Shown piece by piece: positions 1 to 64,000 of a DNA stretch of 64,000 bases. Made by a program: the position numbers and the translations under genes. Within the stretch, counting starts at the first letter, position 1. Every line of letters starts with the position of its first letter. Below the pieces are notes generated by a model. It made no database searches. It was not told where the DNA came from and saw nothing but the letters and a program-made list of their open reading frames with translations. This DNA is from Prauserella salsuginis. Its GTDB lineage: Bacteria; Actinomycetota; Actinomycetes; Mycobacteriales; Pseudonocardiaceae. Location of the stretch: contig NZ_JANBBF010000008.1 in assembly GCF_024648885.1 (NCBI RefSeq), forward strand, positions 930,001 to 994,000, read 5' to 3'.

Positions 1-2
1 AC

Positions 3-392
3 ACCCTCGCCGAGAACTCCGGCGTCGTGCCCGCGGTCAACCAGATCGAGGAGCACCCGTTCCTGCAGCAGGCCGCGGTGCGCGAGTACGACGCCGCCCA
101 CGGCATCGTCACCGAGGCATGGAGCCCGCTCGCCAAAGGCGGTGACCTGCTCACCAACGAAACCGTCACCACGCTCGCCGCCAAGCACGGGCACACTCCC
201 GCGCAGGTCGTGCTGCGGTGGCACCTGCAGCTCGGGAACGTGATCATCCCGAAATCCGTCACGCCCTCGCGCATGGCCGAGAACCTGCAGCTGTTCGACT
301 TCGCGCTCGACGCCGACGACATGACACGGCTGGCGGGACTCGACCGCGGCGAGCGGACCGGTCCGGACCCGGACACGTTCAACCGCCGCTGA
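3..392 (+). CDS. Aldo/keto reductase, C-terminal part (5' end outside window)
   Basis: The reading frame is open from the window edge to a TGA at 390-392, so only about 129 C-terminal residues are visible. The segment IPKSVTPSR is the NADPH 2'-phosphate-binding signature of aldo/keto reductases, and VPAVNQIEEHPF is the conserved strand before it. The catalytic Asp/Tyr/Lys/His lie upstream of the window. Such enzymes reduce carbonyl compounds with NADPH in the cytoplasm; the substrate cannot be read. The last 14 bases overlap the 3' end of the convergent fadE33-like gene. Confidence 0.9.
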   Translation, partial: TLAENSGVVPAVNQIEEHPFLQQAAVREYDAAHGIVTEAWSPLAKGGDLLTNETVTTLAAKHGHTPAQVVLRWHLQLGNVIIPKSVTPSRMAENLQLFDFALDADDMTRLAGLDRGERTGPDPDTFNRR

Positions 393-1572
393 CGCCGGAC
401 GCCGCGTTCGCCGTGTCCCGGCTTCCGGCGTGCGGTGCGCCGGGAGCCGGGTCGTCCGGGTCGCCGAGGTACCGCAGCTCGTCGAGGTACCGCTGCGGCG
501 GGCCGAACAGTGCGGCACTGCCGTGGGCACGCTTGAAGTACAGGTGGGCGTCGTGTTCCCACGTGATCGCGATACCGCCGTGCAGCTGGATCATCTCCGC
601 GGCGATGTGCTGCAGGCTCTCCGAACACACGACCTTGGCCACCGCCGCGTCCTCATCGTCCGGACCGTCACCGCGCGCCGCGGACGCGATCGCGGCATGG
701 CAGGCAGAGCGAGCCGTTTCCAACCGGACGAACGCATCGGCCAGCCGGTGCTTGACCGCCTGGAAGCTTCCGATCGGCCTGCCGAACTGGCGGCGCTGCA
801 GCGTGTACTCCACCGTCCGTTCCAGGGCCCGCTCGGCCGCACCGGTCTGCTCCGCGGCGAGCACGACCACCGCCTCGGCTCGCGCCCGCCGGAGCGCGTC
901 CCCCGGCAGCTCGCCCAGCCGCGTCCCCGCCACCTCCGACAAGGTGATGGTGGCGAGACGGCGCAGCGGATCCAACGCCTCGGCGTCGCGGCGGCTGACT
1001 CCGGCAGCTCCCGCGTCCACTTCGTACAGTGCCGGTGGCCCGTCGTCGCTCTCGACGACCGGCACCAGCAATGTGTCCGCCTCGTCCCCGTCCAGCACGT
1101 ACGAAGCCGTGCCGTGCAACACCGTCGACGCCGCGCCGTCCGCACCGCGCAGGCGGGCGGTGACGACGGGCCGGTCCGACCACGTGCCGTCCTCACCGGT
1201 CCACACCACTGCGGCCACGCGGCTCCCGTCGGCGAGGCCCGGCAGTAGCCGGGCGCAGGCCGGTTCGTCGGCGGCCTCCCTGACGAGGCGAGCGGCCAGC
1301 ACCGAGGACCCGAGCAGCGGACTCGGCGTCAACGTGCGGCCCAGCTCGTGGGCCACGACGCCGATCTCGGCGAGTCCGGCACCCGCGCCCCCGTACCGCT
1401 CGGGGACGGCGAGTCCGGCGACACCGATCTGGTCGCACAGCATCGACCACACGGCGGGGTCGTACCCGCCGGGGGAGGCCATCACGTCGCGGATCTCGGA
1501 GTGTTTCTCCAGCAGTCCGCGCACGGCCTCGCGCAGCGCCTCGCGTTCCGCCGCCCCGTCGTCAGTCGGCAT
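379..1572 (-). CDS. fadE33: Acyl-CoA dehydrogenase, FadE33-like
   Basis: The 397-residue acyl-CoA dehydrogenase is the last gene of a five-gene minus-strand operon. The C-terminal motif LHGGIAITWEHDAHLY is typical of the short-subunit dehydrogenases of steroid catabolism. ATG at 1572 is preferred over GTG at 1578 because GAGGTGA lies just before the ATG. It overlaps the preceding dehydrogenase by 11 bases, suggesting coupled synthesis. In Mycobacterium tuberculosis FadE32 and FadE33 form an alpha2-beta2 enzyme, part of FAD-dependent breakdown of the steroid C/D-ring remnant. The subunit assignment rests on gene order and length; the M. tuberculosis protein is shorter (about 318 residues). Confidence 0.75.
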   Translation of the reverse strand: MPTDDGAAEREALREAVRGLLEKHSEIRDVMASPGGYDPAVWSMLCDQIGVAGLAVPERYGGAGAGLAEIGVVAHELGRTLTPSPLLGSSVLAARLVREAADEPACARLLPGLADGSRVAAVVWTGEDGTWSDRPVVTARLRGADGAASTVLHGTASYVLDGDEADTLLVPVVESDDGPPALYEVDAGAAGVSRRDAEALDPLRRLATITLSEVAGTRLGELPGDALRRARAEAVVVLAAEQTGAAERALERTVEYTLQRRQFGRPIGSFQAVKHRLADAFVRLETARSACHAAIASAARGDGPDDEDAAVAKVVCSESLQHIAAEMIQLHGGIAITWEHDAHLYFKRAHGSAALFGPPQRYLDELRYLGDPDDPAPGAPHAGSRDTANAASGVSGG

Positions 1573-2548
1573 GCTCACCTCGCACGGCCGTCAGCACGCG
1601 GGTGCGGTGCGCGTCCGCGGTGCCCCATGCGCCCGCGAGCGCGCGTACCTTCGTCAGCCACAGGCCGAGGTCGTGTTCGGCCGTGTAGCCGATCGCGCCG
1701 TGCACCTGCAGCGACGTGCGCGCGGCGAGCAACGCCGCACGGGTCGCGGCGACCTTCGCCGCTGAGATGTCCCGCATCACCACGGGCTCGGCTGCGCCGG
1801 AGGCGAGCGTCACCGCCGCCCCGTCGACGAGTGGCCGCGCCATCGTCAGGCTCACCGTGACGTCGGCGAGCAGATGCTTGACGGCCTGGTACTGCCCGAT
1901 CGCCCTGCCGTACTGCCGCCGCTGCGACGCGTACTCGGTCGCCATCGCCAGCATCCGCCGAGCCGCGCCGAGCAGCTGGGCGGACACGCCGAGCACGCCG
2001 AGCGCGAACGCGTGCGGCCGCGCCGCGCCGAGCACTTCCCCGTGCTCGGCGGCGGGGAACAGGCCCCGCGTCGCGTCGATCGACGGCATCCGGCCCCCGG
2101 AGTCCATATCGGACGAGATCCGTTGAACGGCGGTCCCGTCCAACCGCAGCACGACATCCGCCGCGTCGGCGTCCAGGGCCCGGGGCACCTCGGGCGGGAT
2201 CGCGGCCGTCACCATCGACTCCCCCGCGGCGACGCGCGCCAGCTCGTCACCGCCGAGCAACCGCGGCGCCACCACGGTCGTTTCCACGACCGGGCCCGGC
2301 ACCGCGTGGTACCCGCACGCCTCGAGCGCCACCACGGCGTCCGCGGGCTCGGCGTCCGCTCCCCCGTGCTCCTCCGGCACCAGCAGGCCCCACACCCCGA
2401 GGTCGGCCAGCTCCCGCCACAGTTTCCGGCCGGGCTCGAACCGCCGCTCGGCCCACTCCCGTGCCACGCCCGGCGTGTCGGCGCCCGCCAGCAGTTCGTC
2501 CAGCGCCGCGGCGAAATCCCGCTGCTCCGGCGACAACGCGAACCTCAT
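1562..2548 (-). CDS. fadE32: Acyl-CoA dehydrogenase, FadE32-like
   Basis: The 328-residue protein begins MRFALSPEQRDF, a typical acyl-CoA dehydrogenase N-terminus, and ends with the LQVHGAIGYTAEHDLGLWL helix region. It is shorter than ordinary 380-400 residue acyl-CoA dehydrogenases and close to mycobacterial FadE32 (about 319). ATG at 2548 overlaps the upstream stop as ATGA; a longer open frame to 2839 encodes a low-complexity Arg-rich shadow and was rejected. The likely role is to pair with the neighbouring FadE33-like subunit to dehydrogenate a CoA thioester late in HIP degradation. Confidence 0.75.
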   Translation of the reverse strand: MRFALSPEQRDFAAALDELLAGADTPGVAREWAERRFEPGRKLWRELADLGVWGLLVPEEHGGADAEPADAVVALEACGYHAVPGPVVETTVVAPRLLGGDELARVAAGESMVTAAIPPEVPRALDADAADVVLRLDGTAVQRISSDMDSGGRMPSIDATRGLFPAAEHGEVLGAARPHAFALGVLGVSAQLLGAARRMLAMATEYASQRRQYGRAIGQYQAVKHLLADVTVSLTMARPLVDGAAVTLASGAAEPVVMRDISAAKVAATRAALLAARTSLQVHGAIGYTAEHDLGLWLTKVRALAGAWGTADAHRTRVLTAVRGEHAD

Positions 2549-3681
2549 CGACGCTCCTCCCGTGGCAGGCCCAGCACTCGCTCGGCGATCGTGTTCCGCT
2601 GAATCTGGTCCGTGCCGCCGTAGATCGGACCGGCCAGCGAGAACAGGTAGCCCTCCACCCACGGCGAGGCCAGTTCGCCGTCCGCGCCGAGCACGTCGAG
2701 CGCCGTCTCGTGCAGTGCGACGTCGACGCTCGACCAGGCCAGCTTGTTCACACTCGACTCCGGTCCCAGCTGCTCGCCGTCGGCCAACCGGGTCGCGGTG
2801 CCGTAGGTGTAGAGCTGGTAAGCACGGGTGTCGATCCACGCGTCGGCGACCCGCGAGGCCGTCGCCGCGGGCTCACCACACGCTTCCCACAGCCGCACCA
2901 GCCGGTCCGCCGAGGCCAGGAACCGGCCCGGACTACGCAGCGACAACCCGCGTTCGTTGTTGGCGGTCGTCATCGCCACCCGCCAGCCGTCACCCGGCGT
3001 GCCGATCACGTCCTCGTCCGGCACGAACACCTCGTCGAAGAACAGCTCGGCGAACCCCGGCTCGCCGTCCAGCTGCGGGATCGGCCGCACGGTCACGCCG
3101 TCGGCGCGCAGGTCGATCATCAGGTACGTCAGCCCGCGGTGCCGCTCCGAGTCCGGGTCACTGCGGAAGAGGCCGAACGCACGGTCGGCGAACGCGGCCC
3201 GCGAGCTCCACGTCTTCTGCCCGGACACCAGCCAGCCGCCCTCGGTGCGGACCGCGCTGCTGCGCAGGGCCGCGATGTCGCTGCCTGCCTCCGGCTCGGA
3301 CCAGGCCTGAGCCCACACCTGTTCACCGCGCGCCATCGCCGGCAGGATGCGGTCCCGCTGCTCGGTGCTGCCGTGGGCGAACAGCGTCGGCGCGAGCATG
3401 AAGATGCCGTTCTGTCCCACGCGCCCGGGTGCGCCGGCCGCGTAGTACTCCTCCTCGAACAGCAGCCACTGCAACAGTGACGCCTCCCGGCCGGTGTACT
3501 CGACGGGCCAGGTGACGACCGAAAGGCGCTCCTCGGCGAGCCGCGCCTCCCACTCCCGGTGTGCGGCGAACCCCTCGGCCGTGTCCATCGACGGCAGGCC
3601 CTGCCGCGGCACGTTGTCGGCGAGCCACGCGCGGACCTCGTCGCGGAAGACCGCCGACTCCGGATCGATGTCGAGGTCCAT
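2545..3681 (-). CDS. fadE31: Acyl-CoA dehydrogenase, FadE31-like
   Basis: This 378-residue acyl-CoA dehydrogenase matches the length of mycobacterial FadE31. Visible motifs are AWSEPEAGSDIAAL (flavin and substrate loop), VSGQKTWSS, and the C-terminal IYGGTDQIQRNTIAERVLG helix. At the position where medium-chain acyl-CoA dehydrogenases carry the catalytic Glu (YEGT) this protein has Gly (YGGT), as does the fadE30 product here, so the base must come from elsewhere. The start overlaps the upstream crotonase stop as TGATG. Assignment to ring C/D steroid catabolism comes from neighbours. Confidence 0.8.
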   Translation of the reverse strand: MDLDIDPESAVFRDEVRAWLADNVPRQGLPSMDTAEGFAAHREWEARLAEERLSVVTWPVEYTGREASLLQWLLFEEEYYAAGAPGRVGQNGIFMLAPTLFAHGSTEQRDRILPAMARGEQVWAQAWSEPEAGSDIAALRSSAVRTEGGWLVSGQKTWSSRAAFADRAFGLFRSDPDSERHRGLTYLMIDLRADGVTVRPIPQLDGEPGFAELFFDEVFVPDEDVIGTPGDGWRVAMTTANNERGLSLRSPGRFLASADRLVRLWEACGEPAATASRVADAWIDTRAYQLYTYGTATRLADGEQLGPESSVNKLAWSSVDVALHETALDVLGADGELASPWVEGYLFSLAGPIYGGTDQIQRNTIAERVLGLPREERR

Positions 3682-4550
3682 CAGCGGCTCCCGGCGTCCC
3701 GCATCGACTTCGCCGTCTGCCCCGCCAGCGGATCCTCCGCGGTCTCGGCGTTGTGGGCGTGGGCGAAGTGGTGCAGGCCGAACACCGCGTCCATCCCCGA
3801 GCGCATGCCCATCAGGTCCTGCGCCTGGTTCACGGCCTTCTTCGCCAACGTCAGGCCGAACGCCGGCATCTCGGCAACCGTGTCGGCGAGGCCGAAGACC
3901 GTGTCCTGCAGCTGTTCGCGTGGCACGACCCGGTTGACCATGCCCCATTCCTTGGCCTGCGCGGCGCTGAACCGCTGTCCGGTCAGCAGGACCTCCTTGG
4001 CGGCGGCCGTACCGAGCACCCAGGGGTGGGCGAAGTACTCGACACCGGGGATGCCCATCCGCACCACCGGGTCGGCAAAGAACGCGTCCTCGGAGGCGAC
4101 GATGAGGTCGCACACCCACGCGAGCATCAGGCCGCCTGCGATGCATGCGCCCTGCACCGACGCGATCACCGGCTTGGGGATCTCCCGCCAGCGCCGGCAC
4201 ATGCCGAGATACACCTCGGACTCCCTGGCGAACCGCCGGTCCCCGCCCTCGCGGTCGGTGTGGTCCCACCACAGGACGGCCTTGCGGTCGTAGCTGACGT
4301 CCACGTCGCGGCCCGGCGAACTGATGTCGTGTCCCGCCGAGAAGTGCTTTCCCTCTCCTGCCAGCACGATCACCTTCACGTCGGGGTCGTCGACCGCACG
4401 TGCGAACGCGGCGTCGAGCGCGTAGGTCATCACCGAGTTCTGCGCGTTGCGGTACTCCGGCCGGTTCATCGTCACCACGGCGACGGCGCCGCGGCGTTCG
4501 TAGCGCACGGTCTCCTCGTCGGTGCTCGCGGCGCTGTTCTCCTCGGTCAT
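3681..4550 (-). CDS. Crotonase-fold enzyme without canonical hydratase glutamates
   Basis: The 289-residue crotonase superfamily protein carries the oxyanion-hole segments KHFSAGHDIS and GACIAGGLMLAWVCDLI. In classical enoyl-CoA hydratases the second segment reads GGGCEL and the following loop PEIxLG; here the two glutamates are replaced (GGLM and DPVVRMG). It may therefore not be a simple 2-enoyl-CoA hydratase but perhaps a C-C hydrolase or isomerase; this is inference. It sits between fadD3 and fadE31 with 4-base and TGATG overlaps, so it should act on the same CoA-thioester pathway. It is not clearly EchA20, and no symbol is given. Confidence 0.8.
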   Translation of the reverse strand: MTEENSAASTDEETVRYERRGAVAVVTMNRPEYRNAQNSVMTYALDAAFARAVDDPDVKVIVLAGEGKHFSAGHDISSPGRDVDVSYDRKAVLWWDHTDREGGDRRFARESEVYLGMCRRWREIPKPVIASVQGACIAGGLMLAWVCDLIVASEDAFFADPVVRMGIPGVEYFAHPWVLGTAAAKEVLLTGQRFSAAQAKEWGMVNRVVPREQLQDTVFGLADTVAEMPAFGLTLAKKAVNQAQDLMGMRSGMDAVFGLHHFAHAHNAETAEDPLAGQTAKSMRDAGSR

Positions 4551-6121
4551 GCCACTTTCTCCTTGCCCAGCAGGCGTTTCAGGACCTTCCCCGACGCGTT
4601 CCGCGGCAGTTCGCCGACGAACTCCACCGAGCGGGGACGTTTGTAGTTGGCGAGCCGCTGCCGGCAGTGTTCGAGCAGCGACTCCTCCGACGGCGGATCA
4701 CCTCCGGCCGTGTCCGCACGCACGACGAAGGCCTTCCCCACCTCGCCGAGCCGCGGATCGGGAACACCGATCACCGCGACCTCCCGCACACCGTCCACAC
4801 GGGACATCTCCTGTTCGATCTCGGCCGGGTAGACGTTGAAACCGCCGCAGATGTACATGTCCTTCAGCCGGTCGGTGATCGACAGGTTGCCCGCCTCGTC
4901 GAGCCGGCCGACGTCACCGGTGTGCAGCCAGCCGTCGGCGTCGATCGCCTGCGCCGTCGCCTCCGGGTCGTCGAGATAGCCGCGCATCGCGTTCGGCCCA
5001 CGCAGGAGCACCTCGTCGTGGTCGCCGATGCGCACCTCGAAGCCGGCGGCCGCCCTCCCGCACGTACGCGCGATGGTGGCCGGATCGTCGCCGGGTTCGC
5101 ACATCGTCGCGACGACCGCTTCGGTGAGGCCGTACGCGGTGAGCACCGTGTCGAATCCGAGCTCGCCGCCCATCCGTTCGACGAGCGTCACCGGCACGGT
5201 CGCCGCGCCGGTGACCGCCAACCGCAGCGACGAGAGGTCCGCCGCCTCTCGGCCGGGGTGGTCGAGCAGTGTCTGGAACACCGTCGGTGCCGCGGGCAGC
5301 ACCGATACCCGTTCTCGCTCGATCAGCTCGAGCGCGGCGGTCGCGTCGAAGGTGGCCTGTGGCAGCAGCGTCGCACCGGTCAGCAGGCCGACGAGGATGC
5401 CCGCCTTGTAGCCGAAGCTGTGGAAGAACGGGTTGACGACGAGGTACCGGTCGCGGGGTGTCAGGGCGCCGCGGTCGGCCCATGCCGCGGCGACGGCGAG
5501 CGACTGCCGATGCGCCGACAGGACGCCCTTGCTGCGGCCTGTCGTGCCGGAGGTGAACAGGACGTCGGCGATGGCCTCGCCGGTGACGGCGGCGGCCCGC
5601 GCGTCGGCCTCGGCCGGGTCGACGGCCGCCGCCACGTCTGCCAGGTCGTCCCAGTCCACGGCGACCGGGTCGGGTGCGAGTGGCCCCGGCAGCGGCACCC
5701 GCACGATCAGGCGGAGGGTGTCGAGGTCACCGTCCGCCGCGGCGGCCCGGATGCCGGCGAGCCGGTCGGTGTCCAGGAAGTCCCCGGCGACGACCAGAGC
5801 CGTGGCCTCGCTGCGGCGGATCAGATCGACCGCCTCGGCCCCGGTGAACCGGGTGTTGATCGGCACCAGGGTCGCCCCGGCGTACTGCGCCCCGAACGCG
5901 GCGATCACCCAGTGGTGCGTATTGGGCGAGTTCACGGCCACCCGGTCGCCGCTGCGGACGCCGCGCGCCATCAGCACGCGCGCCATGACGCGAACGTGTT
6001 CCAGAAGCCGATCGAACGTGATCCGCACATGCCCGTCGACAATTGCCTCCCGGTCACCGAACCGCTCCGACGCTGCTTGAAGCGCCTTGGGGATCGTCAC
6101 CGGAGTTCCTGCCTCACTCAT
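4547..6121 (-). CDS. fadD3: Acyl-CoA synthetase, FadD3-like (HIP-CoA ligase)
   Basis: The 524-residue ANL-superfamily ligase has the AMP/ATP loop FTSGTTGRSKG at residues 189-199, a YGLTE motif, GWLHTGDVG and the C-terminal catalytic lysine region NASGKVLKR. FadD3 adds CoA to the bicyclic propanoate HIP left after degradation of steroid rings A and B, committing it to ring C/D breakdown. Neighbours support this: acyl-CoA dehydrogenases follow in the same operon and fadE30-ipdF-fadA6 diverge from it, as in the mycobacterial locus. ATG at 6121 was chosen; upstream extensions in frame run antisense through fadE30. A KstR-like operator lies 27 bases upstream of the start. Confidence 0.82.
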   Translation of the reverse strand: MSEAGTPVTIPKALQAASERFGDREAIVDGHVRITFDRLLEHVRVMARVLMARGVRSGDRVAVNSPNTHHWVIAAFGAQYAGATLVPINTRFTGAEAVDLIRRSEATALVVAGDFLDTDRLAGIRAAAADGDLDTLRLIVRVPLPGPLAPDPVAVDWDDLADVAAAVDPAEADARAAAVTGEAIADVLFTSGTTGRSKGVLSAHRQSLAVAAAWADRGALTPRDRYLVVNPFFHSFGYKAGILVGLLTGATLLPQATFDATAALELIERERVSVLPAAPTVFQTLLDHPGREAADLSSLRLAVTGAATVPVTLVERMGGELGFDTVLTAYGLTEAVVATMCEPGDDPATIARTCGRAAAGFEVRIGDHDEVLLRGPNAMRGYLDDPEATAQAIDADGWLHTGDVGRLDEAGNLSITDRLKDMYICGGFNVYPAEIEQEMSRVDGVREVAVIGVPDPRLGEVGKAFVVRADTAGGDPPSEESLLEHCRQRLANYKRPRSVEFVGELPRNASGKVLKRLLGKEKVA

Positions 6122-6147
6122 CCCGCTCCCTTGCTGGACGAGAAATC

Positions 6148-6161
6148 TAGAACGTGTTCTT
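6148..6161. promoter_or_regulatory. KstR-like operator between divergent HIP operons
   Basis: TAGAACGTGTTCTT contains perfect AGAAC/GTTCT arms around a 2-base centre. It matches the KstR consensus TnnAACnnGTTnnA at every fixed base except the last. It does not resemble the KstR2 consensus AnCAAGnnCTTGnT that controls the mycobacterial HIP genes. It overlaps candidate -10 elements on both strands (TATGCT at 6164-6169 for fadE30; TAGATT read on the minus strand at 6144-6149 for fadD3), so a bound repressor could silence both operons. Seen: the motif. Inferred: the protein that binds it. Confidence 0.65.
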
Positions 6162-6193
6162 ATTATGCTAGCGCACGGTAGCAGGAGGTGTGA

Positions 6194-7375
6194 GTGGAAA
6201 ACCACGAGCGATTCCGGCGAGAGGTGGCCACCTGGCTCGCCGACAACCTCACCGGCGAGTTCGCGGGCGTGCGCGGCCTCGGCGGACCGGGCCGCGAACA
6301 CGAGGCGTTCGACGAACGCCTCGCGTGGGAACGACATCTCGCGGCGGCGGGCTGGACGTGTGTCGGCTGGCCCACCGAGTTCGGCGGGCGCGGCCTGTCG
6401 CTGGCCGAGCAGGTGATCTTCCACGAGGAGTACGCGGCGTCGGGTGCGCCCGCGCGGGTGAGCCACCTCGGCGAGCAGCTGCTGGGTCCGACGCTCATCG
6501 CGTTCGGCACCCCGGAACAGCAACGCCGGTTCCTGCCCGCGATCCGCGCGGTGGAGCAGCTGTGGTGCCAGGGCTACTCCGAGCCGGGAGCCGGATCGGA
6601 CCTGGCGGCGGTGTCGACCACCGCCCGGCTCGAACCGGACGGCGGCGGCGCCGAGGAGCAGGCGTGGATGCTCAACGGACAGAAGATCTGGACCTCGCTG
6701 GCGCACGTCGCCGACTGGTGTTTCGTCCTCGCGCGCACCGAACCGGGGTCGACCCGGCATCACGGGCTCTCGTACCTGCTGGTGCCGATGGACCAGCCGG
6801 GCGTGACCGTCCGTCCGATCACGCAGCTGACCGGGACCTCGGAGTTCAACGAGGTGTTCTTCGACGACGCCCGCACCGAGGCCGACATGGTCGTCGGCGA
6901 GCCGGGCGACGGCTGGCGCGTCGCGATGGGCACGCTCGGTTTCGAACGCGGCGTCTCCACGCTGGGCCAGCAGATCGGATTCCGGCGCGAGCTGGACGGC
7001 ATCGTCGCGCAGGCGCGCGCGACGGGCACGATCGACGACCCCGTACTGCGCGACGATCTCGTCCGCGCGCGGGTCGACCTGCGGGTGCTGCGCGCCCACG
7101 CACTGCGCACGCTCGAGCGGGAGCCGGGGCCGGACGTCGCCGTGGGCAAGCTGCTGTGGGCCACCTGGCACCGGCGGCTCGGCGAGCTGGCGATGCGTGC
7201 GCGCGGCGCGCGCGGCCTGATCACGGGCGGCGATCTCGACGAGTGGCAGCGGCTGCTGCTGTTCAGCCGCGCGGACACCATCTACGGCGGTTCCGACGAG
7301 ATCCAGCGGAACATCATCGCCGAGCGCGTGCTCGGACTGCCGAAGGAACCCAGGAACACGGAGGAACGCCGATGA
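6194..7375 (+). CDS. fadE30: Acyl-CoA dehydrogenase, FadE30-like
   Basis: The 393-residue acyl-CoA dehydrogenase starts at GTG 6194 with AGGAGGTG ending four bases before. Motifs include CQGYSEPGAGSDLAAV, LNGQKIWTSLAHVADW and IYGGSDEIQRNIIAERVLG. FadE30 introduces the double bond into the propanoyl side chain of HIP-CoA derivatives, the first dehydrogenation after FadD3. The stop overlaps the start of ipdF (ATGA). The divergent arrangement with fadD3 and the order fadE30-ipdF-fadA6 reproduce the mycobacterial Rv3560c-Rv3559c-Rv3556c set without kstR2 and the PPE gene between. Confidence 0.85.
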   Translation: MENHERFRREVATWLADNLTGEFAGVRGLGGPGREHEAFDERLAWERHLAAAGWTCVGWPTEFGGRGLSLAEQVIFHEEYAASGAPARVSHLGEQLLGPTLIAFGTPEQQRRFLPAIRAVEQLWCQGYSEPGAGSDLAAVSTTARLEPDGGGAEEQAWMLNGQKIWTSLAHVADWCFVLARTEPGSTRHHGLSYLLVPMDQPGVTVRPITQLTGTSEFNEVFFDDARTEADMVVGEPGDGWRVAMGTLGFERGVSTLGQQIGFRRELDGIVAQARATGTIDDPVLRDDLVRARVDLRVLRAHALRTLEREPGPDVAVGKLLWATWHRRLGELAMRARGARGLITGGDLDEWQRLLLFSRADTIYGGSDEIQRNIIAERVLGLPKEPRNTEERR

Positions 7376-8214
7376 CCGAACGGCCTGCGACGGCAGCCGA
7401 TCACACGGAACCGCCCGAGCACGCACAGCCACCCGAGCACGCACAGCCACCGGAGTATCCGAAGCCCCATGACCTGTTGGCGGGCAAGGTCGTCGTGGTC
7501 ACGGCGGCGGCGGGCACGGGGATCGGCTCGGCCACGGCGAGGCGGTGTCTCGAGGAGGGCGCGCGGGTGGTCGTGAGCGACTGGCACGAACGCAGGCTGG
7601 CCGAGAAAGCCGAGCAGCTGGCCGAATTCGGCGAGGTGGACGCGGTCCCGTGCGACGTGACCGACGACGACCAGGTCGTCGCGCTCGTGGACGCGGCGTG
7701 CACCCGTTTCGGCCGGATCGACGTGATGGTCAACAACGCGGGACTGGGCGGCACACAGTCCATTCTGGACATGTCTGACGAGGAATGGTCCCGCGTACTC
7801 GACATCACGCTGAGCGGCACGTTCCGCTGTACGCGCGCGGCGACCCGGCGGTTCGTCGCCCAGGGCGGCGGCGGGGTCGTCGTGAACAACGCCTCCGTCG
7901 TCGGCTGGCGGGCGCAGCAGGGCCAGGCGCACTACGCGGCCGCGAAGGCCGGGGTGATGGCGCTGACCCGCTGTGCGGCGATGGACGTCGCCGCACACGG
8001 CATCCGCGTCAACGCCGTCGCTCCGAGCCTGGCCGCACATCCGTTTCTCGCGAAGGTCACCAGTGAGGAGCTGCTGACCGAGCTCGCGGGCCGCGAAGCG
8101 TTCGGCCGCGCCGCCGAGCCGTGGGAGATCGCCAACGTCATGGTGTGGCTCGCGTCCGGCTACGCCACCTATCTCACGGGCGAGACCGTGTCCGTGTCGA
8201 GCCAGCACCCGTAG
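7372..8214 (+). CDS. ipdF: Short-chain dehydrogenase, IpdF-like
   Basis: The 280-residue short-chain dehydrogenase has the nucleotide motif TAAAGTGIG at residues 44-52, the NNAG strand at 121-124 and the catalytic Ser175, Tyr188 and Lys192. IpdF reduces or oxidises the hydroxyl of the HIP-CoA side chain or ring before thiolysis. An unusual N-terminal tail of about 35 residues precedes the Rossmann fold and contains a tandem 18-nt repeat coding for PEHAQP, absent from ordinary SDRs. The start overlaps fadE30; the next gene follows with a strong ribosome site. Confidence 0.82.
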   Translation: MTERPATAADHTEPPEHAQPPEHAQPPEYPKPHDLLAGKVVVVTAAAGTGIGSATARRCLEEGARVVVSDWHERRLAEKAEQLAEFGEVDAVPCDVTDDDQVVALVDAACTRFGRIDVMVNNAGLGGTQSILDMSDEEWSRVLDITLSGTFRCTRAATRRFVAQGGGGVVVNNASVVGWRAQQGQAHYAAAKAGVMALTRCAAMDVAAHGIRVNAVAPSLAAHPFLAKVTSEELLTELAGREAFGRAAEPWEIANVMVWLASGYATYLTGETVSVSSQHP

Positions 8215-8222
8215 GAGGAACC

Positions 8223-9377
8223 ATGGCCGAGGCCTACCTCGTCGACGCCGTCCGCACCCCCGTGGGCAAACGCGGCGGCGCACTGTCCACTATGCACTCC
8301 GCTGATCTCGGCGGGCATGTGCTGGGAGCGCTCGTGGAACGTACGGGTATCGACCCCGCGACGGTCGACGACGTGATCCTCGGCTGCACCGACACGCTGG
8401 GCCCGCAGGCGGGGAACATCGCACGGACGGCGTGGCTGGCCGCGGGTATGCCGGATCACGTGCCGGGCGTGACCGTCGACCGACAGTGCGGGTCGAGTCA
8501 GCAGGCGGTGCATTTCGCCGCACAGGCGGTGCTGTCCGGCACGGCGGACGCGGTGGTCGCGGGCGGCGTGCAGAACATGAGCGCCATCCCGATCAGCGCC
8601 GCGATGCTGGCCGGCCGCGAGTACGGCTTCGAGGATCCGTTCTCCGGCTCGGAGGGCTGGCACAAGCGCTACGGCGACATCGAGATCTCGCAGTTCCGCA
8701 GCGCCGACATGATCGCCCGGCACTGGGACATCACCCGCGAGCAGATGGAGACCTACGCCTACCGCAGCCATCAGCGCGCGCTGCGCGCCGCCGACGAAGG
8801 GGTCTTCGACCGCGAGCTCACCGACGTGGCCGGCCTCGCAGCCGACGAGGGCCCACGCCGTGGCACCACGCCGGAGAAGATGGCCCAGCTGCAACCCCTT
8901 GCCGAGGAGTCACGGATCACCGCGGCGACGGCCAGCCAGATATCGGACGGAGCGAGCGCGGCACTCGTCGTGTCGGAGGCCTACGTCCGCGAACACCGGA
9001 TCACCCCGCGGGCACGGATCCACCACCTGTCGGTGTCGGCCGCGGACCCCGTGTGGATGCTCACCGGCCCGATCCCCGCCACGTCGCGGGCGCTGCGCCG
9101 GAGTGGACTGTCGACCGGCGACATCGACCTGTTCGAGGTCAACGAGGCGTTCGCGAGCGTGGTGCTGGCGTGGCTCGACGAGACGGGCGCCGACCCCGAC
9201 CGCGTCAACGTCAACGGCGGCGCGATCGCACTCGGCCACCCGATCGGCGCCAGCGGTACGAAACTCCTGGCCACCCTGCTGCACGAGCTCGAACGCCGTG
9301 GGGGCCGCTACGGCCTGCAGACCATGTGTGAGGGCGGCGGCACGGCCAACGTCACGATCATCGAACGCCTCGGGTGA
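8223..9377 (+). CDS. fadA6: Acetyl-CoA acyltransferase, FadA6-like thiolase
   Basis: The 384-residue thiolase carries the nucleophilic Cys89 in VDRQCGSSQQ, the NEAFA motif, the catalytic His in GGAIALGHPIGASG and the second Cys in MCEGGGTANV. FadA6 removes acetyl-CoA (or a ring-derived acyl unit) by thiolysis in ring C/D degradation. GTAGGAGGAACC before the ATG is a strong ribosome site; only eight bases separate it from ipdF. It is the last gene of the plus-strand operon, followed by an inverted repeat array. Confidence 0.87.
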   Translation: MAEAYLVDAVRTPVGKRGGALSTMHSADLGGHVLGALVERTGIDPATVDDVILGCTDTLGPQAGNIARTAWLAAGMPDHVPGVTVDRQCGSSQQAVHFAAQAVLSGTADAVVAGGVQNMSAIPISAAMLAGREYGFEDPFSGSEGWHKRYGDIEISQFRSADMIARHWDITREQMETYAYRSHQRALRAADEGVFDRELTDVAGLAADEGPRRGTTPEKMAQLQPLAEESRITAATASQISDGASAALVVSEAYVREHRITPRARIHHLSVSAADPVWMLTGPIPATSRALRRSGLSTGDIDLFEVNEAFASVVLAWLDETGADPDRVNVNGGAIALGHPIGASGTKLLATLLHELERRGGRYGLQTMCEGGGTANVTIIERLG

Positions 9378-9700
9378 CCCGTGCAGCACCCCCGGGGGCC
9401 CGTGTTGCGCTTTCCAGGCCTCGTGTTGCACCTCCCGGGCCCGTGTTGCGCCTCCCGGGCCTCGTGTTGCGCCTTCCGGGGCGCCTCCGTGTTCCACCAG
9501 GCCGTGTTGCGCCGCGGGTGACGGCACACGCATGTCGACGCCCTCGGCATGCGGTCGAACGACACCAGCACGAGGATCGGAAACACTGTTCCCTGAATCG
9601 CCATCACGACCCCCGGAATCGACAACACGGCCCCGCGGGGATGCAACACGGCCCCCGGAATCGACAACACGAGGCCCGGAGGTGACGACACACCTCCCCT
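9378..9700. repeat. Inverted array of 20-21 nt repeats downstream of fadA6
   Basis: From about 9395 to 9480 four imperfect units of the form CCCGTGTTGCGCCTCCCGGG follow one another. From about 9605 to 9690 related units appear in the opposite orientation (CCCGGAATCGACAACACG). The spacer of about 125 bases shows no gene. The array could fold into long alternative hairpins and might end transcription of the fadA6 operon. Related fragments occur near 11930-11985 and 40710-40800. No coding frame here is convincing. Confidence 0.75.
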
Positions 9701-9807
9701 GAGCCGCGTTGCTCCCGTCCGTCGCCCCCTGGATCGCACCGGCGGCGACACGGCTGCCGCACTCCTCGATAAGCTGCGGCGGGCGCGTGCGACGAAGGAG
9801 CGATGCG

Positions 9808-10782
9808 ATGACCGGCACGAGACCACGGATCGTGGTCAGCAGGTGGATCCCGGACGACGCCGTGGCACTGCTGCGCGAGGCGGGTGACGTGTGGCTTCCC
9901 CAACCGGACCGCGCGCTCCCCGCTGCGGAGCTGCACGAGGTCGTCGCCGGGGCCGACGCCGCGGTGGTAACGCTGAGCGAGCACGCCGGCGCCGCGTTCG
10001 CGGACGCCGCCGGACCACAGCTGAAGGTCGTCGCGAACGTCGCGGTCGGCTACGACAACATCGACGTCCCGGCGCTCGCCGAACGCGGCATCACGGTGAC
10101 CAACACACCCGGCGTACTGACCGACGCCACCGCCGACATCGCGTTCGGCCTGCTGCTGTCGGTCACGCGCCGCCTCGGTGAGGGTGAACGCCTGCTGCGC
10201 TCGCGCACACCGTGGTCGTTCCACCTCGGGTTCATGCTCGGCTCCGGTGTGCAGGGCAAGACGCTCGGCATCGTCGGGCTGGGGCAGATCGGCCGTGCGA
10301 TGGCGACGCGGGCGCGGGCGTTCGGGATGTCGATCGTCTACACGGGACGCCGCCGCGCGCCTGCCGAGGTCGAAGCCGACCTCGACGCCACATACCTGCC
10401 ACAGGACGAACTGCTCGCCACCGCGGACGTCGTGTCGCTGCACTGCCCGCTCACGTCCGAGACCCGCCACCTGATCGACGCCGAGGCGCTCGCGGCGATG
10501 AAGCCGACGGCGTTCCTGGTCAACACCACCCGCGGCCCCGTCGTCGACGAGGCCGCACTCGCCGAGGCCTTGCGCGAGGGCACCATCGCGGGCGCCGGGC
10601 TCGACGTCTTCGAACACGAACCCGACGTCCACCCCGGGCTGCTCGACCTCGACAACGTGGCGATGGCCCCGCATCTGGGGTCGGCGACGGTCGAAACCCG
10701 CACCGCCATGGCAACCCTGGCCGCCCGCAACGTGCTCGCCGTGCTGGCGGGCGAAACGCCGCTCACCGAGGTGACACCGTGA
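9808..10782 (+). CDS. D-2-hydroxyacid dehydrogenase (glyoxylate/hydroxypyruvate reductase-like)
   Basis: The 324-residue NAD(P)-dependent D-2-hydroxyacid dehydrogenase has the Rossmann loop GLGQIGRA, the catalytic Arg segment LVNTTRGPVVDE, the Glu in FEHEPDVHPGLL and the His in APHLGSAT. It probably interconverts hydroxypyruvate or glyoxylate with D-glycerate or glycolate. GAAGGAG lies seven bases before ATG 9808; a nearer ATG at 9803 is out of frame. The stop overlaps the next start as GTGA. The downstream glycerate kinase points to D-glycerate as product. Confidence 0.88.
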   Translation: MTGTRPRIVVSRWIPDDAVALLREAGDVWLPQPDRALPAAELHEVVAGADAAVVTLSEHAGAAFADAAGPQLKVVANVAVGYDNIDVPALAERGITVTNTPGVLTDATADIAFGLLLSVTRRLGEGERLLRSRTPWSFHLGFMLGSGVQGKTLGIVGLGQIGRAMATRARAFGMSIVYTGRRRAPAEVEADLDATYLPQDELLATADVVSLHCPLTSETRHLIDAEALAAMKPTAFLVNTTRGPVVDEAALAEALREGTIAGAGLDVFEHEPDVHPGLLDLDNVAMAPHLGSATVETRTAMATLAARNVLAVLAGETPLTEVTP

Positions 10783-11891
10783 CCGCACCGATCCCCCAGC
10801 GCGTAGTCGTCGCACCGGACAAGTTCAAAGGCAGTCTCACCGCGGTCGAGGCGGCCGAGGCCATCGGCGCGGGGGTGCGCGACGCGCTCCCCGACGCCGA
10901 CGTCGCGCTGTGCCCGGTCGCCGACGGCGGCGAGGGGACACTCGACGTGCTGCTGGCGGCGGGCGGATCCCGCGTCGACCGGCGTGTGTCGGGTCCGCTG
11001 TCCGATCCGGTCGACGCCTGGTACGTCATGCTCGACGGCACCGCCTACGTCGAGTCGGCCCGCGCCTGCGGAATCGAGCACGTCACGCCCTCACCGGACG
11101 TGGCGCTGGCCGCCCACACGCACGGTGTCGGCGAGCTGATCGCCGACGCGCTCCGGCGGGGTGCCCGGCAGATCGTGCTGACCGTCGGCGGTACCGCGAG
11201 CACCGACGGCGGCAGCGGCATGCTGCAGGCGCTCGGTGCGCGCCTCACCGACAGCACCGGCAATCCCGTGGGTCTCGGCGGCGGGGCGCTCGCCGACGTC
11301 GTCTCGGTCGACCTGACCGAGACCCGCGCGTTGCTCGGCGACGCGCGGGTGCGGGTGGCGACGGACGTGACCAACCCGCTGCACGGCCCCGACGGTGCGG
11401 CCGCCGTGTTCGGCCCGCAGAAGGGCGCGGGCCCGGCGGAGGTCTCGACGCTGCGGGCACATCTCGAGCGGTGGGCGGAGGCACTCGGCTTCACGGACCG
11501 GACCAGCGCGGGTGCCGGCGGCGGCATCTCCGGCGGAGCGATGGCTGCGCTCGGCGCGAGCGCAGAGTCGGGGTTCGACCTCGTCGTCGAGCTCACCGGG
11601 GTGGCCGACGCGATCGTGGGCGCCGACCTGGTCATCACCGGCGAGGGCTCGCTCGACGCACAGAGCCTCGCGGGCAAGGCGCCCGCCGGGATCGCCGCCA
11701 TCGCGCGGCGCCACGGCGCCCGGGTCGCCGCCATCGCGGGCCGGGTCGCGCTGCCGTCCGAGGAGCTGACCGCAGCGGGGATCACGGCAGCGGTCGCGCT
11801 CGCCGACCACGCACCGTCGGTGGAGGTCGCCGTGCGCGATGCCGCCGCGTTGCTCCGCCGCCACAGCGCCGACCTGGCTCGGTCCGGCTGA
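10779..11891 (+). CDS. Glycerate kinase (GlxK/GarK family)
   Basis: The 370-residue protein begins with the family signature VVVAPDKFKGSLTAVEAA and contains CPVADGGEGT and VGGTASTDGGSGMLQALGA, the hallmark of type-1 glycerate kinases, which phosphorylate D-glycerate (usually at O2) with ATP to feed lower glycolysis. GTG 10779 overlaps the hydroxyacid dehydrogenase stop, so the two form a short glyoxylate/hydroxypyruvate-to-phosphoglycerate operon. Length is typical. Confidence 0.92.
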   Translation: MTAPIPQRVVVAPDKFKGSLTAVEAAEAIGAGVRDALPDADVALCPVADGGEGTLDVLLAAGGSRVDRRVSGPLSDPVDAWYVMLDGTAYVESARACGIEHVTPSPDVALAAHTHGVGELIADALRRGARQIVLTVGGTASTDGGSGMLQALGARLTDSTGNPVGLGGGALADVVSVDLTETRALLGDARVRVATDVTNPLHGPDGAAAVFGPQKGAGPAEVSTLRAHLERWAEALGFTDRTSAGAGGGISGGAMAALGASAESGFDLVVELTGVADAIVGADLVITGEGSLDAQSLAGKAPAGIAAIARRHGARVAAIAGRVALPSEELTAAGITAAVALADHAPSVEVAVRDAAALLRRHSADLARSG

Positions 11892-11984
11892 ACCCACACC
11901 CCTGACGGACCCGGCGAGCCGCGGGCGAGCAACGACACGGCCCCTCGACACGACACCCTTGACACGACGCCCCTGACACGACGA

Positions 11985-12020
11985 AGGCCGGCATCCGGAC
12001 GGATCTCCGGATGCCGGCCT
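11985..12020. terminator. Bidirectional terminator between glycerate kinase and HesB-like gene
   Basis: AGGCCGGCATCCGG at 11985-11998 pairs perfectly with CCGGATGCCGGCCT at 12007-12020 around an 8-base loop. It lies between two convergent genes. Just upstream (11930-11983) is a run of ACACGAC-type short repeats. Confidence 0.85.
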
Positions 12021-12040
12021 CGCGCTCGACAGCGGGTGCG

Positions 12041-12343
12041 TCAGCCTTCGCCTTCCGGCTGCTGCATCACCGCGAAGTTCAGCTGGCCCTGTTCGTCCTG
12101 CTGGACGTCCAGCACCTTGTCGTCGAGGAACGACGACGCCTTCTCCTCGAGGAAAACCCGCGCACCGCTCTCGGTGCCCAGCACCTGGTCGCCCTCTTCG
12201 GGGCCAGGAGCGACCGAAAGCGCGAGCTGAGCGCCCTCTTCCGTCTCCTCCCGGACCGCGAACCGGAGACCGGCGGCATCCTGACCGTCCTGGGCGGTCA
12301 GCGCGCTGATCGCCTCCACGGCAGCGTCAGTCATCGCAAGCAT
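12041..12343 (-). CDS. HesB/IscA-like protein lacking cysteines
   Basis: The 100-residue protein MLAMTDAAVEAISALTAQ... matches the beta-rich IscA/HesB fold family in pattern (LRFAV, GARVFLEEKAS, LDDKVLDV). Real A-type Fe-S carriers have three conserved cysteines (one mid-protein and CGC near the end). This protein contains none, so it cannot ligate a cluster in the usual way. GGGAA lies 11 bases before ATG 12343; a second ATG at 12334 is possible. The function is unknown; related cysteine-free homologues are annotated only by fold. Confidence 0.75.
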   Translation of the reverse strand: MLAMTDAAVEAISALTAQDGQDAAGLRFAVREETEEGAQLALSVAPGPEEGDQVLGTESGARVFLEEKASSFLDDKVLDVQQDEQGQLNFAVMQQPEGEG

Positions 12344-12929
12344 GGTCGCTATTTCCCTTCGGTTGCTTGGGCTGCCATTCCCACCGTAAAGGTCGGCCAC
12401 GTCGATCGCCCTACCGGCACGCCCATTTCGGCACACCCCCGGGCTCGTCAGGAAATTCCACGAGAACGGCGGTGCCCGTCCATTCCTGGCGATTTCCCAC
12501 GGCAGCCCCGCAGGCATGCGTGCGGACACGTGGCGAGATCATCGGCCGAACCCGGGAATAGGTCCGTGCCCACCGGGAAACCCTTACGCGGCAACGAGCC
12601 TCCGCCGACCCGTCACTCGATCGAGTTTCCGGTATTGCCCCCTCGCACCCGGCTTCGACACCCGGCCACCGCGCACTTTCCGAAAGTTCCTGGCAGGAAT
12701 TTTTCCGGCAGCTCCGCGATACCCCCGCACGGACGCGATAAACGTCCGCCACACCACAGGAACCTCACACGTCAGACGCCACCCTGTTGTTGAAAGCCCA
12801 CGCAGATGTTCCTACGGTGGAAAAGGCAAGGCGGACGCAGATTTCCGCCCGGATGGATCCCGTCCGGACGAATGCACAGCACCGGGATGTCCAATCCCGC
12901 GCTCGCCGACCCGACGGAGGGATACCGCA
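12344..12929. other. 586-base intergenic region with divergent promoters
   Basis: No coding frame here looks real. A minus-strand TACGGT (12383-12388) may be the -10 of the HesB-like gene. Near the right end a good plus-strand promoter serves the STAS gene. The base composition is less GC-rich than the surrounding genes, consistent with a regulatory region. Confidence 0.5.
12790..12818 (+). promoter_or_regulatory. Housekeeping-type promoter of the STAS gene
   Basis: TTGAAA (12790-12795) and TACGGT (12813-12818) are separated by 17 bases, the spacing of the vegetative sigma factor. Transcription would start near 12825, giving a leader of about 105 bases before GTG 12930. Confidence 0.6.
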
Positions 12930-13415
12930 GTGCGACCCAGCCATTCCCAGGACAGCGGCCCATTGACCGGCCTGACCAGTGGCCCGTCCGGTGCCGGTGA
13001 CCCGGCGTTCGGACCGGCGCTCACCCCGGCAGGCACGCCTCACGAGCAGACCGGCCCCGTGGACACCGTCGGCACCTCCGGCATGCGTATCGAGGCCGAA
13101 CGGCGCGCCGACGGCATCGTGCACGCCCGCGTGAGCGGCGAACTCGATCTGTTGTCCGCACCGGATCTGCGCAAGTGGATCCACGAGGAGCTCCCGGCAC
13201 CCGCACGGCTCGTGCTCGACCTCGACGGCGTCGACTTCCTCGGCTCGGCGGGCCTGTCCGTACTCGCCGAGCTGTCCGAACAGGCCGCCGGCGACCAACT
13301 GAACTGGGCGATCGTCGCGAGCACCCGCGTCGTGCTGCGCCCGCTGGAGGCGACCGGCCTCGCCGAGCAGATCCCGGTGCACGCCGGCGTCGACTCGGCG
13401 GTATCGGCCGTGTGA
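12930..13415 (+). CDS. STAS-domain protein (anti-sigma factor antagonist-like)
   Basis: The 161-residue protein has a disordered N-terminal 50 residues and then a STAS domain: VSGELDLLSAPDLRKWI, LDLDGVDFLGSAGLSVL and a final helix. DFLGSAGLS contains the serine phosphorylated in SpoIIAA-type antagonists by their partner anti-sigma kinases. It probably acts in a partner-switching pathway for an alternative sigma factor, but no kinase or sigma gene is adjacent. GTG 12930 follows GGAGG by nine bases; longer frames upstream are Arg/Pro-rich shadow. Confidence 0.85.
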   Translation: MRPSHSQDSGPLTGLTSGPSGAGDPAFGPALTPAGTPHEQTGPVDTVGTSGMRIEAERRADGIVHARVSGELDLLSAPDLRKWIHEELPAPARLVLDLDGVDFLGSAGLSVLAELSEQAAGDQLNWAIVASTRVVLRPLEATGLAEQIPVHAGVDSAVSAV

Positions 13416-13445
13416 TCCGGCCGCGCGAAGCACACCCGACACGGC

Positions 13446-13468
13446 CCCGGCCCACTGTCACGGCCGGG
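13446..13468 (+). terminator. Possible terminator after STAS gene
   Basis: CCCGGCC (13446-13452) and GGCCGGG (13462-13468) form a 7-base stem around a 9-base loop, 30 bases after the stop. There is no T tract, so this is weak. Confidence 0.35.
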
Positions 13469-13551
13469 CGTCCGCACTCACCCGCAGCCGCCCAGCCGAA
13501 TGCGACGATCGCCACGGCCCGAGGTGGACGTGACCGGCACCGTCGGCGACG

Positions 13552-13557
13552 TATCGT
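13552..13557 (+). promoter_or_regulatory. -10 element for leaderless gtrA-like gene
   Basis: TATCGT ends six bases before the ATG at 13564 and no Shine-Dalgarno sequence is present, the pattern of leaderless transcripts in actinobacteria. GTGACC at 13530-13535 may be the -35 (16-base spacer). Confidence 0.55.
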
Positions 13558-13563
13558 TCGGGT

Positions 13564-14043
13564 ATGAGCTGTGTACTGGCCAGGGCGCGCGTGGCGGCGT
13601 GGGAACTCGCCCGGACGAGTGCCAGGGATCAGCCGGAACTCGCCCGGCACGTACCGCTGTATGTGCTGGGCGGGGCCGTCAGCACCGGGCTGCAGGCCCT
13701 GCTGTTCCTCCTGCTCCGCGATCCGCTGACCCCGGCGGCCGCCAATCCCGTCGCCATCGGCGTCACCACGGTGCTCAACACCGAGTTCCACCGGCGGATC
13801 ACGTTCGCCGACGTCACGGGACCTCGAGGCCGGCAGCACCTGCAGACCGTCGGCACGTTCCTGTTCTACGCGTGCGCGGGCACGACGGCGCTCGGCCTGC
13901 TGCATCTGCTGGCCGAACACCCGTCGCCGATGACCGAGACGACGGTGCTGGTCGCGACCAGCCTCGTCGGCGGAGTGCTGCGCTTCCTCGTGCTGCGCTC
14001 GTGGGTGTTCGTCTGGAGCCGTGACCCCGAGGTGACCCGGTGA
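13564..14043 (+). CDS. GtrA-family membrane protein
   Basis: The 159-residue protein has four predicted membrane segments (around VPLYVLGGAVSTGLQALLFLL, NPVAIGVTTVL, TFLFYACAGTTALGLLHLL and TTVLVATSLVGGVLRFLVL) and the NTEFHRRITF motif of GtrA proteins. GtrA members help move or present polyprenyl-linked sugars for cell-surface glycosylation. It probably begins a three-gene membrane-protein operon with two DUF202 genes; the next start overlaps its stop (GTGA). Confidence 0.85.
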   Translation: MSCVLARARVAAWELARTSARDQPELARHVPLYVLGGAVSTGLQALLFLLLRDPLTPAAANPVAIGVTTVLNTEFHRRITFADVTGPRGRQHLQTVGTFLFYACAGTTALGLLHLLAEHPSPMTETTVLVATSLVGGVLRFLVLRSWVFVWSRDPEVTR

Positions 14044-14420
14044 GGATGCAGCAGCCGCCCGACCACGCGTCCCACGACGAGGACGACGGGACCGCCGGCG
14101 AGCCCGACCACCGGTTCACGCTGGCCAACGAACGCACGTTCCTCGCGTGGCTGCGCACGGCACTCGGGCTGGTCGCCGGAGGCGTCGCGATTCAGCAGCT
14201 CGTGCCCGGGCTGGCCTCCGAGGTGACCCGCACCGTGCTCGCGGCGCTGTGCATCGGGCTGGCCCTGGTGATCGCCGCGGCCGCCTATCCGCGCTGGCGG
14301 ACGGTGCAGCGGGCGATGTCCCGTGGCGGGCCGCTGCCGCGGAACGTCCTGCTGCCGGTGCTCGGATTCGGCATCGCCGTGATCACGGCGCTCGCACTCG
14401 TGCTGGTGATCACGGCATGA
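14040..14420 (+). CDS. DUF202 membrane protein (YidH-like)
   Basis: The 126-residue protein carries the DUF202 signature LANERTFLAWLRTALGLVAGGVA followed by three membrane segments. The family has no defined biochemical role. GTG 14040 overlaps the upstream stop; ATG 14046 is an alternative. A second, shorter DUF202 gene overlaps its end (ATGA), a tandem arrangement common in actinobacteria and consistent with a hetero-oligomer. Confidence 0.85.
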   Translation: MRMQQPPDHASHDEDDGTAGEPDHRFTLANERTFLAWLRTALGLVAGGVAIQQLVPGLASEVTRTVLAALCIGLALVIAAAAYPRWRTVQRAMSRGGPLPRNVLLPVLGFGIAVITALALVLVITA

Positions 14421-14725
14421 ACGGGGACCAGCCGGAACGCACGGGCCTCGCGTGGCAGCGCACCGCGCTGGCCTCGGCCGCGTGCAGCGGGTTGTTGCTG
14501 CACGCCGCGCTCACGACCGGCCACGCCGCACCGGCGATCGCCCTCCCGGTCTCGCTCGTGACCACGGTCGTCCTCGCCGCCGCGGGAACGAGCCGGGGCA
14601 GACGACTGCGCCGCAGCACCGCCCCACTGCCGCTGCCCCTCGCCGCGACGGCCGCCCTGCTCGTCACCGCCACGACCGTGGTGAGCCTCGCGGCACTGCT
14701 CGCCGCGCTCACGATCGGCCACTGA
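14417..14725 (+). CDS. Short DUF202 membrane protein
   Basis: The 102-residue protein starts MNGDQPERTGLAWQRTALAS, a reduced DUF202 motif (E-R-T-x-L-A-W-x-R-T), and has three hydrophobic segments. It is coupled to the preceding DUF202 gene by ATGA and ends 12 bases before the convergent LLM oxidoreductase gene. Confidence 0.82.
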   Translation: MNGDQPERTGLAWQRTALASAACSGLLLHAALTTGHAAPAIALPVSLVTTVVLAAAGTSRGRRLRRSTAPLPLPLAATAALLVTATTVVSLAALLAALTIGH

Positions 14726-14737
14726 TCCGCGGCCCTG

Positions 14738-15718
14738 CTACCGCAGCTGGCGGCGCAACTCGGGCAGCAACTCGGACTCGGCGGCGTCCAGGAACTCGTC
14801 CTGGTGGTCACCGCCGACCTGCACCAGGGCCAGATCGGTGAACCCCGCGTCGCGGAACGGCCGTGCGGCGTCGACCACCGCCTGGACCGACCCGCCGCAC
14901 GGGATCGCCGCGGCCACGTCCTCCTCACGCACGTAGTGCGTCGCGGCCGCGAACGCCTGCGTCCCTGGGAGCTCGGCGTTGACCTTCCAACCGCCGGCGA
15001 ACCATCGGAACTGCTCCCGCGCGCGCCTGACGGCCTCCCCTGTGTCCCGGCCCCACGACACCGGCAGCTGGCCGATCTTCCGGGACGGCGACAACCCGAG
15101 CTGGCCACGCACGTCGTCCCAGTGGTGGCACAACTCGTTCGCGGGCTCGACGGCGATCAGCGCCTCCGAGGCCGCCGCGAACTTCTCGACCGACTGGGCG
15201 CCCGAGACCGCGACCCCGATCGGCACCCGCCGCTGCGGCAGGTCCCACAGTTTCGCCGAGTCCACGCGGAAATGTTCGCCCGCCCGGTTCGTGTACCCGC
15301 CGTCGAAAAGATCGTTGATGATCTGCAGCGCCTCGGCGAGCATGTCGTGCCGCACGTTGACCGGCGGCCATCCCCGGCCGACCACGTGCTCGTTGAGGTT
15401 CTCGCCGGAGCCGAGGCCCAGCAGGAATCGCCCGCCGGACAGCTCCTGCACGGTCGCCGCCTGCTGCGCCACCACGGCGGGGTGATAGCGCATCGTCGGG
15501 CAGGTCACCAGCGACATGAGCTCGACGTCGCCGGTGACCTCCGCGACCGCGCCGAGCACCGACCACGCGTGCGGCGCGTGGCCCTGCTCGTCGAGCCACG
15601 GCGAGAAGTGGTCGCTCATCACCTCGAACGCGAAACCGGCCCGCTCGGCTCGCGCCGCATCGGCAACGAGCCGGCGCGGGCCGGCCTGCTCGGTCAGCAA
15701 CGTATAACCGAAACGCAC
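14738..15718 (-). CDS. LLM-class F420-dependent oxidoreductase
   Basis: The 326-residue luciferase-like (TIM barrel) protein has the FGD-like N-terminus MRFGYTLLTEQ, VMSDHFSPW and GSGENLNEHVVG motifs. It resembles the subgroup of F420-dependent glucose-6-phosphate dehydrogenase-like enzymes, in which residues of the SDHF segment contact F420. The substrate cannot be assigned. GTG 15718 is preceded by GGGGAGAC. Confidence 0.82.
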   Translation of the reverse strand: MRFGYTLLTEQAGPRRLVADAARAERAGFAFEVMSDHFSPWLDEQGHAPHAWSVLGAVAEVTGDVELMSLVTCPTMRYHPAVVAQQAATVQELSGGRFLLGLGSGENLNEHVVGRGWPPVNVRHDMLAEALQIINDLFDGGYTNRAGEHFRVDSAKLWDLPQRRVPIGVAVSGAQSVEKFAAASEALIAVEPANELCHHWDDVRGQLGLSPSRKIGQLPVSWGRDTGEAVRRAREQFRWFAGGWKVNAELPGTQAFAAATHYVREEDVAAAIPCGGSVQAVVDAARPFRDAGFTDLALVQVGGDHQDEFLDAAESELLPELRRQLR

Positions 15719-16053
15719 ACGTCTCCCCTGTGGCCGGCCGTGGCCGGCCCCTCCTCATCGTCACAACGGTTCCCGGCCCTCACCGGCAGCCACGCCGGCA
15801 CCCGCCCGAGCGGCCTCTGCACCGCACGGGCCGCCGTGGGAGCGCAGGCCGATACTGCGTTCCTCAGTGCTGCGGGCCTGCGTCCTGCGAGCCTTGGTGC
15901 CGCGGGCCTTGTAGTGCCGCGGGCCTTGGTGCCGCCCGCGGCACAGCGAGGCCGGTTGGAGCGGACATCGGCACAGCAGGTATCGGCACTGAGATCGGCA
16001 TTGCGGTCTCGGCACTGCAAACGTCAGCGCTGCGGATATCGGCGCCGCCGGCG
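15719..16053. repeat. Intergenic degenerate 15-nt repeat tracts
   Basis: Between an LLM gene and whiB, 15870-15945 contains three copies of a TGCCGCGGGCCTTGG-like unit. From 15965 to 16053 about seven degenerate 15-nt units begin with TCGGC or TCAGC. The repeats end at the whiB stop codon. No gene is supported; the 15-base period matches in-frame repeats elsewhere in the window. Confidence 0.6.
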
Positions 16054-16377
16054 TCAGCGCAGCGCCGGTGTGGGCTCGGGCTCTTCTTCGACACCGATCC
16101 GTTTGCGGCGGGCGATGGCCTCACGACGTTCGGTCTCGTCGAGCCCTCCCCACACTCCGAACGGCTCCTGCACCGTCAGCGCGTGGTGTCGACATTGGAC
16201 GATCACCGGGCACGTGCGGCAGACCTCCTTGGCCCGCGCCACACGGTCGGCTCGCGCGAAACCGCGTTCGCCGTCAGGATGGAAGAACACCGCACTGTCC
16301 AGATTGCGGCAATTTCCGTTGCGCTGCCATTCCCAGACCTCAGCCACCGGGGTCGGCAGCCGGGACGTGTCGGCCAT
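16054..16377 (-). CDS. whiB3: WhiB-family regulator, WhiB3/WhiD-like
   Basis: The 107-residue protein has four cluster-binding cysteines: one in NGNCRNLDS, then CRTCPVIVQC, giving the C-x(29)-C-x2-C-x5-C pattern of a 4Fe-4S cluster. PFGVWGGLDETER is the WhiB turn. The segment SAVFFHPDGERGFAR resembles WhiB3 and WhiD rather than WhiB1, 2 or 4. WhiB3 proteins bind the principal sigma factor and respond to redox and nitric oxide. GGAGGTGATC precedes ATG 16377, an excellent ribosome site. Confidence 0.87.
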   Translation of the reverse strand: MADTSRLPTPVAEVWEWQRNGNCRNLDSAVFFHPDGERGFARADRVARAKEVCRTCPVIVQCRHHALTVQEPFGVWGGLDETERREAIARRKRIGVEEEPEPTPALR

Positions 16378-16448
16378 GGTGATCACCTCCGTGAAGATGT
16401 GCGATGCGCGGTGTACCCGGCCGGTGCGGAAATCACACCTGCCGTACG

Positions 16449-16661
16449 TCAGCGGTACTCGTCGTCGTCGACGGCCACCGGTTCCGCCTGGTCGGCGACA
16501 TCGGCGGGATCGGCGTCCAATGGGACGGAAACCCCCGCCGGTCCGGGTTCGTCCCCGGCGCCGGTGTCGTCGGTGAACTCGCCGCGCTCGAAGTCGTCGA
16601 CGACCGGACGCCGCTGCTCGTCGACATCGGAGGCCGGTGCGAGATCGTGGTTCTCCGTCAT
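16449..16661 (-). CDS. Small acidic protein of unknown function
   Basis: The 70-residue, strongly acidic protein begins MTENHDLAPASDVDEQRRPV and ends PVAVDDDEYR. It has no membrane segment or cysteine. It sits 71 bases upstream of whiB on the same strand and may share its transcript. I recognise it only as a conserved-looking actinobacterial small protein with no known role. Confidence 0.6.
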   Translation of the reverse strand: MTENHDLAPASDVDEQRRPVVDDFERGEFTDDTGAGDEPGPAGVSVPLDADPADVADQAEPVAVDDDEYR

Positions 16662-16805
16662 GATCGACGTGATACCCCGCCTGCGCGGTGTTCAATCACG
16701 GTTCGATCACCCGGATCCCGTGGCCGCCGCTCACGGGTTCGGTCGGACCCGACATACCTCCGGTACGCTCCGGCCAGACTGCAGCGACGACGCCGGAGGA
16801 TGCGC

Positions 16806-17978
16806 ATGAGCGAGCGGCAATACGACATCGTGGTGTTCGGCGCCACCGGGTTCACCGGCGGTCTGACCGCCGAGTACCTCGCCGCCCACGTGCCGGACGG
16901 CTGCCGATGGGCACTCGCGGGCCGCAACACCACCAGGCTCGAGGCCGTGCGCCGGCGGCTGAGCTCCATCGATCCCGCCTGCGCCGACCTGCCGCTGCTG
17001 CAGGCCGACGTCACCGACACCGCGTCGCTGCGCACCGTCGCCGAGTCGGCACGGGTCGTCGTCACGACCGTCGGCCCGTACCTGAACTACGGCGAACCGC
17101 TCGTCGCGGCGTGCGCCGAGGCCGGCACCGACTACGTCGACCTGACCGGCGAACCCGAGTTCGTCGACCGCATGTACCTCGCCCACCACGAGACCGCCCG
17201 GCGCACCGGCGCCCGGCTCGTCCACGCGTGCGGACTGGACTCGATCCCCTACGACCTGGGCGCCTACTTCACGGTCGGCCAGTTGCCCGACGACGCGCCG
17301 ACGACGGTCGACGCCCAGATCCGCGCGAACGCCGAGTTCTCCGGCGGCACGTTCGCCTCGGCCCTGACGGCCTTCTCCCGTGCCCGCCACATGACGGACG
17401 TGGCCAAGCGCCGCCGCCGCGCCGACCCGCGCCCCGCCGACCGTGAGATCCGCACCCCCTCCGGGCCGCCCACCCGGGACTCCGAGACCGGCAGGTGGCT
17501 CGTGCCGATGCCGACGCTCGACCCGCAGATCGTGGCCCGCTCGGCAGCCACGCTGCCCCGGTACGGCACGTCGTTCACCTATCGCCAGTCCGCGGCGATG
17601 AAGCGGCTGACGACGCTCGTGGCGACCGGTGCGGGCCTCGGCGTGCTGGCGGTCGCAGCGCAGATCCCGCCGGTGCGCAGCGCGCTCGGCAAGATCCGCA
17701 AGCCCGGCGACGGGCCGAGCGCACAGCGCCGGGCGCGGTCGTGGTTCCAGGTGCGGTTCACCGGCGAAGCAGGCGGGCAGCGCGTCGTCACGGAGGTGGC
17801 GGGCGGCGACCCCGGCTACGACGAGACCGCGAAGATGCTGTCCGAATCGGCGCTGTGCCTGGCTTTCGACGAACTACCCGACACCGCGGGGCAGGTGACG
17901 ACCGCCGTGGCGATGGGCGACTCCCTCGTCACGCGCCTGCAGAACGCGGGGCTGCGCATCCGCGTCCTCGACGAGTGA
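16806..17978 (+). CDS. Saccharopine-dehydrogenase-like oxidoreductase (trans-acting enoyl reductase family)
   Basis: The 390-residue protein starts with a dinucleotide-binding fold, YDIVVFGATGFTGGLTAEYLA, followed by LAGRNTTRLEAV and the segment PYLNYGEPLVAACAEAGTDY. The family includes mycobacterial Rv2449c and Rv2953, the latter a trans-acting enoyl reductase for phenolic glycolipids. A hydrophobic segment near residues 270-290 suggests membrane contact. GGAGG lies six bases before ATG 16806; the ATG at 16800 is too close. No polyketide synthase is nearby, so the substrate is open. Confidence 0.8.
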   Translation: MSERQYDIVVFGATGFTGGLTAEYLAAHVPDGCRWALAGRNTTRLEAVRRRLSSIDPACADLPLLQADVTDTASLRTVAESARVVVTTVGPYLNYGEPLVAACAEAGTDYVDLTGEPEFVDRMYLAHHETARRTGARLVHACGLDSIPYDLGAYFTVGQLPDDAPTTVDAQIRANAEFSGGTFASALTAFSRARHMTDVAKRRRRADPRPADREIRTPSGPPTRDSETGRWLVPMPTLDPQIVARSAATLPRYGTSFTYRQSAAMKRLTTLVATGAGLGVLAVAAQIPPVRSALGKIRKPGDGPSAQRRARSWFQVRFTGEAGGQRVVTEVAGGDPGYDETAKMLSESALCLAFDELPDTAGQVTTAVAMGDSLVTRLQNAGLRIRVLDE

Positions 17979-18031
17979 TCCTGCGGTGACGGCAGGGTTG
18001 GGTGTGAGCGAGACCCGGGAGCGAGTGAGCC

Positions 18032-19225
18032 TCAGCTGACGAGGCGGCGGACGACGGCGTCGGCGAGCAGTCGGCCCCGGTCGGTGAGTACCGCACGGCC
18101 GCCGTCGAGGTCCCGAGTGGACAGCAGGCCGTCGGCGGCGGCGCGCCGCGCCTCCCGCGCACCGTCGTCGTCGAGCGCGTCGAGCGGAAGACCGTCGGCG
18201 AGGCGGAGTTCGAGCATGACCCGTTCGAGGTGCCGGTCCTCGGCGGTCAGGCTCTCCTGTCCGCCGACGGGCAACGCGGCGTCGGCGAGCGTCGCCGTGT
18301 AGCGGGCCGGATGCTTGACGTTCCACCACCGCACCCCGCCCACGTGCGAGTGGGCTCCGGGACCGGCGCCCCACCAGTCGCCACCGAGCCAGTAGCCGAG
18401 GTTGTGCCGGCAGCGCGCCTGTTCGGAGGCGGCCCAGTTGGACACCTCGTACCACCGCAGGCCCGCCTTCTCGAGCATCGCGTCGAGCAGTTCGTAGTCG
18501 GCGGCCAGCACGTCGTCGTCCGGCATCGGGATCTCCCCCTTGCGGACCCGGCGCGCCAGCGCGGTGCCGTCCTCGACGATCAGCGCGTAGGCCGACACGT
18601 GGTCGACGCCGGCCTCCAACACCGCGTCCAGCGACGCCTGCAGGTCCTCGGTACGCTCGCCGGGCGTGCCGTAGATGAGGTCCAGGTTGACGTGGTCGAA
18701 TCCTGCGGCTCGGGCCTCCGCAGCGGCGGCGACGGGACGGCCCGGCGTGTGCGTGCGGTCGAGCACGCGCAGTACGTGCGGCGCGGCCGACTGCATGCCC
18801 AGTGACACCCGCGTGTACCCGGCGTCGCGGATTCCGGCGAACAGTTCCGGCGACGTCGATTCCGGGTTGGACTCGGTGGTGACCTCGGCGTCGGCGGCGA
18901 GTCCGAAGGACTGCCGCACGGCGTCCAGCACCGCCGCCAGCCCGTCGGCGCCCAGCAGCGACGGGGTGCCGCCTCCGACGAACACGGTGTCGGCGGCCGG
19001 CGGCCTCCCGAGGCGCTGTGCGGCGAGGTCGAGTTCCTTGCGCAGTCCTTCGAGCCAGTCCTCGGGCGCCGCACCGGAACCGAGTTCGCCGGCAGTGTAG
19101 GTGTTGAAGTCGCAGTAGCCGCAGCGGGTCGCACAGAACGGCACGTGCACGTACACCCCGAACGGCCTCGTGCCGAGCCCCTGCAGGGCGAAGTCGGGCA
19201 GGTGAAGATCGTCCGGGGTGCTCAC
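18032..19225 (-). CDS. hemW: Radical SAM heme chaperone HemW
   Basis: The 397-residue protein holds the radical SAM cluster motif CATRCGYCDF near residue 34 and GGGTPSLL. It also has the HNLGYW segment that separates HemW heme chaperones from the coproporphyrinogen dehydrogenase HemN. HemW binds heme and delivers it to membrane hemoproteins. GTG 19225 (VSTPDDLHL) is chosen as start; a GTG/ATG further upstream would add a non-conserved tail. Confidence 0.9.
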   Translation of the reverse strand: MSTPDDLHLPDFALQGLGTRPFGVYVHVPFCATRCGYCDFNTYTAGELGSGAAPEDWLEGLRKELDLAAQRLGRPPAADTVFVGGGTPSLLGADGLAAVLDAVRQSFGLAADAEVTTESNPESTSPELFAGIRDAGYTRVSLGMQSAAPHVLRVLDRTHTPGRPVAAAAEARAAGFDHVNLDLIYGTPGERTEDLQASLDAVLEAGVDHVSAYALIVEDGTALARRVRKGEIPMPDDDVLAADYELLDAMLEKAGLRWYEVSNWAASEQARCRHNLGYWLGGDWWGAGPGAHSHVGGVRWWNVKHPARYTATLADAALPVGGQESLTAEDRHLERVMLELRLADGLPLDALDDDGAREARRAAADGLLSTRDLDGGRAVLTDRGRLLADAVVRRLVS

Positions 19226-19295
19226 GTCCCCAGTGTCCCACCGGCGGGCAGGCAAGCGCGTGCTGCCCACCGGCTCCCCGGACACAACGCGGTCG

Positions 19296-20246
19296 TCACG
19301 CCTCCCGCGGACCAGGCGGGTCCAGGGACTGCAACCAGCCGCTCGCCTCGGCCAGGTCGGCCACGCCGGTCAGCTCACCGGGCAGCAGCGGCACGGTGAG
19401 CACGCCGGTCTCCTCACCGCCGAAGCGTTCCCTGACGCGTGCCAGCACGGCGCGTTCCTGGGTCCGGCGGCGGGCGAGCACCCCGGACTCGTCGCCGGAG
19501 GCGACCCGGTTGACCAGCACCGCCCCGAGCGACACTCCCGCCTCGGCCAGCTGGTCGGCGGCCCGTTCGGTCTCGGCCAGCGGCAGCCGCTCCGGCACGA
19601 GCACGAGGTGCACACGGGCGTCCTCGCGCAGCCGGCTCTGCAACGCCTCCAGCCGCCGGCGGCGGTTCTGCAACCGTTCCAGCAGCGGGTCATTTTGCGG
19701 TCCGACCTCGCCGAGCAGCCCGTCGGCGAACCGGTCGACGTCGCGGGCCTGTTTCCGGTTGTGGGCCAGGCCTTCGATCCACGGCGTGAGCAGTGCCGGC
19801 AGGCTCAGCAGCCGCAACATGTGCCCCGTCGGCGCGCTGTCGACGACCAACAGGTCCCAGTCCCGGCCGGTGCGCTCGACGAGGTCGGTGAGCCGGTCCA
19901 GCAACGCCGATTCGACGGTTCCGGGACTGTCGACCGCCCTGCGCAGGTGCCGCTCCACGGCCGGCAGCACCTCCCTGGGGACCGCATGCCTGGCGTCCTC
20001 GAGGACTTCGGCGACCCGGTTGCTCGCCTGCCGCTCACCACTGATCTCGGCGGCCAGGAGCGACTCGCCGACCGACCGCGGCTCGTCGGACAGCGACTCA
20101 CCGAGCACGTCGCCCAGCGAATGCGCCGGATCGGTCGACACGACGAGCGTGCGCACACCGCGGCGCGCCTGCCGGACGGCGAACGCCGCGGCGAGCGTCG
20201 TCTTACCGACCCCGCCTTTGCCGCCGAAGAACCGGATCAACAGCAC
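19296..20246 (-). CDS. ArsA-like P-loop ATPase
   Basis: The 316-residue protein has the deviant Walker A GGKGGVGKTT at residues 8-17, switch I-like STDPAHSLGD and DSAPTGHMLRLL, the signatures of ArsA/Get3 ATPases. No arsenite-binding cysteines or ars genes are near. Its GTG start lies within the end of the preceding cory-CC-star gene, overlapping 10 bases, so the two are translationally coupled. The third member of the cluster is cstA. A role in assembling or regulating the transporter is inferred. Confidence 0.85.
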   Translation of the reverse strand: MLLIRFFGGKGGVGKTTLAAAFAVRQARRGVRTLVVSTDPAHSLGDVLGESLSDEPRSVGESLLAAEISGERQASNRVAEVLEDARHAVPREVLPAVERHLRRAVDSPGTVESALLDRLTDLVERTGRDWDLLVVDSAPTGHMLRLLSLPALLTPWIEGLAHNRKQARDVDRFADGLLGEVGPQNDPLLERLQNRRRRLEALQSRLREDARVHLVLVPERLPLAETERAADQLAEAGVSLGAVLVNRVASGDESGVLARRRTQERAVLARVRERFGGEETGVLTVPLLPGELTGVADLAEASGWLQSLDPPGPREA

Positions 20247-20530
20247 ACTCCGGCGTCGCCGAACTCGTCCCGTCCCATGCGCCGGTGCCAGGCGTGGAAG
20301 TCGGCCACGAGATACGGAACGGCATCGAGCGTCTCGTAGGCGACCGGATTGTCCACGCCCAGCGATTCCAGCAGCAGCAGTGTGCGCAGGGTGTCGTCGC
20401 GACGGCGCGCCTCCTTGCGCAGACCCTGCCGCCAGCGGGAGACCAGCAGCAGCTCATGGCCCCGTTCGAACCGGCGCCAGTACCGGAGCAACCGGGCGCC
20501 GAGCCGCCGCCACCTCCCGCCTGCGGTCAC
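20237..20530 (-). CDS. Cory-CC-star family small protein
   Basis: The 97-residue basic protein ends in GVCC followed directly by the stop, the defining feature of the cory-CC-star family. It overlaps the cstA stop (GTGA) and the ArsA-like start. Its position after a CstA-type transporter and its terminal Cys-Cys parallel YbdD/YjiX, the small CstA-associated proteins of enterobacteria, which also end in Cys-Cys. Function is unknown; metal or thiol chemistry at the C-terminus is inference. Confidence 0.85.
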   Translation of the reverse strand: MTAGGRWRRLGARLLRYWRRFERGHELLLVSRWRQGLRKEARRRDDTLRTLLLLESLGVDNPVAYETLDAVPYLVADFHAWHRRMGRDEFGDAGVCC

Positions 20531-22254
20531 CGCTCTGTCAGCTCCGTCGGCTCGGGATCACCCGCGTCGGCGGCGGCGCCGCGAGCCCGGCGCAGCGCGA
20601 GCGCCGCCTCGACGATGAGCCACACGGCCAGCACGAAGATGATCGCGTCGAGCGGCGCCAGCACCCATTCGCTCTCGGCGATGAACGTCATGAGGTTCTG
20701 GATGAGCGCCCACGTCGTCATCACGACGAGGAACACCAGCGGCACCAGAACGGCGATCGGGTTGCGGCGGTTCTTGGTGACCCACACCGCGATGACGGCG
20801 AGCGCCAGGCCCGCGGTGAGCTGGTTGGTGGTGCCGAACAGCTGCCACAGCACGCCGAACGTGTAGCCCGCGTCGCCGCCGCCGGGCAGCAGCGCCAGCA
20901 CGAGCGGGATGAGCACGGCGATCAGCCCCGCCAGGGTCAGGTTGCGTGAGATGGCACGGATGCGGACGATCTCGGCGATCTCCTGCACGATGTAGCGCTG
21001 CAGGCGCACCCCGGTGTCCATCGTGGTCGCGGCGAAGCTGATCACCACGACGGCGGCGAAGACCACGGCGGTCGCCTGGGGCACGCCGAGGTTGGCGGCG
21101 AAGTGGCCGACGCCGTTGACGAAGTTCGAGGTCGCACCGTCCGAGGCGGTGGCGAAGTCGGAATAGGCGGCGTGCCAGTCGGCCGTCGTGGCAACGATGC
21201 CCGCGGTGCACGCGAGGATCGACCCCAGCGCCAGCGACCCTTCGCCGATCGCGCCGAAGTAGCCGACGTACCGGGCGTCGCTCTCCTTGTCGAGCTGTTT
21301 CGACGTCGTGCCCGACGACACGAGACTGTGGAACCCGGAGATCGCGCCGCACGCGATCGTCACGAACAGCAACGGGAACCAGCTGGGCGAATCGGCAGGC
21401 GTCTGGTCGTTGACCACGGGCGCCACGATCGTGTCCCAGCCGACGAGCACGCCCAGACCGATCACGCCGAGCGCGATGAACAGCTGGTGGGAGTTGATGT
21501 AGTCGCGCGGCTGCAGCAGCACCCACACCGGGATGCGCGATGCGATGAACGTGTAGACGAACAGCAGCACGATCCAGATGTTGCGCTCGGTGAACAGGCC
21601 GTCCTCGGCGGCGATGCCCGCCAGCGAGATCGGCAGCGCCTGCCCGAGCAGGATCGTCACGTACAGCACGACGACGCCGACGAGTGACGGAATCAGCGCC
21701 GCGCTGCGCGTGCGGTAGATGTACTGGCCGATGCCGATGGCCAGCGGGATCTCCAGCAGGATCGGCAGCACGGCCTCGGGATTGGCCACGAACAGGTTCC
21801 CGATCACCACGGCGAACACGGCGTTCACCAGGGTCAGCAGGAAGAAGATGATCAGCAGGAACAGCACGCGGGCGCGGGTGCCCACCACCTCGCGGGTGAG
21901 CGTGCCGATGCTCTGCGCCTTGTGCCGCACCGACACCACGATCGAGCCGAAGTCGTGCACGCCCGCGGCGAAGATCGTGCCCACCACGACCCAGATCAGC
22001 GCCGGTCCCCATCCCCAGAACACGGCGATGGCGGGACCGACGATCGGTGCCGCGCCGGCGACCGAGGTGAAGTGGTGTCCGAAGAGGACGTGCTTGTTGG
22101 TCGGGATGAAGTCCACGCCGTCCCGCATGGTGTGCGCGGGTGTCGGCCGGCTGTCGTCGAGCGCGTACACACGACGCGAGAGGTATCCCGAGTAGTAGCG
22201 GTAGCCGAGGTAGAACAGCACCCCGACGATCAGGACCATCACGATGGCCGGCAT
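20527..22254 (-). CDS. cstA: CstA-family peptide/pyruvate transporter
   Basis: The 575-residue polytopic membrane protein begins with a membrane segment and continues FIPTNKHVLFGHHFTSVAG, the CstA family signature, with about sixteen hydrophobic segments. CstA-family proteins import pyruvate or peptides under carbon limitation. GGAAGGA precedes ATG 22254. It heads a three-gene overlapping unit with a cory-CC-star protein and an ArsA-like ATPase. Confidence 0.93.
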   Translation of the reverse strand: MPAIVMVLIVGVLFYLGYRYYSGYLSRRVYALDDSRPTPAHTMRDGVDFIPTNKHVLFGHHFTSVAGAAPIVGPAIAVFWGWGPALIWVVVGTIFAAGVHDFGSIVVSVRHKAQSIGTLTREVVGTRARVLFLLIIFFLLTLVNAVFAVVIGNLFVANPEAVLPILLEIPLAIGIGQYIYRTRSAALIPSLVGVVVLYVTILLGQALPISLAGIAAEDGLFTERNIWIVLLFVYTFIASRIPVWVLLQPRDYINSHQLFIALGVIGLGVLVGWDTIVAPVVNDQTPADSPSWFPLLFVTIACGAISGFHSLVSSGTTSKQLDKESDARYVGYFGAIGEGSLALGSILACTAGIVATTADWHAAYSDFATASDGATSNFVNGVGHFAANLGVPQATAVVFAAVVVISFAATTMDTGVRLQRYIVQEIAEIVRIRAISRNLTLAGLIAVLIPLVLALLPGGGDAGYTFGVLWQLFGTTNQLTAGLALAVIAVWVTKNRRNPIAVLVPLVFLVVMTTWALIQNLMTFIAESEWVLAPLDAIIFVLAVWLIVEAALALRRARGAAADAGDPEPTELTER

Positions 22255-22380
22255 GGACGTTCCTTCCCGTGAGCGACGTTGACACGGTGGTCAGGCGACG
22301 TGGGACGGTAACAGCAGTGTGGCTGACGAGGTAAGAGCGGTGTGAATCCCGCGCTGGGCGAGACGTGGAGGCGACCAACG

Positions 22381-23376
22381 GTGAACCGGCTGCGGGAGGC
22401 CTGGCGGCGGGCCGTCACGGCAGAGCTGTGCTGGACGAACCCCGACGGCAGTGCCGCCGCGATCGCCGTGACCCCGGTGCTGCGCGGATCGGATCCCGCC
22501 TCGGCGACGGTGTGCGCCGCCCTGCCCTACGCCCGGGCGGGCGAGGTCGAAGGCCTGCGTGCGGCCCCGGCCGCGGTGTTCGCCGTGACCGACTCGCGCT
22601 CGCTGCCCGACGACACCGAATCCGGAACCCGGGTCTCAGGGCCCGGGGGCGCCGCGTCCGGAATCGCCGCGGCGGGTGGGGTGCGGATCGTCGACGACGT
22701 CGACGGCGAGTTGTTCACCGAGGAGCTGCTCGACCAGGAGCTGGTCAAGTACCCGCCGTCGCGCACGCTCGCCGACAGCGTGCTGCTCCGCCGGGAGAAC
22801 TGGTGGTGGCTGCCCCGGATCGTCGTGGAACTCACCGGTCCGCTCCCGGCCGCCGGGCACCCCGGCGAGAAGCCGCTGCCCGCGCGCACCGACCCGACCC
22901 GGCACGCACTGCTCGTCACCACGGCACCCGGGGGCGCCGAGTCGCAGCGTGTCCCCGAGCTGCCGACTATCCCCGATTTGCGCAGTGCCCCCGAGCTTCG
23001 CAGTGCCCCCGAGCTTCGCAGTGCCCCCGAGTTGCGCAGTGTCGACCTGGGTGCCGACTCCGCACAGTCCGGCGCGGCAGCGTCCGACGTCATGGGAGTG
23101 CGTGAGCTGGCGGGTGAACCGCTGCCCGCCGCGTCCGCGGGCGCGCTGGCGTTCGGCTACGACTACACGATGCCCGATCTCGAACGGTGGGAAGCGTGGT
23201 CGCTGGCCGGCACGGTCGAGCGCGAACGGCTGGCCGTCGAAACCCGGACCGGGTCACCGGGCGAGGACCTAACCACCCTCGGCCTGCTGGCACGTACCCG
23301 GCGGCACCGCGCACTGGCGAAGGCCTGCCGCACCGGTCTCCGCGCCGCCCAACGCCGCCTCCAGCCGGCTCCCTGA
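22381..23376 (+). CDS. Hypothetical protein with in-frame 18-nt repeats
   Basis: The 331-residue protein is not recognised. Its N-terminus (LCWTNPDGSAAAIAVTPVL) and the WWWLPRIVVEL strand could belong to a split-barrel fold, but this is weak. Residues about 200-220 are a tandem repeat LRSAPE encoded by 18-base units. GTG 22381 follows GGAGG by nine bases; GTG 22342 is possible. It is transcribed away from cstA across a 126-base gap. Confidence 0.65.
   Translation: MNRLREAWRRAVTAELCWTNPDGSAAAIAVTPVLRGSDPASATVCAALPYARAGEVEGLRAAPAAVFAVTDSRSLPDDTESGTRVSGPGGAASGIAAAGGVRIVDDVDGELFTEELLDQELVKYPPSRTLADSVLLRRENWWWLPRIVVELTGPLPAAGHPGEKPLPARTDPTRHALLVTTAPGGAESQRVPELPTIPDLRSAPELRSAPELRSAPELRSVDLGADSAQSGAAASDVMGVRELAGEPLPAASAGALAFGYDYTMPDLERWEAWSLAGTVERERLAVETRTGSPGEDLTTLGLLARTRRHRALAKACRTGLRAAQRRLQPAP
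22977..23042 (+). repeat. 18-nt in-frame tandem repeat (LRSAPE)
   Basis: The unit CTTCGCAGTGCCCCCGAG occurs about three and a half times with one or two changes. It preserves frame and inserts LRSAPE units into the hypothetical protein. Confidence 0.85.
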
Positions 23377-23673
23377 GGCGACCGCAACCGCCCCCAAGGG
23401 GGCACCCGCACATGCAACACAGCCACGCAGCAGCGTGCCGTTGAGGAACAGTGGCCGGGCCGGCGGGAGGGACCCCTGATCCTCCCCTCGCGACGGGGCC
23501 GGACTCACGTCCGTCCGCAGATCGTGAGGGGAGGATTCGTGGCGTTCAACGCCACTGAGGTGCCCTTGGGGACACGTCGCGGGCCGGCCGGCGGACGCCG
23601 TCGCTGGTGACGTTGCTCCCACGATGCGGACGCTGCTGGACCACCCTGTGAACACCGTGGCAAGGTAATCGTT
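23377..23673. other. Intergenic region upstream of sulfate reduction operon
   Basis: It contains a perfect 11-base inverted repeat, ATCCTCCCCTC (23479-23489) with GAGGGGAGGAT (23526-23536). The 36-base loop holds an inner pair, GACGG/CCGTC. This could be the terminator of the hypothetical gene or a structured leader. The promoter of the leader peptide must lie to its right, but no clear hexamers were found. Confidence 0.5.
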
Positions 23674-23760
23674 GTGACTGTGACGACCGCCGGTGTAGCC
23701 CTCGTGGTACGACGCCACGTGGACTACCTGCGCGTCTCCAGCAGTCTGTGCCGGCCCTGA
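23674..23760 (+). CDS. Cysteine-attenuator-type leader peptide of the sir/cys operon
   Basis: The 28-residue frame reads VTVTTAGVALVVRRHVDYLR then VSSSLCRP and a stop. The pattern of an RRHVD core, SS and a late Cys matches the short leader peptides found upstream of sulfur assimilation genes in actinobacteria. AAGG lies eight bases before GTG 23674; GTG 23680 is an alternative start. The Cys codon four codons from the end could stall ribosomes when cysteine is scarce and relay this to sirA, 286 bases downstream. Seen: the peptide; inferred: attenuation. Confidence 0.75.
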   Translation: MTVTTAGVALVVRRHVDYLRVSSSLCRP

Positions 23761-24046
23761 CCGCGACGCGCCGCTCCTGCCCAGCCGCAGCCGCACGTCG
23801 AGCGCGCACCGGGCCGCACGTCGGTCCGCCTGCCGGCGCAGGCCGATGCCACCGCACATCGCCGACGCCACAGGCCGGCCTCTGGTCACCGACGCCCACG
23901 TCCGAGCCCACCGCGCGCCCGTCCCGGCACCGCTCACGAGCGGCAGCGCCGCGCCCGGTCGTCCCCGGCCGCCCTCGGGCTGCCACGAGCCGCCCGAACG
24001 CCCAGCCCGAACCGCCGCCGAACACACCGCCCTGGAGGACACCGCC

Positions 24047-25729
24047 ATGGCCGCCGAGACAGGCCGACCCGCCCGCCCCAAGAAGCGCCGCGGCGAGGGC
24101 CAGTGGGCCCTGGGTTACCGCGAGCCGCTCAACCCCAACGAGCGCTCCAAGAAGGACGACGCGCCGCTGAACGTGCGCGCGCGCATCGAGAACATCTACG
24201 CCCACACCGGCTTCGACGGCATCGACCCCGGCGACCTGCGCGGCCGGTTCCGCTGGTTCGGCCTCTACACCCAGCGCAAGCCCGGGATCGACGGCGGAAG
24301 GACGGCGGCGCTCGAACCAGAGGACCTCGACGACAAGTACTTCATGCTCCGGGTGCGGCTCGACGGCGGCGCGCTGACCACCCGGCAGCTCGCCGTCCTG
24401 GGTGAGATCTCGCAGACCTACGCCCGTGACACGGCCGACATCACCGACCGGCAGAACATCCAGTACCACTGGATCCGTGTCGAGGACATGCCCGCGATCT
24501 GGCAGAAGCTGGAGGACGCGGGCATGACGACGATGGAGGCCTGCGGCGACAGCCCGCGGGTCATCCTCGGCTCCCCCGTCGCCGGGATCTCGGCTGACGA
24601 GATCATCGACGGCACGCCCGCGATCGACGAGATCACGCGCCGTTTCGTCGGCGATCCGACGTTCGCGAACCTGCCCCGCAAGTTCAAGACGGCGATCTCC
24701 GGCCAGCAGGATGTGGCGCACGAGATCCACGACGTCGCGTTCGTCGGGGTCGAGCACCCCGAGCACGGTCCCGGGTTCGACGTGTGGGTCGGCGGCGGCC
24801 TCTCGACCAACCCGATGATCGCCAAGCGCCTCGGCGTGTGGGTGCCGCGGGACGAGGTGCCGGACGTGTGGGAAGGCATCATCAGCATCTTCCGCGACTA
24901 CGGCTACCGGCGGCTGCGCTCGCGCGCCCGCATCAAGTTCCTGGTCAAGGACTGGGGTCCCGAGAAGTTCCGCGAGGTGCTCGAGACCGAGTACCTGCAG
25001 CGCACGCTCATCGACGGCCCCGCCCCGGAGGCTCCGGAGCGGCCGATCGACCACATCGGCGTGCACGAGCAGACCGACGGGCTGCGCTACGTCGGCGGGG
25101 CGCCGGTCGCGGGCCGCGCGTCCGGGTCGTTGCTGCTGTCGGCGGCGAAGGCGGCCGAGCGCGCCGGATCGGGCCGGGTGCGGCTGACACCGCAGCAGAA
25201 GCTGGTCGTACTGGACGTGCCCGAGCCCGAGGTCGCCTCGCTGCAGGCCGAGCTGGCCGAGGCGGGCCTGGACACGAAGCCGTCGCCGTGGCGGCGCAAC
25301 GTGATGGCGTGCACCGGCATCGAGTTCTGCAAGCTGGCGATCGTCGAGACGAAGAAGCGTGCCTCGGACCTGGTCGCCGAGCTGGAGCAGCGGCTGGCCG
25401 ATCTGCAGGACGGCCTCGACAACCCCGTGTCCGTGCACCTGAACGGCTGCCCGAACTCGTGCGCACGCATTCAGGTGGCCGACATCGGCCTCAAGGGCCA
25501 GATCGTCACCGACGCCGACGGCAACCAGGTCGAGGGCTTCCAGGTGCATCTCGGCGGCGGCCTCGGGCTGGATGCAGGATTCGGCCGTAAACTGCGTGGC
25601 CATAAGGTCACGAGCGACGAGCTCACCGACTATGTGGAGCGGGTCGTGAGGAACTACCTGGATCAGCGCGGCGAGGGCGAGCGGTTCGCCCAGTGGGTCG
25701 TGCGCGCAGAGGAAGCCGATCTCACGTGA
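24047..25729 (+). CDS. sirA: Ferredoxin-dependent sulfite reductase
   Basis: The 560-residue protein has duplicated sulfite/nitrite reductase halves. The 4Fe-4S-siroheme ligands are Cys422 and Cys428 (ACTGIEFCK) and Cys468 and Cys472 (NGCPNSCAR). It reduces sulfite to sulfide with ferredoxin. Upstream TGGAGG is eight bases before ATG 24047. It is the first enzyme gene of an operon that also encodes APS reductase, ATP sulfurylase and a chelatase that would supply siroheme. The stop overlaps the next GTG. Confidence 0.95.
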   Translation: MAAETGRPARPKKRRGEGQWALGYREPLNPNERSKKDDAPLNVRARIENIYAHTGFDGIDPGDLRGRFRWFGLYTQRKPGIDGGRTAALEPEDLDDKYFMLRVRLDGGALTTRQLAVLGEISQTYARDTADITDRQNIQYHWIRVEDMPAIWQKLEDAGMTTMEACGDSPRVILGSPVAGISADEIIDGTPAIDEITRRFVGDPTFANLPRKFKTAISGQQDVAHEIHDVAFVGVEHPEHGPGFDVWVGGGLSTNPMIAKRLGVWVPRDEVPDVWEGIISIFRDYGYRRLRSRARIKFLVKDWGPEKFREVLETEYLQRTLIDGPAPEAPERPIDHIGVHEQTDGLRYVGGAPVAGRASGSLLLSAAKAAERAGSGRVRLTPQQKLVVLDVPEPEVASLQAELAEAGLDTKPSPWRRNVMACTGIEFCKLAIVETKKRASDLVAELEQRLADLQDGLDNPVSVHLNGCPNSCARIQVADIGLKGQIVTDADGNQVEGFQVHLGGGLGLDAGFGRKLRGHKVTSDELTDYVERVVRNYLDQRGEGERFAQWVVRAEEADLT

Positions 25730-25887
25730 GTGAGGCCACTTCCTCGAGGGCCACGCCCATGCACTGCCCGTACTGTGCCGACGAGGATCTCCGTCCGGAA
25801 GACGACGGTGCATGGCTGTGCACGTCCTGTCGGCGGGTGTTCACAGTGACCTTCATCGGACTGCGCATTCCGGAGGTAAAGCGATGA
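25726..25887 (+). CDS. Small zinc-ribbon protein between sirA and cysH
   Basis: The 53-residue protein holds two CxxC knuckles, CPYC and CTSC, 18 residues apart, a rubredoxin-like zinc ribbon. GTG 25726 overlaps the sirA stop and its own stop overlaps the cysH start, so it is locked into the operon. ATG 25759 is an alternative start. Such small insert proteins are common between these genes in actinobacteria, but their function is not known; an electron- or sulfur-transfer role is inference. Confidence 0.8.
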   Translation: MSEATSSRATPMHCPYCADEDLRPEDDGAWLCTSCRRVFTVTFIGLRIPEVKR

Positions 25888-26588
25888 CCGCGACAAGGAC
25901 GGCCGAGGAGCTACAAGCCCTCGCCGAACGAGCGTCCGGCGAATTGGCCGAGGCCACCACCGAGGAGGCCATCCGGTGGGCGGTCGAGCAATTCGGCGAC
26001 GATCTGATCGTCGCCTCGAATATGCAGGACGCCCTTCTCGTCGATGTCGTCACCAAGGTCAAATCGGACATCGACGTGCTTTTTCTCGAAACGGGCTACC
26101 ATTTCGCAGAAACGCTCGGAGTGCGTGATGCGGTGGCGACGATCTATCCCGACGTGCGGATCGTCAACGCACAGGCCGAACAGAGCGTGGCCGAGCAGGA
26201 CGCGGAATACGGTCCGAAATTGCACGACCGGGACCCCAACCAGTGCTGCCACCTGCGAAAAGTCGTTCCGCTGCGCAACACGCTCGCCGAGTATTCCTGC
26301 TGGATCACGGGTGTCCGCCGTGTCGATGCACCCACCAGAGCGAACACGCCGATCGTGACATGGGACGATCGCAATGGCCTGGTGAAGGTGAACCCGATCG
26401 CGGCCTGGACCGACGACGAGTTCAACGGCTACATCGACGAGCACGGGATTCTGCAGAATCCACTGGTCCACGAGGGGTACCTCTCGATCGGCTGCGCCCC
26501 GTGCACCGCGAAGGTCGCGCCGGGCGCCGACCCACGCAGTGGTCGCTGGGCCGGCAAGTCCAAGACTGAGTGCGGGCTGCACGCCTGA
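25884..26588 (+). CDS. cysH: Adenylylsulfate (APS) reductase
   Basis: The 234-residue protein has the 4Fe-4S cluster cysteines of the APS-reducing class: Cys121-Cys122 (NQCCHLRK) and Cys204/Cys207 (IGCAPC), plus catalytic Cys230 in ECGLH. PAPS reductases lack the paired cysteines, so the substrate should be APS. This fits the cysN gene here, which has no APS kinase domain. GGAGG precedes ATG 25884, which overlaps the zinc-ribbon stop. Confidence 0.95.
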   Translation: MTATRTAEELQALAERASGELAEATTEEAIRWAVEQFGDDLIVASNMQDALLVDVVTKVKSDIDVLFLETGYHFAETLGVRDAVATIYPDVRIVNAQAEQSVAEQDAEYGPKLHDRDPNQCCHLRKVVPLRNTLAEYSCWITGVRRVDAPTRANTPIVTWDDRNGLVKVNPIAAWTDDEFNGYIDEHGILQNPLVHEGYLSIGCAPCTAKVAPGADPRSGRWAGKSKTECGLHA

Positions 26589-26599
26589 GGAAGGATGTC

Positions 26600-27520
26600 A
26601 TGACCACACTAGAGGCCGCGGCCGATGCGGCGCGCGACAATCTCGCGGCGCTGGAATCGGAAGCCATTCACATCTTCCGTGAGGTGGCGGGCGAATTCGA
26701 TCGTCCCGTGATCCTCTTCTCCGGTGGCAAGGACTCCACGCTGCTGCTGCACCTGGCCATCAAGGCGTTCTGGCCCGCGCCGGTTCCGTTCCCGCTGTTG
26801 CACGTCGACACCGGCCACAACTTCGACGAGGTCATCGCCTTCCGTGACCACGTCGTGGAGAAGTACGGCCTGCGGCTGGTCGTGGCCAGCGTGCAGGACT
26901 ACATCGACGACGGCAGGCTCGTCGAGCGGGCCGACGGTACGCGCAACCCGCTGCAGACGCAGCCGCTGCTCGACGCGATCGCCGACAACAAGTTCGACGC
27001 CGTGTTCGGCGGCGGCCGCCGCGACGAGGAACGGGCCCGCGCCAAGGAGCGCATCTTCAGCCTGCGCAGCGCCTTCGGCCAGTGGGACCCACGCAGGCAG
27101 CGCCCTGAGCTGTGGAACCTCTACAACGGCAGGCACCGCCCCGGCGAGCACGTGCGGGTGTTCCCGCTGTCGAACTTCACCGAAGCCGACGTGTGGAACT
27201 ACATCGCGCGCGAGCAGGTCGAACTGCCGTCGATCTACTACGCGCACCAGCGCAAGGTCTACAGCCGCGACGGCATGTGGCTCACCGAGGGCCCGTGGGG
27301 CGGTCCGCGCGCGGACGAAGAGGTCCACGAGCTGACGGTGCGGTACCGCACCGTCGGTGACGGCTCGTGCACCGGAGCCGTCGAATCCACCGCCTCGACG
27401 GTCGAGGAGGTCATCGCCGAGGTGCAGGCGAGCCGCCTCACCGAGCGCGGTGCGACGCGTGCCGACGACCGCATGTCCGAGGCCGCCATGGAAGACCGCA
27501 AGCGGGAGGGGTACTTCTAA
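26600..27520 (+). CDS. cysD: Sulfate adenylyltransferase subunit 2
   Basis: The 306-residue protein carries the PP-loop SGGKDSTLLLHLA near residue 45 and the FGGGRRDEERARAKER region of CysD. It forms the ATP sulfurylase catalytic subunit and makes APS from sulfate and ATP, driven by the GTPase CysN. GAGGAAGG lies just before ATG 26600. It is 11 bases from cysH. Confidence 0.96.
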   Translation: MTTLEAAADAARDNLAALESEAIHIFREVAGEFDRPVILFSGGKDSTLLLHLAIKAFWPAPVPFPLLHVDTGHNFDEVIAFRDHVVEKYGLRLVVASVQDYIDDGRLVERADGTRNPLQTQPLLDAIADNKFDAVFGGGRRDEERARAKERIFSLRSAFGQWDPRRQRPELWNLYNGRHRPGEHVRVFPLSNFTEADVWNYIAREQVELPSIYYAHQRKVYSRDGMWLTEGPWGGPRADEEVHELTVRYRTVGDGSCTGAVESTASTVEEVIAEVQASRLTERGATRADDRMSEAAMEDRKREGYF

Positions 27521-27522
27521 CC

Positions 27523-28818
27523 ATGAGCTCGTTGCTGAGGCTCGCCACGGCGGGCAGCGTCGACGACGGCAAGTCGACTCTGGTCGGCAGGCTGCTGTAC
27601 GACACCAAGTCCGTACTCGCCGACCAGCTGGACGCCATCGAGCGCGCCAGCGTCGACAAGGGTATGACGACCCCGGACCTGTCGCTGCTGGTCGACGGTC
27701 TGCGTTCCGAGCGGGAGCAGGGCATCACGATCGACGTGGCGTACCGCTACTTCGCCACGCCGAATCGCAGCTTCGTGCTCGCGGACACCCCCGGGCACGT
27801 GCAGTACACCCGCAACACGGTCACCGGCGCGTCGACGGCGCAGCTCGGTGTGCTGCTGGTCGACGCCCGCAACGGCGTCGTCGAGCAGACCCGCAGGCAC
27901 GCGGCCGTGCTGGCGATGCTCGGCGTGCCGCGGTTGGTGCTGGCGGTGAACAAGGTCGACCTCATCGACTACGACGAGGCCGCGTTCACCGTGATCGCCA
28001 AGGAGTTCGCCGCGCACGCGACGTCGTTGGGTTACGCCGAGGGCACGGTGCTGGCCATCCCGGTGTCGGCGCTGCAGGGCGACAACGTGGCGACCAAGTC
28101 GGAGAACACGCCGTGGTACTCGGGCCCGACGCTGCTCGAGCACCTCGAAGAGGTGCCGGTCGCGCCGGACCCGCACGAGGCGCCGTTCCGGATGCCGGTG
28201 CAATACGTCATCCGTCCGCGCACGCCCGAATACCCCGATTACCGGGGTTACGCGGGCCAGATCGCGGCGGGCACGGTCCGGCCGGGCGACGAGGTCGTGG
28301 TGCTGCCGCAGGGCCTGAAGTCGACGGTCGAGAGCGTCGACACCGCCGACGGTTCGCTCGACGAGGCCGGCACCGGCAAGTCGATCACCGTGGTGCTCTC
28401 CGACGACCTCGACATCACGCGCGGTGACGTGATCGCCGCGGCCGACAACGCGCCGAAGGTCACCGACGAGTTCACCGCGGCGCTGTGCTGGCTGTCGAGC
28501 AAGCAGCTCGAGCCCGGCGCACGTGTACTGGTCAAGCAGGGCACGCGCACGGTGCAGGCCATGGTCGAGGAGCTCAACGCCCGGTTCGACGAGCAGACGC
28601 TGTCCATCGTGGACGCTCCGGAGAAGCTGGAGCTCAACGAGATCGGCAACGTCAGCCTGCGGCTGGCCGAGCAGCTTCCGGTGGACGACTACACGGTGAG
28701 CCCCCGCACGGGTGCGTTCATCGTGATCGACCCGAAGGACGGCGACACGCTCGCCGCGGGTCTGGTCGGGCACCGGTTCAGCCAGCTCAAGGGTGTGACA
28801 GAGCCCGAGGTCGCGTGA
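27523..28818 (+). CDS. cysN: Sulfate adenylyltransferase subunit 1 (GTPase)
   Basis: The 431-residue translation-factor-type GTPase has G1 GSVDDGKST, G3 DTPGHVQYTRNT and G4 NKVDL. It ends after the beta-barrel domains and carries no CysC (APS kinase) extension, unlike the mycobacterial fusion. GTP hydrolysis drives APS synthesis with CysD. Only two bases separate it from cysD, with GGGAGGGG inside the cysD end. Confidence 0.95.
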   Translation: MSSLLRLATAGSVDDGKSTLVGRLLYDTKSVLADQLDAIERASVDKGMTTPDLSLLVDGLRSEREQGITIDVAYRYFATPNRSFVLADTPGHVQYTRNTVTGASTAQLGVLLVDARNGVVEQTRRHAAVLAMLGVPRLVLAVNKVDLIDYDEAAFTVIAKEFAAHATSLGYAEGTVLAIPVSALQGDNVATKSENTPWYSGPTLLEHLEEVPVAPDPHEAPFRMPVQYVIRPRTPEYPDYRGYAGQIAAGTVRPGDEVVVLPQGLKSTVESVDTADGSLDEAGTGKSITVVLSDDLDITRGDVIAAADNAPKVTDEFTAALCWLSSKQLEPGARVLVKQGTRTVQAMVEELNARFDEQTLSIVDAPEKLELNEIGNVSLRLAEQLPVDDYTVSPRTGAFIVIDPKDGDTLAAGLVGHRFSQLKGVTEPEVA

Positions 28819-29567
28819 CGGTGGCGCATCCGCCGCTGCTGATCGTCGCGCACGGTAGCCGGGACTCCAGGTCCGCGGCTACCGTGCGCGCGCTCGCGGA
28901 GGTGGTGCGCGCCCACTCCCCCGGTGCGGACGTCCGCGTGGCGTTCCTGGACCTGTCCGCACCGTCGGTCGGTACCGCCCTCTCCGGCCTGTACGCCGAG
29001 GGACACCGCCACGTCGTGGCCGTGCCGTTGCTGCTCGGCCACGCCTATCACGCGCGGGTGGACCTGCCCGCGCTCGTCGACGAGGTCACCGGCAGCCTGC
29101 CGCGGTTGTCGGTGACAGTTGCCGACGTCCTCGGCCCCGATCCGCTGCTGGAGGACGTCGCGCTCGACCGCCTCGCCGCCGCCGGAGCGGATCTCGACGA
29201 CCCGGACCTCGGCGTCGTGCTCGCCGCCGTGGGTTCGTCGCACGATGCGGCCAACGACGTCGTCGCCCGCATCGCCCGCGGCTGGGACGGCCGCCGCGGT
29301 GCACGGGTCGCGGCCGCATTCGCCAGTACGGCCCGGCCGGACGTGCCCGCAGCGATCGCCAGGCTCCGCGCCCACGGCGCGCGCCGGTTCGCCGTCGCGT
29401 CGTGGTTCTTCGCCCCGGGACTGCTCCCCGACCGCATCGCAGCCCTCGCGGCCGAATCGGCCCCGGACGCCGTCCTCGCCGCCCCGCTGGGCACCGATCC
29501 GCGCGTCGCCACGGTCGTGCTCGACCGCTACGCCGACGCGCTCACCGGCGCGGCGGCCTCGGCCTGA
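28815..29567 (+). CDS. Sirohydrochlorin chelatase (CbiX/SirB family)
   Basis: The 250-residue protein has two chelatase repeats: LLIVAHGSRDSRSAATVRAL near the N-terminus, with the metal-binding His, and the related LAAVGSSHDAANDVVARIA in the second half. Inserting iron into sirohydrochlorin makes siroheme, the cofactor of the sirA product at the other end of the operon. Cobalt chelation for cobalamin is the alternative. GTG 28815 overlaps the cysN stop. The equivalent mycobacterial neighbour is Rv2393. Confidence 0.88.
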   Translation: MTVAHPPLLIVAHGSRDSRSAATVRALAEVVRAHSPGADVRVAFLDLSAPSVGTALSGLYAEGHRHVVAVPLLLGHAYHARVDLPALVDEVTGSLPRLSVTVADVLGPDPLLEDVALDRLAAAGADLDDPDLGVVLAAVGSSHDAANDVVARIARGWDGRRGARVAAAFASTARPDVPAAIARLRAHGARRFAVASWFFAPGLLPDRIAALAAESAPDAVLAAPLGTDPRVATVVLDRYADALTGAAASA

Positions 29568-29608
29568 GCCGGCGCCGGCGCGCGTCGGCGTATGCCAGAG
29601 TGTTCGGC

Positions 29609-30376
29609 ATGGCTGACGAACTCGTCCACTACGACCTCGACGGCGGGGTCGCGACGATCACGCTCGACTCGCCGCACAACCGCAACGCCCTGTCCACGCA
29701 GCTGCGCAGCGAACTCACCGACGCGCTGACCAGGGCCGCCGACGACGAGCAGGCGCGCGTGATCGTGCTGACCCACACCGGCACCGTCTTCTGCGCCGGC
29801 ATGGACCTCAAAGAGGCCAAGGGCGCCGGCTCCGACGACCAAGGGGTGAACGGCTTCCCCGCGATCCTCGAGCAGCTCTGGACGAGCCCGAAACCGGTCG
29901 TCGCCAAGCTCGCCGGGCCCGCTCGCGCCGGCGGTGTCGGCATGGTCGCGGCAGCCGACATCGCGGTGGCGGCCGCCGACGCGACGTTCGCGTTCACCGA
30001 GGTGCGCATCGGCGTCGTGCCCGCACTGATCTCGGTCACCGTGCTGCCGCGACTATCCCCGCGTGCGGCCCACGAACTCTTCCTCACCGGCGACACGTTC
30101 GACGCCGTACGCGCCGCCGAGGTGGGTCTGCTCAACGCCGCCGTACCCGCCGACGAACTCGACGCGAAGGTCGCCTCCTACGTCGACTCGCTGGTGCGCG
30201 GCGGGCCTACGGCGCTGACGGCGACGAAGGAGCTGCTGCACGGCGAACGCGGCCGCACCATCGGCGCGGAGCTGGAGAAGATGCAGGCGGTGTCCGCGCA
30301 CTACTTCGCCAGTGAGGAGGGCCAGGAGGGCATCGCCGCGTTCGGCGAGAAACGCCCGCCCCGCTGGATTCCCTGA
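29609..30376 (+). CDS. Enoyl-CoA hydratase/isomerase family protein
   Basis: The 255-residue crotonase has FCAGMDLKEA and AGPARAGGVGMVAAADIAVA for the oxyanion hole. One catalytic Glu is kept in FTEVRIGVVPALI, while the other position is Met. The pattern AGGVG(L/M)VAAADIA with EVRIGVxPA resembles methylglutaconyl-CoA hydratases (LiuC-like), but no leucine catabolism genes are adjacent. No clear Shine-Dalgarno is present. Confidence 0.8.
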   Translation: MADELVHYDLDGGVATITLDSPHNRNALSTQLRSELTDALTRAADDEQARVIVLTHTGTVFCAGMDLKEAKGAGSDDQGVNGFPAILEQLWTSPKPVVAKLAGPARAGGVGMVAAADIAVAAADATFAFTEVRIGVVPALISVTVLPRLSPRAAHELFLTGDTFDAVRAAEVGLLNAAVPADELDAKVASYVDSLVRGGPTALTATKELLHGERGRTIGAELEKMQAVSAHYFASEEGQEGIAAFGEKRPPRWIP

Positions 30377-30408
30377 CTCCCCCCCCCCATCCGGCATCCG
30401 CCGTGACG

Positions 30409-30451
30409 GCGAAGGCCGCCTCTTTCCCGGTCCGGGAGGGGCGGCCTTCGC
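30409..30451. terminator. Bidirectional terminator
   Basis: GCGAAGGCCGCC (30409-30420) and GGCGGCCTTCGC (30440-30451) form a perfect 12-base stem with an inner CCCGG/CCGGG pairing. It lies between two convergent genes. Confidence 0.85.
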
Positions 30452-30487
30452 TATCGCGAGACGCTCCGGTGCGGAGCACAGACGGCC

Positions 30488-31315
30488 TCAGGAGCGCAGG
30501 AAGTCCCGCAGCCCGGCCAGGTCGTCGGTGTTGATGTGGTCGACACCGGCGTCGCGGAGCTCGGTCCACACCGCGGTGCGCTGTTCGCCCGCCTGATCCG
30601 GGGTGGCCCAGAACCGCAGCCGCTGCCCGGCTTCGTGGGCACGAGCGGCCATCTCGCGCAGGCGGGCGCGCTCCCGAGCGGGCATGGGGCCCTCGCCCTT
30701 CCAGTCGAATACGGTGTTCCAGTTGTCGCTGACCAGCGGCATCAGCTCGGCGGCCAAATCGCCGCCCAGGTCACCGGAGCGCCCGTCGTAGAACGACAAC
30801 CGCTCCGGAGCCTCGGCCATGTCGTCGAGCGGCCGATTACCGCTCACCACGACCTGGATCGCACCGGTGTCGACCTTCCCGTCGCGGTAGCGCGTGAGCA
30901 TGCCCGCGTATTCGGCGAGCTGGTGCTCCAGCAACTCCCACGTGCGCGGCCCGTCACTCTTGATGTCGACGAGCAGCTGGAACTGCCCCTTCCACCCCGG
31001 GTAGACACCGGACTTGCCGCGTACGGCGTCGCGCAGCGGTTCCAGGTACAGGCTGCGCAGCGTGCGGTCGGGATCGAGCTCCCACGAGTCGTGGGCGACC
31101 AGCAGTTCATCGCCGACGGCCCACACGTCCGCCTCGACGCTGGTGAAGCCGTGCTCCAGCGCATCCAGCAACGGCCGCGGGTGTTCGTAGTCGTTGTGCG
31201 CGTGTGCCTGGGCCAGCGGCCTGCCGAGGTCCGGTCGTGGCTGCGCGCCGGCGGTGGCCGGTGAGACCAGAGCGATCACCACCGCCAGCAGGGCGGCGGC
31301 ACGGGACGCATGCAT
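30488..31315 (-). CDS. Secreted glycerophosphodiester phosphodiesterase/PI-PLC-fold protein
   Basis: The 275-residue protein starts with a signal peptide (MHASRAAALLAVVIALVSPATAGA). Next come AHAHNDYEHPRPLLDALEHG and FTSVEADVWAVGDELLVAHD, the metal-binding HND and ExD motifs of the PI-PLC-like TIM-barrel phosphodiesterases. It should act outside the membrane on phosphodiester lipids or head groups. The C-terminal GVDHINTDDLAGL is the usual final strand. Confidence 0.85.
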   Translation of the reverse strand: MHASRAAALLAVVIALVSPATAGAQPRPDLGRPLAQAHAHNDYEHPRPLLDALEHGFTSVEADVWAVGDELLVAHDSWELDPDRTLRSLYLEPLRDAVRGKSGVYPGWKGQFQLLVDIKSDGPRTWELLEHQLAEYAGMLTRYRDGKVDTGAIQVVVSGNRPLDDMAEAPERLSFYDGRSGDLGGDLAAELMPLVSDNWNTVFDWKGEGPMPARERARLREMAARAHEAGQRLRFWATPDQAGEQRTAVWTELRDAGVDHINTDDLAGLRDFLRS

Positions 31316-31384
31316 GCGGGCTCCTCACGTCGGTGCGGACTGGGAACCCGATCGAAGCGGGTGATCGTGTCCGCGCCGCGAACG

Positions 31385-31765
31385 TCAGGAGTCGGCGAGC
31401 AGAACAGTGAACCGGCGGCTGCTCACCCGGTCACCACCCGCCGCGAGCGCCCGCTGGGCGTCCGAGAGCGTGCCGTGCACGGCCAGGTAGGTCCGCGGAT
31501 CGGCCTGCTTCAGTGCGTCGGCGCCCACCCAGACCAGGACGTGCTCTCCCGCGGGCAGCCACGACAGGTCGGTCAGACAGTCGTACAGCGCGTCCAGGTT
31601 CCGGCCGAAGTGCGGCGGGAACCGCAGCAGTTCGGCGATGGCGTCGAGCGTCGCGGCCTTGTCGGTCAAGCCGCTGCCGTCGAGCACGTAGGTGAACGCG
31701 CCGCGCGCTTTGGCGTCGGCCACGAGCGCACTGCTGTCGGGGTTCGGTGCAGGTGTGGATGTCAC
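31385..31765 (-). CDS. Barstar-family ribonuclease inhibitor
   Basis: The 126-residue protein has the barstar fold signature FTYVLDGSGLTDKAATLDAIAELLRFPPHFGRNLDALYDCLTD in outline, with the FGRNLDAL helix that blocks the ribonuclease active site. It has no signal peptide and would protect the cytoplasm. GTG 31765 starts two bases after the stop of the ribonuclease gene, so toxin and inhibitor are co-translated. Confidence 0.9.
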   Translation of the reverse strand: MTSTPAPNPDSSALVADAKARGAFTYVLDGSGLTDKAATLDAIAELLRFPPHFGRNLDALYDCLTDLSWLPAGEHVLVWVGADALKQADPRTYLAVHGTLSDAQRALAAGGDRVSSRRFTVLLADS

Positions 31766-31767
31766 GG

Positions 31768-32190
31768 TCAGGTCCGGGTATCGACGACGACGAACGATTC
31801 GTAATGGTCTGCGGTGTAGTACAGCTCGTCCTCACTGCCGGTGACGAGCCGCCGGGCACCCCGGTCGGGGCTACCGGGCGTGTCCACCGTGTACTCGTGG
31901 TAGTAGCCGTGGGGTTCGTCGGGCAACAGCCCTTCCCGGTTGCCGAAAACGGTGCCGTCCCGCTCGGGGTACGGGAAGGGGCCACCGCGTTCGATGAGCT
32001 CCCACGTCCGTTCGGCTTCCGGGGGCAGGTCGGCGAACGCCACCACCTCGAGACCGGATTCCGCGCCCGGCAGGCTACCGCCTCCACCCGACGCGTCGCC
32101 TCCCCCGGTGAGTTCACCCACGAGCCAGCCGCCGAGCGCGAGCAGGATGAGACCGGCCAACGCCACACTGATACGCCTGCGCGAGAACAC
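31768..32190 (-). CDS. Exported RNase Sa-like guanyl-specific ribonuclease
   Basis: The 140-residue protein has an N-terminal hydrophobic export segment (residues 7-25), a Gly-rich linker and a ribonuclease domain from residue 55. The Streptomyces RNase Sa catalytic residues are all present: Glu99 in YYHEYTV, Arg110 and Arg114 in RGARRLVTG, and His129 in DHY. The RNase Sa disulfide cysteines are missing. No lipobox or clear cleavage site is seen, so it may stay tethered. GGGAGG lies five bases before GTG 32190. Confidence 0.9.
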   Translation of the reverse strand: MFSRRRISVALAGLILLALGGWLVGELTGGGDASGGGGSLPGAESGLEVVAFADLPPEAERTWELIERGGPFPYPERDGTVFGNREGLLPDEPHGYYHEYTVDTPGSPDRGARRLVTGSEDELYYTADHYESFVVVDTRT

Positions 32191-32200
32191 GCGCGCCTCC

Positions 32201-32431
32201 CTAGGAACCCGGACGGCCGCCTGTGGACCGCTCAGCCTGCTCGTCCGGACGCGCGCGTCGCAGCCGGCCGGCGAGGGCCATTGCGAAGTCCACACCACGG
32301 TGGAGCAACCACGTCGCGACAGCGCAGATCGGCAGCAGGACGGCCGCGACCAGCACGAACTGCAACGGGAACCACTGCTGCGCGAGCCAGAGCTCGAACC
32401 CGTCCCACCAGCGGGCAACTCCGTCGAACAC
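32201..32431 (-). CDS. Small single-span membrane protein upstream of RNase
   Basis: The 76-residue protein has an aromatic N-terminus (FDGVARWWDGFELWLAQQWF), one hydrophobic segment and an Arg-rich tail, giving an outside-in or inside-out single span. It ends 10 bases before the ribonuclease start and should be in the same operon. I do not recognise the family. A role in export or surface display of the ribonuclease is inference. Confidence 0.65.
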   Translation of the reverse strand: MFDGVARWWDGFELWLAQQWFPLQFVLVAAVLLPICAVATWLLHRGVDFAMALAGRLRRARPDEQAERSTGGRPGS

Positions 32432-32450
32432 AACGTGAGCCTACTGCAGG

Positions 32451-32456
32451 TACGTT
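32451..32456 (+). promoter_or_regulatory. -10 element for leaderless MDR gene
   Basis: TACGTT ends six bases before ATG 32463, and no Shine-Dalgarno is visible. The -35 region is weak. Confidence 0.5.
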
Positions 32457-32462
32457 GGCGCC

Positions 32463-33428
32463 ATGTTCGCCGTCTATGCCAACGAAGCCAATGCCGACGA
32501 CCCTCTCGCCTCCCTCGTCGTGGGCGAGCGCCCCGACCCGGAGGTTCCCGCAGGCTGGGTCAAGGTGAATGTCAAAGCCGCAAGCCTGAACATGCACGAC
32601 ATCTGGACGCTGCGCGGCGTCGGGATCAAGAGCGAGCAGTTCCCCATGATCCTCGGCTGCGACGGTGCCGGCGTGCTCGACGACGGCACCGAGGTGGTCA
32701 TCCACTCGGTCGTCAACGACGAGTCGTGGCAGGGGGACGACACCCTCGACCCCAAGCGCACGCTGCTGACCGAGAAGCACCAGGGCACGTTCGCCGACTC
32801 GGTCGTGGTGCCCGCCCGCAACGTCGTCCCCAAGCCCGCAGGCCTGTCGATGTCGGAGGCGGCCACGATGGGCACCGCCTGGCTCACGGCCTACCGCATG
32901 CTGTTCGTCAAGTCGGGCCTGCGTCCCGGTCAGACGATGCTGGTGCAGGGGGCTTCCGGCGGGGTGTCGACCGCGCTGGTGCAGCTCGGCCGGGCGGCCG
33001 GGCTGCGCGTGTGGGTCACCGGCCGCAGCGAGGACAAGCGCGCCCTGGCCGAACAGCTCGGGGCGCACCAGACGTTCGAATCTGGTGCCCGCCTGCCCGA
33101 ACGCGTGGACGGCGTGTTCGAGACGGTGGGCAAGGCCACCTGGTCGCACTCGATGAAGTCGCTGAAGCCGGGCGGGATCATCGTCGTGTCCGGCTCGACC
33201 AGCGGCCCCGATGCGAGCGCCGAGCTGCAGCGCCTGTTCTTCCTGCAGCTGCGGGTGGCCGGGTCGACCATGGGAACCCGCGACGAGCTCACCGACCTGC
33301 TCTCCTACACCGAGCTGACGGGGATTCGGCCGCAGATCGGCGCCGAACTGCCGATGACCGAGGCGGGGAAGGGCTTCGAGGACATGCTGGAAGGCAGGAC
33401 CTCCGGCAAGATCGTCTTCACTCGCTAA
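32463..33428 (+). CDS. Zinc-free MDR-family NADPH oxidoreductase (quinone reductase-like)
   Basis: The 321-residue protein has the MDR GroES-like N-domain (VKAASLNMHDIWTLRG, GCDGAGVLDDGTEV) and an NADPH fold with LVQGASGGVSTALVQLGRAAG and a VTGRSEDKR basic patch for NADPH. The catalytic zinc cysteine is replaced, since ASLNMHD takes the place of the ADH zinc segment. That suggests a quinone- or enone-reductase. It is annotated by family only. It appears to be transcribed as a leaderless mRNA, divergent from the ribonuclease operon. Confidence 0.85.
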   Translation: MFAVYANEANADDPLASLVVGERPDPEVPAGWVKVNVKAASLNMHDIWTLRGVGIKSEQFPMILGCDGAGVLDDGTEVVIHSVVNDESWQGDDTLDPKRTLLTEKHQGTFADSVVVPARNVVPKPAGLSMSEAATMGTAWLTAYRMLFVKSGLRPGQTMLVQGASGGVSTALVQLGRAAGLRVWVTGRSEDKRALAEQLGAHQTFESGARLPERVDGVFETVGKATWSHSMKSLKPGGIIVVSGSTSGPDASAELQRLFFLQLRVAGSTMGTRDELTDLLSYTELTGIRPQIGAELPMTEAGKGFEDMLEGRTSGKIVFTR

Positions 33429-33473
33429 CCTGCGAAAATGCCGCTGACCAGGGAAAATTCCGAACACACAGAG

Positions 33474-33492
33474 TCACGATATCGCTTCGTGA
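33474..33492. promoter_or_regulatory. Inverted repeat upstream of alpha/beta hydrolase
   Basis: TCACGA and TCGTGA form perfect 6-base arms around seven bases, 36 bases before the hydrolase -10 element. It may be an operator of an unknown regulator. Confidence 0.35.
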
Positions 33493-33527
33493 CCTTTGTT
33501 ACGGAGCCTGAACCGGCCTTCTGTGTT

Positions 33528-33533
33528 TAGCCT
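33528..33533 (+). promoter_or_regulatory. -10 element for leaderless hydrolase gene
   Basis: TAGCCT ends six bases before ATG 33540 with no Shine-Dalgarno, a leaderless pattern like that of the neighbouring MDR gene. Confidence 0.45.
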
Positions 33534-33539
33534 GGTTCC

Positions 33540-34652
33540 ATGATCGCATCCCGGCGGGAGGCATCAGGCTCCCCGGCAGCAGCCGGGGTTCCAGGGATTC
33601 CGGACCCGGACGACGCTCCGGACTCCCTGGAACCTCCGGATACCGCGGCCCGCTCCGGCCACCCCGGCGCGGGCCCCGAGCACGATGTCGAGATCCGCAC
33701 CACGTACCGGCGGTTCGGCGGCTTCTCGACCCGCGTCCTGGAGGCAGGACCCCGGCCCGTGGAACGCCCGGCGGGACGACGGTTCCGCCGGCGTTCCGAC
33801 GAGCAGCGGCGCCGCACACCCCGTCTCGTGCTGTTGCACGGCTACTGCGACAGCGCCGACACCTGGCGCCCGGCGCTCACGGAGCTGGCGCGCGCGGGCG
33901 TGGCCGCGGTGGCCGTCGACCTCCCCGGGTTCGGCGAGGCCTCGGCGCTACGGTCCGGCGCGATACTGCCGCAGCTCGACGTGTTCACCGCCGCCGTCAT
34001 AGGGGACCAGTCCGCGCTGGGCGGTGTCGTGGTGGCCGGCAATTCGCTCGGCGGCACGATGGCACTGCGGGCGGCGCAGAACCCGTCCCTGCCGCTCGCG
34101 GGCGTCGCCTCGATCGCGGCGCCCGGACTGTCCGACTCGTGGCTCGTCCGCGGTGTGGCGCGCAATCCGCTCACGCGGCTCGCCACGTCGCTTCCGCTGC
34201 CCGTGCCCCGGTTCCTGGTCAAGAGCGTCGCCGAACAGATCGTGCCGCGGCTGCTCTACGCCGACTCGGGAAAGGCCGCAGCCGAGCACGTCGCCCGGTT
34301 CGTCGATCTGTTCCCGGACTTCAAGACGACCGGCGAACGCCTGGACCAGGCGGCCCGCCTGATCACCGAGCTCGACGACGCCTACGAGCTCGACCGCATC
34401 ACGCTGCCGCTGCTCGTGGTGGCCTGCGGACGAGACCGGCTGGTCAACGCCGATTCGGGCCAGCGGCTGCATTCGCTCGTGCCGCACAGCAGACTGCTGG
34501 TCCGCCAGGACTGGGGACACTGCCCCCAGCTCGACGATCCGCGTGGTCTGGCACAGGCACTGCATTATTTCGCCGGCAGTGCGCTGTCCGAACGACCCCG
34601 GGACGAGGACCGGCACACGCGCGGCCGATCCCTGTCCGATGCGGTGGGCTGA
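33540..34652 (+). CDS. Alpha/beta hydrolase
   Basis: The 370-residue protein has a 90-residue disordered, Pro/Arg-rich N-terminus and then an alpha/beta hydrolase domain. LLHGYCDSADTW is the oxyanion loop, GNSLGGTMAL contains the nucleophile Ser, VACGRDRLVNADSG the acid Asp and DWGHCPQLDDP the His. The substrate is unknown; the family covers esterases, lipases and C-C hydrolases. The long N-tail is unusual. Confidence 0.85.
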   Translation: MIASRREASGSPAAAGVPGIPDPDDAPDSLEPPDTAARSGHPGAGPEHDVEIRTTYRRFGGFSTRVLEAGPRPVERPAGRRFRRRSDEQRRRTPRLVLLHGYCDSADTWRPALTELARAGVAAVAVDLPGFGEASALRSGAILPQLDVFTAAVIGDQSALGGVVVAGNSLGGTMALRAAQNPSLPLAGVASIAAPGLSDSWLVRGVARNPLTRLATSLPLPVPRFLVKSVAEQIVPRLLYADSGKAAAEHVARFVDLFPDFKTTGERLDQAARLITELDDAYELDRITLPLLVVACGRDRLVNADSGQRLHSLVPHSRLLVRQDWGHCPQLDDPRGLAQALHYFAGSALSERPRDEDRHTRGRSLSDAVG

Positions 34653-34713
34653 CTCGCGACAGTGAACCGGCGCGCGGCTGCCGTGAGCCGGCGCGCGGTG
34701 TCGGCGGCCGCCC

Positions 34714-35766
34714 TCAGCCGAACCTGCGAGCGGCCGCCGACACGGCCTCCCGCGCCTGTTCGGCGAGCCGCGCCACGATCCGTTCCGCAGGACCCGATTC
34801 CGTCAGCGGGTAGGTCTGGCCCGCCCAGAGCGATACCGCCTCCGGGTCGCCCGCCGCCGTAGCCGCGGCACGCACCGGCTTGGTGATGTTGTTCAGCTGC
34901 GGATACGCCGCCGGCGCGGCGGCCGAGTTCTCCCGGAGGAACCGGTTCTCCAGACCCCGCGCGGGCCTCCCGCTGAACGCACGCGTGATCGCCGTCTGCC
35001 GTCCGCCGGCGTCGAGGGCCGCGCGATAGGTGCCGTTCGTGCCTGCCTCGTCCGCCCGCAGGAATGCCGTTCCGAGCTGTGCGGCGACCGCGCCCGCCGA
35101 CAGCGTCGCGGCGACGTCCGCGCCGTGCACGAGCCCGCCCGCGGCCACGAGCGGCAGGTCGGTCTCGGCGCCGATGAGCCGCAGCGCCGACAGCAGGCCG
35201 AGCAGCGGTCCACCGCTGTCACTGCTCGCGTCGTCGGTGAACACCGCGCGGTGGCCACCCGCCTCGAACCCCTGGACGCAGAGCACATCGGCGCCCGCCG
35301 TGGCGGCCTCGCGGGCCTCGTCGGGGGTCGTCACGGTCACCACGACGGTCACGCCCGCCTCGTGGAGCCGCTCGATATCGGCGACCAACGGCGTACCGAA
35401 GGTGAACGACACCACCGGCACCCGCCGTTCGACGACGAGGTCCAGCTTCGCCGCGTAGCCGTCGTCGTCCCACCGGCCCGCACCCGGCGCGACGCCGTAG
35501 CGGTCGGCCTCACCGCTCAACCGGTCGGCGTACGAGGTCACATCGACCAGCGACCGCACGCCGGGGACGAACAGGTTCACCCCGAACGACTCCCCCGCGA
35601 GCTCGCGGGTCTTGTGGATCTGATCGGCCAGCGTGGCGGCCGTGAGGTAGCCCCCGGCGAGGAACCCGAAGCCACCCGCCCGCACGACCGAGGTGACCAA
35701 TTCCGGCGTGGACGGACCGCCGGCCATCGGCGCCGCGATCACCGGGACGCGCAAGGACTCGAACAT
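34714..35766 (-). CDS. Nitronate monooxygenase-family flavoprotein
   Basis: The 350-residue TIM-barrel flavoprotein begins MFESLRVPVIAAPMAGGPSTPELVTSVVRAGGFG and has CVQGFEAGGHRAVF, with the catalytic His region, and VAAGGLVHGADVAATLSAGA for FMN phosphate. It should oxidise propionate-3-nitronate or related nitroalkanes, with FMN and oxygen. ATG 35766 lies seven bases after a minus-strand TACGAT (35774-35779), consistent with a leaderless mRNA. A slightly longer start at 35775 is less likely. Confidence 0.85.
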   Translation of the reverse strand: MFESLRVPVIAAPMAGGPSTPELVTSVVRAGGFGFLAGGYLTAATLADQIHKTRELAGESFGVNLFVPGVRSLVDVTSYADRLSGEADRYGVAPGAGRWDDDGYAAKLDLVVERRVPVVSFTFGTPLVADIERLHEAGVTVVVTVTTPDEAREAATAGADVLCVQGFEAGGHRAVFTDDASSDSGGPLLGLLSALRLIGAETDLPLVAAGGLVHGADVAATLSAGAVAAQLGTAFLRADEAGTNGTYRAALDAGGRQTAITRAFSGRPARGLENRFLRENSAAAPAAYPQLNNITKPVRAAATAAGDPEAVSLWAGQTYPLTESGPAERIVARLAEQAREAVSAAARRFG

Positions 35767-36020
35767 GCCCCTCATCGTACGAACGGACGCTGCCGGGATT
35801 CGATGCGGCACCGAGGTGCCGCCGACGCCACGTGGCGACCGCGTGACATATCAGTCGGCAACGTAACACCGACATGACCCGCCGTCACCCGGGTGAGCTA
35901 CACCGCGTTTCGAGCACGCTAAGCCTCGTCGCCGAACCTTGAATGGGCCGTTCGGGCCAGTCCAGGCTTCCTCGCCATACGCGAAAGCCCTTCGCGCAGC
36001 ACCCGAGAGGAAGAGGACCC

Positions 36021-36230
36021 ATGACCGAGAAGCAGACCCCGCGCCCCGCGCAGCGCTGGACCGTACGCGGCCTCGCCGTGAGCGCGCTGGCCGTTCCGAT
36101 GCTGGCCGTCCTCGGCGGCACGGCGTCGGCGGCGGAACTCACGCCGATCGCCGAGTATCTCGACGAGACGATCGCCACCACGTCCGCCTCGCTGGTCGAA
36201 GCCCTGGCCCTACTGCTCGGCGTGCGCTGA
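36021..36230 (+). CDS. Small exported protein of unknown function
   Basis: The 69-residue protein has a twin basic stretch and hydrophobic signal peptide ending TASAAE. The mature part is about 30 residues (LTPIAEYLDETIATTSASLVEALALLLGVR in outline) and amphipathic. AGGAAGAGGA lies just before ATG 36021. It is followed by a strong hairpin. The family is not recognised. Confidence 0.65.
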   Translation: MTEKQTPRPAQRWTVRGLAVSALAVPMLAVLGGTASAAELTPIAEYLDETIATTSASLVEALALLLGVR

Positions 36231-36272
36231 CCCGCGGCATGACCGGACACCGGGCGTGATCCGGTCGACGAC

Positions 36273-36308
36273 GAGGGCCGCGCGATCCGGGCGGATCGCG
36301 CGGCCCTC
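36273..36308 (+). terminator. Strong terminator after small exported protein
   Basis: GAGGGCCGCGCGATCC (36273-36288) pairs perfectly over 16 bases with 36293-36308 around GGGC. Confidence 0.88.
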
Positions 36309-36330
36309 GCGGTACCGGGTTCACGGAACC

Positions 36331-36357
36331 GTCGTGATCGGACAGTCCGATCACGAC
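36331..36357 (-). terminator. Terminator after lepA
   Basis: GTCGTGATCGGA and TCCGATCACGAC form a perfect 12-base stem with a three-base loop, ten bases beyond the lepA stop. Confidence 0.8.
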
Positions 36358-36366
36358 AGTCTGCCG

Positions 36367-38232
<1,866 letters not shown>

Positions 38233-38368
38233 TCGTTTCCTCGGATCGCTCGTGGACGGCCACCCCCATGGTCCCATGCCGCCGCCCGTGAGGTTCCCCC
38301 GGAGGCCGGACGTCGAGCGAGGTCAGCCCCGCCCGACGGCACGGACCGTGGGCGCGCCGCGGCGGGCG

Positions 38369-38755
38369 TCAGCCCGCGGCGGGCCGGACGTCGGTCCGCA
38401 ACGGGTGGTCCGACGGGACCTGCACCAGCACGATCCGCACGCCGTCCGGGTCCCGCAACCACGCCTCGTCGAGACCCCACGGTTCACGACGGGCGTCACG
38501 TTCCGGCTCCACCCCGCGCTCCCGCAGCGTCGCCAGCTCGGCGGGCAGGTCGCGGACCTGCAGCCACAGCGCCATCGCCTCGCTCGGCCCCGTGCTCGCG
38601 CGGCCGACGATCTCCACAAGCCCACCACCGGCGAAGAACACCGTTCCCCCGGGGAACTCGCGGTAGATCGCCAACCCGAGCGTGTCCCGGTAGAACGCGG
38701 TCGTGACCTCCGGATCACGCGGGTGCAGCAGGATGCGGCTGTTCAGCACGTCCAT
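38369..38755 (-). CDS. VOC (glyoxalase/bleomycin resistance) family protein
   Basis: The 128-residue protein starts MDVLNSRILLHPRDPEVTTAFYRDTLGLAIYREFPGG in pattern and ends with the WLRDPDGVRIVLVQ strand, the vicinal-oxygen-chelate fold with one beta-alpha-beta3 unit per half. A substrate or resistance role cannot be assigned. Confidence 0.85.
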   Translation of the reverse strand: MDVLNSRILLHPRDPEVTTAFYRDTLGLAIYREFPGGTVFFAGGGLVEIVGRASTGPSEAMALWLQVRDLPAELATLRERGVEPERDARREPWGLDEAWLRDPDGVRIVLVQVPSDHPLRTDVRPAAG

Positions 38756-38785
38756 GGCCGCAGGGTCTCACACCTCGGCGCCGGC

Positions 38786-40015
38786 TCACGCCAGCGCGAT
38801 CGCCGCGATTCCCGCCAGCACCACCAACGAGCCCGCCACTCTCCTGCGGCCGTGGGGTTCGCCCAGGATCAGCCACCCCGCCAACCCGGCCAGCACGATG
38901 CTCACCTCGCGCAACGGCGCCACCAAACTCACCGGGGCCAGCCGCATCGCGAACAGCACGAGCAGGTACGCGACCGGCGAGAGCAGCCCCACGAGAACCA
39001 CGGACCGGCGATGCTCCCGCCACAGCCTGCCGGTCGGCCCTTCGAACGCGACCCCGGCATCACGGTCCTCGGCATCACGGTCCTCGGCATCACGGTCCTC
39101 GGCATCACGGTCCTCGGCATCACGGTCCTCGGCGCCTCGAGGCGCGGCGCCATCGAGGCCACTGCCGTCGAACCGTGCGTCGTCGAACCGTGCGTCGTCG
39201 GGGCCACTGCCGTCGGGGCCACTGCCGTCGGCACCGGCGCCCGCGGCACCTCGCGGCGTGGCGCCACCGTGCGGGGCCTCGCCGTGCGGGGCCTCGCTGC
39301 GCGGGGCCTCGCTGCGCGGGGCCTCGCTGCGCGGGGCCTCGCTGCGCGGGGTTTCACTGCGCGGGACACCGTCGGTCCGGTCGTCAGCGGGTACCAGTAC
39401 GCGCCCTCGGGCCCCACTCAGTGCATGGGGCGCCAGCAGCAGGCTCTGCAGCGCCGTTCCGGCAGCGAGGTAGACGACCGGCGGGACCCCGAGTTCGTCG
39501 ACGGAGTAGGCGTCCCACAGTGTGTACGCCGCGATGGTCACCCCGGTGAGCACGCCGTAGCCGGCCCCTGCCCGCCCGCGGCCACGAGTGGGCGTCGTGC
39601 TGGGCGCACTGATCACCAACACCCCGCCGACGACGAGGACGGCGCCGACGAGGCCCGGCCAGCCGGGGCGCTCGTGCAGCACGAGCACGGCCACCACCAC
39701 GGCCAGCAGTGGACCGCACCCTCGCGCCAGCGGGTAGACCACGGACAGGTCGCCGACGGCATAGCCGCGCTGCAGCACCACGCCGTAGGCCACGTGCGCC
39801 ACGGCCGTGACCGCGGCGGCCAGGAGCCACGTCCAGCGGGGCTGCTCACCGCTCACCAGGACGTGCGCGATCCCGAACGGCAGCAGCACCGCCGCCGAGA
39901 CCGTGTAGTAGCAGAAGACGAAGCGGGCCCCGCCGGGAACGCGGGTGGCCACGAGGTTCCACGCGGCGTGGAACGCGGCGGCGAGCAGAACGAGAACCAG
40001 TGCGGTAAGGGACAC
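38786..40015 (-). CDS. EamA/DMT-family transporter with repeat-built central loop
   Basis: The 409-residue protein has ten hydrophobic segments typical of drug/metabolite transporters, with HERPGWPGLVGAVLVVGGV in the first EamA half and APLREVSIVLAGLAGWLILGE in the second. Between them, residues about 215-325 form a hydrophilic loop of about 110 residues. It consists of repeats PRSEA (five or more), DGSGP, DARFD and AEDRD (five), each encoded by 15-base units. The core should export a metabolite; the loop has no known role. GGAAGG precedes GTG 40015. Confidence 0.85.
   Translation of the reverse strand: MSLTALVLVLLAAAFHAAWNLVATRVPGGARFVFCYYTVSAAVLLPFGIAHVLVSGEQPRWTWLLAAAVTAVAHVAYGVVLQRGYAVGDLSVVYPLARGCGPLLAVVVAVLVLHERPGWPGLVGAVLVVGGVLVISAPSTTPTRGRGRAGAGYGVLTGVTIAAYTLWDAYSVDELGVPPVVYLAAGTALQSLLLAPHALSGARGRVLVPADDRTDGVPRSETPRSEAPRSEAPRSEAPRSEAPHGEAPHGGATPRGAAGAGADGSGPDGSGPDDARFDDARFDGSGLDGAAPRGAEDRDAEDRDAEDRDAEDRDAEDRDAGVAFEGPTGRLWREHRRSVVLVGLLSPVAYLLVLFAMRLAPVSLVAPLREVSIVLAGLAGWLILGEPHGRRRVAGSLVVLAGIAAIALA
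39055..39134. repeat. 15-nt tandem repeat, five copies (AEDRD on the minus strand)
   Basis: CGGCATCACGGTCCT is repeated five times with almost no change, inside the transporter gene. Confidence 0.92.
39165..39235. repeat. Two short 15-nt repeat pairs (DARFD and DGSGP)
   Basis: Two copies of a GTGCGTCGTCGAACC-like unit are followed by two to three copies of GCCACTGCCGTCGGG, in frame. Confidence 0.8.
39269..39366. repeat. 15-nt tandem repeat, about six copies (PRSEA)
   Basis: GCTGCGCGGGGCCTC recurs five to six times with variants at both ends, in frame on the minus strand. Confidence 0.9.
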
Positions 40016-40370
40016 GGGTAGCCTTCCTGGCCCGCCGCGGTCACGGCAGGCCGGCTACTCCAGGCTTTTGTCCCGTCATATGCGGGTGCGGCCACTCCCG
40101 CACCCGGGTGCCGCTCGGACCGGACCCGCGCTGCCCTCGTTGTCGGTGTCGTCGTTCCCGCGGGAACGAGCGGGGCGCGGCGGAACCCTAGGCACTGTCG
40201 GCGGCAGCCTACCTCCGCACGCAAGGATCCTGACCGGCGCTGATAAGCTGTTCCACCGCTGCCGTGCGGCATTCCGCCAGGGAGGAAACCCGGCTCAGCC
40301 GGTGCCGAGACGAGCGCGGCAGCGATCGCCAGTAGCCGTAGGACACGGCCGAACATGAAGGAGTCACCTC
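40016..40370. other. 355-base region between EamA gene and rpsT
   Basis: The region is divergent. TAAGCT at 40244-40249 may be the -10 of rpsT, which would leave a leader of about 115 bases, but no good -35 is seen. The leader could hold autoregulatory structure for S20. No gene is supported. Confidence 0.4.
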
Positions 40371-40631
40371 GTGGCCAACATCAAGTCCCAGATGAAGCGC
40401 ATCCAGACCAACGAGAAGCGCCGTCAGCGCAATCAGGCGGTCAAGTCCACGGTGAAGACCTCGATCCGCAAGTTCCGCGAGGCCGCCGACGCCGGCGACA
40501 AGGACAAGGCCGTCGAGATGCTGCGCGCCGCGGGCCGCCAGCTGGACAAGGCCGCCAGCAAGGGCGTCATCCACAAGAACCAGGCCGCGAACAAGAAGTC
40601 GGCCATGGCCCAGCGCGTGAACAACCTCTGA
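40371..40631 (+). CDS. rpsT: 30S ribosomal protein S20
   Basis: The 86-residue basic protein [21 protein letters not shown]... is S20 throughout and ends AMAQRVNNL. It binds 16S rRNA early in 30S assembly. AAGGAG lies before GTG 40371. It faces away from lepA and the VOC gene and ends with a strong terminator. Confidence 0.98.
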
Positions 40632-40652
40632 GCTGTCACTCGTCGACTCGGG

Positions 40653-40689
40653 CGAAGCCCCCGGTTTCCTCAGGAAGCCGGGGGCTTCG
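40653..40689 (+). terminator. rpsT terminator
   Basis: CGAAGCCCCCGG (40653-40664) pairs perfectly with CCGGGGGCTTCG (40678-40689), followed by TCATG. Confidence 0.9.
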
Positions 40690-41053
40690 TCATGCGCGGC
40701 TGCGTCCCCGGCCCGTGTTGCAGCCCGAGGTTCCCGTTGCAGAGCCACAGCCCGCGTGTCGGTGTCACAGCCCGCGTGTCGGTGTCACAGTCCGCCTGTC
40801 ACGGCCTCACGTTGTCGCCTCCGGGACCGCGATGCACTCGAACCCGGTACTGCCGCTCCGGCCGGGCCGACCACATCGCCCGGGTGATCGGCCCGGCCCG
40901 GGTCCGCGATGCTGCCCACTCGGCACCTCGCGGCGCCGAATCCGCCGACTGGACGGTTCCGCGCGGCTCGCCGATTCCGCCGGCGCATTGGTCCTGTCCG
41001 GTTCGACGACCGTAGCCCGGTTCCCGGCGTTCGTCCCTGCTCAGCGGTTCTGC
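40690..41053. repeat. Intergenic repeats between rpsT and holA
   Basis: Around 40710-40735 two CCCGTGTTGCAG-type units resemble the repeats after fadA6. At 40745-40800 a 20-base unit CACAGCCCGCGTGTCGGTGT occurs twice, followed by a degenerate third copy. The rest (40800-41053) shows no gene or clear structure. Confidence 0.65.
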
Positions 41054-42034
41054 TCAGCGGTTCTGCTTCGCGCCGACGACGTCGAGCACAGCGCGTTCCA
41101 GCGCGTAGTCGGGGTCGGCCGCCGCACCCTTGACCTCGGCGTTCACCCGGGCGACCGTCCGCATGGCCTCGGCGAGTCCCGCCGCGTTCCAACCGCGCGT
41201 CTGTCCCTGTGCCTTGCGGATCTTCCACGGCGGCATACCGAGCTCGCCCGCCAGCTGGTTCGGGTTCCCCCTGCCCGCGGCCGACACCCGGGCGACGGTC
41301 CGTACCGCGTCGGCGAGCGCGTCCGCGATGAGCACGTGCGGCACACCGATCTGCTGTGCCCACCGCAGCGTCTCCAACGCCGCGGCCCGATCCCCGCCGA
41401 CAGCCTTCTCCGCGACCAGGAAACCGGTGACGTCGGCCTTGCCGCGGTGATAGCGGCGGACGGCCTCCTCGTCGACCTTGCCCCCCGAGTCGGCCACCAG
41501 CTGCGTCGCCGCCGACGACAGTTCCCGCAGGTCCGAGCCGACGGCGTCGACCAGGGCGGACACCCCCGCCGCATCGATCCGGCCACCCGCCCGTTTGACC
41601 TCCGCACGCACGAAGGCCTCCCGTTCGGCGGGCTTGGTGATCTTGGCGCATTCGGTGACTTCGGCGCCCGCCTTCTTCAGCGCCGTCGGCAGCGACTTGG
41701 CGGCCTTGCTCCGGCCACCCCCGGAATGCACCACGACGAGCGTCACGCCGTCGGCCGGGTCCTTCAGATAGGCCGACACGGCGTCGGCGAGTTCCTGCCC
41801 GATGTCCTGCGCCTGTTCGAGCACGATCACCCGGCCCTCGCTGAACAGCGACGGGCTGACGAGTTCGGCCAGCTCCGGGGGCGTGAGGTCGGACACTTTC
41901 ATCCGCGTCAGTTCGGCCGTCTCGTCCACGGCTCTGGCCGCGCCTACGGCGGCGTGCACAGCCCTGTCGACGAGTAGTTCTTCGTCGCCCAGCACGAGGT
42001 GCAGGGGCGCAGGGGCGGCGGTCGACGCGGTCAC
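41054..42034 (-). CDS. holA: DNA polymerase III subunit delta
   Basis: The 326-residue protein LHLVLGDEELLVDRAVHAAV... is a clamp-loader delta subunit with a degenerate P-loop and the C-terminal collar domain (QNPDYALERAVLDVV-like). It opens the sliding clamp. GTG 42034 (VTASTAAPAPL) follows AGGATCAGG. In most actinobacteria holA lies directly downstream of comEC; here a riboswitch-controlled thrC separates them. Confidence 0.93.
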   Translation of the reverse strand: MTASTAAPAPLHLVLGDEELLVDRAVHAAVGAARAVDETAELTRMKVSDLTPPELAELVSPSLFSEGRVIVLEQAQDIGQELADAVSAYLKDPADGVTLVVVHSGGGRSKAAKSLPTALKKAGAEVTECAKITKPAEREAFVRAEVKRAGGRIDAAGVSALVDAVGSDLRELSSAATQLVADSGGKVDEEAVRRYHRGKADVTGFLVAEKAVGGDRAAALETLRWAQQIGVPHVLIADALADAVRTVARVSAAGRGNPNQLAGELGMPPWKIRKAQGQTRGWNAAGLAEAMRTVARVNAEVKGAAADPDYALERAVLDVVGAKQNR

Positions 42035-42149
42035 ACCCTGATCCTGCCACGGTGACATGGAGCGCAACGGCATGGCCGGGACTGATCGCTATGCCCTAAT
42101 GTGGTGCCCACACACGCCGCGCAGGCATACGGCGGACAATCGAATACCG

Positions 42150-42278
42150 CTCATCAAGAGGGGCAGAGGGAACGGCCCGCAGAAGCCCCGGCAACCGGCG
42201 TCAGCCTGTCATCTCGATTCCGCGAGGTAGCTGACGACAACGGTGCTAATTCCGACCCGTGCCAGCGGGGCAGATGAG
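42150..42278 (+). ncRNA. SAM-I (S-box) riboswitch upstream of thrC
   Basis: The 129 bases match the S-box consensus. P1 is CTCATC (42150-42155) with GATGAG (42273-42278). The core holds AGAGGGGCAGAGGGAACGGC, GAAGCCCCGGCAACC, a P3 hairpin, and GGTGCTAATTCC, with the SAM contact and kink-turn elements in order. The 3' strand of P1 runs into the thrC ribosome site (AGGAAAGGA), and no terminator hairpin follows. SAM binding should therefore close P1 and block translation. Confidence 0.95.
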
Positions 42279-42293
42279 GAAAGGAACCTCGCG

Positions 42294-43556
42294 ATGACTG
42301 CAGCCCTGACCCCCTCCACCACCAAGGCCGTCGACCTCGGTCCGGCCGTCGAACTGGTGTCGAAGGAAGAGGGGCACCGCCAGCCGCTCGCCCCGGAGTT
42401 CGTCTCCGCGGAGGACTTCTCGCCGCTCGAGGTCGGGTACGACTTCGGCAGGGTCCGCCGGGAGGACATCGAGTCCGGGCCGCGCAACATCTGGCGCTAC
42501 AAGAAGCTGCTGCCCGTCCCGTCCAACGTCGAAGAGATCCCGAACACCGAACCGGGCTGTACCCGGCTGGTGCGGGCCGACAACCTGGCGAAGGCGCTCG
42601 GTGTGAAGCGCCTCTGGGTGAAGGACGACACCGGCAACCCGACGCACTCGTTCAAGGACCGCGTGGTCGCCGTGGCGCTCGCGGCGGCACGTGAGTTCGG
42701 CTTCGACACGCTCGCCTGCCCTTCGACGGGCAACCTGGCCAATGCCGTGGCTGCCGCAGCCGCCCGCGCCGGCTGGCAGTCGGTGGTGCTCGTGCCGTCC
42801 TCGCTCGAGCGCGCGAAGATCCTCACGACCGCGGTGTACGACGGCGCACTGCTCGCCGTCGACGGCAACTACGACGACGTCAACCGCTTGGCCACCGAGT
42901 TGGCCGCCGAGCACGAGTCGTGGGCGTTCGTGAACGTCAACGTGCGGCCGTACTACTCCGAGGGGTCGAAGACGCTCGGCTTCGAGGTCGCCGAGCAGCT
43001 CGGCTGGCGCCTGCCCGAACAGATCGTGGTGCCGATCGCCTCCGGTTCGCAGCTGACCAAGGTCGACAAGGGTTTCAAGGAGCTGGCGCAGCTCGGCCTC
43101 GTCGAGGACTCGCCATACACCATTTTCGGTGCCCAGGCCAGCGGCTGCTCGCCCGTCTCAACGGCTTTCCGCAACGGTCACGACGTCGTCCAGCCTGTCA
43201 AGCCCGACACGATCGCGCGGTCGCTGGCGATCGGTAACCCGGCCGACGGGCCCTACGTGCTCGACACGGTGAACCGCACCGGCGGCGCGGTCGAGGACGT
43301 CACCGACGACGAGGTGGTCGAAGGCATCCGGCTGCTGGCCCGCACGGAAGGCATCTTCACCGAGACCGCGGGCGGCGTGACCGTCGCGACGGCGAAGAAG
43401 CTCATCGAGGCAGGCAAGATCGACCCGGACGCCGAGACCGTACTGCTGATCACCGGCGACGGCCTCAAGACCCTCGATGCGGTCGAGGACAAGATCGGCC
43501 CGAAGGCGACGGTCGCACCGTCGGCGGCCGCGGTGAACGAGGTCCTCGGCGGCTGA
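42294..43556 (+). CDS. thrC: Threonine synthase (PLP-dependent) under SAM riboswitch
   Basis: The 420-residue fold-type-II PLP enzyme has the lysine Schiff-base motif NPTHSFKDR (Lys121), the phosphate-binding CPSTGNLANAVAAAA and the C-terminal LLITGDGLKT. Threonine synthases convert O-phosphohomoserine to threonine. The protein is longer than the usual 350-360 residue actinobacterial ThrC, with about 60 extra N-terminal residues. It is not next to hom or thrB. Start ATG 42294 follows AGGAAAGGA. Its control by SAM raises a methionine-branch role. Confidence 0.88.
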   Translation: MTAALTPSTTKAVDLGPAVELVSKEEGHRQPLAPEFVSAEDFSPLEVGYDFGRVRREDIESGPRNIWRYKKLLPVPSNVEEIPNTEPGCTRLVRADNLAKALGVKRLWVKDDTGNPTHSFKDRVVAVALAAAREFGFDTLACPSTGNLANAVAAAAARAGWQSVVLVPSSLERAKILTTAVYDGALLAVDGNYDDVNRLATELAAEHESWAFVNVNVRPYYSEGSKTLGFEVAEQLGWRLPEQIVVPIASGSQLTKVDKGFKELAQLGLVEDSPYTIFGAQASGCSPVSTAFRNGHDVVQPVKPDTIARSLAIGNPADGPYVLDTVNRTGGAVEDVTDDEVVEGIRLLARTEGIFTETAGGVTVATAKKLIEAGKIDPDAETVLLITGDGLKTLDAVEDKIGPKATVAPSAAAVNEVLGG

Positions 43557-43592
43557 CGACCGGACGGCCGGGTCTCGGCTGCTTCCGACTCC

Positions 43593-43642
43593 CTCGTTCG
43601 ACGCGGGCCGTTCCGTCACGGTCCCGGTCCGCGTCGAACGAG
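43593..43642. terminator. Terminator between thrC and comEC
   Basis: CTCGTTCGACGCGG (43593-43606) pairs perfectly over 14 bases with CCGCGTCGAACGAG (43629-43642). The right arm is inside the 3' end of comEC, so the hairpin serves both convergent genes. Confidence 0.75.
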
Positions 43643-46075
43643 CGCGGGTTCGTCCCCGTCGCCAGGGACGACCGCGAGGTCTCCGCCCCGGTCGGTCCGC
43701 GCGACGAGCGCGCCCACTGCCTCCAAGGCATCCGTGGTGGTGTCGCTGGGGTGCCCGTAGTCGTTGTCTGCACCGACGCTGACCAGCGCGATGCGCGGTC
43801 GCACCGCGGCCAGGAACTCGGGCCTGGTGTAGCGGCTGCCGTGGTGTGGCACCTTGAGCACCTCGGCCCCCAGGTCGACGTCGCGAGCGAGCAGGTCGCT
43901 CTGGGCGGTCAGTTCGATGTCCCCGCTGAGCAGTACGCGTCCCGCGGGCGTCGACGCGCGCAACACGGCCGACGTGTCGTTGACGACGGTGCCGTCCTCA
44001 CTCTCGCCTGCGCGTGCGCGTTGCGGCGTGTAGTGCGGACCGAGGACCTCGAGGGTGAGTGCGTCCCAGCGCAGCGTCCTGCCGACCGTCAGGTCGACCA
44101 GCGGCACCGCGCGGCGACGGGCCGTGGTCGACACTTCGCGCCACGCCCACGCCGGACTGCGTCCGCGGCCGACGGCGATCGCACCGACACTGCGGCCGTC
44201 GAGCACGGCATGCAGGCCGCCGACGTGGTCGGCGTGGAGGTGGCTCAACGCGACCAGTGGCACCCGCCGGACGTCCAACCGGTCGAGACAGCGGTCGATC
44301 TCCCTGGCATCGGGACCGACGTCGACGACCACGGCCCGGCCGGGCGTACCGGTGGCCAACACGATCCCGTCACCCTGGCCGACATCGCACGCCACGACCG
44401 TCCAGCCGGCGGGCGGCCATCCGGCCTGCAGGAACCGTGGTGGCACGGTCACCACGAGCGCTGCCGTCACACCGATCGCCACGGCCATGCGCGCCTTTCG
44501 GTACCGCAGCGCGGCGACGGCACCGACGGCGATGCCCGCGGCGGCGACCCCGCCCCACCACCCCGACGGCCAGGACACGACCGCCCCGGGCACTGCGGCC
44601 GCCTCCCGGGCGACGATCACGAGCCAGCTCACCCCCGGCCCGGCGAGGTGCACCAGGACCTCGGCCGCCGCCGGTGCAGGCACGGCGAGCGCGGCCGCCG
44701 CCACGCCGAGCACCGTGACCGGCGCGACCACCGGCGCTGCGAGCAGATTCGCGGCGACGGAGACCATGCTGATCTCGCCCGCCATGCCGGCGATGACCGG
44801 TGCGGTGGCGACGAAGGCGGCCACGGGCACGGCGAGCGCCTCCGCCATGCCGGGCGGGACGCGCCGCGCAGCGAGCGCGGCGGCCCACCGGGGTGCCAGG
44901 AAGATCAGACCCCCGGTCGCGACGACCGACAGCGCGAAGCCCATGCTCGTGGCCATCGCCGGGTCGACGAGTATCAGTCCGCAGACGGCCGCCGCCAGCG
45001 CCGGCACCACGGAGCGCCGGCGTCCGAGCACGAGGGCGGCGAGTCCCAGGGCTCCCATGACCGCGGCGCGCAGCACGCTCGGTTCGTAGCCGACGAGCAC
45101 GACGAACCCCGCCAGCGCGATCCCGGCCGCACCTGCCGAGACGCGTGGACCGAGCCGCACGGCACGCGCGAGCAGGAGCACCGCACCGCACACGATGGCG
45201 ACGTTCGAACCGCTGACCGCCGTGAGGTGGGACAGCCCGGCGTCGAGGAACTCCTTCTCCACACGCGCCGACTGATCACCGGTGTCGCCGACGACGAGCC
45301 CGGGCAGCAGGCCCGCTTCGTCCTCGCCGAGCACTCCCGAGGCATCCCGCAGTGCGCTGCGCACGACGTCGGCCGCGCGCTGCCAGACCGGGGCCGCGTC
45401 GACCCGCTCCGGTGGTCCGCGCACGTAGCCGACCGCCACGGTCAGATCCCCGCGGCGGGCCGGTGCCAACGAGACCGTCACGCTGACCCGCTGCCCCGGC
45501 AGGAGCCGGGCCCACTCGCCTACCGGCCCGATGAGCAGGACACGTCCCGTCGACGAGAGGCCGTCGCCGCCGGACCCGGCCCCGCCCGTGCCGACACGGG
45601 CGGCCTCGTCTCGATCATGGACGCTCACGACGTCCACGGGCACCAGCACCGACCGGGCCCCGCCGCGCTGAGCGCCGTACCCGTCGTCCCGCAGCGGGCG
45701 TGGTCGCTCCCGCACCTCGGTGCGCATCCGGACTTCGCCGCCGTCGGCGGCCACCGCCCGGAGCGGGTCCGCATCCGCCTCGTGCACCCGAAGGCCGACG
45801 GGCACCAGCACCAGCAGTCCGCAACAGCCCACGGCCATCGCCGCCGCGGCCACCCTGGGCGCGCCACGGCGCCGCGCGCGCACCGCGACGAGACCTCCGG
45901 CGACGACGGCGACGCCACCGACCGCGACCGCCGACTGCCAGCCCCACTGCAGGCCCGCGAGAGCGCCGCCCCACACGGCGAGCGCCGCCGGCACCAGCCG
46001 CATGTCCCGACGTGGCCGCGCCGCGGGATCCGCGGTGACCTCGGACGCGGCACCGATACCGGCGGTGAGCGTCAT
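43616..46075 (-). CDS. comEC: ComEC/Rec2-family DNA uptake channel
   Basis: The 819-residue polytopic protein has an N-terminal OB-like region, a competence domain with about ten membrane segments (GLSHLTAVSGSNVAIVCGAVLL) and a C-terminal metallo-beta-lactamase domain with HLHADHVGG. It is the inner-membrane channel of natural transformation. ATG 46075 overlaps the comEA stop. No other competence pilus genes are in the window. Confidence 0.93.
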   Translation of the reverse strand: MTLTAGIGAASEVTADPAARPRRDMRLVPAALAVWGGALAGLQWGWQSAVAVGGVAVVAGGLVAVRARRRGAPRVAAAAMAVGCCGLLVLVPVGLRVHEADADPLRAVAADGGEVRMRTEVRERPRPLRDDGYGAQRGGARSVLVPVDVVSVHDRDEAARVGTGGAGSGGDGLSSTGRVLLIGPVGEWARLLPGQRVSVTVSLAPARRGDLTVAVGYVRGPPERVDAAPVWQRAADVVRSALRDASGVLGEDEAGLLPGLVVGDTGDQSARVEKEFLDAGLSHLTAVSGSNVAIVCGAVLLLARAVRLGPRVSAGAAGIALAGFVVLVGYEPSVLRAAVMGALGLAALVLGRRRSVVPALAAAVCGLILVDPAMATSMGFALSVVATGGLIFLAPRWAAALAARRVPPGMAEALAVPVAAFVATAPVIAGMAGEISMVSVAANLLAAPVVAPVTVLGVAAAALAVPAPAAAEVLVHLAGPGVSWLVIVAREAAAVPGAVVSWPSGWWGGVAAAGIAVGAVAALRYRKARMAVAIGVTAALVVTVPPRFLQAGWPPAGWTVVACDVGQGDGIVLATGTPGRAVVVDVGPDAREIDRCLDRLDVRRVPLVALSHLHADHVGGLHAVLDGRSVGAIAVGRGRSPAWAWREVSTTARRRAVPLVDLTVGRTLRWDALTLEVLGPHYTPQRARAGESEDGTVVNDTSAVLRASTPAGRVLLSGDIELTAQSDLLARDVDLGAEVLKVPHHGSRYTRPEFLAAVRPRIALVSVGADNDYGHPSDTTTDALEAVGALVARTDRGGDLAVVPGDGDEPALVRRGPGP

Positions 46076-47244
46076 GCGATGCTCACCGCGTCGCGCAGGT
46101 CCGCGAAGCGTTTGTCACCGATCCCGTCGACCTCGCGCAGTTGTTCCACCGCGGTGAACTCGCCGTGGTCGTCACGCCACTCGAGGATTCGCTGCGCAGT
46201 GACCTCGCCGACCCCGGGCAGGCTCTCCAGCGCCTCCTGGTCGGCGGTGTTCAGCGGGACGCGCTCGTCGCCGGTCTCGTCGGCCGTCCCGGTGCCGTTC
46301 GGCTGCGCGCCGTCCGCGGTGCCGCCGGCACGCACTTCCGGCGGCACCGGCACGCCGACGTAGATCTGCTCGCCGTCGACGAGCACACGGGCCAGGTTGA
46401 CCGACAGCAGGTCGGCCCGGCGCGGCGCGCCGCCCGCGGACTCGATCGCATCGGCGACACGCGCCCCGGCACGCATCCGCACGAGGCCGGGCCTGCGCAC
46501 CTTGCCGACCACGCTGACGACCAGTCGTTCGCCCGCCGCTCCCGACGACGCCGCGGCGGAGCCCGACGTCGATGGTGCCGTCGCGGACTGCGACGCCGAC
46601 GTGGGACGGGGTGATGCGGATCCGGACGTCTGCTGGGCTGCGGGGAGCGGCGGCGGCGCCTCCGCGGCGGGTTCGTCGGCGAGCACGAATCCGGCCAGGC
46701 CGAGCGCGATGACCACCCCCGCGGCCACCGACACCAGCAACCGCCGCGACGGCCTGCGGCCGGAGCCTGCAAGACCGGCGGGCACCCATCGTTCGACGAG
46801 ACGTCCGGCGCGGCCGCGCAATGCCGCGGTCATCGGGTTCTCGCGCAGCGGCCCGGCGTGCTCGTCCTGCGCCGCTGTCTCACTGGCCGACCGCATCGCC
46901 TCGATCGGGGATGCGGCGTCGCTCGGGGACGCCGCCGGATCCGGCGACACCGGCGCCCCATCCGGCGGTGCGGTCACCGCATCCGGCGGGGCGGGGCCGT
47001 CGTCGCCGGATCCGGATCGGCCTGATCCCGGCGCGGCGTCCGATGCGTGCCCGGCGGCCGTGCCACCGCGCCCGGTGCCGGTGTCAATCCCCGGCCGTCC
47101 GCGCGGCGCCGTCTCCTCCGGCGGCGCGCGGAGTGCGTCGTCGAGGGGTGCGAGGGCGGCCAGCTCTGCCAGTCGTCGTTGCGGTCCCCTTGCGGCCGCC
47201 GTGGCGGAGCGACCGGCCCGGACCTGCGCTGTTTCGTCGAACAC
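46072..47244 (-). CDS. comEA: ComEA-like helix-hairpin-helix DNA-binding protein
   Basis: The 390-residue protein has a long disordered cytoplasmic N-terminus and one membrane segment (LVSVAAGVVIALGLAGFVLA). An external SLBB-like domain (VVSVVGKVRRPGLVRMRAGARVADAIESAGG in outline) and a C-terminal HhH pair (LPGVGEVTAQRILEWRDDHG) follow. It captures DNA for ComEC. GTG 47244 is seven bases after a minus-strand TAACGT (47252-47257), suggesting a leaderless mRNA. Confidence 0.88.
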   Translation of the reverse strand: MFDETAQVRAGRSATAAARGPQRRLAELAALAPLDDALRAPPEETAPRGRPGIDTGTGRGGTAAGHASDAAPGSGRSGSGDDGPAPPDAVTAPPDGAPVSPDPAASPSDAASPIEAMRSASETAAQDEHAGPLRENPMTAALRGRAGRLVERWVPAGLAGSGRRPSRRLLVSVAAGVVIALGLAGFVLADEPAAEAPPPLPAAQQTSGSASPRPTSASQSATAPSTSGSAAASSGAAGERLVVSVVGKVRRPGLVRMRAGARVADAIESAGGAPRRADLLSVNLARVLVDGEQIYVGVPVPPEVRAGGTADGAQPNGTGTADETGDERVPLNTADQEALESLPGVGEVTAQRILEWRDDHGEFTAVEQLREVDGIGDKRFADLRDAVSIA

Positions 47245-47375
47245 CCGCTCGACGTTAGGAAGCCGGCGACCGGGGCGGCAGAGGGAAAACCGCATTCTGT
47301 GGACAGCCGGGGCGGTGTGAACAACTCCCGGCTCGAGCGCCGTCGTCGCCGGTCGTCGTCGGTGAGGTGCGCTAC

Positions 47376-47402
47376 GATGCCGGGCCGCCACGGCCCGGCA
47401 TC
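47376..47402 (-). terminator. Terminator after degV operon
   Basis: GATGCCGGGCCG and CGGCCCGGCATC form a perfect 12-base stem with a three-base loop between degV and comEA. Confidence 0.8.
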
Positions 47403-47448
47403 ACGGCCCGGCGCCACGCGCCCGGGCAACCCTCACACCGCCGCGGCC

Positions 47449-48303
47449 TCACTGCCGGGGAGTCGGGCGCTGCACCACGACGCCGAGGACGCCGGGGCCG
47501 GTGTGTGCGCCGATCACGGCGCCCAGTTCGGTGACGACACAGCCACGCGAGGCGGGGAGGCGTTCGTCGAGCCGGGTCGCCAGTTCGGCCGCGCGGTCCG
47601 GTGCCGCGAGATGATGTACCGCGACCTCCACGTCCGGCTCACCTGCCGCTGCCTCGGCCGCCAGCTCGACCAGCCGTGCCATCGCTCTGCCGGTGGTGCG
47701 TACCTTCTCGAGCGGCGTGATCTCCCCTTCGGCCATGTGCAGCACCGGCTTGACCATCAGCGCGGTCCCGAGCAGTGCGGCCGCGTGGCCGATACGCCCA
47801 CCACGGCGCAGATGTTCGAGGGTTTCGACGACGAACAACGTCCGCGACCGCAACGCTGTGGCCGTCGCAGCGTCCTCCACCTCGGCACCGGTCAGGCCGG
47901 CCTGCGCGGCCGCCGCGGCGTGGCTGGCGGCGAATCCGAGTCCCATGGCCGTGGTCCGCGAATCGACGACGCGCACCCGGTCCGGACCGACCTCCTGGGC
48001 CGCGAGCACCGCGGCCTCCCAGGTGCCGGAGAGACGTTTCGACAGGTGCACCGACACGACCGAGTCGGCGCCCGCGTCGAGGGCGGCCCGGAACTGCGCC
48101 GCGAACTCCGTGGGCGTCGGCCGCGATGTCGTCACGATCCGTTTCCGCCGTAGCGCACCGGTCAGTTCCTCGGCGCCGAACTCCTCGACGGGAACGGCCA
48201 GCCCGTCGACGAGCACGTGCAACGGGACTACCCGGATGCCGAGCCTCTCGGCGCAGCCTTCCGGGAGGTGAGCGGTGGAATCGGTGACGACGGCGACCGG
48301 CAC
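47449..48303 (-). CDS. DegV-family fatty-acid-binding protein
   Basis: The 284-residue protein has the DegV signature VAVVTDSTAHLPEG, TSRPTPTEF and SKRLSGTW motifs. DegV proteins hold one fatty acid and present it to FakA-type kinases or other lipid enzymes. Start is GTG 48303. It lies at the end of the nadD-rsfS-gpgP-octT operon, the same neighbourhood as mycobacterial Rv2417c. Confidence 0.88.
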   Translation of the reverse strand: MPVAVVTDSTAHLPEGCAERLGIRVVPLHVLVDGLAVPVEEFGAEELTGALRRKRIVTTSRPTPTEFAAQFRAALDAGADSVVSVHLSKRLSGTWEAAVLAAQEVGPDRVRVVDSRTTAMGLGFAASHAAAAAQAGLTGAEVEDAATATALRSRTLFVVETLEHLRRGGRIGHAAALLGTALMVKPVLHMAEGEITPLEKVRTTGRAMARLVELAAEAAAGEPDVEVAVHHLAAPDRAAELATRLDERLPASRGCVVTELGAVIGAHTGPGVLGVVVQRPTPRQ

Positions 48304-48312
48304 GCCGTCAGC

Positions 48313-49092
48313 CTACGTTCCGTGAGCGTCGCGTCCGGGGACCGGCGCGGCCGCCACGCCGGGCCGGACCGCCGAGATCCGGTCCGCCATCGCCCGGCCG
48401 ACGGCGGCGTGGCCGTCCCAGCCCCAGTGCATGCCGTCGGGGTTGCCGTGCCCGCCGAGGACGTGCGCACCGACGACGGCGGCCACGTCGAGCATCGGCA
48501 CGTCGGCGTGCTCGGACCACGCGGTCAGCCGTGCCGCGGTCGCGGCCCGTTCGCTGTGTACCCGGCCGTAGTCGGCCGACCGGTGCACCGACGGCAGCCA
48601 GCCCACGATCGGCAGTTCGGGACGAAGCACGCGCAGCGCGCCGACGGCCGTGTCGAGGTAGCGCACGGTCAGCCGGGCGGGCAGTACGGCGGGCCGGCCC
48701 CGCGTCAGCCGTGCGAGCGCAGGCTGTGCGCGACGGTAGGCGCCGCGGGCGAACCGCCGGAGTCCGTCGGGGCGCAGATAGCGCAAGCCGGTGCGCAGGT
48801 AGGTCGGCAGCGGCGAGGGCAACGTGTCCATGCTGCCGACGGCCAGCACGACGACGTCGGCCCGGTGGAGCTCCGCCCACAGCTGCGGATCGCCGATCAG
48901 TGCCCACCACGCGTCACGGGCGGTCCACCCGAAACCGGCGAACAGGACCGCCTCCCCGCCGAGGTGCCGGGCGCACACGTTGGGCCACAGCCGTGGTTCG
49001 TCCGCCGGATGTCCGCTGTCCGGTCCGTGAAAAGTGAGCGAGTCGCCGAGCACGAGGATCCGCGGCGCGGTCACCGGGGCCTGCTCCGTCAT
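48313..49092 (-). CDS. octT: SGNH hydrolase-fold acyltransferase, OctT-like
   Basis: The 259-residue SGNH protein has VLGDSLTFHGPDSG with the block I serine, and PDGMHWGWDGHA with the His/Asp block V. In mycobacteria OctT octanoylates diglucosylglycerate, an early step of methylglucose lipopolysaccharide synthesis. Its position next to a GpgP-like phosphatase, rsfS and nadD copies that locus. It starts nine bases after the gpgP stop. Confidence 0.8.
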   Translation of the reverse strand: MTEQAPVTAPRILVLGDSLTFHGPDSGHPADEPRLWPNVCARHLGGEAVLFAGFGWTARDAWWALIGDPQLWAELHRADVVVLAVGSMDTLPSPLPTYLRTGLRYLRPDGLRRFARGAYRRAQPALARLTRGRPAVLPARLTVRYLDTAVGALRVLRPELPIVGWLPSVHRSADYGRVHSERAATAARLTAWSEHADVPMLDVAAVVGAHVLGGHGNPDGMHWGWDGHAAVGRAMADRISAVRPGVAAAPVPGRDAHGT

Positions 49093-49100
49093 CGCCGGTG

Positions 49101-49712
49101 TTATCCCGTCATACCGGCGTTGTAGGCCTGCAGCCGCCAGCGGTCGTCACGGCGGCGCAGGTCCACCCAGTGACAGTTGCCGATACCGCCGAGCGAGGGC
49201 CACCGCTCCACCGGCAGGTCCACCAGGTACGCGGTCAGCGCGAGGATCAGTCCACCGTGGGCCGCGAGCAGCACGGTGCCGTACTCCTCGTCGTCGCGCA
49301 GCAGGTCGGTGACGACCTCGCCGGCGCGCTCGGCGACGTCGACCCGTGATTCCCCGCCGGGCGGGGCCCACGTCGCGTCGAGCCGCCAGCGGTCCCGCTC
49401 ACCGGGCGACTGCTCGTCGACCTCGGAGCCCGTCATGCCCTGCCACTCGCCCAGGTGGGTTTCGCGCAACCGCTTGTCGAGCCGCAGCGGCACGCCGATC
49501 GCGTCGGTCAGCACCGTGGCGGTGTCGGTGGCACGGCGCAGGTCGGAGGCGATCACCAGGTCCGGTTCGAACCGCGCCAGCGCGGCCACGGCGAAGCGCG
49601 CCTGGTTCCAGCCGACCTCGGTGAGTGCCGAATCGAGGTGGCCCTGCATCCGGCCGACGGCGTTGTAATCGGTCTCACCGTGCCGCCAGAGTACGATCCG
49701 CTCGACGCTCAC
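49101..49712 (-). CDS. gpgP: Histidine phosphatase, GpgP-like
   Basis: The 203-residue protein has the catalytic WRHGETDYNAVGRMQGHLD motif and a second His in AAHGGLI. GpgP dephosphorylates glucosyl-3-phosphoglycerate for methylglucose lipopolysaccharide synthesis; a phosphoglycerate-mutase-like phosphatase is the fallback assignment. GTG 49712 overlaps the rsfS stop. An upstream in-frame extension is Arg-rich shadow. Confidence 0.8.
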   Translation of the reverse strand: MSVERIVLWRHGETDYNAVGRMQGHLDSALTEVGWNQARFAVAALARFEPDLVIASDLRRATDTATVLTDAIGVPLRLDKRLRETHLGEWQGMTGSEVDEQSPGERDRWRLDATWAPPGGESRVDVAERAGEVVTDLLRDDEEYGTVLLAAHGGLILALTAYLVDLPVERWPSLGGIGNCHWVDLRRRDDRWRLQAYNAGMTG

Positions 49713-50110
49713 GGGACGTCCGATTCCTCGGCGGCCCTGGCCACCGCCTCGTCCAGACCGTCGACCTCGAGTTGCGGGCAGTCCTTCCACAGGCGTTCGA
49801 GCCCGTAGAAGGCGCGTTCCTCGTCGTGCTGCACGTGGACCACGACGTCGACGAAGTCGAGCAGCACCCATCGGCCTTCCCGCTCGCCCTCGCGGCGCAC
49901 CGGCTTGTGCCCGGCCTTGCGCATCTTCTCCTCGACGTTGTCCACGATCGCACCGACCTGCCGTTCGTTCGGTGCGGACGCGATGACGAAGGCGTCGGTG
50001 ATGACGAGCTGATCGGAGACGTCGAGCACGACGATGTCGGTCGCTTTCTTGTCAGCGGCCGCGTGCGCGGCCACGTTCGCGAGGTCTCGTGCTTCGGCCG
50101 TCGCTGCCAC
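49709..50110 (-). CDS. rsfS: Ribosome silencing factor
   Basis: The 133-residue RsfS/Iojap protein contains KKATDIVVLDVSDQL, IASAPNERQVGAIVDNVEEKM and WVLLDFVDVVVHV. It binds uL14 and blocks joining of ribosomal subunits under starvation. GTG 50110 is the first start. It sits between nadD and gpgP as in many actinobacteria. Confidence 0.95.
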   Translation of the reverse strand: MAATAEARDLANVAAHAAADKKATDIVVLDVSDQLVITDAFVIASAPNERQVGAIVDNVEEKMRKAGHKPVRREGEREGRWVLLDFVDVVVHVQHDEERAFYGLERLWKDCPQLEVDGLDEAVARAAEESDVP

Positions 50111-50188
50111 GGTGGTGCCCTCCGGATTAGTACGTACGCCGGGTGCAGGGTACCCGGAGGGGCCGACGCGCCCGCCGACTCCGCCCGG

Positions 50189-50785
50189 TCAGGCGTGATC
50201 CGTGCGATACAGCCCGCGTTTGTGGATGTAGCGGACGACGCCGTCGGGCACGAGGTACCAGACCGGTTCACCGCCTGCGACCCGCTGGCGCAGTGCGGTC
50301 GACGAGATCGCCATCGCCGTGACCTCGACCAAACTCGCCTTACCGGGAGGCAGGTGGTCGTCGTCGAGGCGGTATCCGGGCCGGGTCACGCCGATGAAGT
50401 GGGCGTTGGCGAACACTTCGTCCGCGGCGCGCCACGTGAGGATCTGCTGGAGCGCGTCGGCGCCGGTGATGAAGAACAGGTCGTCATCGGGATACTGCAC
50501 GCGCAGGTCACGCAGCGTGTCGACGGTGTAGGTCTGACCGCCGCGGTCGATGTCCACCCTGCTGACGGAGAACACCGGGTTCGACGCGGTGGCGATGACC
50601 GTCATGAGATAGCGGTCCTCGGCGGGCGTGACCACCCGATCGGCCTTCTGCCACGGCTGGCCGGTCGGGACGAAGATGACCTCGTCGAGTTCGAATCTGG
50701 CCTGTACCTCGCTGGCGGCGACGAGATGACCGTGGTGCACGGGATCGAAGGTTCCGCCCATGACCCCGATGCGTCGCGACGACAT
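50189..50785 (-). CDS. nadD: Nicotinate-nucleotide adenylyltransferase
   Basis: The 198-residue nucleotidyltransferase has [15 protein letters not shown] and the C-terminal [13 protein letters not shown] motif. It adenylylates nicotinate mononucleotide in NAD synthesis. ATG 50785 is chosen; a minus-strand TATAGGGT lies close upstream, so the mRNA may have little or no leader. It heads the rsfS-gpgP-octT-degV operon. Confidence 0.95.
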
Positions 50786-51087
50786 GGCCACCCACCCTAT
50801 ACCGCGTCCGATTCGGCGCTGACGTGCGCCGGTGGTCCGTGTGATGCGGGCCGGCCCTCCCCTGCCGGGTCGGCCCGCACCACACGGGGCGGCGTGGTGA
50901 TCTGGGGGACGCACCACGCCGATGACCGGGTCCCCGTTCCGATCACGGATGAGACCGCCCCGCCGCGGCCCCATGACGACACTTTCAAGTGACCTGGGTC
51001 ACATTCCAGTAGTGAAGGGTCCGTTCGTGACAGGCAACCGGACCCGCGGCGGGGACAGTGTCGGCGCCCGGGTGTAGAGCTGGACCC
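50786..51087. other. Intergenic region between nadD and recQ-like gene
   Basis: The 302-base divergent region holds a CRP-like palindrome near its right side and otherwise no gene. A TAGAGC at 51075-51080 may be the -10 for a leaderless helicase mRNA. Confidence 0.45.
50988..51003. promoter_or_regulatory. CRP/GlxR-like palindrome
   Basis: AGTGACCTGGGTCACA fits TGTGA-N6-TCACA at all but the first base, with a perfect GTGACC/GGTCAC palindrome. It lies about 85 bases upstream of the helicase gene and about 200 bases from nadD. Confidence 0.45.
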
Positions 51088-53211
51088 GTGACTACCGAGG
51101 AACACGGCTCCGGCGAGAGCCTCCGCGACCGCGCCGCCACACTGCTTCGTGCGCTGGCGGGTGAACACGCGCAGCTACGCGACGACCAGTGGACAGCGAT
51201 CGAGGCGCTCGTCGCCGAACACCGGCGCGCGCTCGTGGTGCAGCGCACGGGCTGGGGCAAATCGGCCGTGTACTTCCTCGCCACGGCACTGCTGCGGCAG
51301 CAGGGCGCCGGCCCGACGGTGATCATCTCGCCGTTGCTCGCGCTGATGCGGAACCAGATCGCGGCCGCGTCACGGGCGGGCATCAGGGCCGCCACGATGA
51401 ACTCGGCGAACCAGCAGGAGTGGGACGAGGTGCAGGCAGGCGTCGACGCGGGCGAGATCGACGTACTGCTCGTCAGCCCCGAACGGCTCAACAACCCCGA
51501 CTTCCGCGACGCCGTGTTGCCGAAGCTGGCCGCGTCCGCCGGCCTGCTCGTGGTGGACGAGGCCCACTGCATCTCCGACTGGGGCCACGACTTCCGCCCC
51601 GACTACCGCAGGCTCCGCACGCTGCTGGCCGAGCTGCCCGACGGCGTTCCCGTCCTGGCGACGACCGCGACGGCCAACGACCGGGTGGTCACCGACGTCG
51701 CCGAACAGCTCGGCATCGGCAGACAGTCCGACACACTCGTCCTGCGGGGTCCGCTGGACCGCGAGAGCCTGCGCCTGGCCGTGGTCGACACGCCGACGGA
51801 AACGGCGCGGCTGGCCTGGCTCGCCGAGCACCTGGCGGATCTGCCCGGTTCCGGCATCGTCTACACCCTCACCGTCGCCGCCGCGCACGACACCGCCGCC
51901 CTGCTCGCCCAGCGCGGCTACGAGGTGGCCGCCTACACCGGCAAGACCGAGCCCGCCGACCGTCAGGCCATCGAGGACGACCTGCTCGCCAGCAAGGTCA
52001 AGGCCGTCATCGCCACCTCCGCGCTCGGCATGGGATTCGACAAGCCCGACCTCGGCTTCGTGGTCCACCTCGGCGCACCGTCGTCGCCGATCGCCTACTA
52101 CCAGCAGGTCGGCCGCGCGGGTCGCGGCGTGGAGCGGGCCGAGGTGGTGCTCCTGCCGGGACCGGGTGACAAGGCGATCTGGGATTACTTCGGTTCACTG
52201 GCCTTCCCCGACGAACACCGCGTCAACCAGGTGCTCGACGCCCTCGCCTACGCCGACCGACCCCTGTCGACGGCGGCGCTGGAACCGCGGGTGGAGCTGT
52301 CCCGGTCGCGACTCGAGATGGTGCTGAAGGTGCTCGACGTCGACGGCGCGGTCCGGCGGGTCAAGGGCGGCTGGGTCGGCACCGGAACGCCGTGGAGTTA
52401 CGACGCCGAGCGTTACGAGCGTGTGCGCATCGCTCGCGAAGCCGAACAGCAGGCCATGGTCGATTACGCGGCGACCGGCGACTGCCGGATGGAGTTCCTG
52501 CGCAGGCAACTCGACGATCCGCACGCACAGCCCTGCAGCCGGTGCGACAACTGCACCGGCGAAGGCTGGCCGTCGCGCGTCGCCGACGAGATCGTCGGAC
52601 AGACGGCCGAAACACTGGCCAAACCCGGTGTCGAGCTCGCACCGCGGAAACAGTGGCCGACGGGACTGGCGGCGCTCGACGTACCGCTGTCCGGCCGCAT
52701 CGGCACCGGCGAGCAGGCCGCACCGGGGCGGGTCGTCGGCAGGCTCACCGACGTCGGATGGGGCGGGCGGCTGCGCGACCTGCTCGGTCCGGAGTCGCCG
52801 GACGGGCCCGTGCCGGACGAACTGGTCCAGGCCTGTATCGCCGTGCTGGCCTCGTGGGACTGGCAGGAGCGACCCGCCGGCATCGTGGCGGTGGGCTCGC
52901 AGCGGAGGCCACGGCTCACGGCCGATCTGGCGGGCAGGCTCGCCTCGATCGGCAGGCTGCCGCTGATCGGCACGCTCGACGCCGACGGGCCGCCGCCACG
53001 CCGCGCCAACAGCGCGGTGAGACTCGCGGACCTGTGGCAGCGGCTCCGGGTACCGGTGGATCTCCACGCGGCACTGAGCGAACCGGACGGTCCGGTGCTG
53101 CTCGTCGACGACCTCGTCGACACCGGCTGGACGATGACGGTCGGCGCCCGCCTGCTCCGGCGGGCCGGTGCTGCCGAGGTCCTGCCGCTCGCGCTGGCCT
53201 CGACGAGCTGA
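51088..53211 (+). CDS. RecQ-family helicase with C-terminal phosphoribosyltransferase-like domain
   Basis: The 707-residue protein has Walker A QRTGWGKSAVY, the DEAH box VVDEAHCISDWGHDFRPDYRRLR and the RecQ arginine-finger region QQVGRAGRG. A zinc-binding set (CRMEFLRRQL...CSRCDNC) follows. Residues about 610-707 form a PRTase-type fold whose LLVDDLVDTGWTMT is the PRPP-binding motif. The fusion is known in actinobacteria, but its biological meaning is not. GTG 51088 is preceded by no clear ribosome site. Confidence 0.9.
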   Translation: MTTEEHGSGESLRDRAATLLRALAGEHAQLRDDQWTAIEALVAEHRRALVVQRTGWGKSAVYFLATALLRQQGAGPTVIISPLLALMRNQIAAASRAGIRAATMNSANQQEWDEVQAGVDAGEIDVLLVSPERLNNPDFRDAVLPKLAASAGLLVVDEAHCISDWGHDFRPDYRRLRTLLAELPDGVPVLATTATANDRVVTDVAEQLGIGRQSDTLVLRGPLDRESLRLAVVDTPTETARLAWLAEHLADLPGSGIVYTLTVAAAHDTAALLAQRGYEVAAYTGKTEPADRQAIEDDLLASKVKAVIATSALGMGFDKPDLGFVVHLGAPSSPIAYYQQVGRAGRGVERAEVVLLPGPGDKAIWDYFGSLAFPDEHRVNQVLDALAYADRPLSTAALEPRVELSRSRLEMVLKVLDVDGAVRRVKGGWVGTGTPWSYDAERYERVRIAREAEQQAMVDYAATGDCRMEFLRRQLDDPHAQPCSRCDNCTGEGWPSRVADEIVGQTAETLAKPGVELAPRKQWPTGLAALDVPLSGRIGTGEQAAPGRVVGRLTDVGWGGRLRDLLGPESPDGPVPDELVQACIAVLASWDWQERPAGIVAVGSQRRPRLTADLAGRLASIGRLPLIGTLDADGPPPRRANSAVRLADLWQRLRVPVDLHAALSEPDGPVLLVDDLVDTGWTMTVGARLLRRAGAAEVLPLALASTS

Positions 53212-53232
53212 CCGGCGGACCCGGTCCCGCTC

Positions 53233-53340
53233 GTGCCGCGGACCGTCGGAGTCGGTTCCGTCGCGGCCGGCTCCGTCGGCTCCGCGGCCGGCTCTGTCGC
53301 TGTCGGTCCGGTCGTGGCCGGTTCCGTCGGGCGCTTCCGG
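53233..53340. repeat. Degenerate repeats upstream of MFS gene
   Basis: GGCCGGCTCCGTC-like units recur three to four times with roughly 15-base spacing. They are in frame with the MFS gene but upstream of its ribosome site. Confidence 0.55.
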
Positions 53341-53466
53341 GCTGCGCGACGTCGATCGCGCGTCCGGAGGCTTCCCCTGTCGTGGTCACTGTGGCACGGT
53401 GCGTTCTGCTGCCGCGGCGCGTTCTCCGCCGCAGCGGCGTATGCCACGCCGAGGTGGAGGGCCGAC

Positions 53467-54753
53467 ATGGTCGAATCGCACGTGTCCGCATCCCGCACCG
53501 CGCCACACAGGCTGCCGGTACGCAGATTGGTCGCGGCCAGCGCGGGCAACGCGCTGGAATGGTTCGACTGGACCATCTACGCGACGTTCAGTATCTACTT
53601 CGCGAGCGCGTTCTTTCCCGGCGAGCTCGCCACGATCAACACGTTCGCGACGTACGCCCTGGCCTTCTTCTTCCGCCCGCTCGGCGGGATGCTGATCGGC
53701 AGGCTCGCCGATGTGCGCGGGCGCAGACCAGCGATGATCTTCACGATCCTGCTCATGGCGGGCGGGTCGATAATGATCGGCGTCCTGCCGACGTTCGAGC
53801 AGGTCGGCTGGCTCGCACCGATCCTGTTGCTGCTGGCCCGCATCGCACAGGGGCTGTCGCTCGGCGGCGAGGTCTCGAACGCCTCGGCCTACCTCGGCGA
53901 GATCGCTCCGCCCGCCCGCCGGGGCCGATACTCCTCGTTCTTCTACATCTCCACCGGATCAGCGGTGTTGCTCGCGTCCCTGCTCGGGTTCGGGCTCGCG
54001 CGCGGTCTGTCCGAGGCCCAGCTGTACGACTGGGGCTGGCGACTGCCGTTCCTGCTGGGCGGCGTGCTCGGACTGGTGGCACTGTGGCTGCGCCGCGCCC
54101 TCGCCGAGACCGAGCAGTTCGAGGAGAACAAGGCCACCGCCCGGCGCGTGCGGCGCCCACTGCTGACGACGTTGAGCCAGCACCCGAAGGCCGTCGGCCA
54201 CCTCGTCGGGTTCACGATGCTGTCGACGCTCTGCTACTACACCTTCTTCAGCGCACTCACGCCGTTCGCGGTCAACTCGCGGGGCGCCGACGACGTCGAC
54301 GTCTTCCTCGCCCTGTCGATCGCGACCGCCCTCTTCGTCGCGCTGCAGTATCCGATGGGCGCACTCGCCGACCGGCTGGGCCGCAAACCGCAACTACTGG
54401 TCTGGTCCGCGGCGACGGCGGTGCTGATCGTGCCGCTGTCGACCCTGGTCGGCCCGGGATTCGGCGGCCTGCTCCTGGTGTTCTGCGTCGGACTCGGGCT
54501 CTACACGGCGATGACGTCGATCGCGCCAGCGGTCATGAGCGAGCTGTTCCCGACGTCGGTGCGCGCTCTCGGCATCGGCGCCTGGTACAACCTCACGGTC
54601 GCGCTGTTCGGCGGCACCGCCCCGCTCGTCATCACGGCGTTGTCCGACGCGGGCGCCGGAGTGGCGTTCTTCTGGTACGTCGCTGCGGCTTCGGCGGTGG
54701 CGTTTCTCGTCATCCTCCGGCTGCCGGAGACCCGTGGCAGCGAACTGCGCTGA
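53467..54753 (+). CDS. MFS transporter of the metabolite:proton symporter type
   Basis: The 428-residue protein has twelve hydrophobic segments and the MHS-type motifs RLVAASAGNALEWFDWTIYA and RPLGGMLIGRLADVRGRRPA. Likely substrates are organic acids or osmolytes; not assignable. GAGGTGGAGGG precedes ATG 53467. The open frame extends another 78 codons upstream through Gly/Ser/Val repeats, treated as non-coding. Confidence 0.87.
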   Translation: MVESHVSASRTAPHRLPVRRLVAASAGNALEWFDWTIYATFSIYFASAFFPGELATINTFATYALAFFFRPLGGMLIGRLADVRGRRPAMIFTILLMAGGSIMIGVLPTFEQVGWLAPILLLLARIAQGLSLGGEVSNASAYLGEIAPPARRGRYSSFFYISTGSAVLLASLLGFGLARGLSEAQLYDWGWRLPFLLGGVLGLVALWLRRALAETEQFEENKATARRVRRPLLTTLSQHPKAVGHLVGFTMLSTLCYYTFFSALTPFAVNSRGADDVDVFLALSIATALFVALQYPMGALADRLGRKPQLLVWSAATAVLIVPLSTLVGPGFGGLLLVFCVGLGLYTAMTSIAPAVMSELFPTSVRALGIGAWYNLTVALFGGTAPLVITALSDAGAGVAFFWYVAAASAVAFLVILRLPETRGSELR

Positions 54754-54798
54754 CGAGGCGCGGCCCGCTTCACCCGGCGCAGCACCGACCGCAGGCGT

Positions 54799-55911
54799 TC
54801 AGTGCCGGCCGATCGGCACCAGGTCGTCGGCGTGCACGACCTCGCGGCGGTGCTCGTCGGGCAGTTCGTGGGTCGATCGGCCGATCATCTCGGGCAGTTC
54901 GGTGACGTCGTAGGCCACCACTCCCCTGGCCACCACCTGCTGTGCCGGGTCGACGAGGTCGACGACGTCGCCTGCGCGGAAGTCCCCGTCCACCCCGACG
55001 ATGCCGGCGGCGAGCAGAGACCGGCGTTTGCCGACGACCGCGGCGACCGCCCCGTCGTCGAGCTGCAGCCTGCCCTCGGTGCCCGCGGCGTAGCCGAGCC
55101 AGAACCTGCGCGCCGACAACCGTTTGCCCGCGGCGTGGAACGCCGTGCCGACGTCCGCACCGGTCAGTGCGCGCCGAGCGTCCGCCGCCGCGGCAACCAG
55201 CACCGGAATACCGCTGGATGCGGCCATCCTCGCGGCGGCGACCTTCGACATCATGCCACCGGTTCCGAGACCCGAACTGGACATCCCGACCTTCAGGCCG
55301 TCCAAATCGGACTCGTCTGCCACCTCGGCGATCTTTCGTGTGCCGCCCGCGCGCGGATCACCGTCGTACAGCGCGTCCACATCGGACAGCAGGATGAGCC
55401 CGTCCGCCCCGACGAGATGGGCGACGAGGGCGGCGAGCCGGTCGTTGTCACCGAAGCGGATCTCCTCCGTGGCGACCGTGTCGTTCTCGTTGACCACCGG
55501 CACGGCGTCGAGCGCGAGCAACCGGCCCAGTGTCCGCTCCGCGTTGCGATAGTGCGCCCGGCGCACCACGTCGTTGGACGTCAACAGCACCTGGCCGACG
55601 GTGAGGTCGTGACGGCCGAACGACGCCGCGTAGGCGTGCGCGAGTGCCAGCTGGCCGACACTCGCCGCGGCCTGCTGCGTGGCCAGATCCCGTGGCCGGG
55701 TGTCCAGCGACAGCGGCGCGAGCCCGGCGCCGATGGCACCGGAGGAGACGAGCACGACCTGACCGTCACGCCCGACCCTGCCGGCGACGGCGTCGACGAG
55801 CGCGTCGAGCCGTGCGACGTCCAGACCGTCATCGGCGGTCGTCAGAGACGACGACCCGACTTTGACGACGACCCGGCTCCCGCCCGCGATCGCCGCACGT
55901 GCCTCACTCAC
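54799..55911 (-). CDS. proB: Glutamate 5-kinase
   Basis: The 370-residue protein has the amino acid kinase fold ([29 protein letters not shown]) and a C-terminal PUA domain from about residue 285. It makes glutamyl-5-phosphate for proline. GTG 55911 follows GAGGG by six bases; GTG 55923 is possible. It is the last gene of rplU-rpmA-obg-proB. Confidence 0.94.
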
Positions 55912-55995
55912 CGGCGCCCTCACTCACCGCAGCTCTCCGTTCCCTCGCTGAACTCGCTCGCCGTGCCCGGCACCGCACGCCGTGATCGAACGCCG

Positions 55996-57498
55996 TCACC
56001 GGTCGCCGTCGCCGCCGGCGTCGATGTCCGGATTGATGTCGGCGGTCTCGTCGCCGGCGTCGTCGGTGTCGCCGGTGCCGGACACCCGGCGGGCCCGGCG
56101 CGCCTGTTTCCGGTCGGCCGCCGACACCCGGTCGCTGCGCTCGAGGCGCGGATCCGTGCCCCGTCCCGCCAGCTGCGTCACGACGCTCGGCGTGGACGGC
56201 TCCCACTCGAACGTGTAGTCGCCGATCGTCACCGGGCATCCCGGTTCGGCACCCATCCGCGCGAGCTCCTCCTCCACGCCGAGCCGGTTGAGCCGGTCGC
56301 CGAGGTATCCCACGGCCTCGTCGTTGGAGAAGTTGGTCTGCTTAACCCACCGCTCCGGCTTGGGCCCGCGCACGATGAACCCGCCGGGCTCGTCGGGGTC
56401 CGCCTCGATGGTGAATCCGCTGTCGTCCACCGCGGGCGGCGCGAGCACGATCTGCGTCGGCTCGGCGGCAGGCCGTTCGGCGCGCGTCCGCTCGACGATC
56501 TCCCCCAGCGCGAAGCCCAGCTCCCGCAGCCCCTGGCGCGACACGGTCGACACCTCGAACACGCGCAGTCCACGCTGTTCCAGGTCCGGTCGCACGAACT
56601 CGGCGAGCTCGGCAGCGTCGGGCACGTCCACCTTGTTGAGCACGACCAGCCTCGGCCGGTCGGCGAGACTCTCACCCAGCGCCGGGGTGTAGCGCGCGAG
56701 CTCCTCCTCCAGCGCGTCGACGTCCGAGACCGGGTCACGGTCCACCTCGTACGTCGCGCAGTCGATGACGTGCACGAACACGGCGCAGCGTTCGATGTGC
56801 CGCAGAAAGTCCAGACCGAGACCCTTACCCCCGCTGGCCCCGGGAATGAGACCGGGCACGTCGGCCATGGTGAACACCGTGTCACCCGCGGTGACGACAC
56901 CCAGGTTCGGCACGAGCGTGGTGAACGGGTAATCGGCGATCTTCGGCTTGGCCGCCGACAGCACCGAGATCAACGACGACTTGCCGGCAGAGGGGAAGCC
57001 CAGCAACCCGACATCGGCCATCGACCGCAGCTCGAGCACCAGGTCACGGGATTCGCCTTCCTCCCCGAGCAGCGCGAACCCCGGGGCTTTGCGGGCGCGC
57101 GAGGCCAGCGCGGCGTTGCCGAGGCCGCCCCGGCCGCCTTTCGCCGCCACGAACGTCGTACCGGCGCCCACCAGATCGGCCAGCACCTCGCCGTCCTCGG
57201 TCAGCACGACCGTGCCCTCCGGCACGCGCAGTTCGAGCGTCTCTCCCGCGGCACCGTTGCGGTGGCTGCCCTGCCCCTGCTTGCCGTTACCCGCACGCGC
57301 ATGCGGCCGGTAGTGGAAGTCCAGCAGCGTGTGCACGCCCGGGTCGACGACGAGCAGCACGTCACCACCCGTGCCGCCGTTGCCTCCGTCAGGACCGCCG
57401 AGCGGTTTGAACTTCTCCCGGTGCACGGAAGCGCAGCCGTTCCCACCCGAGCCGGCGGTCAGATGGATCACCGCCCGGTCGACGAATCGGGTTGTCAT
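55996..57498 (-). CDS. obgE: Obg GTPase
   Basis: The 500-residue protein has the glycine-rich Obg domain ([27 protein letters not shown] in outline), a G domain with [28 protein letters not shown] and NKVD, and a C-terminal OCT domain followed by an acidic tail. Obg links ribosome assembly to growth and stress. Confidence 0.97.
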
Positions 57499-57670
57499 GG
57501 CTCTGCCTTTCGGAGTACAAGCGCTGCCGGAGTACGGGCGCTTTCGGTTGTGACCGGCGCTCTCGGGCCGCGATGTGCAGGCGGTCGAGATGCACCTCGG
57601 TGTGCGCGTTCAGGGTGTCCGAGCTCGGGGTGTGCGAACCCGCGGGGGCACAGGCGCACCACGAAAAACA

Positions 57671-57711
57671 ACGAGGGGCGGGACCGGAATTGTTCCGGCC
57701 CCGCCCCTCGT
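57671..57711 (-). terminator. Terminator after rpmA
   Basis: A 19-base stem (57671-57689 with 57693-57711, one mismatch) is followed on the minus strand by TGTTTTTCG. It would limit readthrough into obgE. Confidence 0.9.
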
Positions 57712-57742
57712 CGGAGTTACTCGTGGTAGCTGGTCGGGCCGT

Positions 57743-58000
57743 TCAGCCCTCGCCCGGAACCACGTTGATCATCTTGCGGCCGCGCTTCTCACCGAACTCG
57801 ACCGAGCCAGGGGCCAGGGCGAACAGCGTGTCGTCACCGCCACGGCCGACGTTGTCACCCGGGTGGAACTTGGTACCGCGCTGCCGGATCAGGATCTCGC
57901 CGGCCTTCACGACCTGACCGCCGAACCGCTTCACACCGAGGTACTTCGGGTTGGAGTCACGACCGTTCTTGGAGCTGGAAGCGCCCTTCTTGGTTGACAT
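57743..58000 (-). CDS. rpmA: 50S ribosomal protein L27
   Basis: The 85-residue protein [17 protein letters not shown]... is L27, with its N-terminal tail reaching the peptidyl transferase centre and the [17 protein letters not shown] core. It follows rplU by 35 bases. Confidence 0.97.
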
Positions 58001-58035
58001 CTGAGCTCAGTCTCCTCTGGAAAAAGGCGAAAGCC

Positions 58036-58350
58036 TTACTTGCTGATTCCGGTGACCTCAACGCGGGTCAGCTTCTGACGGTGACCCTGGCGCTTGTGGT
58101 AGCCGGTCTTGTTCTTGAACTTGTGGATCCGGATCTTCGGACCCTTGGTCTGCTCGACGACCTTGCCGGTGACCGAGACCTTCGCCAGCGCGTCGGCGTC
58201 CGACGTGACCTTGCCGCCGTCAACGTGAAGCACGGCGGGGAAGGTGTGCTCGGTGCCCGGCTCGCCCTCGAGCTTCTCGACCTCGACGACGTCACCAACG
58301 GCGACCTTGTACTGCTTGCCGCCGGTCTGGACGACTGCATACGCCGACAC
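58036..58350 (-). CDS. rplU: 50S ribosomal protein L21
   Basis: The 104-residue L21 protein has [22 protein letters not shown] and ends [24 protein letters not shown] in outline. GTG 58350 (VSAYAVV) is chosen over ATG 58365 because AGGAG lies just upstream of it and the resulting length is the family norm. Confidence 0.96.
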
Positions 58351-58503
58351 GGAAGTCTCCTGCATTGCTCGACTGTGGGTGGGGGCTCACGCGATGGGGA
58401 CCGCCCGTGGCGATCCGGCCTTCGCGTGTAGCGGCCCGCTCCAACAGCAGGCCGCTGTCCAGCTTACGTGCCACCCGGTGACGTTGGGACACCGGGGTCA
58501 CGA

Positions 58504-61500
58504 TCAGCTGCTCTCGTCATCGACGGGCGGTCCCGCGGGACGGCCCGCCGCCCGGCGCGGACGCCGGGTACTACTCCGCACCGCGGAGACGGTTGCGACC
58601 GAGGTCGCGTCCTGCTCCGCCGTGCCCGGAACGCTCGCGTCGGAGGTCCCGTTGCTCTGGGTCCCCGACTCCGCCGGGGACGATGCCGAGGAGCTCATGG
58701 TACCGGTCATCACCGTCTGCACCTCGACGCCACTCCCCGAGGCGCCGGCTGCCGGCCCGGTGGGCCTACCCGCGGCGCGACGCGCCGAGCGACGGCCCCG
58801 CCGCGCGGTGCCACCGCCGGCCTCCCCGGACGCCGGTGTGGCCGACGCCGCCGTCCCGGAAGCCGCCGCCTCGGAGGTCGCCGTCGCGGAGGTCGCAGCC
58901 TCGGAAGCCACCGCCTCAGAGGTCGCAGCGTCAGTCGCCGGGGCGGCCGCCGTGTCCTCGACGGCGCTGTCCTCGCCGGCGCTGTCCTCGCCGGTCCTGT
59001 CGTCGCCGGTCCTCGCTGCGACGGGCTCGTCCTCACCGGACGTCGCCGGGGCGCCGGACACGTCCGCTGCCGACTCGGCCTCTTCTGCAGCCGCGGTCCG
59101 CTCGGCGGCGGCCCCGACCTGCTCGGTGACCTCGGGCTGCGCAGGGGCCTCGGGCTGCGCCGTGACCCCGGACTGCGCCGTGGGCACCGGAGTTCCGGTG
59201 GCTGCGTCACCCGAAGCCGCGTCCCTCGAAGCCGCGTCCCCCGAAGCCGTGTCACCGGAGACCGAGGACTCGGCCACCGACGTCTTCGCGCCCTCCGGCG
59301 CCGACTCGGACACCTGGTCCTTGGCCGGGCCCCGGTCGCGGCGGCTCTTGCGGTCGCGGCTGCGCTTACCGGGCTTGCCGGACGTCTCCTGACCGGCCGA
59401 TCCGGCCGTGTCGGACGAAGCCGCGGCTGCCTGCTCATCGGCGGAACCAGCCTGGGCCGCACCGGTCTCCGCGGTGTCCTCGTGCTTGGCAACCTTGGAC
59501 GCGTTCGCCACCGCCTGCACGGCGGTGACCACGGATTCGCGCTGCTCGGGCGTCCGTCCCTGGTCGGCCTGCTTCGACTTCTCGGCCTGGTCCGGCTGGT
59601 CGCCGCCCTTACCCCGGCCGCGCTTGCGGCCACCTCCGCCGTTGCCGTGCTGGTGACCGCCGCCGTTGCCGTTCGGCTCCGACGTGACGAGCACGCCGCG
59701 GCCCTTGCAGTGTTCGCACGTCGACGAGTACGCCTCGAGCAGACCGGTGCCGACCCGCTTGCGCGTCATCTGCACCAGGCCCAGCGACGTCACCTCGGCC
59801 ACCTGATGCCGTGTGCGGTCCCGGCCGAGGCACTCGGTGAGCCTGCGCAGCACCAGATCGCGGTTCGACTCCAGCACCATGTCGATGAAGTCGATGACGA
59901 TGATGCCGCCGATGTCGCGGAGACGGAGCTGGCGGACGATCTCCTCCGCCGACTCGAGATTGTTCCGCGTGACGGTCTCTTCGAGGTTCCCGCCCGAACC
60001 GGTGAACTTACCGGTGTTGACGTCGATGACGGTCATCGCTTCGGTGCGGTCGATCACCAGGTAACCGCCCGACGGCAGCCAGACCTTGCGGTCGAGTGCC
60101 TTGGTGATCTGCTCGTCGATCCGGTAGTCGGCGAACACGTTGCCGTTGCCGACGTAGCGCTTGACACGGTCCATCAGGTCCGGCGCGACGTGCTCGACGT
60201 ACGAGCTGATCGTCTCCCACGCCGTCTGCCCCTGCACCTCGAGCTTGACGAAGTCCTCGGTGAACTGGTCCCGCACGACCTTGACCAGCAGGTCCGGCTC
60301 TTCGTACAGCAACGCGGGGGCGCCGGACTTCTTGCCCGACGACGAGGAGGTCGACTCCGACTTCTCCTTGATGACCTCCCACTGCGCTTGCAGCCTGCGG
60401 ACGTCGCGGTCCAGTTCGTCCTCGCTGATGCCTTCGGAAGCGGTGCGGATGATGACACCCGCGTCCTCCGGCACGATGCGCTTGAGGATGTCCTTGAGCC
60501 TGCGACGCTCGGTCTCGGGCAGCTTGCGCGAGATGCCCGTCGCACCACCCGAGGGCACGTACACCAGGAACCGGCCGGGCAGCGAGATCTGCGTGGTCAG
60601 CCGCGCACCCTTGTGGCCGACCGGGTCCTTCGTGACCTGCACCAGGACCTGGTCGCCGCTGGAGAGCGCCTGCTCGATCTTGCGCGCCTTGCCTTCCAGA
60701 CCGGCCGCGTCCCAGTCGACCTCACCCGCGTACAGCACGGCGTTGCGGCCGCGGCCGATGTCGATGAACGCCGCCTCCATGGACGGCAGCACGTTCTGCA
60801 CCCGGCCCAGGTAGACGTTGCCGACGATCGAACCGCTGCCCTGCGAGGTCACGAAGTGTTCGACGAGCACCCCGTCCTCGAGCACGCCGATCTGTGTCGA
60901 CTCACCGTGCTCCCGGACGACCATCGTGCGCTCGACCGATTCCCGCCGGGCGAGGAACTCCGACTCGGACAGGATCGGCGCGCGGCGGCGGCCCGCCTCC
61001 CGGCCGTCCCGGCGACGCTGGCGCTTCGCCTCGAGCCGCGTCGACCCGCGCACACTGCGCACGCCGTCGCCACCCTTGTCGCCCTTGTCGCCCTTGTCGC
61101 CCTTGTCGCCCTTGTCACCCTTGTCGTTCTTGTCGCCCTTGTCCTGCTTGCCGTCGCGGACGTGCACCACCGTGTTGGGCGGATCGTCCTGCGACTGGCC
61201 GTCGGCGTCGTCACTGCCGCCACCCTTGCGGCGACGGCGGCGACGGCGGCGCTTGCTGCCCGCGTCCGACTGGCCGGACTCGCCGTCGGTGTCGTCACCG
61301 TCCGCGCCGTCGGCCTGCTCGTCGGAACCGGCCGACTGGTCGCTCGACGACTCGCCCGTCGAGGAATCCCCGCCCGACGTGTCGTCCTGACCTGCGGCCT
61401 CGTCCGCGATGTCGCCCTGCTGGTCGTCACCGCCGTTCTCGTCGCCACCCTTGCCACGGCCGCGGCCACGGCGGCCACGGCGGCGACGGCGGCGGCCGCC

Positions 61501-62325
61501 GTCACCGGACTGGTCGTCGCCCGTGTCGTCCGACGACGAGGAGTCGCTCGTGTCGCGCTCACCGGCTGTGTCGGCGTCGGCCGCACTCTCGTCCTGCGCG
61601 GCCGTGTCTTCCGGTTCCGCCTCGTCGGCCGCACCGCCGGCCGGAGCGGTCTCCACCGTCGGCTCCGGCGGCAGGAAGACCGGTGACGGCGCCGCGAACA
61701 GCGGCGTGTGCGCAGCGGCGGCCGGGCCGGCCTCACCGGCGGCGCCCTTCGACGCACTCGTGGACTCGGCGCCCGCCGGCGCCCCACTCTTCGGTGCCGT
61801 CTTTTCGGCAGCAGCGTTTTCGGCAGCAGCGTTTTCGGCAGCAGCGTTGCCGGCAGCAGCGTTTTCGGCAGCAGCGTTGCCGGCAGCGGCGGCGGACGCC
61901 GCGGTGTCCTGGGCCGCGGCCTCCTCGGCAGCGGCGGGCTTCGCTGCCGTCGCGGCCCCGGCAGTCGCCGGTTGCGCAGCTGGCGCCGGGTCCGGGCTCG
62001 ACTCCTCCGGAGTCGGCTTCGCCGCCTGCTCCCCCGCCGAGTCGGCTGCGGCCACCGTGTCCCCGGCACCCGCTTCGCCTTCCTCGGTCAGCACGCCTGC
62101 GTTCTCGGCGACCTTCAGCGCGACGTCCCGGTGCACGCTGGACTGCGGGCTCCGTGCGGTCTCGCCGAGGTCGGCGAGCATCCCGAGCACTTCCCTGCTG
62201 CTCGAGCCGAGCAGTTTCGCCAGCGCGTGGACCCGCACCCGGTTGGGCAGGTCTGCCAGTGCACGTGCGGTGGGTGTGGCGGCGGCCCCGCCGGTGTTCT
62301 CGGCGGGTGTGTCCGCGTTCGACAT
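58504..62325 (-). CDS. rne: Ribonuclease E/G with IF2-N-like N-terminus and low-complexity arms
   Basis: The 1273-residue protein opens with an IF2-N-type helical module (RVHALAKLLGSSSREVLGMLADLG). Alanine- and acid-rich low-complexity regions follow, with AAAEN and KGD repeats near residues 160-175 and 398-415. The catalytic part has an S1 domain (VGNVYLGRVQNVLPSMEAAFIDIG), the active-site AMTVIDVNTGKF segment and a zinc-link CEHCKGRG. A repeat-rich C-terminal arm may scaffold a degradosome. GGAGGAGAC precedes ATG 62325. Confidence 0.94.
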   Translation of the reverse strand: MSNADTPAENTGGAAATPTARALADLPNRVRVHALAKLLGSSSREVLGMLADLGETARSPQSSVHRDVALKVAENAGVLTEEGEAGAGDTVAAADSAGEQAAKPTPEESSPDPAPAAQPATAGAATAAKPAAAEEAAAQDTAASAAAAGNAAAENAAAGNAAAENAAAENAAAEKTAPKSGAPAGAESTSASKGAAGEAGPAAAAHTPLFAAPSPVFLPPEPTVETAPAGGAADEAEPEDTAAQDESAADADTAGERDTSDSSSSDDTGDDQSGDGGRRRRRRGRRGRGRGKGGDENGGDDQQGDIADEAAGQDDTSGGDSSTGESSSDQSAGSDEQADGADGDDTDGESGQSDAGSKRRRRRRRRKGGGSDDADGQSQDDPPNTVVHVRDGKQDKGDKNDKGDKGDKGDKGDKGDKGGDGVRSVRGSTRLEAKRQRRRDGREAGRRRAPILSESEFLARRESVERTMVVREHGESTQIGVLEDGVLVEHFVTSQGSGSIVGNVYLGRVQNVLPSMEAAFIDIGRGRNAVLYAGEVDWDAAGLEGKARKIEQALSSGDQVLVQVTKDPVGHKGARLTTQISLPGRFLVYVPSGGATGISRKLPETERRRLKDILKRIVPEDAGVIIRTASEGISEDELDRDVRRLQAQWEVIKEKSESTSSSSGKKSGAPALLYEEPDLLVKVVRDQFTEDFVKLEVQGQTAWETISSYVEHVAPDLMDRVKRYVGNGNVFADYRIDEQITKALDRKVWLPSGGYLVIDRTEAMTVIDVNTGKFTGSGGNLEETVTRNNLESAEEIVRQLRLRDIGGIIVIDFIDMVLESNRDLVLRRLTECLGRDRTRHQVAEVTSLGLVQMTRKRVGTGLLEAYSSTCEHCKGRGVLVTSEPNGNGGGHQHGNGGGGRKRGRGKGGDQPDQAEKSKQADQGRTPEQRESVVTAVQAVANASKVAKHEDTAETGAAQAGSADEQAAAASSDTAGSAGQETSGKPGKRSRDRKSRRDRGPAKDQVSESAPEGAKTSVAESSVSGDTASGDAASRDAASGDAATGTPVPTAQSGVTAQPEAPAQPEVTEQVGAAAERTAAAEEAESAADVSGAPATSGEDEPVAARTGDDRTGEDSAGEDSAVEDTAAAPATDAATSEAVASEAATSATATSEAAASGTAASATPASGEAGGGTARRGRRSARRAAGRPTGPAAGASGSGVEVQTVMTGTMSSSASSPAESGTQSNGTSDASVPGTAEQDATSVATVSAVRSSTRRPRRAAGRPAGPPVDDESS
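61074..61136. repeat. 9-nt repeat in rne (Lys-Gly-Asp)
   Basis: TTGTCGCCC occurs about seven times with two variants, in frame. Confidence 0.92.
61800..61890. repeat. 15-nt repeat in rne (AAAEN)
   Basis: GGCAGCAGCGTTTTC/GGCAGCAGCGTTGCC units occur six times in a row, in frame. Confidence 0.92.
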
Positions 62326-62929
62326 ATGTCTCCTCCGCCCCCGGGCGCGCCTGCGTCCGTCCGGCCGAGGCTTCTCACCTCGCTGCCGGCACCGGCTCAC
62401 AGGACGCGGCCGCACAGGGGCCGTTCCTTGTTTACCGCCGTGGTGGGCTCACCACCGGCGGGAATCCTGTTGTCACTCGTGCCACGTGAGCGCCGGATCT
62501 TCCGACATGCCCGATGTGGCGGGTCCCGCGGCGACGCGGCCGCCCTGTTCGCGACCTCTCGGTGCCTCCCGAGCCGTCGACGTCGACACAGCGTTCCGGC
62601 GTCCGAGCCCGGTGTCCACGTCGTCCCAGCCGCCAGGCACATGGCGCGTGCCCGCGGCGACGACTCGGATCCGGAATCGGCACGTCACCGGGCCACCGCC
62701 CCTGCGTGCGCCGTACTGATCCGGCGACGACGGCTCGATGGCCGCGTCCAGTATCCCACACACCGCGGCGGGCACCGCGCGGCGCGGCCTCCACGACACC
62801 TCCGGTCCGGTCACCCGGGTGGTGCGAAATGCTTGGCGCTCGCACAGACCCGTGGCTACGGTGCGTCATGGGGTAGTCGCGGATCACGGATGCCGACGCG
62901 GCTGTCCCGCCGACATCGACGGAGGTCCC
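62326..62929. other. 604-base divergent region between rne and a protease gene
   Basis: It contains a hairpin GTGGTG (62440-62445)/CACCAC (62450-62455) about 115 bases upstream of rne, possibly part of an rne leader. The right end holds the protease promoter. No gene is supported in the middle. Confidence 0.45.
62833..62862 (+). promoter_or_regulatory. Promoter of the protease gene
   Basis: TTGGCG (62833-62838) and TACGGT (62857-62862) are 18 bases apart. Transcription would begin near 62869, leaving a leader of about 60 bases. Confidence 0.5.
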
Positions 62930-64000
62930 GTGCTCGGCCGGAGGAGCCTGCCGCTCGCGTGCGCCGCACTCGCCGTCGCCGCACAACTGACGGCCACGAC
63001 ACCGGCGCACGCCGCACACAGTGAGACCTGTCACACCGACTCCCGGGCGTGGCGGTATGTCGTGGTGTTCGCCCCGGGAACGTCGGATTCCGAGGCCCGC
63101 CACGCCGTCGACACCGCATGCGGCGCCCTGACCGGCTACTTTCCCGAGATCGCGGTCGCCGTCGCCACGTCGAGCGACCCGGACTTCGACACGGCGCTGG
63201 GACCGGACCGGACGTTCAGCGCCCAGCGCGCCCGCCACCTGCGCGCGTGGGGCTCCACCACCGGGGCGACCAGCCGGCGGACCCCACGGCAGGAGGGTGC
63301 GGCGACGGCCGCCACCGGTGAAACGGGCCACGATGGCGTGCGGACCCCCGATCGGACCGGCGAGCAGTGGAACCTGCACATGACCGGCGCTCCCGGTGTC
63401 GACGCGGATCGCACCCACCCGGCGCAGGCCGACCTCGCCGACGTCACCGTGGGTGTCCTCGACTCGGGCATCGACGCGACGCACCCCGACCTGGCCGAGG
63501 CCGTCGACCCCGCCGCCTCGGCAGGCTGCGTGCGCGGCGTCCCCGACCGGCGCCGATCGGCGTGGTCGGCGCGCCGTTCCGCACACGGCACCCACGTCGC
63601 GGGCCTCGTCGGCGCAGCCGACGACGGCCGCGGCATCACCGGCACCGCACCCGGCGTACGGCTCGCGTCCCTGCGGGTCGTCGACGACGACGGGTACGTC
63701 ACCCCGGAGGCCGCCGTGTGCGGGTACATGTGGGCGGCGCGCCGGAGCATGGCCGTGGCCAACAGCAGCGTCACCGTCGCGCCGTCGGGCGTGTCGTGTG
63801 CGGCGAGCCGCGGCAGCCGGGTCGTGCACGAGGCCGTGGCGCGGGCCGTCGAGTTCGCCGAGCGATCGGGCACCCTCACCGTCGCGGCGGCCACCAACGA
63901 CGGCTTCGAATTGGGCCCCCTCCCCCACAGCGAGCTACACCACGGCGGGAGCGCCGGGAACGGTGACCTCACGCGGAACTGTGTGGCCGTGCCCGCCGGG
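62930..64000 (+). CDS. Secreted subtilisin-family (S8) serine protease, 3' end outside window
   Basis: The frame is open from GTG 62930 to the window end (357 codons). A signal peptide (residues 1-28, ending TPAHAA) is followed by a propeptide-like region and the S8 domain: catalytic Asp178 in VLDSGIDATHPDL and His219 in HGTHVAGLVGA. The catalytic Ser lies beyond the window. GGAGG precedes the start by four bases. The protein should be secreted and activated by cleavage. Confidence 0.88.
   Translation, partial: MLGRRSLPLACAALAVAAQLTATTPAHAAHSETCHTDSRAWRYVVVFAPGTSDSEARHAVDTACGALTGYFPEIAVAVATSSDPDFDTALGPDRTFSAQRARHLRAWGSTTGATSRRTPRQEGAATAATGETGHDGVRTPDRTGEQWNLHMTGAPGVDADRTHPAQADLADVTVGVLDSGIDATHPDLAEAVDPAASAGCVRGVPDRRRSAWSARRSAHGTHVAGLVGAADDGRGITGTAPGVRLASLRVVDDDGYVTPEAAVCGYMWAARRSMAVANSSVTVAPSGVSCAASRGSRVVHEAVARAVEFAERSGTLTVAAATNDGFELGPLPHSELHHGGSAGNGDLTRNCVAVPAG

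Follow-up and report, generated by a model that had tools for sequence, protein, structure and literature searches.

A gene that protein models name threonine synthase stands here directly behind a SAM-I riboswitch, and the question is what SAM would be controlling. The first-pass annotation of this DNA gave two answers, either that SAM sets the division of homoserine between threonine and methionine through a threonine synthase, or that the enzyme uses O-phosphohomoserine in a reaction of the methionine branch. We analysed the locus in its window (the whole 64-kb stretch of Prauserella salsuginis DNA), in the rest of the genome and across the class. We consider it highly probable that the gene encodes a homocysteine synthase of the MetM group under end-product control by the SAM-I element, where both the reaction and the binding of SAM are predicted. 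If correct, this reading would supply a missing step of methionine synthesis in these actinomycetes.

The features discussed below are as follows.

42148..42280, + strand: SAM-I (S-box) riboswitch aptamer (RF00162 score; whole-genome search)
42150..42155, + strand: 5' strand of P1, CTCATC (Rfam alignment)
42190..42247, + strand: P3 with an extended apical hairpin, ends approximate (Rfam alignment; single-strand fold of P3)
42221..42228, + strand: 3' strand of the P3 apex, CGCGAGGT, hypothetical second clamp (perfect complement of 42286-42293)
42273..42278, + strand: 3' strand of P1, GATGAG (Rfam alignment)
42279..42285, + strand: Shine-Dalgarno-like GAAAGGA, directly 3' of P1 and 8 nt before the ATG (sequence; leader comparison)
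42286..42293, + strand: pre-start segment ACCTCGCG, complement of P3 42221-42228 (sequence; leader comparison)
42294..43556, + strand: metM-like gene, named threonine synthase by models; predicted O-phosphohomoserine-dependent homocysteine synthase, PLP-dependent, PF00291 (comparison and literature)

The riboswitch and its gene

A covariance-model search matched RF00162 to positions 42148-42280 of the + strand with 71.7 bits (E = 8.7e-15), well above the gathering score of 44.4 bits. The alignment covers model positions 1-108, and the S-box core is complete, as had been proposed. This is the sole Rfam match at the gathering threshold within the window, and the same aptamer was recovered by a search of the whole genome. 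The genome holds a second SAM-I riboswitch on the - strand (G000:C7:230683-230770, 55.3 bits), which precedes an ABC ATPase gene; the best NCBIfam match of this gene is MetN, under the MetN cut-off.

P1 is formed by six standard pairs, 42150-42155 with 42273-42278, and GAAAGGA starts at 42279, on the base right after P1, ahead of the ATG at 42294. The earlier description of a P1 stem abutting the ribosome site is therefore accurate. With P1 placed against the Shine-Dalgarno sequence the element has the layout for ribosome-site occlusion, and SAM binding is predicted from the match to the family. For a comparison of leaders, a script placed P1 and the start codon in 208 cases, 80 from named relatives and 128 from the 135 loci of the class sample described below. 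The upstream strand of P1 reads C[TC]CATC in 207 of the 208 and the 3' strand reads GATGAG in 205. The best Shine-Dalgarno match, scored against an assumed 16S tail, starts inside the 3' strand of P1 in 95 leaders and at the first or second base beyond it in a further 87. Because P1 is nearly invariant, it shows no covariation among the 208 leaders.

A simple consensus scan of positions 42040-43700 found no terminator-like site. Transcription attenuation was rejected on this basis, and the missing terminator agrees with control of translation. Folding the leader freely gave z = -0.66 and was discarded as evidence; the minimum-energy fold has the 5' strand of P1 unpaired.

The sample of the class comprised 196 genomes, 136 of which match the metM-like protein at E <= 1e-60. 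One of these (G007, 39% identity, one stop) was left out, giving 135 accepted MetM genomes, whose full-length proteins are at least 57% identical to that of the window. An RF00162 match above the gathering score lies upstream on the same strand in all 135, at distances of 4-894 nt (median 35); five distances exceed 150 nt, two of them stemming from an incomplete protein match. Conversely, the 196 genomes hold 145 RF00162 matches, of which 135 are found upstream of metM; three of the remaining ten fail to reach the gathering score. SAM-I elements of the class thus serve mainly metM, and the premise of the first-pass annotation that an S-box element is here attached to an unusual gene fails at this scale. 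A search with an aptamer-core motif, cruder than RF00162, recovered the element at 124 of the 135 class loci and at each of 80 loci from named relatives, these being the 80 best-scoring among 538 loci and mostly from one family.

The metM-like protein and its pathway

The product of 420 amino acids passes the NCBIfam threonine synthase model TIGR00260 with 283.3 bits against a cut-off of 167.1, and it keeps the SFKDR lysine motif. Alignment with solved threonine synthases begins only at residue 63-66. The N-terminal extension of about 60 residues noted earlier is real: relatives throughout the class share it, their matches mostly starting at residues 1-16. The protein departs from the motifs common to four solved threonine synthases (STGNTxA, VNPxRxEGQKT and VGNAGN). 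In a set of 211 MetM-like proteins from 215 loci (two without a stop in reach and two short or interrupted were left out), conservation reaches 98% or more in 128 columns, and at 50 of them the residue differs from that in the ThrC of the window's genome. Among the 50 are motif positions common to the four solved enzymes, with VNPxRxEGQKT becoming VRPYYSEGSKT and GNAGN becoming ASGSQ. The changed positions are ones that we take to line the active site.

The nearest named relative is that of Prauserella aidingensis, at 99% identity; 18 proteins of a probably Streptomyces-like family (f18) are 60-66% identical, and the single named relative to come from a search of plasmids, that of Nonomuraea gerenzanensis, is 66% identical. 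Both flanking genes, holA-like and comEC-like, are on the opposite strand. Elsewhere in the window, an EamA-type transporter gene (38786-40015, - strand) carries several mid-gene 15-base tandem arrays (39055-39365) that encode low-complexity repeats.

The gene is not the only threonine synthase homologue of its genome, and the case of a sole threonine synthase, which the first-pass annotation had named as counting against its proposal, does not apply. A separate canonical thrC, whose product is 35% identical to the metM-like protein, lies on contig C2 directly between hom and thrB, names that we assigned from the reading frames around it. The suggestion that a second thrC be sought next to hom and thrB was thus borne out, as was the statement that the gene of the window stands apart from these two. 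Profile searches of the genome did not find MetX (best match 23.1 bits; the model cut-off of 500 bits was passed by none of 14 control genomes, with Corynebacterium glutamicum still giving a signal) or MetA (best match 13.1 bits, cut-off 27). Two full-length MetH-like methionine synthases are above their cut-off (G000:C3:414719-418288 and G000:C5:1608-5135). A protein of the cystathionine gamma-synthase type also passes its cut-off, and an enzyme making its usual substrate was not found in the genome.

The class repeats this pattern. Canonical ThrC is present in 191 of the 196 genomes and in every one of the 135 with MetM; the five genomes that lack it (G091, G102, G121, G148 and G166) are all outside the 135. 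Either MetM or MetX occurs in 192 genomes: 65 have both, 70 MetM only, 57 MetX only and four neither. If five weak or partial MetX matches are dropped the total becomes 191, with 61, 74, 56 and five, respectively. Since 65 of the 135 MetM genomes (61 without the weak matches) also have MetX, the two routes are not exclusive. In one family (f17), all 17 sampled genomes have MetM with no MetO beside it, and a strong MetX match is nonetheless present in 14 of them.

How, then, is a protein that passes TIGR00260 to be understood? The name threonine synthase is right for the sequence family; as a statement of function it is not supported, given the separate ThrC in this genome and in all 135. A second threonine synthase set by SAM, dividing homoserine carbon between the two amino acids, would account for the TIGR00260 score and the retained SFKDR lysine, and a cyanobacterial homologue is described as having threonine synthase activity in the portion of PMC12172450 available. 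The ubiquity of canonical ThrC alongside the gene nevertheless led us to reject this first alternative, which we regard as very improbable: repression of threonine synthesis by SAM would follow an odd logic, the motif positions of the four solved enzymes are replaced by others that are fixed in the MetM group, and with 70 of the 135 genomes giving no MetX match many would be left without a known route to homocysteine. The same cyanobacterial work bears on an enzyme with two roles, a homocysteine synthase when supplied with sulfide or a carrier and otherwise a threonine synthase or threonine deaminase. There the Microcystis homologue showed threonine synthase and deaminase activity, whereas O-phosphohomoserine and sulfide together yielded no more than one unassigned peak close to methionine; its function in those cells was judged not fully MetM-like (PMC12172450, in the part available). 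Such a bifunctional enzyme is quite unlikely here, where the genome has a dedicated ThrC; moreover, the Microcystis gene is without a SAM riboswitch according to the same excerpt, and its role may differ.

The second of the original answers, O-phosphohomoserine feeding a methionine-branch reaction, is very probably right, as judged by gene content and the published MetM. The MetM of Streptomyces albulus is reported to act as a homocysteine synthase, to have a SAM riboswitch upstream and to prevent methionine auxotrophy (Hasebe et al. 2024, AEM 90:e01247-24, as related in the accessible part of PMC12172450). A gene that TIGR00260 labels threonine synthase is, across the class, probably an enzyme of the methionine branch.

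For the window we propose a MetM route in which O-phosphohomoserine, made by the homoserine kinase ThrB on the threonine route, would be the substrate. MetM would swap its phosphate for sulfur to give homocysteine, and MetH would methylate this to methionine. The SAM-I riboswitch would serve as the end-product sensor of metM. When SAM is plentiful it would bind, P1 would close against the Shine-Dalgarno sequence and less MetM would be translated; when SAM is scarce P1 would open and metM would be translated.

The sulfur donor

MetM is said to use O-phosphohomoserine together with a thiocarboxylated carrier, MetO, encoded downstream, and in S. albulus metO reportedly follows metM directly. At 101 of the 135 class loci a MetO-type gene of the ThiS family is present within 1 kb downstream of metM; among the 34 without an adjacent carrier, two loci end inside metM. 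In Microcystis a metO-like sulfur-carrier gene adjoins the thrC homologue (PMC12172450, in the part available). No adjacent sulfur-carrier gene was found within 1 kb downstream of metM in the window or in any of the 80 nearest named relatives (the best 80 of 538). An adjacent metO is common in the MetM group without being universal, and is perhaps no defining trait of it.

ThiS-family matches in the genome itself number three: the first belongs to an apparent mec-cysO-cysM cluster, the second lies beside a thiG-like gene and the third beside a moaA-like gene, the names being our reading of the sequences. Only CysO reaches E <= 1e-10 with the MetO model, and genomes with an adjacent MetO mostly have two such matches. 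From these matches, MetM here would use either free sulfide or CysO, the latter as a carrier shared with cysteine synthesis. CysO (G000:C4:503748-504002 and just after) ends in GGMR, that is GG followed by two residues, and may require trimming ahead of thiocarboxylation.

On a quick tree of MetO presence, with 103 rows and a long outgroup branch, adjacent MetO changes five times, three of the changes being forced by starred branches, with gain and loss indistinguishable. A search for MetM residues that change along with loss of the adjacent gene gave nine weak candidate positions; residue I345 is Met in five of the nine MetO-less family groups. The arrangement without metO may be a new feature.

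Complementarity of P3 and comparison with known systems

The segment ACCTCGCG, which lies between the Shine-Dalgarno sequence and the ATG, is perfectly complementary to CGCGAGGT in the apex of P3. With P1 formed, pairing of the two would be a pseudoknot. We hold with somewhat less than even confidence that the P3 apex may pair with the pre-start segment as a second clamp.

The complementarity was evaluated in 204 leaders parsed from the 215 loci. They fall into 77 genus groups, each represented by a single leader and compared with dinucleotide-shuffled P3. Twenty of the 77 groups reach p <= 0.05, at least one of them (Kibdelosporangium) through a different helix, compared with 0 for P3 with coding sequence, five for P4 and two for P2 as control pairs. 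A score of at least 7 is attained in 27 of the 77 groups, against 8.7% with P3 taken from another family. Among all 204 leaders, 84 score as high, a few of them in another register, whereas the coding control does so in two of 204. When the leaders are pooled into 29 family groups, z averages 0.78 (p = 0.003), with seven groups at a median p <= 0.05; the control pairs give z of 0.19, 0.25 (two groups) and -0.30 (p = 0.019, in the opposite direction). The letters of the two partners vary between families and still pair, as in GAGGT/ACCTC, GAGATC/GATCTC, GAGGCC/GGCCTC and GCGGAGAC/GTCTCCGC.

We lean slightly towards a simpler account, in which the riboswitch works by P1 alone and the complementarity arises by chance or from another cause in a GC-rich leader. 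Swapping P3 within 12 families did not significantly lower the fit (Wilcoxon p = 0.42) and gave no covariation signal, and because this swap was negative we treat the pairing as hypothetical. Many families show no P3/pre-start complementarity, and the 20 genera that reach p <= 0.05 include 12 from the family of the window. The excess over the control pairs, the scarcity of high scores in coding sequence and the persistence of pairing through changes of letters between families speak against chance. Conservation of CCTC in the pre-start segment has another possible cause, since CCTC also complements GAGG at 42276-42279, at the end of P1; GATGAGG..CCTC occurs in 78 of the 80 named leaders (the best 80 of 538) and in 55 of 128 class leaders. 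CCTCGCG (42287-42293), right before the ATG, is strikingly conserved in named relatives, even in those without a P3 partner such as Lentzea.

The complementarity may be a new feature and offers a specific candidate for an additional contact in SAM-I riboswitches that act on translation. A combined picture for the Pseudonocardiaceae, in which one CysO would feed both CysM and a carrier-less MetM and SAM would close a riboswitch with two clamps, P1 and the P3-apex pseudoknot, seems to us rather unlikely.

Among known systems, the adenosylcobalamin riboswitches, which in the partial account available have a loop-platform pseudoknot, serve as a working idea only: there, too, an aptamer loop pairs outside the core, whereas aptamer and ligand are different and the pairing in the window is hypothetical. 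The direct translational SAM-I riboswitches of Barrick and Breaker (2007), in the portion of that work available, share the aptamer family, a Shine-Dalgarno sequence that lies within the 3' strand of P1 or abuts it, and the lack of a terminator in the scan; complementarity of the P3 apex to the segment before the AUG is not mentioned in that portion. Canonical ThrC (TIGR00260; PDB entries 1uim, 2d1f, 6cgq and 2zsj) resembles the window protein in family, SFKDR motif and a score above the model cut-off, but the window protein differs in its N-terminal extension, its altered motif positions, its lack of hom and thrB as neighbours and the presence of a true ThrC alongside.

The closest counterpart is the MetM of S. 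albulus. The window and its 80 nearest relatives (the best 80 of 538) differ from it in having no metO-like gene after metM. In both, a threonine-synthase-like protein is placed under a SAM riboswitch, and that of S. albulus is called a homocysteine synthase in the available part of its description. MetM under a SAM riboswitch is, as a kind, already known since 2024, and as far as sequence can tell the gene of the window fits MetM in its testable features except for the neighbouring carrier.
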